Assembly: GCA_003223295.1 (NCBI GenBank)
Contig: QHYM01000149.1
Coordinates: 1 to 33,350 of the forward strand
Direction: 5' to 3'
Origin: Acidobacteriota bacterium
GTDB taxonomy: Bacteria; Acidobacteriota; Terriglobia; Acidiferrales; UBA7541
DNA: 33,350 nucleotides
The number at the start of each line of letters is the position of its first letter. The stretch's first letter is position 1. Below are positions 1 through 33,350 of this stretch, one piece after another. The notes under the pieces were generated by a model. It was not told where the DNA came from. It made no database searches and worked only from the letters and a program-made list of their open reading frames with translations. Position numbers and translations under genes: made by a program.

Positions 1-491
1 GTAAATGCATACCACACCGTCTGTGTTCTCCCGGAGCAGAAAGGATCGTCAGGGGCAACGGTGGCATTCGTGGCGTCTTGAGTCAGGCTGAAGGGTATCG
101 AGGTCACGACCGTTGCGTTGGCAAAGTCATCGTTCGGCGGAGGTGGGACGATAACAGTAATTTGAGTGAACGTGACTCCCGTGTTGCCCGAAAGATTGTC
201 ACCCTGAAAAGTCAAAAGGTAGGTGCCCGCTTGATTGCTCGTTGGTGTCCAGTTAAACGTCCCGGTATTGTTCCCATTGTCGACAAAGCCTGCACCCGCC
301 GGGAGTCCCGTGACGGTCAAGACGACGTGCCGCGAAAGAATGTCGGTTGCCGACACAGTGAAATTCACGTTCTGATTCACAATGGCGTTGAGTTGTGAGG
401 GCGCTGTGAGAGTCACAACCGGATGGGCATTGAAGCGTATTTCGCCATGCAGCGCGGGGGCCGCCCCTTCGCAATGTTGCTCAAAAGTTGC
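1..491 (-). CDS. Partial secreted Ig-like/NDDFANA-repeat protein, runs off the left edge
   Basis: The minus strand is open from a TGA at 494-492 to the window edge and reads as one continuous extracellular-type protein. It contains an Ig-like stretch (TVSATDILSRHVVLTVTGLP, then GTFNWTPTSNQAGTY), a PPPP hinge, and then NDDFANATVVTSIPF followed by a TVWYAF segment. That NDDFANA...VWYAF pattern is common in large secreted proteins of environmental bacteria. No signal peptide and no good start codon is visible after the TGA; the first in-frame GTG is at 416. Either the 5' part was lost (a gene remnant) or a frameshift hides the true start. The function is unknown. The plus-strand ORF over the same bases looks like a shadow. 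Confidence 0.5.
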
Positions 492-610
492 TCACGGGGA
501 GCGGCTGCGCTTGGCGCGTTTTGAACGGGCGAAACGGGCTTACAATGGAGGCTGCTTTGCGTCTAAGCGAGCATCCCGATTCAGGTGGGTAATGTCGTGA
601 GGGTGATGAA

Positions 611-2221
611 ATGAAACCAGAGCGTCGTGGGTTAGTTCTGGCGGTTATCGTAGTGGCGGCATCGGCCGCGCTGGGTGGGATTTACGGCCCAAACGTGCGG
701 GCCACGACATCCTCGTACGACGATACCCAAAACTCGGTGCGAAATTTCACCGAAGTGCTGGACACCGTTCAGGCCAATTACGCGGAGAAGGTGGACGTCG
801 ACAAAATCGTATACGAAGGCGCCATCCCGGGCATGCTGCGCCAGCTCGATCCGCACTCCAATTTCTTCGATGCGCGCCAGTGGGCCCAGAATCGCGAGGA
901 AGTCCGCGGCAGATACTACGGTGTGGGCATGTCGGTCGTTCCCCGCGGGGATCACACGATTGTGATGACTCCCTACGTGGGCACTCCGGCATATAAGGCC
1001 GGAATCCGGCCCGGCGACGTGATCGTAAGAATCGACGACAAATCCGCGCAGGGCCTGACCACGCCGGAAATCGCCGATCTACTGCGAGGAGCCAGGGGCA
1101 CCCTGGTCAAGATCACAGTTTCCCGCGAGGGTTACACCGATCCGCTGATTTTTACAGTAATGCGCGATGAAATCCCGCACCACGCCGTGGAGCTGGCCTT
1201 CGAGGTCAAGCCGGGAATCGGCTACATAAAACTTTCCGGATTCAACGAAAAAACCGACGGCGAGCTGGGCGACGCGATGAAGCAACTGAACGCGTCTTCC
1301 CTCGACGGCTTGATTTTGGACATGCGAGGCAATCACGGGGGGCTGCTCAACGAGGCCATCGCCGTTGGCGACATGCTCCTGGATAAAAACCAATTGATCG
1401 TGTCGCATCGCGGACGCGCCTCCGCGGAGCGCCGTTTCTACGCAGTACGCGGAAACCAAGGCAACACCATGCCGCTGGTCGTCCTGGTGAACAACGATTC
1501 CGCATCCGCCACGGAGATCGTCGCCGGCGCGGTGCAGGACCACGATCGCGGCGTCATCGTTGGCGACACGACGTTTGGCAAAGGTTTAGTGCAAACAGTT
1601 GAGCCTCTGAGCGAAAACACCGGCCTGGCGCTCACGATCGCGCGCTATTACACGCCGAGCGGCCGGCTAATCCAGCGCGACTACAAGTCGATATCGCTCT
1701 ATTCGTATTACGAGCGCAAGGTTCCCGAGCATCCAACGGAAATCAAGTTGACCGACAGCGGCAGGCAGGTGACCGGCGGAGGCGGAATCAAGCCCGACAT
1801 TCTGGTTCGCGAACCGGAGTTCAATCACTTTCAAAAGGCGCTGCTGCGTGCTGACGTATTTTATCCGTTTGAGAGCAGCGTTGGCGGGTTTACGCTGCAC
1901 TACTTGGGGACTCGCCCCACGGTTACTAAGGATTTTGCAGTGGACGACACGGTGATGACGGACTTCCGCAAATTCCTCACCAGCAAGAATGTTCGCTACA
2001 CCGAGCCGGAATTCGCCGAAAACTTGGATTGGGTGAAACGCAAGATCAAGCAAGAAGTCTTTCTGTCCACCTTTGGCCAGCAGGAAAGCTTCAAGATTCA
2101 GCTTGAGGCCGATCCGCAACTGCTGGCGGGGATTGACGCCGTTCCGCAGGCGCGGGCGCTGTATGAAAAGGCTCGCAAGATCATCGCGCAGCGCGCCGCC
2201 GCCCCAACCTATCGGCCCTAA
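611..2221 (+). CDS. S41-family carboxy-terminal processing protease (CtpA/Prc-like), copy 1
   Basis: Serine protease of the periplasm that cleaves C-terminal tails of exported or misfolded proteins. The 536-residue protein has an N-terminal hydrophobic signal/anchor (about residues 7-23), a PDZ domain (about 100-185, with GIRPGDVI at 131-138), and the S41 catalytic core. The Ser-Lys dyad fits Ser299 (NNDSASATEI) and Lys324 (TFGKGLVQ), with the same 25-residue spacing as in E. coli Prc and cyanobacterial CtpA. The conserved RGNPGG loop reads RGNHGG here, with His242 where Pro is usual. The ATG at 611 follows a GAGGGTG ribosome site. A second copy lies at 28301-29914 in the same orientation and differs mainly in the C-terminal third. 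The substrate cannot be told. Confidence 0.93.
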   Translation: MKPERRGLVLAVIVVAASAALGGIYGPNVRATTSSYDDTQNSVRNFTEVLDTVQANYAEKVDVDKIVYEGAIPGMLRQLDPHSNFFDARQWAQNREEVRGRYYGVGMSVVPRGDHTIVMTPYVGTPAYKAGIRPGDVIVRIDDKSAQGLTTPEIADLLRGARGTLVKITVSREGYTDPLIFTVMRDEIPHHAVELAFEVKPGIGYIKLSGFNEKTDGELGDAMKQLNASSLDGLILDMRGNHGGLLNEAIAVGDMLLDKNQLIVSHRGRASAERRFYAVRGNQGNTMPLVVLVNNDSASATEIVAGAVQDHDRGVIVGDTTFGKGLVQTVEPLSENTGLALTIARYYTPSGRLIQRDYKSISLYSYYERKVPEHPTEIKLTDSGRQVTGGGGIKPDILVREPEFNHFQKALLRADVFYPFESSVGGFTLHYLGTRPTVTKDFAVDDTVMTDFRKFLTSKNVRYTEPEFAENLDWVKRKIKQEVFLSTFGQQESFKIQLEADPQLLAGIDAVPQARALYEKARKIIAQRAAAPTYRP

Positions 2222-2301
2222 GCTGCTATTCCTTCTGCGCCAGAGTTAAGCATCATTCGCAGGCTGAAACTTATTCGTTTTCGGGCATAAAAGAGTGATA
2301 T

Positions 2302-4072
<1,771 letters not shown>

Positions 4073-4116
4073 ATCCAACGCACTCAGTTTTCAAACGGAC
4101 CGCGAAAAACATGGGG

Positions 4117-4911
4117 TCAGGCGGGCCTTTCTCCGGCCATCATCTCGGCAAACCTTGTGTGGGGATTCCCGGCATAATCCGATGCAATTCCCGACCAGAT
4201 ACGGAGAGCTGCTTCCTCCTCTCCCCTTTCGCGGCATAGAAGACCCAGATGGAATTTTGCATTGATGGCTGTTGTGTCGTCCGGGCCTAATTCAATGCAT
4301 CTGTGAAGAGCTTTCTCGGCGGCGACCTGGTCGATTCTGATAAGCGCCTTCCCCAGGAAAAAATGGCCCAGCGCGCATTTCGGAGCAATAGAAATAATTT
4401 GCCTGCTCACCGCCTCAGCTTCATCGCCGTGACCTCCGCTGGTATCCGTCAAGCGTTGCAGAGTGCGCAGTTTTCCCAGTACGTCTTCGTCGATCGCGCC
4501 GGAAAGAAACTGCTTTGCGAGATGGGCTTCGGTCTGCACCAGAAAGAATCCGCGAGCCAGGCGATCGGTGGTTTCAAATTCTTCAAGAGCCTCTTTGTGG
4601 CGGCCGAGGAGCGAAAGCGTATATCCAAGCTCATAGTGTGGGTAAGGCTCATTGGGGGCGGCGCGAATTGCTTGGCGAAAATTATCCTCCGCTTTCTTGA
4701 AATTGCTCGTGCCCCCGCAACGCATTCCCTCTTGGAAGAGTTCCTTCCAGGATTTGGACTTGCGAAAGAAATCAAACACAGGAAACCCTTTCTTCCCTGC
4801 CAGAATTGGCTGCTTGGGATCAGGCCTGATTGCGCCGCCCCGAGACGGCCCATCGTCACAGCCCCGGTAGAAGTACTGTGCACGATACAACCAGTTCGGG
4901 CAATTGCTCAA
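4117..4911 (-). CDS. TPR-repeat protein of unknown role
   Basis: The 264-residue cytoplasmic-looking protein has no clear signal peptide. TPR-like helices are visible at about 66-100 ([20 protein letters not shown], then [22 protein letters not shown]) and again near 180-245 ([14 protein letters not shown]..., [22 protein letters not shown]). TPRs mediate protein-protein contacts, so no enzymatic role can be assigned. The N-terminus has two Cys (NCPNW, RGCDDG) without a complete metal site. The start is a TTG at 4911 and is uncertain; a later in-frame start is possible. It is divergent from kdsA with only 36 bases between them and converges with pyrG. Confidence 0.75.
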
Positions 4912-4947
4912 ACCGCATGGCGGTGTGTGGTATCTTCTTTAAATTCT

Positions 4948-5790
4948 ATGCCTGCTCCACACGAAATCGAGCTCGGCAAGCTGCGCCTGGGCGCGGGGAA
5001 CCCGCTGTTCCTGATTGCCGGGCCGTGCGTGATTGAAAGCGAATTACACGCACAGGCCATGGCGGAAAAGGTCGCGAAAATCGCGGCCGATGCCGGCGTT
5101 CCGTACATTTTCAAGGCGTCCTACGACAAGGCCAACCGCTCTTCCGTGAAGGCGTTTCGCGGGCCGGGGCTCAAGGAAGGGCTGCGCATTCTCGAAAAAA
5201 TCAAAAAGGATTTGAAGCTGCCGATCCTGACCGACATTCACGACGTGACGCAGGCGGAATCTGCCGCGGAAGTTTGCGACATATTACAAATCCCCGCATT
5301 CCTCGCCCGCCAAACCGATTTGCTGATTGCCGCCGGCAAGACTGGCCGCATCATCAACATCAAGAAAGGCCAGTTTCTTTCGCCCTGGGACATGGACAAC
5401 GTCGCCGAAAAAGTGGAAAGCACGGGCAACAAGAAAATCATTCTGACGGAACGCGGCACATCGTTTGGCTATCAAAATCTCGTCGTGGACATGCGCTCGT
5501 TTCCGGTGATGCAAAGAACCGGCTACCCCGTCGTCTTCGACGTCACGCACTCCGTGCAGCTCCCCGGAGGACGAGGTCAGGCGAGCGGAGGACAACCGCA
5601 ATTCATCGAGCCGCTGGCGCGCGCCGCCGTGGCTGCTGGCGTGGATGGGATTTTCTTGGAGACGCACGACAATCCCGCCGCCGCCCGTTCCGATGGTCCC
5701 AACGCCTTGCCGCTCTCGCAGCTTCAGGCTCTGCTCCTGAAATTAAAGGGACTCAATACCGTAGTTCGCCGTTGGAGCACTTCGTCATGA
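4948..5790 (+). CDS. kdsA: 3-deoxy-8-phosphooctulonate synthase (Kdo-8-P synthase)
   Basis: Condenses arabinose-5-phosphate and phosphoenolpyruvate to Kdo-8-phosphate, the first committed step towards the Kdo sugar of lipopolysaccharide. The 280-residue protein has [10 protein letters not shown] at about 23-32, [11 protein letters not shown] at about 56-66, [12 protein letters not shown] and FLETHDNP. Cys27 in GPC, together with the later His, Glu and Asp, matches the metal-dependent class (Aquifex type, Cys11) rather than the metal-independent E. coli type, which has Asn there. ATG 4948 is chosen because the open frame upstream (to 4303) lies over the divergent TPR gene and lacks family similarity. 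It overlaps the next gene by ATGA, so translation is probably coupled. Confidence 0.96.
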
Positions 5791-6746
5791 GCCTGGAGAC
5801 CGCCCGGCGCGTGCTCAAGATTGAAGCTCAGGCGATTCAGGACGTCCTCGCGCGCCTCGACGCCAGCTTTGAGAAGGCCGTGGAGGTCTTGTTCGGTTGC
5901 AAGGGCCGCGTGGTCGTCAGTGGAATGGGCAAGTCCGGCCTGATTGGACGAAAAATCTCCGCGACATTTTCGAGCACCGGCACGCCCTCATTCTTCCTGC
6001 ACCCCGCGGAAGCGTTGCACGGCGACCTGGGCATGCTGGCGCGCGGCGATGCCCTGCTCGCGGTTTCCTACGGCGGAGAGACGCAAGAAATCATTCAGCT
6101 CCTGGAAGCGCTGAAGCGCCTGGAGATGCCGCTGGTCACGTTGACCGGTTGCGTGCAATCCACGCTCGCGCAAGCCAGCGACGTGGTGCTGGAGGTCAGC
6201 GTGAAAGAAGAAGCGTGCTCGCTGAATCTCGCGCCAACCGCGAGCACCACCGTGGCCATGGCCGTCGGTGACGCGTTGGCCGTTTCGCTTCTGGAGCGGC
6301 GAAACTTCCGGCACAACGATTTTGCCGCGCTGCATCCTGCGGGACGGCTCGGAAAGAAATTGTTGCGCGCCGAACACCTCATGCATTCCGGCGATGCATT
6401 GCCTCGAGTCGCGCCGAATGCTGCGATGCCCGATGTTTTTCACGAAATGAGCGACAAGGGTCTGGGCATGACCACGGTGCTGGAAGCCGACGGGCGCCTC
6501 GCCGGAATTTTGACTGATGGCGACCTACGGCGCTTGATGGAGAAGCATCGCGGAGCCGTCCTGGAAATGCGTGCCGCAGACGGCATGACGAAAACTCCGC
6601 AAACGATAGGACCGCACGTGCTGGCAAGCGAAGCGCTGAACTTGATGGAGAAGAAAAAAATCACCTCGGTCGTCGTGGTCGATGAAGCGCGACGCGTTCT
6701 CGGGGTGGTCCACTTGCACGATTTGTGGACGCTCGAATTGATGTAG
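5787..6746 (+). CDS. kdsD: Arabinose-5-phosphate isomerase
   Basis: Interconverts ribulose-5-phosphate and arabinose-5-phosphate, supplying the substrate of KdsA. The 319-residue protein has an N-terminal SIS sugar-isomerase domain (about 30-180; [34 protein letters not shown]) and two C-terminal CBS domains (about 200-319), the KpsF/KdsD/GutQ layout. E. coli KdsD is 328 residues. The position directly after kdsA with a 4-base ATGA overlap supports a role in Kdo synthesis rather than capsule (KpsF) or sugar-alcohol use (GutQ). Confidence 0.95.
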
Positions 6747-6826
6747 CAAACAAAACAGATTTAACGCACAGACATAGTCACAGAGAACGTAGAGGCATTT
6801 AGAAGAAAAGGGGGAAAACAAGGGGC

Positions 6827-7372
6827 ATGAAGATATCGGCGAAATTAGCGAATAAAGCCAAGCAAATCTTGGTGCTGCTGATGGACGTGGACGGAACGCT
6901 CACGGACGGCAGCGTGACTCTGGCGTCCACACCAGACAACCACGCCCTCGAAATCAAGACGTTCGACGCCCATGACGGCCAGGGACTCTCGCTGGCGGTG
7001 ACCGCTGGCCTGCGCACCGGCGTCATCACCGGCCGGGGCAGCGCGGCGTTGCGTCGCCGTTGCAAAGAGTTGGACATCGAGTTTGTCTACGAGAAGCAAG
7101 GGCACAAAATTGCAGCTTATGAAGATGTTTTGCGAAAAACCGGAGCAAAGGAATCCCAGGTCGCCTATCTTGGCGATGATCTGCCCGACCTGCTCATCAT
7201 GCGCCGCGTCGGGCTCGCGGTAGCCGTGGGAAACGCGACTCCTGAAGTGAAACGCGCCGCAGACTACCGAACCAAAGCTTACGGCGGCAAGGGAGCCGCG
7301 CGCGAGGTCGTCGAGCTTATCCTCAGGTCCAAGGGCATCTGGGAAGAAATGATCGACAAGGCGCGCGCCTAG
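6827..7372 (+). CDS. kdsC: Kdo-8-phosphate phosphatase (HAD family)
   Basis: Removes phosphate from Kdo-8-phosphate to give Kdo, the third gene of this Kdo block. The 181-residue HAD phosphatase lacks a cap domain. It shows DVDGTLTDG with nucleophile Asp20 and acid/base Asp22, a GITGR-type second motif (GVITGRGS) and LGDDLPDL as the final motif. The 80-base gap after kdsD is longer than the kdsA-kdsD junction. It has its own purine-rich ribosome site (AAGGGG, about 4 bases before ATG). Family members also include phosphatases of sialic-acid pathways, but the neighbours fix the assignment. Confidence 0.93.
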   Translation: MKISAKLANKAKQILVLLMDVDGTLTDGSVTLASTPDNHALEIKTFDAHDGQGLSLAVTAGLRTGVITGRGSAALRRRCKELDIEFVYEKQGHKIAAYEDVLRKTGAKESQVAYLGDDLPDLLIMRRVGLAVAVGNATPEVKRAADYRTKAYGGKGAAREVVELILRSKGIWEEMIDKARA

Positions 7373-7675
7373 GCCTCCTAGCCTGCTTAATTCACGACAG
7401 TTGAAGTTTTGTCTTTCGGCGGTCGGAATTTTTGGTTTTTTGGCTTTTGAGTCATCGCGCGAGGCGTTGAAAGACCGCAATGAGGACGAAGTGCTGCATG
7501 GCGATGGAGGAAGACAGTCTTTGGAGCAGGCTCCGCCCTTGACGTGCGAGACAAGCGGATTGGCGACGCAAGAGGCGGCTAACTGGTATTGAGGACCAGC
7601 GCGAGTTTGCCGAACAGGGCTTGCCAGGGCCAGCCCGTGGCGAGATGAACCCGCCTCGACGCTCTCACCAGACAA
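7373..7675 (+). other. Intergenic region, probably decayed coding sequence
   Basis: About 300 bases lie between kdsC and the start of the CPBP-like frame. A 63-codon plus-strand frame (7401-7592) looks like noise. In the frame of the downstream CPBP gene there are stops at 7580 and 7646. The missing N-terminal membrane helices of that protein would be expected here, so this may be degraded 5' coding sequence. No promoter, terminator or RNA was recognised. Confidence 0.35.
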
Positions 7676-8185
7676 ATGCATCTTGGCGGGCCGCCGTGGA
7701 TTTCAATCGCCGTGGGCATTTTTCTGACAGGCACGTATGGATTACTCCGCAGCGTTTCCAGTGCGCTCGGCGAAGAGATTGGCTGGCGCGGCTTTCTGGT
7801 GCCGGAACTTTCCAAGACGACTTCCTTCACTCTGACATCGCTCATCAGTGGCATGGTGTGGTCGCTCTGGCACTATCCCATCTTGATTTATGGAGACTAC
7901 AACGCGGGAACTCCCACGTGGTACGGCCTGACGTGCTTCACCGTGATGGTCGTTTCGAGCAGTTTTGTGTTTGCCTGGATGCGCCTCAAGTCCGGCAGCC
8001 TCTGGACTAGCGCGATTCTCCACGGCAGCCACAATCTTTATATTCAGGCGATCCTTACGCCGCTGACGCGCAACACGGGGAAGACGGCCTGGTACATCGA
8101 CGAGTTCGGATGTGTTCTGCCCCTTGTCACCATTGTTTTCGCGGCGTATTTCTGGAGCAAGCGGCGGGAACTTCCGGCACAGTAG
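7676..8185 (+). CDS. CPBP-family intramembrane glutamic protease, apparently 5'-truncated
   Basis: Membrane protein of the CAAX-protease/bacteriocin-processing (CPBP, Abi) family. All three motifs are present in order: EExxxR (Glu33, Glu34, Arg38 in GEEIGWRGFL), a WxxxH form of motif 2 (Trp62, His66), and HxxxN (His116, Asn120 in HGSHN). These form the intramembrane active site. The frame is only 169 residues, whereas relatives are usually 220-300 with two or more helices before motif 1. In-frame stops at 7646 and 7580 block an upstream extension. It is either a remnant or an intact gene hidden by a frameshift. Natural substrates are unknown for most members. Confidence 0.6.
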   Translation: MHLGGPPWISIAVGIFLTGTYGLLRSVSSALGEEIGWRGFLVPELSKTTSFTLTSLISGMVWSLWHYPILIYGDYNAGTPTWYGLTCFTVMVVSSSFVFAWMRLKSGSLWTSAILHGSHNLYIQAILTPLTRNTGKTAWYIDEFGCVLPLVTIVFAAYFWSKRRELPAQ

Positions 8186-8220
8186 AACGATATTGGCCTT
8201 AATGAGAAAATACGAGCAGG

Positions 8221-8571
8221 GTGATCGTAATCAGCGAAGCTTGTCGAAATGACATGATTGCAGGCTTAATCTGCGCTGCCATCGGATTTCTGTTGATTAT
8301 CTGGCCTGAGAGAATACAGAAACGCCAAATTCAGTTCCAAGATCGCCACCCTAAACTTGCTGCGTTGAACCCTTTCGCGGAGTGGAACAGGTCGACGTCG
8401 GCGGTCATTCTAATTCGCTGCTCTGGCTTAATACCCATCTTGTTTGCACGAGTGGCGTTCTATTTCGCCATTAAGAACTGCTTCAAATCAATGTTCACCG
8501 CAAGTGCTGGCGATTACCAATTCGGAGGAAGGCATCCCATGTTGCACGCATGCAGCGGCGAATGTTATTGA
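8221..8571 (+). CDS. Small hypothetical membrane protein
   Basis: This frame of up to 116 codons starts with GTG 8221 or, more likely, ATG 8254 (MIAGLICAAIGFLL). It has a hydrophobic helix (about residues 13-27), a polar middle part with WPERIQ and LNPFAEWN, and a second hydrophobic stretch (ILIRCSGLIPILFARVAFYF). This two-helix plan is typical of small uncharacterised inner-membrane proteins. The last 25 residues are not hydrophobic and may follow a frameshift. It lies between the truncated CPBP gene and the selenoprotein gene. I do not recognise a family. Confidence 0.4.
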   Translation: MIVISEACRNDMIAGLICAAIGFLLIIWPERIQKRQIQFQDRHPKLAALNPFAEWNRSTSAVILIRCSGLIPILFARVAFYFAIKNCFKSMFTASAGDYQFGGRHPMLHACSGECY

Positions 8572-8713
8572 GAAGGCATTGGCGCGCTATGAGGAGCACC
8601 GCGAAGCGCTCCGGGCCAAGGACGGCCAGTAGTACAAAAATACTATTTTGATGAGTGTGACTGGGTGCTAGTTTGCTTGGACCTCAATGGTTCGGTTTGA
8701 GGGTACAGTGCTC

Positions 8714-9487
8714 ATGAAACCTTTGCTGAAATGGGTTGCCGGCGTTCTGGCCGTGCTGCTGCTTGCGGCGTCCGGCGTGCTTTGCTACATGGCGGGCAGC
8801 CCCAAGGACGCCTACGGCCTGGTGCGCTACGCCCTGCCGCACATGCATCGCGGCACTCTGAAAGTAGGCAGCGACGCACCCGACGTGCGGCTGCTCGCGC
8901 TCGACGGCACGAATCATTTTCATCTTCGCGAGCGCCTCAGCGCGCGCCCGCTGGTGCTGGTGTTCGGCAGCTTCACTTGACCACCCTTCCGCCGCCAGGT
9001 GGGCGACATCGTTCAGATCTACAACGACTACAAAGATCACGCGGATTTTCTCACCGTGTACGTCCGCGAGGCGCATCCTACCGACGAATGGCAGATGAAA
9101 TCCAACGTGAAGGATGACGTTTGCTACGCACAGCCGAAAACGCTGGAGCAGCGCGTGGCCATCGCCAAAGATTTCACCACACGCTTCAAGTTCCCCTTGC
9201 CCTTCGGCGTCGACGACATGAGCAATGCCGCCGACAACGTTTACGCGGCGTGGCCGGAGCGCTTGTATGTCATTGACCAGACGGGACACGTCGTCTATCG
9301 CGGAGGCATGGGGCCTTTCAACTACAAGCCTGTCGAAGTGCGTGAATGGCTTGCGGCAAAATACGGAGCCGTGAAACACGAAGCTCCGGCTGCAGCCGCT
9401 TCGACAGCGCCGTCTCCCACGCCAGCCTCTAGAACGGCTCCACCAACAGCCAGCGCGCCCGCGCCTGCCACTCCCGCCACGAAGTAG
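8714..9487 (+). CDS. Deiodinase-like selenoprotein (TGA-encoded Sec89)
   Basis: Thioredoxin-fold oxidoreductase of the iodothyronine deiodinase family. The frame is interrupted once, by TGA at 8978-8980, exactly at the deiodinase selenocysteine: LVFGSFT-[TGA]-PPFRRQ, compare FGSCTUPPF in vertebrate enzymes. The same frame continues to TAG at 9487, giving 257 residues. Other hallmarks follow: REAHPTDEW (Glu119, His121; vertebrate EAHxSDGW), PERLYVIDQTGHVVYRG and GPFNYKPVEVREWL. Residues 5-23 form a signal anchor, so the domain is probably periplasmic. An Ala/Pro/Thr-rich tail follows residue 222. ATG 8714 is preferred over the upstream in-frame codon at 8687 because it places the helix at the N-terminus and has GAGGG upstream. 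The bacterial substrate is unknown; iodinated hormones are not implied. Confidence 0.85.
8978..9005 (+). promoter_or_regulatory. Recoded UGA with bacterial SECIS-like hairpin
   Basis: TGA is at 8978-8980. Beginning 12 bases later, CGCC (8993-8996) pairs with GGCG (9002-9005) around the five-base loop AGGTG (8997-9001). In E. coli fdhF the SelB-binding loop AGGUCU starts 17 bases after UGA; here the loop starts after 16. An alternative stem, CCACC (8981-8985) with GGTGG (8998-9002), competes with it. The similarity of loop and spacing suggests SelB recruitment, but this has not been folded by program. Confidence 0.5.
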
Positions 9488-9524
9488 TGCACGACACTTC
9501 CCAGCGTCGAGCTAGAATCCGTGC

Positions 9525-10289
9525 GTGAAGCACCGCCCTCCAAAACGCAATCGGAAGAGAAGGGAACTGAAAAAAGTAGGATTGGCGCGGGCACTCTCCA
9601 AACTTGGCTATTGTTCGCGCTCGCAAGCTGCGGAACTGATTCGCGCGGGACGCGTGAAATTGAATGGTGCACTGCGGCGCGATCCGGAAACACCAGCGCA
9701 TCCCGGCAAAGACCGCATCGAAGTAGACGAAACTCCCCTTGGCGCCAGCGCGAAAATCTATCTCATGCTCAACAAGCCGCGCGGCGTTGTGACCACGGCT
9801 TCTGATGAGAAAGGCCGGGAAACGGTCTACGCGTGTCTGCCGAAAGGACCGCCGTGGCTCGCGCCTGTTGGCCGTCTCGACAAAGCCAGCGAAGGATTGT
9901 TGTTGTTTACCAACGACTCCGAATGGGCGGCCCGCATCACTGCGCCGGAGACGCATCTGGATAAAACGTATCACGTGCAGATCGGCGCGATCGCCGACGA
10001 AGCGCTGCTCAGCGCTCTGCGCGATGGCATCCGCATGAACGATGGCGATTTTCTTCGCGTGAAGTATTGCAGCATTCTTCGGCAAGGCGAACGTAACTCG
10101 TGGCTCGAAATCGTGCTCGATGAAGGAAAAAATCGCCATATCCGCCGCTTGCTCGAAAACCTGAATATCGAAGTGCTCCAATTGGTGCGCGTCGCCATAG
10201 GGCCGCTCGCCCTTGGCAGCCTGCAAAAGGGCGCGGCGCGCTTGCTTACAAGCGACGAGAAAGAGGCGATAGATCGCGCGATGCGATGA
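9525..10289 (+). CDS. rluB: RsuA/RluB-family rRNA pseudouridine synthase
   Basis: Isomerises a specific uridine of ribosomal RNA to pseudouridine. The 254-residue protein has a basic N-terminus, an S4 RNA-binding domain (about 17-75; ARALSKLGYCSRSQAAELI) and an RsuA-type catalytic domain. The catalytic Asp is 119 in VGRLDKASEGLLLFTND, and the EGKNRHIRRLLE motif near the C-terminus is present. Family details favour the 23S helix-89 enzyme RluB, but RsuA (16S) cannot be excluded from sequence alone. It starts with GTG at 9525, 37 bases after the selenoprotein gene on the same strand. Confidence 0.85.
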   Translation: MKHRPPKRNRKRRELKKVGLARALSKLGYCSRSQAAELIRAGRVKLNGALRRDPETPAHPGKDRIEVDETPLGASAKIYLMLNKPRGVVTTASDEKGRETVYACLPKGPPWLAPVGRLDKASEGLLLFTNDSEWAARITAPETHLDKTYHVQIGAIADEALLSALRDGIRMNDGDFLRVKYCSILRQGERNSWLEIVLDEGKNRHIRRLLENLNIEVLQLVRVAIGPLALGSLQKGAARLLTSDEKEAIDRAMR

Positions 10290-10310
10290 ACTGGCGTTTG
10301 TGAACCTCGA

Positions 10311-10337
10311 TTGACAGCCACGCGGCCCTTGTATAAC
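10311..10337 (+). promoter_or_regulatory. Putative promoter of the crotonase-like gene
   Basis: TTGACA (10311-10316) and TATAAC (10332-10337) are separated by 15 bases, slightly short. Transcription would begin about 10344, almost at the ATG at 10347, so the mRNA may be leaderless. The TTG of the -35 box can be misread as a start codon. Confidence 0.4.
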
Positions 10338-10346
10338 TTGCCTGGC

Positions 10347-11105
10347 ATGCCCTCTCCGAGTGCATCCGCGCCTTCCGGCCCGTCTCCAGGAACGGGCATG
10401 GTGATTCAGCGAATCCCCGACGTTCTCACATTCACGCTGGATAACTCCAGCCGCGGAAACCAGGTTACCGGAGCAATGTTTGACGCCATGCTGGCTGAAC
10501 TGCGCTCCGAATCCTCGACACCGGTCGCGCGTGTCTTGCGCATCCGCGCCCGCGGCAAAGTTTTCTGCACTGGACGCGAGCGTGCGGGGCGTGACGCTGA
10601 GTCCATTCACAAAGAAGCGGAGCGGCTCGTCGAATTCAAACATGCCCTGCGCACTTCTTCGCTGATCAGCGTTGCCGAAGTGCAAGGCGACGCGCTTGGT
10701 TTCGGTTTCGGCCTGGCGATTGCCTGCGACTTCGTGCTCGTTGCGGAAAACGCATCGCTCGCGTTTCCCCAGATGCGCTCCGGCCTCGCTCCTTCCGCGA
10801 TTATGGCCTACCTCGGCGAATACGCCCTCCCGCGGTTTGCATTTCCTCTGATCCTTTTCGGCGATCCGATCACCCCGATCCGCGCGCTCCAGATCGGGCT
10901 CATCTCGCAAATCTGCGCACCCGAGCAGTTGGTTGGCGAAACGAATGCCCTCGTCGCGCGTATCCTGCGTCTGGACCCGGCGGCAGTGCGGCGCTGCAAG
11001 GATTTTTTTCTTTCGGCGCAACAAAATTCCTTTGACCAGAATTGCCAGCGCGCCATCGAAGCGTTAACGGAAGACAGCCTGGCTTTGCTCAATAAGCAAA
11101 AGTGA
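10347..11105 (+). CDS. Crotonase-fold (enoyl-CoA hydratase/isomerase-like) protein
   Basis: Member of the enoyl-CoA hydratase/isomerase superfamily, which binds CoA esters. The core shows the usual order: RVLRIRARGKVFCTGRE (first oxyanion segment), VAEVQGDALGFGFGLAIACDFVLVAENASLAFPQ, and a helical C-terminus. The two glutamates used by classical hydratases are not seen: the GGGCELA position reads GFGFGLA and the QPE position reads FPQ. It may therefore do different chemistry or be non-hydratase. ATG 10347 (MPSPSASAP) is chosen; a Ser/Pro-rich N-terminus precedes the domain, and ATG 10398 is an alternative. The neighbours do not suggest a pathway. Confidence 0.75.
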   Translation: MPSPSASAPSGPSPGTGMVIQRIPDVLTFTLDNSSRGNQVTGAMFDAMLAELRSESSTPVARVLRIRARGKVFCTGRERAGRDAESIHKEAERLVEFKHALRTSSLISVAEVQGDALGFGFGLAIACDFVLVAENASLAFPQMRSGLAPSAIMAYLGEYALPRFAFPLILFGDPITPIRALQIGLISQICAPEQLVGETNALVARILRLDPAAVRRCKDFFLSAQQNSFDQNCQRAIEALTEDSLALLNKQK

Positions 11106-11215
11106 GCCGCTCTTGAACGTAAACGCCGGCGCTCGGCCCGGCCTTGAATCGATTCAAGCAGAAAAATTCGAAGCATTGGCACTAGAATAGGGCGCATCGT
11201 TTTTCTGGAGGGTTC

Positions 11216-12088
11216 ATGAAAAGAATCGGTGTCACGGCTTTGCTCCTCTTGCTCGGAATGATTCCCGCGCACGGCCAGTCCAAGCTCTCCGTGAAATGGG
11301 AAGAGCTGACCGCGGACGATTTCCGCCAAGCGATTCAGCAATCGAAGGCTACGTGCCTGCTCCCATTCGGCATTCTGGAAAAGCATGGGCCGCACTTGCC
11401 GCTGGGAACCGATCTTTTGAACGTGCGCTACGCCGCGTTACACGCAGCCGAGAAGGAATTTGCCGTGGTTTTTCCGGAATATTATTTCGGGCAGATTTTT
11501 GAAGCTAAGCACGAACCCGGCACCGTCGCCTACAGCATGGAGCTGCAGTTGAAACTGCTACAGGAAACCACGGACGAGATGGCGCGCAACGGCTGCAAGA
11601 AAGTCATCATCGTGAATGGTCACGGCGGAAACGAGCACCTGCTTCCCTACTTCGCCCAGGCGCAAATGGCCAGTCCCAAGGACTATGTGGTTTACGTGCT
11701 CGAGGGCGAACGCAGCCGGCCGGGTGGTCCAGCGAAAAAATCCTCCGGCATTGATTACCACGCCGGCGAAAATGAATCTTCCAACACGCTCTACACGCAT
11801 CCGGAACTGACGCATATCGACCGGGCCGGGCGCGAATCCGGCGCGGATCAGAAGCGTCAGAATCTTCCGGAGTTTCTCTACACCGGCATCTGGTGGTACG
11901 CCCGTTTTCCCAATCACTATTCGGGCGATGGCTCCGTGGCCACCAAGGAATTGGGCGAATGGAACGTGCAGGGGTGGATTTCCACGATTGTGGAAGCCAT
12001 CCGCGCCGTCAAAGCGGATGACGCCAGCCTAAAAATCCAGAATGAGTTCTATGAGAAGAGCAAGCATCCTCTCGATACGAGGCCGTGA
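11216..12088 (+). CDS. Exported creatininase-family amidohydrolase
   Basis: Metal-dependent amidohydrolase of the creatininase/formamide hydrolase family. The 290-residue protein begins with a signal peptide (MKRIGVTALLLLLGMIPAHG, cleavage probably after AHG). The metal site is visible: Glu55, His57 and Asp66 in EKHGPHLPLGTD, with the same 11-residue Glu-to-Asp spacing as Pseudomonas creatininase, then NGHGGN and DYHAGENESS. A GGAGGG ribosome site lies just before ATG 11216. The substrate is not predictable: family members act on creatinine, mycofactocin precursor or pterin-like amides. Export suggests a role outside the cytoplasm. Confidence 0.88.
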   Translation: MKRIGVTALLLLLGMIPAHGQSKLSVKWEELTADDFRQAIQQSKATCLLPFGILEKHGPHLPLGTDLLNVRYAALHAAEKEFAVVFPEYYFGQIFEAKHEPGTVAYSMELQLKLLQETTDEMARNGCKKVIIVNGHGGNEHLLPYFAQAQMASPKDYVVYVLEGERSRPGGPAKKSSGIDYHAGENESSNTLYTHPELTHIDRAGRESGADQKRQNLPEFLYTGIWWYARFPNHYSGDGSVATKELGEWNVQGWISTIVEAIRAVKADDASLKIQNEFYEKSKHPLDTRP

Positions 12089-12164
12089 GGACGCTCCGCC
12101 TGTCGTTTAGCTCAGCAGGAAATTGACCAATTCACAGAGCTTATGGAATCAGTGGGGAAGTGGC

Positions 12165-12548
12165 TCAGCGCGACTTGCCGAGCTGTTCGATCCAGCGGCG
12201 CAACACTCCGTAGTGCGGCTGCTCGAGATCGAGAAATTCGATGCCCATGCCGATGCGCGGCTTAACGATGCGTACCATACCGAGCCCGTCGAGCTTCTGA
12301 TCTTTCCTCGTCAACGTGATGCGTACACGAGTGTTGGAAGGCAGCGGCTTGCTGGTGCAGACAAAAATTCCGCCCATGGACAAGTCCGAAGTCACGCCTT
12401 CGGTCCGGGACCCGGTTTCCAGGTCCAGAACGACCGCGTCCGAAGCGAAAGGATAGCGGATGCAAAAGCGGCGGTCCCGGACGGACATGCCCCGGGAGTC
12501 GTCGTTCGATGTACGGTCACCCATGAGGATTACGTTGCCCACAAGCAT
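12165..12548 (-). CDS. PilZ-domain protein
   Basis: Small protein of up to 127 residues built almost entirely of one PilZ domain, a cyclic-di-GMP receptor fold. An RRFCIRYPF segment supplies the arginine-rich start of the binding motif, followed by VTSDLSMGGIFV (the D/N-x-S-x-x-G part), then the beta-barrel. PilZ proteins relay c-di-GMP to motility, pili or polysaccharide machinery. It is divergent from another PilZ gene at 12799. The start is uncertain: ATG 12548 or the later MGDRTSND codon. The 3' end converges with the creatininase-family gene. Confidence 0.85.
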   Translation of the reverse strand: MLVGNVILMGDRTSNDDSRGMSVRDRRFCIRYPFASDAVVLDLETGSRTEGVTSDLSMGGIFVCTSKPLPSNTRVRITLTRKDQKLDGLGMVRIVKPRIGMGIEFLDLEQPHYGVLRRWIEQLGKSR

Positions 12549-12798
12549 TCACGCTGGCGCTGAGACGTGTGCCCTTGCCGTAGACAGCTTGTCTACCTCC
12601 CCATTGTGAATGAAATTTGACCCTCGTTGACGTTTTCCATCCGGCGAGCATACGAAAGAAGCAATACCCGCACGATGCCACGAGGCAGAAAACGTCCACC
12701 GGGCGTTATTACATGGAACGACAAACAGGCTTATCACCGCCCTATGCAAGGTTTTTGTGCATGTTAGCCTGAAAGTTGGAACTGTGCCTAACAAACCC

Positions 12799-13641
12799 AT
12801 GAGCACACTATCCGGTGGGCTCCGCCAGAGCGACCGCATCAGCCTCCGCATGCCCGTCGAGGCGGCCTGGGCTACCGCGGCGGGAGCCACGTTTACGCAG
12901 ACTGCGGAAACGCTCCTCGTCAGCCGCAATGGCGGCGTGCTGCGCTTCACCGAAAAACTGGAGCCAGGACAGGAACTCCATTTGCGGCGGAACGTGGAAG
13001 GCGAGCAGTGGAAAAACACGCGGGCGCGCGTGGTCGCCGAGATCGATCAAGACGCAAACGGCTTTCTCTATGCCATTCACATCCTGGAGCCACGGTGTGA
13101 TTTCTGGGACATCGAATTCCCTTCCTTGCACACAGCCGAGGAGGCCCTTGCCCGCCTGCTCATGGAATGCAGCTTCTGCCAGCGGCGCGAAGTCGTGTAT
13201 CTCAACGAGCTGCAATTGAAATCTTTCGAAGTTCGCAAATGTGTCGCGCGGCACTGCCCCCACTGCGACTCGCCCTCCATTTGGATCGAATCGCTCTCGG
13301 AAGTTTCGACGCTGGACAACAATGGAGCGCGTATATCCGTCGAAGAGCGCGTCGTTCCGCGGCGCAACCGAACGCGCGTGAAGGCCCGCGTCCTAGCGTG
13401 CGTACGGCGCCGCGGCTTTGCCGAAGAAGTGGTGGTCTGCGAGGACCTGTCGAAAGGCGGCATCAGCTTTCGCAGCCGCAATAAGTATCCAGAAGGCTCG
13501 CGCGTGGAAGTGGCCGTGCCTTTTACTCCGGGCACGGGCGCCATTTTTGTTCCGATCCGCATCGTTTTTTCCCAAGCGATTCCGACTGCCGGGCTTCACC
13601 GTCACGGCGCCGCGTACATCAAGCCCCCGATTGACAATTAG
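12799..13641 (+). CDS. Tandem PilZ protein with central Cys cluster
   Basis: The protein has about 280 residues in three parts. Residues 8-105 resemble a degenerate PilZ barrel (RQSDRISLRMPVEAAW ... VSRNGGVLRF). Residues 124-156 hold five cysteines, C124xxC127 and C148, C153xxC156 (ECSFCQ, HCPHCD), which look like a zinc ribbon. Residues 190-280 are a full PilZ domain (RRNRTRVKARV, then EDLSKGGISF). The C-terminal domain has the RxxxR and DxSxxG c-di-GMP contacts; the first lacks a clean copy. The ATG at 12799 is preferred to an upstream GTG at 12757. It is divergent from the PilZ gene at 12165-12548, so both probably respond to the same second messenger. Confidence 0.8.
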   Translation: MSTLSGGLRQSDRISLRMPVEAAWATAAGATFTQTAETLLVSRNGGVLRFTEKLEPGQELHLRRNVEGEQWKNTRARVVAEIDQDANGFLYAIHILEPRCDFWDIEFPSLHTAEEALARLLMECSFCQRREVVYLNELQLKSFEVRKCVARHCPHCDSPSIWIESLSEVSTLDNNGARISVEERVVPRRNRTRVKARVLACVRRRGFAEEVVVCEDLSKGGISFRSRNKYPEGSRVEVAVPFTPGTGAIFVPIRIVFSQAIPTAGLHRHGAAYIKPPIDN

Positions 13642-13772
13642 ACTCACCTGGATTTCATCGCTTCCGCTCTGACAGTCTCTATCCGCTGTGGAACTTCTGT
13701 TTCCACTATACTGTTTGCGATTACCCTTGTAGCAGGCAAACAGATTCTCCTTTGGAGGAGTGCGCTTCGTTC

Positions 13773-14780
13773 ATGAAATTGGTGACCTTCCATGGTCGCA
13801 GCCGCGAAGACCGCATCGGCGCGATTGCTGCCGACGGAACGATTGTCGACTTGAACGCCGCGTACGCCTTGTATCTGCGGAATATTCAGAACGAGGGTGC
13901 GTTTTATGCACTGGCGGATGCGCGTGTTCCGGCGAACATGCGAGGCTTGTTCGAGAACGGCGATCGGGGGTTGGATGCGGCGCACACGGCGCTAGATTAT
14001 GTTCTGAAAGAGGGCGCGGAGGCGGGACCGTTGGGAGAATCGCTGCGATTTCAGAAAAGTAAAGTGAAGATTAAAGCGCCGATTGTTCCGAAGAAGTTCT
14101 TTCACACTGCGGGAAATTTCCGCGAACACCACGAAGAGGCACAGAAGTCCGGCTTTTCGCATCCGGTTCTGCCGTGGATTGTTTTTTTTCAAAACGTGGA
14201 TGCCATCATCGGGCCTGAGGAAGCCATCGTGTATCCAGAGCATCTGACGCAGGAATTGGATTACGAGCTGGAACTTGCGCTGGTGCTGAAAAAATCAGGA
14301 AAACATTTTGATGCGGGGCGCGCGGCGGATTTTATCGGCGGCTACCTGATTTTCAACGACGTGACCGCGCGGGATATTCAGCGCACGGAAATGAAGTCCG
14401 GCGTTTTCAGTTTTTGCAAAGGCATCGACACGTTTTGCCCGCTTGGGCCGCACATTGTGACCGCCGACGAAATCCCGCAGCCGAACAATCTTTCCATGCA
14501 GCTTCGCGTGAACGGAAAGACACGCCAGCAGTCGCATTCGAGCAAAATGTCCGTCACCGTTCCGGAAATCGTGGCGCATTATTCCCCGATGGGATACTCC
14601 GCGGGCGACGTGCTTTCGACGGGAACGGTTTCCGGCGTGGCGGCGTTCAGCGACGACCCGAAATCGCTGTATTTAAAGCCGGGCGACGTCGTGGAATGCG
14701 AAATCGAAAAAATCGGTGTACTGCGGAACCCGGTCGTTTCCTATAAGGAATTGCACGGCGGAAAAGCCGCGAAAGCGTGA
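13773..14780 (+). CDS. Fumarylacetoacetate hydrolase (FAH) family protein
   Basis: Metal-dependent enzyme of the FAH superfamily, which cleaves C-C bonds or decarboxylates keto acids in aromatic and sugar-acid catabolism. The 335-residue protein has the metal ligands in LDYELELALVL (two Glu) and NDVTARDIQ (Asp), plus the usual VLSTGTVSG and KPGDVVECEIEKIG ends. GGAGG lies about 14 bases before ATG 13773; an in-frame TTG at 13752 is an alternative start. The stop overlaps the start of the following HMGL-like gene (GTGA), so the two are probably cotranslated. The exact substrate is unknown. Confidence 0.88.
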   Translation: MKLVTFHGRSREDRIGAIAADGTIVDLNAAYALYLRNIQNEGAFYALADARVPANMRGLFENGDRGLDAAHTALDYVLKEGAEAGPLGESLRFQKSKVKIKAPIVPKKFFHTAGNFREHHEEAQKSGFSHPVLPWIVFFQNVDAIIGPEEAIVYPEHLTQELDYELELALVLKKSGKHFDAGRAADFIGGYLIFNDVTARDIQRTEMKSGVFSFCKGIDTFCPLGPHIVTADEIPQPNNLSMQLRVNGKTRQQSHSSKMSVTVPEIVAHYSPMGYSAGDVLSTGTVSGVAAFSDDPKSLYLKPGDVVECEIEKIGVLRNPVVSYKELHGGKAAKA

Positions 14781-16000
14781 CGAAAGAGATGGCGGAAACT
14801 TCTTCGCAATCGCAAAACGGATTCTGGATCAGCGAGCTGAACCGGCGCCCGGAAGTGCGAAAAGAGTTTGCGCAGCGCCGCGCGGTGAAGTTTTACGACA
14901 CCACACTGCGCGACGGCGAGCAAAGCGTCGGCGTGGTTTTTACGCCGTCGCAGAAATTGGAAATTGCCCGCGCTCTGGACGAACTCGGAGTGGGACGCAT
15001 TGAAGCCGGATTCCCGCGCGTATCCGCGGAGGATGCCGAGGCATTCAAGCTAATTGCGAGCGCGGGACTGAAAGCGGAAATCTGGGGCTTCGGCCGCGCG
15101 TTAAGAGCGGACATTGACGAATTGCTGCGTCTGGGTTCGCGCGCCACCGTAATTGAAACGCCTACAAGCGCAATCAAGCTGAAAGCCTACGGGCTCAGCG
15201 TAGACGAGGCCAAGCGGCGCGCCGCGGAAGCGATCACGTATGCGCGGGAACACGGCGTGAAAGTGGCGTTCTTCACCGTGGACGGAACGCGCACGGAATT
15301 AGAAACGCTGTGCGCTTTCTATAAGAATGCACTGGACGCCGGAGCCGAGGAACTCGTGGTTGTCGACACCATTGGCGCGTGCGGGCCGGAGGCCGTGGAA
15401 TTCTTGGTGCGGCAAGTCCGCGAATGGATTGGCCCGCAAGTGCCGCTGCAGTTTCACGGGCACAACGATTTTGGCATGGCGACGGCGTGCGCGGTTGCTG
15501 CGGTGCGCGCCGGAGCGGAATGGATCCAGGGCACCATCAACGGAATGGGCGAGCGCGCCGGCAATGGGGACATCGGTGAGATTGCCATGGCGCTGCAAGG
15601 GCTCTATGCTGTTCCGGTGGAGCTGAACCTCAAGAGAATTCGCAATGTCTCCGCGCTGGTGCAGCAGACGGCCCGGCACCCGCTGGAGCCGTGGAAGCCG
15701 GTGGTCGGTGAGAATCTTTTCCTGCGCGAAAGTGGCGCGGTGGCCAGCCAGTTCCATATTCCGGAGGCGATTGAGCCGTTCTCTGCCGACCTAGTGGGCG
15801 CCAAGCGCGAGATCGTGCTGGGAAAGAAGAGCGGCATCGACAGCATCGCGATCAAAGCAAAGGAGTTAGGCATCACTCTGACCGCCGAGCAACAACAGGC
15901 GATCCTGGCGGCGGTCAAAAGCGCGGGCGTCGAGAAGCGCGGACTACTCACGGATGCGGAATTTCAGTTCATCGCACACCGAGTGCAAAGCCTCGCATGA
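14777..16000 (+). CDS. Homocitrate/isopropylmalate synthase-like (HMGL family) protein
   Basis: TIM-barrel enzyme of the DRE-TIM/HMGL family, which joins acetyl-CoA to a 2-oxo acid (LeuA, NifV, CimA) or performs the related cleavage. It shows FYDTTLRDGEQSVGV (Arg45, Asp46), FHGHNDFGMATACA and NGMGERAGNGDIGE. At 407 residues it lacks the C-terminal allosteric domain of LeuA, so it is closer in size to NifV-type homocitrate synthases. The start is GTG 14777, overlapping the FAH stop; ATG 14789 is the alternative. Coupling to an FAH-family gene suggests a shared keto-acid pathway rather than nitrogenase cofactor or leucine synthesis. No nif or leu genes are nearby. Confidence 0.8.
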   Translation: MTKEMAETSSQSQNGFWISELNRRPEVRKEFAQRRAVKFYDTTLRDGEQSVGVVFTPSQKLEIARALDELGVGRIEAGFPRVSAEDAEAFKLIASAGLKAEIWGFGRALRADIDELLRLGSRATVIETPTSAIKLKAYGLSVDEAKRRAAEAITYAREHGVKVAFFTVDGTRTELETLCAFYKNALDAGAEELVVVDTIGACGPEAVEFLVRQVREWIGPQVPLQFHGHNDFGMATACAVAAVRAGAEWIQGTINGMGERAGNGDIGEIAMALQGLYAVPVELNLKRIRNVSALVQQTARHPLEPWKPVVGENLFLRESGAVASQFHIPEAIEPFSADLVGAKREIVLGKKSGIDSIAIKAKELGITLTAEQQQAILAAVKSAGVEKRGLLTDAEFQFIAHRVQSLA

Positions 16001-16037
16001 AAAGCGCTGGATGCCTGGCGAAGGGCAATGCTTCCCG

Positions 16038-16220
16038 CTATTTGCAGCCTTGATCGGCACAATGAAACAAGAGCGGCAGAAACTCCTTCTTTTGTGCCAG
16101 TTCCAGACACACTTCAAGTAATACTTTCCCTTCCACCCTGACGACACCCCCATACACCCCGGCACTGTAGTTCAGGGACGGCGGAATCCGTATCCACGCA
16201 GGCGATGGATAGTCGTATTT
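16038..16220 (-). pseudogene. Unrecognised short open frame, possible gene remnant
   Basis: Below the stop of the alpha/beta hydrolase, another minus-strand frame stays open to TAG at 16040-16038. It reads like real protein: KYDYPSPAWIRIPPSLNYSA, then GGVVRVEGKVLLEVCLELAQ, ending LPLLFHCADQGCK. It has balanced residue use and two spaced cysteines, but no ATG start; the only in-frame start codons are internal GTGs. It may be the tail of a decayed gene or of one joined to the hydrolase by a frameshift. No family was recognised. Confidence 0.3.
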
Positions 16221-17262
16221 AGGTAAGGGCTGAACGGAAGAAGGAAAGCATGCGGTAGCCGGCGATGTAGGAGAACGGGGCCAGTTCGAGGGAGTAATGG
16301 CCGCAGTGGAGCGCGAGGGTACGCGGCGCGGCGCCGTGGCGGCGGAGGGAGTCGAGCATCTGGCGCGTGAGTTCGGGGAGCATGGTGGGGTCGTATTTGC
16401 CGTAAATCATGAAGCAGTTGCGGCCAGCACCCATGCCGCGCTCGACGTAAGGCATGGGACTAATGGGCGCCCAGTAATCCCGGAGTTCGTCAACCGTAAC
16501 GTGGTGGCGAAGGCCTTCCCAGACGTGATTGGTGGTCATGCCCTTGCTGACGACGTCAGCGTAGTAGGTGGAGACGTGAAAGAAGCCGCCGACGCGGACG
16601 GCGGGGTCGTGGACCAGGGTGATGTAACCAATGGAGGAGCCGATGCTCGTGCCGAGGATACCGAGCTTGGTGTAGCCCTGCTGCTCAAGCCAGCGGAGGC
16701 AGCGGCTGGCATCCAGGACCGCCTGGCGGTTGGCCTGAAGCGTAAGGCCGATGTTGGGGCCGCAAATCTGGTCGGCGCGCTCGTAGCCTTGCGGCATGCG
16801 GCGATTGTGATAGGGCAGGCTCATCTTGAGCGCAGTGATCCCGAAGCGTGCGGTCCACTCGCAGAGGCCATCCTGGCCGTTCCATTTGGCGTTCCAGTTG
16901 GGAAGGACGAGGACGGCAGTGCCCTTCGCCGCCTTGATAGGAGGCCGCCAACTGCGAGAGGCGGGCCAGAGCCGGGCGTGAACAGTATTGTTCTCGGGCC
17001 AGGGAGACTCGATGGCACTGGTGAAGGTGAGGACGTTTTCTGCGTCGAGGTGATAGTCCGTGGCAGGAGTGGTGGCGTACCAATCGCGGCTGTTTTCAAT
17101 GGCGTTTTGCGCGTACTGGCGGACGAAGGTGCCGGGTGCGGGCTCGTCGGGCGAGCCGCCGATGTGCTCGAGGCCCCAGTGGAAAGGCTGGACGCGACGG
17201 TTGTCGTCGGTGGTCCAGCGGCGATGCTCGTAGCGGCGGATTTTGCGTTCGAAGAAGTGCAT
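16219..17262 (-). CDS. Alpha/beta-hydrolase-fold protein
   Basis: 347-residue hydrolase with the catalytic triad in canonical order: Ser206 in the nucleophile elbow GILGTSIGSSIG, Asp291 in IYGKYDPTMLPELT and His322 in LALHCGHYSLELAPF. No signal peptide is evident, so it is probably cytoplasmic. The N-terminal 100 residues (HWGLEHIGG, FTSAIESPWPENN) precede the core sheet. Substrate and pathway are not known. A long plus-strand frame covering the same bases is a GC-rich shadow. Confidence 0.8.
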   Translation of the reverse strand: MHFFERKIRRYEHRRWTTDDNRRVQPFHWGLEHIGGSPDEPAPGTFVRQYAQNAIENSRDWYATTPATDYHLDAENVLTFTSAIESPWPENNTVHARLWPASRSWRPPIKAAKGTAVLVLPNWNAKWNGQDGLCEWTARFGITALKMSLPYHNRRMPQGYERADQICGPNIGLTLQANRQAVLDASRCLRWLEQQGYTKLGILGTSIGSSIGYITLVHDPAVRVGGFFHVSTYYADVVSKGMTTNHVWEGLRHHVTVDELRDYWAPISPMPYVERGMGAGRNCFMIYGKYDPTMLPELTRQMLDSLRRHGAAPRTLALHCGHYSLELAPFSYIAGYRMLSFFRSALT

Positions 17263-17597
17263 GAAACAAGCCGACAGTTAACAGTTTACAGTGCTCCGTT
17301 CGGGAAAGAGAAGCAGGGGATGGCGAAAGCGCATTCAACGAATGGCGATGCGGAGCCGGAAACGCCAGAGCAAGAGCAAGAGTTGAGATCCTTCGCTGCG
17401 CTCAGGATGACAGAAATTGCGCCAGGACGACACCCAGTTGTAATTGCGGAGGGGATTTCGACTCAGAGGACACCCAGAGCACAGAGCAGAAGGCGTTAGG
17501 GATGGGGCACGCGGGAAACTGCGTTTGTTGAGAGGGCGGGACGGCTGTGGGAAATTAGTAGAAGCGGCCGCGAGGCCGCCGAGGTGACGCGCGACCC
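17263..17597. other. Divergent intergenic region with repeat debris
   Basis: About 335 bases lie between the divergent hydrolase and prepilin peptidase genes. It holds a short CAGTT-type micro-repeat (about 17274-17291), a REP-like palindrome (17388-17408), and a purine-rich stretch of GAGGACACCCAGAGCACAG type. No convincing ORF was found. The prepilin peptidase GTG at 17598 is preceded by GAGGTG. Confidence 0.4.
17388..17408 (+). repeat. REP-like imperfect palindrome
   Basis: ATCCT (17388-17392) and AGGAT (17404-17408) flank a partly self-complementary core, followed by GACAG. Sequences of this type recur between genes in many Acidobacteriota and other soil genomes. Only one copy is visible here. 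Confidence 0.4.
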
Positions 17598-18548
17598 GTG
17601 GGACGGTCGACCAAAACTGTGGCCATCGCCGGCATATTCTTTTTCCTATTTGGGATCGTCATCGGGAGCTTCCTGAATGTCTGCATCACGCGGATTCCGG
17701 AGGATATTTCGATTATTTCGCCGGGATCGCGCTGCCCGAAGTGCGGAACAGCGATCAAACCGTACGACAACGTGCCTGTGCTTGGGTGGATCTGGCTGAG
17801 GGGAAAATGCCGGGCGTGCGGCGAACGAATTTCCGTGATGTATCCACTGGTGGAACTGGCGACGGGATTATTGTTTGTGGCGGCGTTTCTGGAGTACGGA
17901 ATCACGCAGGCAACCGTGAAGTGGCTGTTTTTCACGTGCTTGATCCTGGTGCTGACCATTACGGATTTGCGCGTGCGGCTGCTGCCGGATTTAGTGACGT
18001 GGCCGGGATTTGCGGTTGGGCTGGCGTTCTCGGCGTTTGTGCCACCGAACGATGGGTTTGCGCGAACCTTGAGCTGGCGATTGCTGCATCAGAGTTTGCA
18101 GCCGAATGCGGCCGGGCTAGTGGATGGAATCCTCGGAGCAGCGTTTGGAAGTTTTCTGCTGTGGGGATTGGCAGCCTTTTACAAACTGGTGCGCAAGCGC
18201 GAGGGCATGGGCATGGGCGACGTGAAAATGATGGCCATGGTGGGAGCGTTTGTGGGATTGCGGGGAACATTTTGGACGATTCTGCTGGGGAGCCTGCTGG
18301 GAAGCGTGATTGGATTGAGCGTGGTGGTGGCGCTGTACCTGGGAGGCTGGAGGCGGGGATTGGCAGAACGCGGCAGCCGGAGAGGACTTGGGACGGTGAG
18401 CAGTCTGCGGTGGACCATTGCGAGCCAATACCAGTTGCCGCTGGGAACGTTTCTGGGAATTGGAGCGCTGGCGATTGTCTATCTTGGACCGCTGGTCGAT
18501 GGACTGATGAATGGGCGGTTCCCTGTGACTCGGGGAATTTTCGGATGA
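17598..18548 (+). CDS. pilD: Prepilin peptidase / N-methyltransferase
   Basis: Inner-membrane aspartic protease (A24) that cleaves the leader of type IV prepilins and pseudopilins and N-methylates the new end. The 316-residue protein has a first helix (about 8-27), a cytoplasmic zinc ribbon with C46xxC49 and C71xxC74, then several membrane helices. The two catalytic aspartates fit Asp123 (TDLRVRLLPD) and Asp208 (GMGMGDVK). The presence of the zinc-ribbon domain indicates a bifunctional enzyme. It starts with GTG 17598, which has GAGGTG upstream. It leads a row of same-strand genes that includes a sensor kinase and an NtrC-type regulator. Confidence 0.95.
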   Translation: MGRSTKTVAIAGIFFFLFGIVIGSFLNVCITRIPEDISIISPGSRCPKCGTAIKPYDNVPVLGWIWLRGKCRACGERISVMYPLVELATGLLFVAAFLEYGITQATVKWLFFTCLILVLTITDLRVRLLPDLVTWPGFAVGLAFSAFVPPNDGFARTLSWRLLHQSLQPNAAGLVDGILGAAFGSFLLWGLAAFYKLVRKREGMGMGDVKMMAMVGAFVGLRGTFWTILLGSLLGSVIGLSVVVALYLGGWRRGLAERGSRRGLGTVSSLRWTIASQYQLPLGTFLGIGALAIVYLGPLVDGLMNGRFPVTRGIFG

Positions 18549-18601
18549 GCCTTTTCAGAAAAGCACCTGCCGGTAAAAAGGAGAGCTGAACGGCGAGACC
18601 A

Positions 18602-19963
18602 GTGTGGGCCATGCTCCAAAGCGGAAGCAGCACGCAGCACCTGTGGGAGACCGCAGGGATCCTGGGAGTCGCATTGCTGGCGGTCGTTGGCCTGGTGGTG
18701 TACCTGTTGCGGAAGTTTTTTCAGAGCAGCAAAGAAGGGCAAAGCGAGAAGATTGCGACGAGCGCTCCGCGCACGGAGAACCCTTCGGCGTTCATGGCAG
18801 CGTCGATGCAGGCCGTGATTCAGCAACTGCGCGAACAGGAAAAAGAGCTGGAGCGGCTGCACAAGATTGAAAAAGAACGCGCCGAGCAAACGGAACGGCT
18901 GAGCGAAGAAGTCACGCGCAACATGCCGGCCGGGCTGGTGGTAGTGAATGCGACGGGGATTATTTCGAGTTCGAATCCCGCGGCGGAGCACGTGCTGGGA
19001 ATCCACGGGCTGGGATTCCGGCGTTACAGCGAAGCACTGGGACAGGATTCGCAGCTCACCAAGCTGGTTGCCGAGTGCCTCGCGTCAGGAAGAATCTTCC
19101 GCAGAGAAGAAGTCGAACACGTACCGCCAGCGGGCGATGCGCGGCATCTGGGCGTCACCATTTCGCCCATACGGCGTGGCGAAGGAAAAATTAATGGCGT
19201 CATTTGTCTGCTGACGGATCTGACGGAACTGGCGGCACTGCAGCAACGGATGCAGCTCAAGGAAAACCTGGCGGCGCTGGGCGAATTGTCGGCGGGAATC
19301 GCGCACGAGTTCAAAAATGCGCTGGCGACGATATCGGGCTATGCGCAGATGATTCCGGATGCTTCGCCGAAGGAGTCGGCGGATTACGCCAAGAAGATTG
19401 TGCAGCAAACGAGGAACATCACGCATATGGTGGCGGAGTTCCTGAAATATGCGCGGCCGCTGGAAATTCCGGACGATCGCGTGGAGCTGCAAGAGGTCGT
19501 GCAGCGCGCCGTGGAAGAAGTGACGCAGACGATGCCGCAGGTGACGATTGAGTGTGGCGGGAATTTTGGGGACGTGGCCGGAGATGAAGGGCTGCTGCGG
19601 CAGGCGCTGCTGAATCTGGCGAGGAACGCGGCGGAAGCGTGCGCGGAGGCGGAGGGCGGGGGGCGTGTGACATTGCGCGGAGAAGTGATTGAGAGCGAAG
19701 AAGCAGGATGGCAGCGAATCGTCGTTAGCGACAACGGGCCAGGGATCGCGCAAGGGGCTATGCCGAAGTTGTTTCGGCCGTTTTTTACAACCAAGAACAA
19801 TGGAACGGGGTTAGGATTGGCCGTGGTGCAAAAGATCATCCTGCAGCACGGCGGCCATGTGGAAGTGCGGAACTGTCCGAAAGGCGGGGCTGAGTTTATC
19901 GTTACGTTACCGCTGCCCCGAAGGGTAGCGGAGGCGGTAGAATCAAAGCAGGCTCGCATCTAA
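18602..19963 (+). CDS. PAS-containing sensor histidine kinase (NtrB/AtoS type)
   Basis: Membrane sensor kinase expected to phosphorylate the sigma-54 regulator at 20783. Order: one transmembrane helix (about 17-36), a coiled coil (about 70-105), a PAS domain (about 107-210; LVVVNATGIISSSNPAAEHVLG), a HisKA domain with His235 in GIAHEFKNALATISG, and an HATPase domain with N-box LLNLARNAAEA and G-boxes DNGPGI and GTGLGLA. There is no large periplasmic domain, so the signal is likely cytoplasmic or sensed through the PAS domain. The start is GTG 18602 or ATG 18611. It is 53 bases after pilD. Confidence 0.93.
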   Translation: MWAMLQSGSSTQHLWETAGILGVALLAVVGLVVYLLRKFFQSSKEGQSEKIATSAPRTENPSAFMAASMQAVIQQLREQEKELERLHKIEKERAEQTERLSEEVTRNMPAGLVVVNATGIISSSNPAAEHVLGIHGLGFRRYSEALGQDSQLTKLVAECLASGRIFRREEVEHVPPAGDARHLGVTISPIRRGEGKINGVICLLTDLTELAALQQRMQLKENLAALGELSAGIAHEFKNALATISGYAQMIPDASPKESADYAKKIVQQTRNITHMVAEFLKYARPLEIPDDRVELQEVVQRAVEEVTQTMPQVTIECGGNFGDVAGDEGLLRQALLNLARNAAEACAEAEGGGRVTLRGEVIESEEAGWQRIVVSDNGPGIAQGAMPKLFRPFFTTKNNGTGLGLAVVQKIILQHGGHVEVRNCPKGGAEFIVTLPLPRRVAEAVESKQARI

Positions 19964-20014
19964 CTACTTAGCGGGAAAAGGGGCCTTCCAGCAGGTCCGG
20001 AAGGGCGGGACAAA

Positions 20015-20641
20015 ATGCGGAAAAACGATTGGATGAAGATTGCGGTGGTGGCCGCGGGATTGTGCCTGGCGGCGTTGGGAAGCTACGCGCAGGAACAGAG
20101 TTCTTCGCAGCAGACGGGCGATCCGGTGGCGGATGCGGCGAGAAAAGCGCGCGAGGAAAAAGAAAAGAAGAACGCGCAGAAACCGAAAAGAGTGTTTACG
20201 GACGATGATGTGAAGCCTGCCGGTCCGGCGGCGCCAGACAAGGCGGCTGCTCCGAGGGGCGGCGCTGCCACAGCGCCGACAAACGGGACGGAAGGCGCGT
20301 CAGCGGCAACGGCTACGGGCTCGCAAAAGGCCGAGGGCGAGGAGAAAGAAGATCCGAACAGCGAAAAAGCCTGGCGGAAGCGCTTCAGCGAGCAGCACCA
20401 AAAAATCGCCAAGGCGGAGAAGGAGCTGGATATTCTTCAGCGCGAATTGCAAAAGTCCTCGGTGCAGTATTACGCCGATCCGCAGAAGGCCATGAAAGAG
20501 CAGAACAACCGCGGGGAAATCAACGAAAAAGCCGCCAAGATTGACGCCAAGAAAAAGGAACTGGAGGCACTCCGGCAGCAATTGGATGACATGGAAACAC
20601 AGTTGCGGAAGTCCGGGGGCGATCCAGGGTGGGCACAGTAA
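20015..20641 (+). CDS. Secreted Ala/Lys/Glu-rich coiled-coil protein
   Basis: 208-residue protein with a signal peptide (IAVVAAGLCLAALGSYAQ, cleavage after YAQ). After it come a charged helix (about 37-60), an Ala/Pro/Thr-rich linker (68-105), and a long coiled coil (about 118-200; FSEQHQKIAKAEKELDILQ ... KAAKIDAKKKELEALRQQL). No enzymatic motif is present. It lies between the sensor kinase and its likely response regulator, so it may be a periplasmic partner or output of that system. I do not recognise a named family. Confidence 0.8.
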   Translation: MRKNDWMKIAVVAAGLCLAALGSYAQEQSSSQQTGDPVADAARKAREEKEKKNAQKPKRVFTDDDVKPAGPAAPDKAAAPRGGAATAPTNGTEGASAATATGSQKAEGEEKEDPNSEKAWRKRFSEQHQKIAKAEKELDILQRELQKSSVQYYADPQKAMKEQNNRGEINEKAAKIDAKKKELEALRQQLDDMETQLRKSGGDPGWAQ

Positions 20642-20690
20642 CGTAAGTATTCAGTTTCAGTCGTCAGTTGTCAGTCAGCAAATTTTATTG
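20642..20690 (+). repeat. CAGT-type micro-repeat tract
   Basis: The bases at about 20650-20678 consist of imperfect repeats of TCAGT and TCAGTTG. Similar tracts occur at 17274-17291 and 22186-22215, each between genes. They may be decay products of short mobile repeats. No function can be read from them. Confidence 0.3.
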
Positions 20691-20782
20691 ATCGTCTGCG
20701 GTAATGCTAGGCTTCCCTTCTCCGCACACGTGTGTTCCGTTGTTCGCTGAAGACCTGCGGATTCGTGATAAAAACGAAAGAG

Positions 20783-22171
20783 ATGGAACCTCTCCTTCTC
20801 GTTGAAGACAAGAGCGAACTGCGCGCGATGATGCGAAAGGCCCTGGAGCGCGCGGGGTACTCCGTGGACGAAGCGCCGGACGGCGCGGCCGCGATCCAAA
20901 AGGTGCGCGCGCGCAGGTATTTGCTGGTGATCACGGATTTGAAGATGCCGGGAGCATCGGGGCTGGATGTTCTGCGGGAAACGAAACAGGCCGACGCCAC
21001 GATTCCCGTACTTCTGCTGACCGCGTATGGGTCTGTGGAAGAAGCTGTCGCCGCCATGAAAGATGGCGCGTTCGATTTTCTGCAAAAGCCCGTGGACCTG
21101 GACCATTTGAAGCTGCTGGTGAAGCGCGCGGCGGAGCAACAGGAACTGCAACGCGAAAATTTGCTGCTGCGCGCGGAGTATGCGGCGCGGTACGGGTTTC
21201 CGCGGATCGTCGGGGAGCACGGTTCCATCCGGGAAGTCAGTCAGAATATCCAAAAAGTGGCGGCCACGGATGCGACCTGTCTGCTACTGGGCGAAAGCGG
21301 AACGGGGAAAGAATTGTTCGCCCTTGCGATCCATCATTTGTCGCCGCGGCGGGAGCAACCGTTTGTGGCACTGAATTGCGCGGCGATCCCGGAAGGATTG
21401 GTGGAAAACGAGCTGTTTGGGCACGAAAAGGGCGCGTTCACGGGTGCGGCCACGCGCAAAGTGGGGAAAATGGATCTGGCGCACCGCGGAACGTTGTTTC
21501 TGGACGAGATTGGCGAGTTGCCGCTGGCGATTCAAGCGAAGCTGTTGCGGGTGCTGGAAGAAAAGCGATTCGAACGGGTGGGGGGAACGCAGTCGATCGA
21601 CGTGGACGTTCGAATCGTGGTGGCCACGAACCGCGATTTGCAGAAGCAAGTGCAGGAAAAGCTGTTTCGCGATGACTTGTACTTCCGGATTTCCACCGTG
21701 CCGATTACGATTCCGCCGCTGCGCGAACGGGGGAACGACGTGCTGTTGCTGGCGAATCATTTTCTGGAGAAGTTCAGCCGGGAGTTCACCAAACAAGGAC
21801 TGGAGCTCTCTGAGGAGGCGCGCGAGCGGTTGTTGCATTACCGCTGGCCGGGAAATGTGCGGGAATTGCAAAACACGATTGAGCGGGCGGTGATTCTTGC
21901 CGACGGCGTCAGCATTCGCGCGGATGGACTGCAACTGCCGGCAACGAAGCCGGACGTCACCAAGTTGCCGGCCGGCATGCTGCCGGAGAAATTCAATTGG
22001 GAAGGAACGCTTGAACAAGTGACGACCCGCGCCGCGGGGCACGTGGAAAAGGCATTGCTCGAAAATACGATGAGTGAATGCAAATGGAATAAGACTCGCG
22101 CCGCGGAGAAGCTGGGGATTACTCCGAAGACGTTGCTGGCGAAGCTGCGGGCTGTGGGGCTGGAGGAGTGA
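20783..22171 (+). CDS. Sigma-54-dependent response regulator (NtrC family)
   Basis: 462-residue transcription activator. The N-terminal receiver domain has phospho-acceptor Asp52 (ITDLKMPG), Thr80 and Lys102. The AAA+ domain has Walker A GESGTGKE (170-177), the sigma-54 contact loop GAFTGA (217-222) and the arginine-finger region DDLYFRISTVPI. A C-terminal Fis-type helix-turn-helix (KWNKTRAAEKLGITPKTLLAKL) binds enhancers. ATG 20783 is chosen because the receiver domain begins there and GAAAGAG precedes it; an upstream extension to 20732 has no domain sequence. Targets are unknown, but the pilD neighbour hints at surface structures. Confidence 0.95.
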   Translation: MEPLLLVEDKSELRAMMRKALERAGYSVDEAPDGAAAIQKVRARRYLLVITDLKMPGASGLDVLRETKQADATIPVLLLTAYGSVEEAVAAMKDGAFDFLQKPVDLDHLKLLVKRAAEQQELQRENLLLRAEYAARYGFPRIVGEHGSIREVSQNIQKVAATDATCLLLGESGTGKELFALAIHHLSPRREQPFVALNCAAIPEGLVENELFGHEKGAFTGAATRKVGKMDLAHRGTLFLDEIGELPLAIQAKLLRVLEEKRFERVGGTQSIDVDVRIVVATNRDLQKQVQEKLFRDDLYFRISTVPITIPPLRERGNDVLLLANHFLEKFSREFTKQGLELSEEARERLLHYRWPGNVRELQNTIERAVILADGVSIRADGLQLPATKPDVTKLPAGMLPEKFNWEGTLEQVTTRAAGHVEKALLENTMSECKWNKTRAAEKLGITPKTLLAKLRAVGLEE

Positions 22172-22219
22172 GGCATCTCCGGTCTTCAGTTCACAGTTCA
22201 AATCTTCAGTTTGTCAATC

Positions 22220-23002
22220 TCACAATGCTCGTGTGCCAGTGTGGAGGGCTACGGTGCACATCGTCCACTCGCGAAAATCAACGGACTGGTAGCCGACGGA
22301 GCGCATGAGGGCAGCGAGTTCGGGCGGGCGGAAGAATCGCGCGACGGATTTCGGCAGGTAGGTGTAGGCGGACTGATGGCCCGAGACGAGCCAGCCGACT
22401 CGCGGCAGGACCTTCTTGAAATACCAGCGGTAAACATTCCCTAGAAAACCTTGAGGCGGCTCGGCGAATTCCAGGATGGCGACGGTGCCGCCGGGCTTAA
22501 GGACGCGATAAATCTCGCGAAGGCCAACTTCGTAGTTGGCGAGGTTGCGAAAACCGAAGGCACTGGCGATGAGATCAAAAGAAGCATCCGCAAAGGGCAG
22601 GCGCAGAGCATCGGCTTCGAAAAACGGCATGGGCGTCGCAGCACCAGCCCCGTCCGAAGCAGAACGAGCGGAGCTTTTTTCTCTGGCGCGGACAAGCATG
22701 GTGTGAGCGAAATCGGCGCCCAGGATGCGAGCTTTTCCTTCATGAGCGAGGGCGAAAGCCAGATCGCCGGTTCCGCAGCAAAGATCCAAAACCACAGCAT
22801 CGGGGCGCTGAAGGATGGGGCGGAGGCGCTTGGCGGCGCGAGCGCGCCAGAGACGATCCAGTTCGAACGACAGAAGATGATTCAGCAGATCGTAGCGGGG
22901 CGCGATTTGCGTGAACATCTCGCGGACTTTTTTGGACGCATCTGCCTCAGTGACAGCGCCCTCGGGACGAGTTCCCTTCACCGGCACAGCAACTTCGCTC
23001 AT
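22220..23002 (-). CDS. ubiE: Demethylmenaquinone/ubiquinone C-methyltransferase
   Basis: SAM-dependent methyltransferase of the UbiE/MenG family that methylates the quinone ring, a late step in respiratory quinone synthesis. The 260-residue protein has the family opening VREMFTQIAPRYDLLNHLLS, the SAM site VLDLCCGTGDLA and the second family signature (ASAFGFRNLANYEVGLREI, ending in YRVLKPGG). In this type of organism the product is probably menaquinone. Its ATG overlaps the aroB stop (ATGA at 23002-22999), so the two are cotranslated. This links the shikimate/chorismate supply to quinone synthesis. Confidence 0.95.
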   Translation of the reverse strand: MSEVAVPVKGTRPEGAVTEADASKKVREMFTQIAPRYDLLNHLLSFELDRLWRARAAKRLRPILQRPDAVVLDLCCGTGDLAFALAHEGKARILGADFAHTMLVRAREKSSARSASDGAGAATPMPFFEADALRLPFADASFDLIASAFGFRNLANYEVGLREIYRVLKPGGTVAILEFAEPPQGFLGNVYRWYFKKVLPRVGWLVSGHQSAYTYLPKSVARFFRPPELAALMRSVGYQSVDFREWTMCTVALHTGTRAL

Positions 23003-24126
23003 TGAGATTTCCCGTGACCGTCGCTTGCCGCAGTGATCAGGCGAGGAGTGAAGTGCAGAACGCGCTCGACGGCGCGAACCGGAACCTTGTCGTACGTGCG
23101 TGCATGGCCAATGCGCGGCGAAAGAACGAAACGGAGAATGCCGCTACGCGACTTTTTGTCCGAGCGCATGGCGTTGAGCAATGCGGAGTTAGAAATGTTC
23201 GGCCAAGGCGGCAAGGGCCCGAGGCGGTGAACGAGAGAGATAATACGCGAGACGTCATCCGCAGGAGTGAGGCGAAGCTCGTGTCCCAGGAAAGCGGCAG
23301 CCATCATGCCCCAAGCGACGGCTTCCCCGTGCTGGTAGCGGCGATAGTGCGTGACGCTTTCGAGCGCATGGGCAAAAGTGTGGCCGAAATTAAGAATCTC
23401 ACGCAATCCGGACTCGCGCTCGTCGCGGCTGACAACGCGGGCCTTGATCTGGATGTTGCGAGGAATTAAGGAGCGGAGCGCATCGCGGTCGCGGAGCAGA
23501 ATCTTGTCCATGTCCTTTTCGAGCAGTGCAAACTTCGACGCGTCGGCAATTACGGCGTGCTTGATGACCTCCGCGAGACCGCCACGGAATTCACGATCAG
23601 GGAGCGTGCGCAGAAGTTCCGGGTCTGCGATCACCAGCCGCGGCGGATAGAATGCGCCGACGAGATTCTTGCCTTCAGGAAGATTCACGCCGGTTTTCCC
23701 GCCTATGGAGCTGTCCACCTGAGCGACCAAAGTGGTGGGCATATGAACGAGGGCCACGCCGCGCAAATAAGAAGCGGCCACAAAGCCAGCCACGTCGCCC
23801 ACAACGCCGCCGCCGACTGCGATAATCAGAGACTTCCGATCGGCTCCCGCGCGGCAGAGGGAACGCGCAATGTGCTCGACGCTGCCAAGATGTTTTGCCG
23901 ATTCCACATCGTTAAAAAGATGCACTGCGTTTCGATTCGAAAGCCGCAAGCCGCGTTGAACGTCCTTGCCGACAGCACGCCAGACCTTCGGCGAAGAAAC
24001 AATGTGAACGCTGGAAAATCGTCCGAGCGCCGCGATTTCGCGGGCGGCGTAGCCAATGGCTCCTGCTCCGGCAACGACGGAGTAGGGACCGGCGGAGGAT
24101 TGCACTCGAATGCGCCTGGTTTTCAT
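22999..24126 (-). CDS. aroB: 3-dehydroquinate synthase
   Basis: NAD- and metal-dependent cyclase that converts DAHP to 3-dehydroquinate, the second step of the shikimate pathway. The 375-residue protein shows AVGGGVVGDVAGFVAASYLRG, MPTTLVAQVDSSIGGKTGVN, GGLAEVIKHAVIAD, LNFGHTFAHALE and HGEAVAWGM, the NAD-binding and metal-binding segments of the family. It is the first gene of a two-gene minus-strand operon with ubiE. It is divergent from nadB, with about 120 bases between the starts. Confidence 0.96.
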   Translation of the reverse strand: MKTRRIRVQSSAGPYSVVAGAGAIGYAAREIAALGRFSSVHIVSSPKVWRAVGKDVQRGLRLSNRNAVHLFNDVESAKHLGSVEHIARSLCRAGADRKSLIIAVGGGVVGDVAGFVAASYLRGVALVHMPTTLVAQVDSSIGGKTGVNLPEGKNLVGAFYPPRLVIADPELLRTLPDREFRGGLAEVIKHAVIADASKFALLEKDMDKILLRDRDALRSLIPRNIQIKARVVSRDERESGLREILNFGHTFAHALESVTHYRRYQHGEAVAWGMMAAAFLGHELRLTPADDVSRIISLVHRLGPLPPWPNISNSALLNAMRSDKKSRSGILRFVLSPRIGHARTYDKVPVRAVERVLHFTPRLITAASDGHGKSQ

Positions 24127-24249
24127 TTGCGAGACTTTTCAATGTAACACACGCTCTGACGGCGCCGCATGCCCGAGCCGTCTTTCGTATACGCGCAATT
24201 CCTTCGTGCTACCATAATTGGGCGAATTGAACACCGATTCTCCACTGCC

Positions 24250-25899
24250 ATGACCCATTCCCACAAAATCCATCATGCCGATTACGCTGTCGTGGGCAGC
24301 GGAATCGCCGGGCTGCGCGCGGCGATTGAATTGAGCGAGGCGGGAAGCGTGCTCGTACTGGCAAAATCGAATTTGAGCGACTCGGCAACGGCTTGGGCGC
24401 AAGGCGGAATTGCCGTGGCGCTTTCCGACGAGGACGAAATCGGGCTGCACGAACAGGACACCATCAACGCCGGCGATGGCCTATGCAGGGCCGAAGCGGT
24501 GGCATTGCTCGTAGAAGAGGGCCCGAAGTACATCACGCAGCTGATCGAGTGGGGAACGGAATTCGACCGCGCGGGAACCAAGCTGGCTTTCACGCGGGAG
24601 GCCGCGCACAGCCGCTCGCGGATTCTGCACGCGCACGGCGATTCGACGGGCCGGGAAATTAGCCGCGCGCTGCTCTCGCGCGCGCATTCGATCCCTCATC
24701 TGCACCTGCGGGCGCACGCCTTCACAACGGAATTGATCGTTGACTACGGCCGAGTCACTGGGCTGCGCTTTATCGATGAGACCGACGGAACGCTGCACGA
24801 GCTTCAAGCCGGCGCTGTGTTGCTGGCGACTGGCGGGCTCGGGCAAATCTATCGCGAGACGACCAACCCCGATGTGGCCACCGGGGATGGCATGGCCATC
24901 GCTTACGATGCCGGAGCCGTCTTGTCAGACATGGAGTTCATGCAATTCCATCCCACCGCTCTGGCGATCCCGGGAGCGCCGCGGTTTCTGCTCTCCGAAG
25001 CGTTACGCGGCGAAGGTGGCGTGCTCCGCAATATCGGCCTCGAACGCTTTATGAAGAGGTACCACGAAGCGCAGGAACTGGCGCCGCGGGACGTAGTGGC
25101 GCGCGCCATCGTCAGCGAGATGCAGCGGACGCAGAGCACGCACGTTTATCTGGACATGACGAACAAGAGCGAGGAGTTCCTGAAAAAGCGCTTCCCGCGC
25201 ATACACGAGACGTGCTTAAGCTATGGGTTGGATCTGGCGAGCGACCTGGCGCCGGTTTGTCCCGCGGCGCATTACATGATGGGTGGAGTGAAGACCGATC
25301 TGAAAGGACGCACTTCCCTTCCTGGCCTGTATGCTGCGGGAGAAACGGCCTCGACGGGAGTGCACGGAGCCAATCGTCTGGCCAGCAATTCGCTGCTCGA
25401 GGGATTGGTATTCGGCGCGCTAGCAGCCCAAGCCATGATGAAAGACGCGCCTGCGGGAAAGCGCAAGGGGCAAGCGCTACCCGGAAGCCCGGCTCCGCTG
25501 CCGGGGAATTCTTCGGCTTCACCGAAAGAAGCAGCCAAGAACGGAGGAGCAGCGAAGAATGGAGCAGCTGCCAAGCCCGCTTCCACACTGTGCGCAACGC
25601 TATCGAAAATCCGGGACGTTATGTGGCGGGAGGCCGGCATCATGCGCAATGGCAAAGAACTGGCCGAGGCCATCAAACAACTTGAAGCGATTGAGCTGCC
25701 CAAATGCGAAAAGTCCGGGCGCAGCGGGCATGAATTGCGAAACCTGCACACTTTGGCGCTAGTGATGACGCGGTCAGCGCTGGCTCGCGAAGAAAGCCGC
25801 GGGAGCCATTACCGCTCGGATTTTCCGTACCGGAACGATGAGGATTTCGCGAAGCACTCGGCGCTCCAAAAAGGCAAGGACGTGGGATTCGAACCTTAG
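24250..25899 (+). CDS. nadB: L-aspartate oxidase
   Basis: FAD enzyme that oxidises L-aspartate to iminoaspartate, the first step of de novo NAD synthesis, in the cytoplasm. From ATG 24250 the protein is 549 residues. The FAD motif is VVGSGIAGLRAAIELSEAG, followed by active-site segments HSRSRILHAHGDSTGREI, EFMQFHPTAL and HGANRLASNSLLEGLVFG. Between the flavoprotein core and the C-terminal helical domain sits an unusual low-complexity linker of about 50 Ala/Lys/Pro/Gly-rich residues. An ATG at 24169 would add 27 residues of non-family sequence before the FAD motif, so 24250 is preferred. No nadA or nadC is in the window. Confidence 0.94.
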   Translation: MTHSHKIHHADYAVVGSGIAGLRAAIELSEAGSVLVLAKSNLSDSATAWAQGGIAVALSDEDEIGLHEQDTINAGDGLCRAEAVALLVEEGPKYITQLIEWGTEFDRAGTKLAFTREAAHSRSRILHAHGDSTGREISRALLSRAHSIPHLHLRAHAFTTELIVDYGRVTGLRFIDETDGTLHELQAGAVLLATGGLGQIYRETTNPDVATGDGMAIAYDAGAVLSDMEFMQFHPTALAIPGAPRFLLSEALRGEGGVLRNIGLERFMKRYHEAQELAPRDVVARAIVSEMQRTQSTHVYLDMTNKSEEFLKKRFPRIHETCLSYGLDLASDLAPVCPAAHYMMGGVKTDLKGRTSLPGLYAAGETASTGVHGANRLASNSLLEGLVFGALAAQAMMKDAPAGKRKGQALPGSPAPLPGNSSASPKEAAKNGGAAKNGAAAKPASTLCATLSKIRDVMWREAGIMRNGKELAEAIKQLEAIELPKCEKSGRSGHELRNLHTLALVMTRSALAREESRGSHYRSDFPYRNDEDFAKHSALQKGKDVGFEP

Positions 25900-25924
25900 G
25901 CAAGAGGGGCCGAGCGCTGAATTC

Positions 25925-26914
25925 CTACCGCGCTTGCTGTTCCTTCACACTCTCCAGAAAAACATGCCCGACAATGGCGAGCGTCTTGGCGCTGATCTTA
26001 TCAAGATTGTCCTCGGGCGTGTGCCAATAACCGTTGTTTACGAAGTCTCCGATGACATCCACGGCGGGAACACCGCGTTTCATGAACGAATCATGGTCGT
26101 CTTCGGCGGAAGATTCTTGATCGCGAAAGAGGTCCGAGTAGCCTAGCTTGTGAGCGGTGTTCCAAACGAGGTCGATCAAAGCCGGCGTGGAACTGGATTC
26201 GCGCGGGAAATAAGCTTTGCGGCCGCCAATGATGTCCGCCAGCAGAAATGCCCTGACCTTCTTGAGGTCGCCGCTGGCGGCAAGCTTCGCGGCCATCTGG
26301 CGGCTGCCGTAGCGGCTATCCGTATCGCTCCATTGTCTCATGGCCTCTTCGCCGTCGAAGAAAGCGATCCAGACGGCATATCTTCCGTGCTGCGGGCATA
26401 AAAGGCGCGCGAGTTCCAGCATCAAGGCCGTCGAGGAACCTCCGTCGTCCGCACCCACAAAATTTGGCTTCAATAAAGTGTCGTAGTGCGTGCCAAGAAG
26501 AATGATGCCGGGCTTTTCCCCGGCGATTTTCACGAGAAAGTTTTTCATCGTGAGGCGGCCGACGGGCGTGTCAGCGCTAAACACGTCCGTCTCTACGGTG
26601 CAGCCGTAGCCTTTTAGTTCGGATTCCAGAAAATCTTGCAGTTTGCCTATGGCCGGGGAAGCGGAAGGATGGGGACCGAAGGCAACCTGTTTGGCGACTA
26701 ATGCGTACGCGCGCTTGCCATCGAAGCCGCCAGTCTTGTCGGGCGGCGGCGCGTCATCCGAAGCTTGCGGCGGAGCCGAAGCCATCGTGCTCATGAAAGG
26801 AGGCTGGGCTGCACCTGTTGTTTCTTTGCCGCTGGCTTTGCACCCCAGCAAAGCTAGGGACGACAGACCCAGAATCGCCACGGGCCAAAGGGGTCTCTTC
26901 GTGTTCCAACGCAT
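25925..26914 (-). CDS. Glutaminyl-cyclase-like M28 lipoprotein
   Basis: Zinc enzyme of the M28/glutaminyl-peptide cyclotransferase fold. The 329-residue protein has a lipobox (SSLALLGC, lipidated Cys25) and a Pro/Ala-rich linker. It then shows GTHYDT, VGADDGGSS (Asp156), FFDGEEAMRQWSDTDSRYGSR (Glu189/190), LLADIIGG (Asp227), EDDHDSF and WHTPEDN (Trp297, His298). The DGEEA...W...DSxYGSR and DDH...WHT patterns resemble animal and bacterial glutaminyl cyclases, which form N-terminal pyroglutamate, more than aminopeptidases. It is the third gene of the Tat block; its ATG shares one base with the tatC stop. It probably acts on exported peptides. Confidence 0.82.
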   Translation of the reverse strand: MRWNTKRPLWPVAILGLSSLALLGCKASGKETTGAAQPPFMSTMASAPPQASDDAPPPDKTGGFDGKRAYALVAKQVAFGPHPSASPAIGKLQDFLESELKGYGCTVETDVFSADTPVGRLTMKNFLVKIAGEKPGIILLGTHYDTLLKPNFVGADDGGSSTALMLELARLLCPQHGRYAVWIAFFDGEEAMRQWSDTDSRYGSRQMAAKLAASGDLKKVRAFLLADIIGGRKAYFPRESSSTPALIDLVWNTAHKLGYSDLFRDQESSAEDDHDSFMKRGVPAVDVIGDFVNNGYWHTPEDNLDKISAKTLAIVGHVFLESVKEQQAR

Positions 26915-27747
26915 TAGCGCGCCTCCGCCGGAGCAGCGATGCGGCGTTCTCTCCGCCGCGTAACAATCGCGGAGACCGCGATGCCCAGGAAATACAGACC
27001 AATCATGGGGGCCATGAAGACCAGCATCGTGGTGGCGTCGGGAGTCGGCGTGACGATGGCGGCAATGACCGTGATAATCAAAATCGCGTAGCGGAAATTC
27101 TTCCAGAGAAATTTCGGCGTGACGATTCCAAACAGCGACAAAAAGAAAATCAAGACCGGAAGCTCGAACATCAGTCCCATGCCCAATAGGATGAGCAGGA
27201 TCAGATCGAAATATTCGTTGACGCTGGTCATGGGTATGACGTCATGCCCCAACGAGAACATTGGCCCAGGATTCACAAGAAAACGCAGGATGTAGGGCAA
27301 CATGATGAAGTAGCCGAAAGCGATTCCCGCCAGAAAAAGAAAAACCGTCGAGAACATGAAGCCGGTGATGGCGCCACGTTCGTGCCTGTAGAGCGCCGGC
27401 GCGACAAAAAGCCAGATCTGATAGAGCACGATAGGCGAAGCCAGCACGATTCCCAGATACACACCTATAGTGACGACAAGATTCAGCGCACCAGCCGGGT
27501 GTGTGTAAATCAGCTTTGGATCCAAGTGCGCGTCCGCCAGCGCCTTTAACATCGGCCTGTTGATCCAAGTGACGAAATATTTTGACAGATAGACGCCAAT
27601 GAGCGTGCCGAGGCCGATGGCGTACAGCGAGTAAATGATACGTTTGCGCAATTCGCTGAGGTGCTCAAAAAACGTCATCGTGCCGCCGGGTTCCTCAGAG
27701 CGGGCGGAATCTTGCGGGTTGGGGGCGGAGTCGGTCACGGGGCTCAC
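26914..27747 (-). CDS. tatC: Sec-independent translocase subunit TatC
   Basis: Six-helix inner-membrane receptor that recognises twin-arginine signal peptides. The 277-residue protein has the conserved FFEHLSELRKRIIYS opening, LYQIWLFVAPALYRHER, GIAFGYFIMLPYILRFL, a helix pair near VNEYFDLILLILLGMGLMFELPV, and a C-terminal VTPTPDATTM loop. It starts with GTG 27747, overlapping the stop of tatA/B by 4 bases. Its own stop overlaps the following lipoprotein start by one base. The three genes form a tight operon. Confidence 0.96.
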   Translation of the reverse strand: MSPVTDSAPNPQDSARSEEPGGTMTFFEHLSELRKRIIYSLYAIGLGTLIGVYLSKYFVTWINRPMLKALADAHLDPKLIYTHPAGALNLVVTIGVYLGIVLASPIVLYQIWLFVAPALYRHERGAITGFMFSTVFLFLAGIAFGYFIMLPYILRFLVNPGPMFSLGHDVIPMTSVNEYFDLILLILLGMGLMFELPVLIFFLSLFGIVTPKFLWKNFRYAILIITVIAAIVTPTPDATTMLVFMAPMIGLYFLGIAVSAIVTRRRERRIAAPAEAR

Positions 27748-28187
27748 GCCGGATGCTGGGCGTCCTGAGAGGACTCTTGCAGACTCGCCGGCGCCTCGTC
27801 GTTCTTGCTTTCGACCGGGTTTTCAGAACCCCGCGCGACGGCCTCGGCGACGGGAGCGATTACGAGTGCTTCCGTGGGTTGAGTATCCGTGGAAGCTTCG
27901 TTCGTAGGAGGTTCAACGCCCGTAGGAACCGCCGAGGTCGCAGTCTGAGCGGGCTCTGCGGCAGCGTTGGCCGCGGCGGCTTCGGCGGCCTTCCTGCGTT
28001 CGGCCTGAAGGGCCTGGCGCTCCAGGTCGCGCATTTCCTCTTCAAAAGCCGTCTTGAAGTCTGTCGAGGCTTTGCGGAACTCGGCCATCAGCTTCCCCAA
28101 CCCGCGCGCAAGCTCGGGAAGCTTTTGCGGCCCAAAAACCACCAGGACCACGACAAAAACTACAATCATGTGAGGAATGCTTAACAT
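27744..28187 (-). CDS. tatB: Twin-arginine translocase subunit TatA/TatB
   Basis: Single N-terminal transmembrane helix (about 2-18) followed by the FGPQKLPELARGLGKLMAEF amphipathic helix, the family signature, then a charged coiled region and a long Ala/Pro/Thr/Glu-rich tail (about 75-147). The FGP motif and the extended C-terminal region are compatible with TatB or with a bifunctional TatA. It is immediately upstream of tatC with a 4-base overlap, so the subunits are coproduced. It is divergent from S41 copy 2, with about 110 bases between them. Confidence 0.92.
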   Translation of the reverse strand: MLSIPHMIVVFVVVLVVFGPQKLPELARGLGKLMAEFRKASTDFKTAFEEEMRDLERQALQAERRKAAEAAAANAAAEPAQTATSAVPTGVEPPTNEASTDTQPTEALVIAPVAEAVARGSENPVESKNDEAPASLQESSQDAQHPA

Positions 28188-28265
28188 TGCGCCCTGCAGC
28201 CGTGTAATACCCCATTGGCATCATAGAAAGGGTATTCAGCCGCTGTCAAACTGGAGTTTGCGGTG

Positions 28266-28274
28266 TGCTATAAT
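28266..28274 (+). promoter_or_regulatory. Extended -10 promoter of the second S41 gene
   Basis: TGC directly followed by a perfect TATAAT (28269-28274) forms an extended -10 element, about 26 bases before the ATG at 28301. The -35 region is weak: CTGTCA at 28243-28248 with a 20-base spacer. An extended -10 can work without a good -35. A GCGAGG ribosome site precedes the ATG. Confidence 0.6.
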
Positions 28275-28300
28275 TTTTATGAGTTTCGCGCGAGGTTAGA

Positions 28301-29914
28301 ATGAAATCAGAGCGTCGCGGGATTGTCATTGCCATCGGAGTACTGCTGTTGTCCGCCTTATTGGGAGGCATTTACGGCCCCAATGTGCGGGCAACCGCAG
28401 CCTCGGCGGACGACTACCAAACAGCCGTGCGGGACTTCACGCGCGTGCTGGACGTGGTCCAGAACAATTACGCTGATCAAGTGGACGTGGATAAGGCCGT
28501 CTACCAGGGAGCCATCCCGGGCATGCTTCGAATGCTCGATCCGCACTCCAGCTTCTTTGACGCCAAGCAGTTTTCGCTGCTCCGGGAAGACCAGCGAGGG
28601 AAGTATTACGGCGTGGGAATGATCGTAGCGCCGCGGGAAAACCATACCGTGGTGATGGCGCCGTACGCGGGTGCGCCTGCCTACAACGCGGGGATCCGCC
28701 CGGGCGACGTAATCATCAAGGTCGATGACAAATCCACCGACCAACTGTCCACTACCGAGGTGGCCGACCTGTTGAAGGGGCCGAAAGGCACGGTGGTGAA
28801 GATCACCGTTTCGCGCGAAGGCTATCCGGAACCGCTGGTGTTCACGGTGACGCGCGATGAGATTCCGCGGCATTCGGTGGATATCGCGTTTCTGCTGAAG
28901 CCGGGAGTCGGCTACATCCGGCTGTCGGGCTTCAACGAAACCACGGACCGCGAAATTGCGGAAGGGTTGAAGAAACTGGACGCTGCTTCACTGGACGGGC
29001 TCATTCTCGATATGCGCGGCAATCCGGGCGGATTGCTGAATGAGGCCGTCGCGGTTGGCGACATGTTCCTGGACAAGAACCAGTTGATCGTGTCTCACCA
29101 CGGAAGGACTTCGCCGGAGCGGCGGTATTACGCCGTGCGCGGCAACCAGGGAATGACGGCACCGCTGGTGATTCTGGTGAACAACAACTCGGCCTCCGCG
29201 ACGGAAATTGTTTCCGGGGCAGTACAGGACCATGATCGCGGTTTGATCGTGGGTGAGACGACCTTCGGCAAGGGCCTGGTGCAGACGGTCACACCGCTTA
29301 GTGAAAATACTGGGCTGGCTTTGACCACTGCGCGCTATTACACGCCAAGTGGCCGGCTGATTCAGAGGGATTACAAATCAGTTTCGCTCTACGAATATCA
29401 CTACGAACGCAAGGTGCCGGATCATCCGACCGAAGTGCGATTGACCGATAGCGGGCGGCAGGTTACCGGCGGGGGCGGGATTACGCCGGACATCGTCGTG
29501 GATGCGCCGAAGCTGACGAAATTTCAGCAAGTCCTGTTTCGTGATGATGTCTTGTTTCCCGCGGAGACCGGCGTCGGCGGGTTCACCCGGTATTTCCTGG
29601 GCACCAAGCCAACGGTTAACAAAGACTTTGAAGTCGATGACAACGTGATGCGCGCATTCCGCGAGTACTTGAGCAAACACAATGTCCGCTACACGGAACC
29701 CGAAATGGCGGAATCTCAGGACTGGCTCAAGCGGAAGATCAAGCAAGAAGTATTCATGTCCGTGTTTAACATGCAGGAAGGGTTCAAGGTTCTGCTGGAA
29801 GGCGACCCTCAGGTGCAGAAGGCCGTAGAGGCCATTCCGCAGGCGCGCGCGCTTTACCAGAACGCCCGGAAGATCGTGGCACAACGGATTAACGGCTCAG
29901 TCGATCAGCCGTAA
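28301..29914 (+). CDS. S41-family carboxy-terminal processing protease (CtpA/Prc-like), copy 2
   Basis: Paralogue of the protease at 611-2221. At 537 residues it is the same length plus one (YHYERK against YYERK). The signal anchor (7-23), PDZ domain (about 100-185) and Ser299/Lys324 dyad (NNNSASATEI, TFGKGLVQ) sit at identical positions. The substrate-loop motif is the usual RGNPGG, unlike RGNHGG in copy 1. By eye the two proteins are about 70% identical over their first 330 residues. It is preceded by its own extended -10 promoter and followed by an inverted repeat at 29972-29992. The duplication is old enough for clear divergence; both copies look active. Confidence 0.94.
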   Translation: MKSERRGIVIAIGVLLLSALLGGIYGPNVRATAASADDYQTAVRDFTRVLDVVQNNYADQVDVDKAVYQGAIPGMLRMLDPHSSFFDAKQFSLLREDQRGKYYGVGMIVAPRENHTVVMAPYAGAPAYNAGIRPGDVIIKVDDKSTDQLSTTEVADLLKGPKGTVVKITVSREGYPEPLVFTVTRDEIPRHSVDIAFLLKPGVGYIRLSGFNETTDREIAEGLKKLDAASLDGLILDMRGNPGGLLNEAVAVGDMFLDKNQLIVSHHGRTSPERRYYAVRGNQGMTAPLVILVNNNSASATEIVSGAVQDHDRGLIVGETTFGKGLVQTVTPLSENTGLALTTARYYTPSGRLIQRDYKSVSLYEYHYERKVPDHPTEVRLTDSGRQVTGGGGITPDIVVDAPKLTKFQQVLFRDDVLFPAETGVGGFTRYFLGTKPTVNKDFEVDDNVMRAFREYLSKHNVRYTEPEMAESQDWLKRKIKQEVFMSVFNMQEGFKVLLEGDPQVQKAVEAIPQARALYQNARKIVAQRINGSVDQP

Positions 29915-29971
29915 GAGAACAAACGTTCAAAAAAACACAGGCAGTAAATCCTTTATGAATCCGTTTGTACA

Positions 29972-29992
29972 CGCGTTGGTTGCACCAACGCG
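29972..29992 (+). terminator. Perfect inverted repeat after the second S41 gene
   Basis: CGCGTTGGT (29972-29980) and ACCAACGCG (29984-29992) form a nine-base perfect stem with a three-base loop. No T-run follows, so it is not a classic intrinsic terminator. It may still end or protect the protease mRNA, or bind a protein. Confidence 0.4.
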
Positions 29993-30089
29993 CGGTTGTC
30001 CTCCACGCATTCCATACGGCAAAGCTGCGCATTACGAGTTTCGTATCTCGAGTTTCGCATTTTTGTGTTTGCCGTCGCGTGACCACGTG

Positions 30090-30118
30090 TTGGCAACACT
30101 TTTCCCCTTTGCTAAGAT
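30090..30118 (+). promoter_or_regulatory. Probable promoter of tRNA-Ala
   Basis: TTGGCA (30090-30095) and TAAGAT (30113-30118) are separated by 17 bases. They place a transcription start about 9 bases before the tRNA. An inverted repeat, GTGTTG/CAACAC (30087-30099), overlaps the -35 box. Confidence 0.45.
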
Positions 30119-30133
30119 GGATTTGCTGCTCGT

Positions 30134-30209
30134 GGGCGAGTAGCTCAGCTGGGAGAGCGCCTCGTTCGCAACGAGGAGGCCGAGGGTTCGAATCCCTTCT
30201 CGTCCACCA
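30134..30209 (+). tRNA. tRNA-Ala (anticodon CGC)
   Basis: The 76-base cloverleaf has acceptor GGGCGAG paired with CTCGTCC. A G3-U70 pair, the alanine identity element, is present. The D arm is GCTC...GAGC, the anticodon stem CCTCG/CGAGG with loop TTCGCAA (anticodon CGC at 30167-30169, reading GCG), the variable loop AGGCC and the T arm GAGGG-TTCGAAT-CCCTT. Discriminator A and an encoded CCA follow. It is the likely integration site of the element beginning directly downstream. Confidence 0.97.
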
Positions 30210-30222
30210 GATTCTAAACAAC

Positions 30223-31494
30223 TTAACCTGCTTTAGGAAATACGATTACCGGGGCGTACGGGGCAACTGGGCGTGCCGGAAGCTCGAACCCCATCCCTAT
30301 CCTCTCAGCCCACTCGAGTCGCCAATCACGCTGTTTGAGTAGTTTCTTGTAGCGTTCGGAGACATGCGTTGGTGCGTGTCCCGACCAGAAGTGTTGCAGG
30401 GCCTTCGGGCACTCCGCCGTCTCGAGCTGCGTGATGCGGAACCGCCGAAAGATGTTGAACCCACCCTTTTCGTGCTCGATCTTTTTCAGGATGGGATGAA
30501 GGCTGTCTTGGAGAGTGTTCGACTGGAGGAGCTGCTTCCCCGTAGAGGTGCAAAACAGAAGCCCCGAGGTGCGGCTGCCGATGAAATCCCGCAGCATTGC
30601 CGCGAGGGGCGTGCAGAGGTCAATGTCTCGTTCCCCGTGCTTCGTCTTTAGATTTGGCTGGATTTTGCCGCGCTTCGCTTTTTGGCGAACGTAGAGCGTG
30701 CGGCAGTCTTCCGAGATGTGCTTGCCAATTTCGAGGCCGAGCGCTTCTCCGGCCCGCAGAGGGCCACAGCCCCCGAGGAGTGCGTAAAGAACACGGAACT
30801 GTCCGTCCGCATACCGTAGAATTTCCGCCATTCCTTCGGAAGTTGTAGAAGGTTGATTTTGTTTTTCGATGATTGGTGCATCGATGAACTCCTCGTTCCA
30901 TTTTCGCGGAAACAGTTCTTCGGCTTTTTCGTTGATGGCTGAAGCCACCACGGCCTTGACGATGTTCGAATAGTCCCGAATCGTTGATGGCGCCAAGTGG
31001 GAAATGTGGTCCACGAAGTCTCTCATCGCCAGATTGTTCACATCTGTCAAGAGTCTGTCCCCGAAAAATGGGAAAATCCACTTGTCGAGGGCATAGCGCC
31101 TTGTGTCGATAGTTGTTTGTTCGAGTGGATTACGTTTGCGGTTGGCCAAGGACTTGAGCCAGATCTGACCCTGATCCTTGAAAGTAATGGTAGAAGTTGC
31201 TTCGATGAACGTTTGAGCAGAATTGATGCCGAGTTGCTCAAGCTTCTCGGCGGCTGCCCGTTCTGCGATCGTGCGTGTGCGACAGATCCCAAGGCAAACT
31301 TTCTGCTTCCTGGGATTTGCATCCCCCGGTACATCCCGCCAGAATTGCACGTAGGCAGGGTCTTTCGGAAGCCACGCATCCGACCGGTTTCTCCCCTCTT
31401 GATAGATGTAGCCTTTCTGGTACGTGCGCCGTGCCAAGGTTTTGCCCCTTCGGCGCGGTGCCACAATCGGGAGAATTGTAACAGCTTCGCTCAC
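30223..31494 (-). CDS. int: Tyrosine-type site-specific integrase
   Basis: 423-residue recombinase expected to insert and excise the element at tRNA-Ala. An N-terminal basic region and arm-type domain precede a SAM-like core-binding region (about 103-195) and the catalytic domain. Catalytic residues seen: Arg247 (GPLRAGEAL), the beta-hairpin Lys near TKHGERDIDL, Arg353, His373 (WSGHAPT) and nucleophile Tyr382 (SERYKKL). The box-II histidine, normally HxxR, reads RRFR with Arg350. It ends 13 bases from the tRNA. The tail after Tyr382 is about 40 residues with a Pro/Val-rich end. Confidence 0.9.
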   Translation of the reverse strand: MSEAVTILPIVAPRRRGKTLARRTYQKGYIYQEGRNRSDAWLPKDPAYVQFWRDVPGDANPRKQKVCLGICRTRTIAERAAAEKLEQLGINSAQTFIEATSTITFKDQGQIWLKSLANRKRNPLEQTTIDTRRYALDKWIFPFFGDRLLTDVNNLAMRDFVDHISHLAPSTIRDYSNIVKAVVASAINEKAEELFPRKWNEEFIDAPIIEKQNQPSTTSEGMAEILRYADGQFRVLYALLGGCGPLRAGEALGLEIGKHISEDCRTLYVRQKAKRGKIQPNLKTKHGERDIDLCTPLAAMLRDFIGSRTSGLLFCTSTGKQLLQSNTLQDSLHPILKKIEHEKGGFNIFRRFRITQLETAECPKALQHFWSGHAPTHVSERYKKLLKQRDWRLEWAERIGMGFELPARPVAPYAPVIVFPKAG

Positions 31495-31857
31495 AGTTGT
31501 ATCAACTGGAAGCTCGTGAGGTCACACGAGGAGGACCGCGAACAATCGGGGTTCCTTGCTCACGAGCCAAAATCGCACGCTCTGTTGCAAACAAGAGCCT
31601 GTTCCCAGTCACCTCACACTTCGGCTTCGATCCGTCGATCATTCTTGTGTATGCTCTAGATTCCCTCTTTCCATGGACGCGTTCCGTCTAGAGTCTTCGG
31701 TTGGTGGTGAGACCCTCAAGCTTCGCTTCCATCCGTCTCCGATTCGCGATCGCGTCGTAGACTTCGAACACCTCTGATTCTGCAAAGCCTTGCCGCTGCG
31801 CCAGCGTATGCTGTCGAGTGACCTTTTGATCTCTTGAGGCCCACAGCTTTATCGCCT
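31495..31857. other. Gap between integrase and traL, with a possible extra frame
   Basis: About 360 bases contain no clear complete gene. The minus strand holds the 31688-31864 frame described separately. The rest (31495-31687) shows nothing recognisable. Confidence 0.4.
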
Positions 31858-31864
31858 TTAGACC
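31688..31864 (-). pseudogene. Short protein-like frame following traL in the -1 frame
   Basis: Immediately at the traL stop, the -1 frame stays open to TAG at 31690-31688. It reads GLKAIKLWASRDQKVTRQHT, LAQRQGFAESEVFEVYDAIA and RRRMEAKLEGLTTNRRL, a charged helical sequence unlike random translation. It has no ATG, GTG or TTG at its beginning. It could be a truncated downstream tra gene, a frameshifted tail of TraL, or a small gene starting at an internal GTG or ATG. Confidence 0.35.
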
Positions 31865-32610
31865 AACCCAACCCTATCCAACTGTTCAAATAGATCATGT
31901 TGCACGACTAACAAACGCTGCTTGGTCATGATCGTGAAATCCGATCCCTTCACGGCTTCGTCGAAGGTCAGTTTGCGCGAGATCATTTCTTCCATATCTC
32001 GACCAAAGGTATCCGCCGTTCGCCGCGCGATCGCCACTGACCCGTGCAGCTTGTTCGCGTGCCTCTTGCAAACCGCCATATCCGCAAACCCAGCCCCATC
32101 CTGTAGCACCGGGCCAAAATATTCGTTTAGCCACACCACGATGTTCTTCTCCCGGGTGGTCTCTGCAAGCGCCTCGAACCCGCTTAGCGTATCGTTCAGC
32201 GACTGACCGCCCGTGATTACCGAGTGGATGAACACTCGCTTCCCTTTCTGTCGCAAATGATCGAAGGCATGGTTTTCGAGGATGTAGTGCCACAGAGGAA
32301 TGAAAGTCGAGGCACCGGTGTCCACCACAAACGTGCCCTCTTCTTTCAGGAATCGCTCCATAAGCAGATCGAACTCCCGCTGGTCAATGCTTCCTTCCCT
32401 CAGAAGATTCAGACATTCCACCCGCAAACCTCCATATTCAGAGAAGGTTTGATTCACTGGATCTGCGTCAATTCCACACACATCCTGACCCTTCGACGAA
32501 AGATACTGAGACAAGATGGCCGAGATCAGACTCTTTCCCACGCCTCCCTTCCCCTGCAGCGCTATGTGAATCGCCGTTCTGCCGCTTCCGTTACCGCTTG
32601 CCTTTGTCAT
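31858..32610 (-). CDS. traL: IncP-type conjugal transfer ATPase TraL
   Basis: 250-residue P-loop ATPase. Walker A is QGKGGVGKSLIS (Gly20-Ser27), followed by GIDADPVNQTF, FVVDTGASTFIPL and HSVITGGQSLNDTLSGFEAL, then VVWLNEYFGPV and LTFDEAVKGSDFTIMTKQRL. These match RP4/IncP TraL segment by segment (LQGKGGVGKS, DPVNATF, GASSFVPLSHY, VITGGQ, VWLNPYWGP, RLTFDEAL, IMTRQRL), more specifically than generic ParA. TraL is part of the Tra1 transfer region; its exact role is poorly known. The ATG overlaps the 3' end of traK by 20 bases, so they are cotranslated. Confidence 0.85.
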   Translation of the reverse strand: MTKASGNGSGRTAIHIALQGKGGVGKSLISAILSQYLSSKGQDVCGIDADPVNQTFSEYGGLRVECLNLLREGSIDQREFDLLMERFLKEEGTFVVDTGASTFIPLWHYILENHAFDHLRQKGKRVFIHSVITGGQSLNDTLSGFEALAETTREKNIVVWLNEYFGPVLQDGAGFADMAVCKRHANKLHGSVAIARRTADTFGRDMEEMISRKLTFDEAVKGSDFTIMTKQRLLVVQHDLFEQLDRVGLV

Positions 32611-33025
32611 TAACTGCCTCCCTTCTGCTCATCACCTTTCTCTGGCTGTTCGTTCCTCGCCAATGAAATCCAGGTCGGTTCTCCTCCAACCGTCTTAGAT
32701 TTGCTAGCGGGTCGCGTCCTTCAACGTTCAACGGCTCGCTTTGTTGCAGCGGTTCCTGCGGCGAAGAGACATTGCTTTTTTCCCAATCGCGTGGCGCGGT
32801 TGTTTTCTTGCTTCTTCTTGCGCGCCAGACGGTCATCTGAAAAACCCGATAGGCCATAGCTAGGCCTTTCTTCTCGAGCGCTACCCAAATGTCCTTCAGG
32901 GTTTGTCCAGAGCTGAGAGCTGCTTCGATGCTTGGGAGGAGAGACCGTATGAGTGCGGCCTTTTTCCTGGGCGTGGCGGCCGCCAGGTCATTTAAGCAGG
33001 CGCGGTACTCGTTGAGCGTTGACAT
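32591..33025 (-). CDS. traK: TraK-like oriT-binding accessory protein
   Basis: 144-residue basic protein. Its middle part (IEAALSSGQTLKDIWVALEK followed by AYRVFQMTVWRARR) resembles the helix-turn-helix-like segment of IncP TraK (DAGYAxxTIWEHL...YETFxxHVKRY). In RP4, TraK binds and bends DNA next to the nic site to assist relaxase. The end carries RDPLANLRRLEENRPGFHWRGT, then basic residues. Position supports the call: it is followed directly by traL and reads away from a candidate oriT, as in RP4. Direct sequence similarity is modest. Confidence 0.65.
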   Translation of the reverse strand: MSTLNEYRACLNDLAAATPRKKAALIRSLLPSIEAALSSGQTLKDIWVALEKKGLAMAYRVFQMTVWRARRSKKTTAPRDWEKSNVSSPQEPLQQSEPLNVEGRDPLANLRRLEENRPGFHWRGTNSQRKVMSRREAVNDKGKR

Positions 33026-33047
33026 ATGGCACGTTGCTCAGTATGGT
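33019..33047 (+). promoter_or_regulatory. Rightward promoter into the oriT region
   Basis: TTGACA (33019-33024) and TATGGT (33042-33047) are separated by 17 bases. Transcription would start near 33054 and run towards the expected traJ/relaxase side. It overlaps the traK start codon. Confidence 0.4.
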
Positions 33048-33052
33048 GTATG

Positions 33053-33081
33053 TATATAGCATGCTGATTCGCACGCGTAAA
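33053..33081 (-). promoter_or_regulatory. Leftward promoter of traK-traL
   Basis: On the minus strand TTTACG (33081-33076) and TATATA (33058-33053) are separated by 17 bases. They place the start near 33046, about 20 bases before the traK ATG. It lies back to back with, and partly overlaps, the rightward promoter. Confidence 0.4.
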
Positions 33082-33213
33082 GCGAAAAAAAGAGCGGAGC
33101 TCGGCACACTCTACGAATGTCATCACTACTTCATCATCGGGAAACGAATGGATACGGTTGCCAGCGCAAACCTTCAGTCGATCAGCGTTTGTCCTCCGAG
33201 AAAAACACTCTGA
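33061..33213 (+). CDS. Small hypothetical ORF in the leading region
   Basis: ATG 33061 opens 50 codons (MLIRTRKAKKRAELGTLYEC at the start, ending PPRKTL). The N-terminus is basic. No Shine-Dalgarno site is visible, but the rightward promoter would start transcription 7 bases upstream. It may be noise in a region that mainly serves oriT. No family was recognised. Confidence 0.25.
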   Translation: MLIRTRKAKKRAELGTLYECHHYFIIGKRMDTVASANLQSISVCPPRKTL

Positions 33214-33240
33214 AACGCAAATAACAGGAGGAACGAAAGA

Positions 33241-33324
33241 ATGTGCGTGAATTTATGCGTCGAAGCTGGGTATTGGAACATAAAGGGATGTGGCCATGCT
33301 GCGCAGGATTTTAGGGCTAACTGA
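33241..33324 (+). CDS. 27-residue Cys-containing peptide with strong ribosome site
   Basis: A perfect AGGAGG (33226-33231) precedes ATG 33241 by 9 bases. The frame encodes MCVNLCVEAGYWNIKGCGHA followed by AQDFRAN and TGA. Three cysteines and a compact length suggest a structured small peptide. The last codons overlap the candidate nic site, so the sequence might instead be constrained by oriT. No homologue was recognised. Confidence 0.4.
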   Translation: MCVNLCVEAGYWNIKGCGHAAQDFRAN

Positions 33325-33334
33325 AACCGTTTCA
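33303..33334 (-). other. oriT: Candidate IncP/MOB-P origin of transfer (nic plus inverted repeat)
   Basis: The minus strand reads inverted repeat TGAAAC-G-GTTTCA (33334-33322), then GTTAGCCCTAAAATCCTG, with the predicted nick after that G and C following (between 33304 and 33303). The IncP nic consensus is ATCCTG|C. In RP4 the inverted repeat precedes the nic by 21 bases and traK lies beyond the nic in the 5'-to-3' direction. Here the distance is 18 bases and traK lies on the same side. Confidence 0.55.
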
Positions 33335-33350
33335 TGCTCATGGGCGGTGG

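Follow-up and report, generated by a model that had tools for sequence, protein, structure and literature searches.

An in-frame TGA in an acidobacterial deiodinase-like gene: evidence for a probably membrane-anchored selenoprotein with a candidate resolving cysteine

A long reading frame that is cut by one TGA, and that resembles the deiodinases on both sides of the cut, raises two linked questions: is the TGA read as selenocysteine (Sec) and, if so, what would the resulting protein do? The frame lies in a 33,350-nucleotide stretch of an Acidobacteriota genome (contig QHYM01000149.1 of assembly GCA_003223295.1), the whole of which we call "the window." Our answer to the first question is that the gene almost certainly codes for a bacterial deiodinase-like selenoprotein, with Sec at residue 89. 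For the second we offer a probable, less secure answer: a redox enzyme with a Sec-Cys couple, anchored in the membrane and facing outward. The features on which the argument turns are collected in Table 1.

Table 1. Position of the gene, its proposed Sec codon and associated features in the window.
Feature	Position	Strand	Remarks
Deiodinase-like selenoprotein ORF, complete	8714..9487	+	257 residues; ATG at 8714; Sec at 89; stop TAG 9485-9487
N-terminal transmembrane segment, predicted N-in	8735..8791	+	residues 8-26; hydropathy 2.34; helix 3-27 in the model
Thioredoxin-fold deiodinase catalytic domain	8858..9355	+	residues 49-214; PF00837; predicted model; closest solved folds Dio2 9h48 and Dio3 4tr3
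In-frame TGA, proposed Sec89	8978..8980	+	aligned to Dio3 active-site residue Sec170
Candidate SECIS hairpin, family register	8991..9007	+	counted after the TGA, stem positions 11-16 pair with 22-27; AGGTG loop at 8997-9001
Conserved EAHPTDEW segment	9068..9091	+	Glu119, His121 and Trp126 correspond to Dio3 Glu200, His202 and Trp207
Cys137 codon (TGC), proposed resolving cysteine	9122..9124	+	corresponds in the alignment to Dio3 residue 215, close to where the omega loop ends
Ala/Pro/Thr-rich C-terminal tail	9380..9484	+	varies among relatives; low model confidence

Direct translation of 8714-9487 (+) meets a single in-frame TGA, at residue 89, and alignment sets it on the active-site residue of the solved deiodinases (sequence matches at 2.9e-26 for Dio3 and 1.3e-25 for Dio2), which confirms the earlier note's claim that one TGA divides one frame at the deiodinase Sec residue. 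In most same-genus homologues a start codon likewise lies 88 codons 5' of the TGA. With the TGA translated as Sec, the Pfam model T4_deiodinase (PF00837) matches residues 49-214 at E=1e-40 (140 bits, cut-off 27), and the NCBIfam model NF038285 (deiodinase_rel) describes the same core over residues 45-211 at E=8.9e-59; please note that the latter match, at 199.7 bits, is below the curated cut-off of 250 and starts at position 173 of a 347-position model. The motifs quoted earlier were found, and the protein belongs to the family both before and after the stop, by PF00837 and by sequence and fold matches to Dio2 and Dio3. As had also been foreseen, ordinary ORF calling splits the gene in two, 8687-8980 and 8999-9487; since a standard gene caller breaks it in this way, counts of the family in soil genomes may be too low.

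The gene is a further member of the bacterial deiodinase-like selenoproteins, a kind known since 2005, when Sec and Cys forms were reported, first from the Sargasso Sea, and when, thyroid hormone being unexpected in bacteria, a redox function was suggested (PMC1088965, accessible portion). It shares with them the PF00837 domain, the in-frame UGA, Cys homologues at the same column, the proposed redox role and, at the level of its homologues, its own copy being weak, a downstream hairpin with a G-loop. A 2008 ocean survey counted 22 deiodinase-like proteins and, in its accessible text, gives no motif (PMC2398784). For the Acidobacteriota, a 2006 count gives three selenoprotein families and four proteins (PMC1794560) and a 2025 count three genes in one genome (PMC12013277); the word deiodinase is absent from the accessible text of both. 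A literature search by title and start of abstract, with most subscription journals outside its scope, returned nothing on acidobacterial deiodinase selenoproteins or on a resolving cysteine in the family. The earlier note had called these proteins sparsely described in bacteria. The family is less unknown than that implies, given the forms in print since 2005; what stands is that functions are largely unknown, as a 2026 review puts it in its accessible part (PMC13188914).

How well is the TGA itself kept? A match occurs in 56 of 151 genomes, the window's own included; within the genus, 32 of 36 genomes have one. These 56 genomes hold 60 homologous loci, at which the active-site codon is TGA in 57 and TGT in 2, the last locus being partial and without the site. 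A scan of named genomes found at least 519 relatives, and the best 80 were kept: 78 have TGA and 2 (L111, L139) have Cys, with 77 of the TGA codons counted by motif search and one (L137) by eye. As these 80 loci were chosen for their likeness to the query, the ratio is no census, and many of them are the same genes as in the 60-locus set. The earlier note had proposed looking for Cys or Sec at this column, and Cys is what the four other loci having the site carry in the two sets. By record title, the named-genome homologues span Acidobacteriota, Planctomycetota, Myxococcota, Verrucomicrobiota and Armatimonadota. A third collection, 396 genomes drawn from the phylum, had PF00837 matches in 38, of which 30 were above the cut-off; its best 30 loci, the window's own gene being one, comprise 21 Sec forms, 8 Cys forms and 1 with another residue.

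Pooled, the three collections give 170 loci, some of them one gene present in two collections, with 155 Sec codons, 11 Cys codons and 4 loci outside the motif search (L137, TGA; L139, Cys; L197, GSSTT; and L078, partial and without the site). Removal of these four left 166 loci and 125 unique sequences; without the short L055, L056, L068 and L077, 121 bacterial rows remained, in addition to 2 mouse rows. In an ungapped comparison with 22 relatives, codon positions 1/2/3 show 0.155/0.114/0.414 differences per codon upstream of the TGA and 0.128/0.104/0.434 downstream, so that the frame looks, from these counts, equally constrained on both sides. Wholesale reassignment of TGA was rejected: it is the ordinary stop of five neighbouring ORFs with Pfam matches in the window (CTP synthase, DAHP-synthetase-type, pseudouridine synthase, enoyl-CoA hydratase and creatininase families).

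Some observations from these collections may be recorded here. One record titled Betaproteobacteria (L100) holds an acidobacterial-type copy that is 70% identical and is possibly mislabelled. Three genomes of family f71 (G359, G375, G454) have up to 6 PF00837 matches each, with and without TGA, which represent either a family expansion or fragments. Two Cys forms, L072 and L077, read TCPNF and TCPKF and follow a long extra N-terminal stretch that is TPR-like by eye.

Of the Sec machinery whose genes the earlier note named (selA, selB, selC and selD), the window genome has SelA (571 bits), SelB (350 bits), SelD (349 bits) and tRNA-Sec (64.9 bits). Of the conditions that the earlier note had set for its own refutation, none was encountered in the genome sequences. 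Its SelD gene (G000 contig C136:8380-9342) is itself interrupted by one TGA and is probably a selenoprotein gene too. Two identical tRNA-Sec copies lie on contig C465 of the same genome (L080), either side of a run of N. We dropped the idea of a duplication, because both copies repeat the same sequence flanking the N run; they are probably one gene counted twice, and tRNA-Sec was counted once.

In the subset of 97 genomes with completeness of 90% or more and contamination of 5% or less, 34 of the 86 that have SelB also have a Sec form, vs 0 of the 11 that lack it (Fisher p=0.007, with relatedness ignored); G006 and G072 were scored as SelB-positive in this test on partial matches of 228-232 bits. 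The 11 SelB-negative genomes are also without SelA and SelD above the cut-off. Taking all 151 genomes, a Sec form is present in 5 of 26 without SelB above the cut-off, namely G006 and G072, with their partial SelB matches, and G021, G058 and G088, which are 55-77% complete. In the phylum sample, one of 20 Sec genomes (G383) is without SelB above the cut-off. We had also considered Cys forms as a sign of lost Sec decoding, an idea that failed: all 6 Cys-only genomes tested in that sample have SelB.

A bacterial SECIS is a stem-loop that carries a G in its small apical loop just 3' of the UGA, and the candidate here lies inside the coding region, in the bacterial style, in contrast to the vertebrate deiodinases. 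At the level of the family, two registers were found. The first, that of Table 1, has a covariation score of 0.422 over 40 sequences, vs 0.132 when shuffled; the second, pairing 15-21 with 25-31, has 99% of cells paired in 16 others and scores 0.686 vs 0.220. Neither score was reached in 500 shuffles (0/500 each). It is important to remember that both registers were chosen on the very sequences that were then scored, and that relatedness can inflate such covariation controls. With the two registers at the true place, 51 of 57 sequences of the choosing set pass; none of the other codon shifts tried gave more than 23 of 56. With the registers held fixed, 20 of 41 held-out loci pass, vs 16 at a shift of -3, a poor result explained by additional registers in other clades, one of which has a GGTC loop.

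That held-out result prompted a free-register test with synonymous codon shuffling, which was made afterwards and which we regard as the fairer of the two. Of 96 unique downstream sequences, 60 have a stem of at least 7 pairs (expected 3.9; maximum 11 in 200 synonymous shuffles) and 73 a stem of at least 6 (expected 10.0; maximum 18 in 200 shuffles), with GGT as the commonest hairpin loop (43/96). For the family, the reading of the G-loop hairpin after the TGA as a SECIS is therefore strongly supported. The window's own copy is a weak one: 5 of its 6 pairs form in the family register, with one C.A mismatch; it has at most 5 contiguous pairs under the free-register rules; and at minimum energy it folds into a different, overlapping hairpin whose loop is GCCA. 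A scan of the window against Rfam at gathering thresholds returned only one ordinary tRNA. Two observations on the shape of the hairpin may be added. It is shifted by about one codon in L034-L036, L039-L040 and L046-L053, where the protein is still alignable; in L074 and L075, divergent Sec forms with TUGPF for TUPPF, it is quite different yet fully paired.

We turn now to what the full-length protein would be. The predicted model (mean pLDDT 87.8) consists of an N-terminal helix, residues 3-27, followed by a thioredoxin fold, and the closest solved folds are mouse Dio2 (9h48, 4.3e-15) and Dio3 (4tr3, 2.0e-14), the next standing at 4.0e-8. Vertebrate deiodinases have an N-terminal membrane anchor (accessible parts of PMC11592359 and PMC9141512), as is predicted here. 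Of 53 clade A and B homologues, 50 reach far enough to be judged, and in 49 of these the charge bias puts the N-terminus inside and the catalytic domain outside. One N-terminal anchor helix, with the catalytic domain outside the cytoplasmic membrane, is on these predictions the most likely arrangement.

For the active site we mapped residue roles from the accessible parts of PMC7506546, PMC9141512 and PMC11592359. Eleven Dio3 positions (S167, T169, P171, P172, Y197, E200, H202, W207, Q218, R225 and R260) are identical in all 53 members of the clade that carries Cys137, and the Ser/Thr/Sec/Tyr/Glu/His/Trp/Arg core network is complete in the window and in 53/53 clade members. The fold, the TUPPF active site and the Tyr/Glu/His/Trp/Arg network are thus common to the window protein and the vertebrate deiodinases. 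What differs are the places of His219, Arg275 and Tyr257, together with the proximal Cys168 and distal Cys239, where the window has other residues and, instead, Cys137. At the second His (Dio3 His219, which is Dio1 His174) the window has Pro141 and all 53 clade members have Pro; at Arg275 it has Met199, and the clade never has Arg or Lys; at Tyr257 it has Trp180, with Trp in 52 members and the place unread in 1; and Asp211 is never Asp in the 53. The residues proposed to hold thyroid hormone in the animal enzymes are not kept, and "deiodinase" here therefore names a family and no demonstrated activity.

The Sec forms share a family-level cysteine pattern. Among 111 unique Sec forms, Cys137 is present in 53, Cys154/155 in 50, Cys87 in 3 and Cys176 in 3. 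Exactly one of these four positions is filled in 109/111 Sec forms vs 2/10 Cys forms; none is filled in 2 Sec forms (one of them UPYC), and two are filled in none. The contrast weakens if any cysteine in the core is counted: 110/111 Sec forms then have one vs 5/10 Cys forms, and 12 of the former have two or more. L111, the sole Cys form inside the window's clade, has valine at 137. The states follow clades, with 7 changes on the tree; independent evidence for the one-cysteine pattern is therefore limited to far fewer events than 109/111 suggests. The Cys87 place is that of the proximal cysteine of Dio1 and Dio3, which in a Dio1 with Cys for Sec bonds the active-site residue (accessible part of PMC9141512). 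We read the pattern as one resolving cysteine per clade, which in the window's clade would be Cys137. The bacterial example in two reviews has UxxC (PMC13188914 and PMC9312934, accessible parts), vs UPPF and a cysteine 48 residues downstream here, a difference that may not be real.

The neighbourhood offers little guidance on substrate. Following a CTP synthase, the window has DAHP-synthetase, SIS+CBS and HAD ORFs at 4303-7372, which we infer to be kdsA, kdsD and kdsC of the KDO pathway; of 43 loci from close relatives, 21, 22 and 24, respectively, have comparable ORFs close to the gene. Neighbours are kept only among close relatives, and no conserved operon partner hinting at a substrate was found across phyla. 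Names were given to ten window ORFs (611-12088). As for mobile elements, a scan of viral contigs found no relatives, and a plasmid search gave one weak match only, at 25.5% identity.

These elements can be assembled into the redox-enzyme reading that we favour. The TGA would be decoded as Sec by SelB and tRNA-Sec, aided by the hairpin just 3', and a single N-terminal helix would anchor the product, whose thioredoxin-fold domain most likely lies beyond the cytoplasmic membrane. Sec89, backed by the conserved Thr88/Tyr116/Glu119/His121 network, would attack an oxidised or halogenated substrate; Cys137 would resolve the oxidised selenium to a selenenyl-sulfide, which an external thiol system would then reduce. 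Of this, the conservation of the TGA and of the core residues, the Sec machinery, the family and the predicted fold are shown; the topology, the resolving role of Cys137 and the chemistry are proposed. Our first guess at a substrate is of the peroxide type, with halogenated aromatics and thiol-disulfide exchange behind it.

A true reductive dehalogenase would apply the same Sec chemistry to halogenated aromatics in soil, removing their iodine (or bromine), with the animal deiodinases as a specialised offshoot. This we consider unlikely, even if several findings point its way: the anchor and proton network named for Dio1 and Dio3 (roles from the accessible parts of PMC7506546 and PMC9141512) is the one kept in 53/53 clade members, Dio2 and Dio3 are the closest solved folds, and a quick tree puts them beside the window's superclade (SH-aLRT 87). 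Against it, the equivalents of His219, Arg275, Asp211 and Tyr257 are replaced in the 53-member clade (Tyr257 in the 52 members read), and among the ten named ORFs around the gene only a HAD-fold protein bears a dehalogenase family name; it looks like KdsC, itself no dehalogenase. The position of the animal enzymes is also ambiguous, as alternative topologies were not rejected (p-AU 0.79, 0.74), and we therefore do not claim descent of the animal deiodinases from the window's superclade, which the quick tree had hinted at. A broader joint scenario is similarly doubtful. In it, the catalytic network would have stayed fixed as the resolving cysteine shifted between four or more sites (the second residue ahead of Sec; the loop covering the active site; helix 144-157; the end of the short helix 172-177); the outward-facing soil enzymes would perform a reductive dehalogenation-type or peroxidatic reaction; and the thyroid-hormone deiodinases of animals would have been derived from them by addition of a hormone clamp.

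An extracytoplasmic thiol-disulfide or sulfoxide reductase like ResA/TlpA, in which selenium replaces the attacking cysteine, seems to us no more probable than the dehalogenase. The predicted outward topology fits such an enzyme, the thioredoxin fold is common to both, ResA/DsbE-type structures come next after the deiodinases in the fold search, and the ResA model matches the window protein, if weakly (E=3.4e-4), with the ResA and TlpA models matching clade B relatives better. The active site argues otherwise: there is no CxxC or UxxC, the motif being UPPF here and in 104 of the 111 unique Sec forms and UPYC in one only, and the deiodinase-type EAHxxDxW segment is kept instead.

The two remaining alternatives concern the codon itself. 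A genuine stop, an error of assembly or a fresh pseudogene mutation would agree with the use of TGA as an ordinary stop in neighbouring genes and with the weak window hairpin, and is very improbable nonetheless; sequencing error and pseudogene were rejected on its presence in 57/60 loci and the like codon-position pattern on both sides, and the Sec machinery is present. Read-through as a non-Sec amino acid (near-cognate Trp, Arg or Cys), which the constrained downstream frame would fit as such, has an equally slight chance, as the site is a Sec codon in 155 and Cys in 11 of the 170 loci and both Sec machinery and a SECIS-type hairpin are present.

With the membrane-anchored redox selenoprotein as the preferred reading, there may be a route to the bench: TGA homologues occur in three Polyangium sp. 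genomes with strain-type names (L127-L129), so that cultures may lend themselves to selenium labelling and gene removal. In the accessible parts of the papers examined, the bacterial deiodinase-like selenoproteins have been assigned no tested function. What the window protein offers is a testable design: it has the core common to the animal deiodinases, lacks their hormone clamp and carries a candidate resolving cysteine, the place of which varies from clade to clade.
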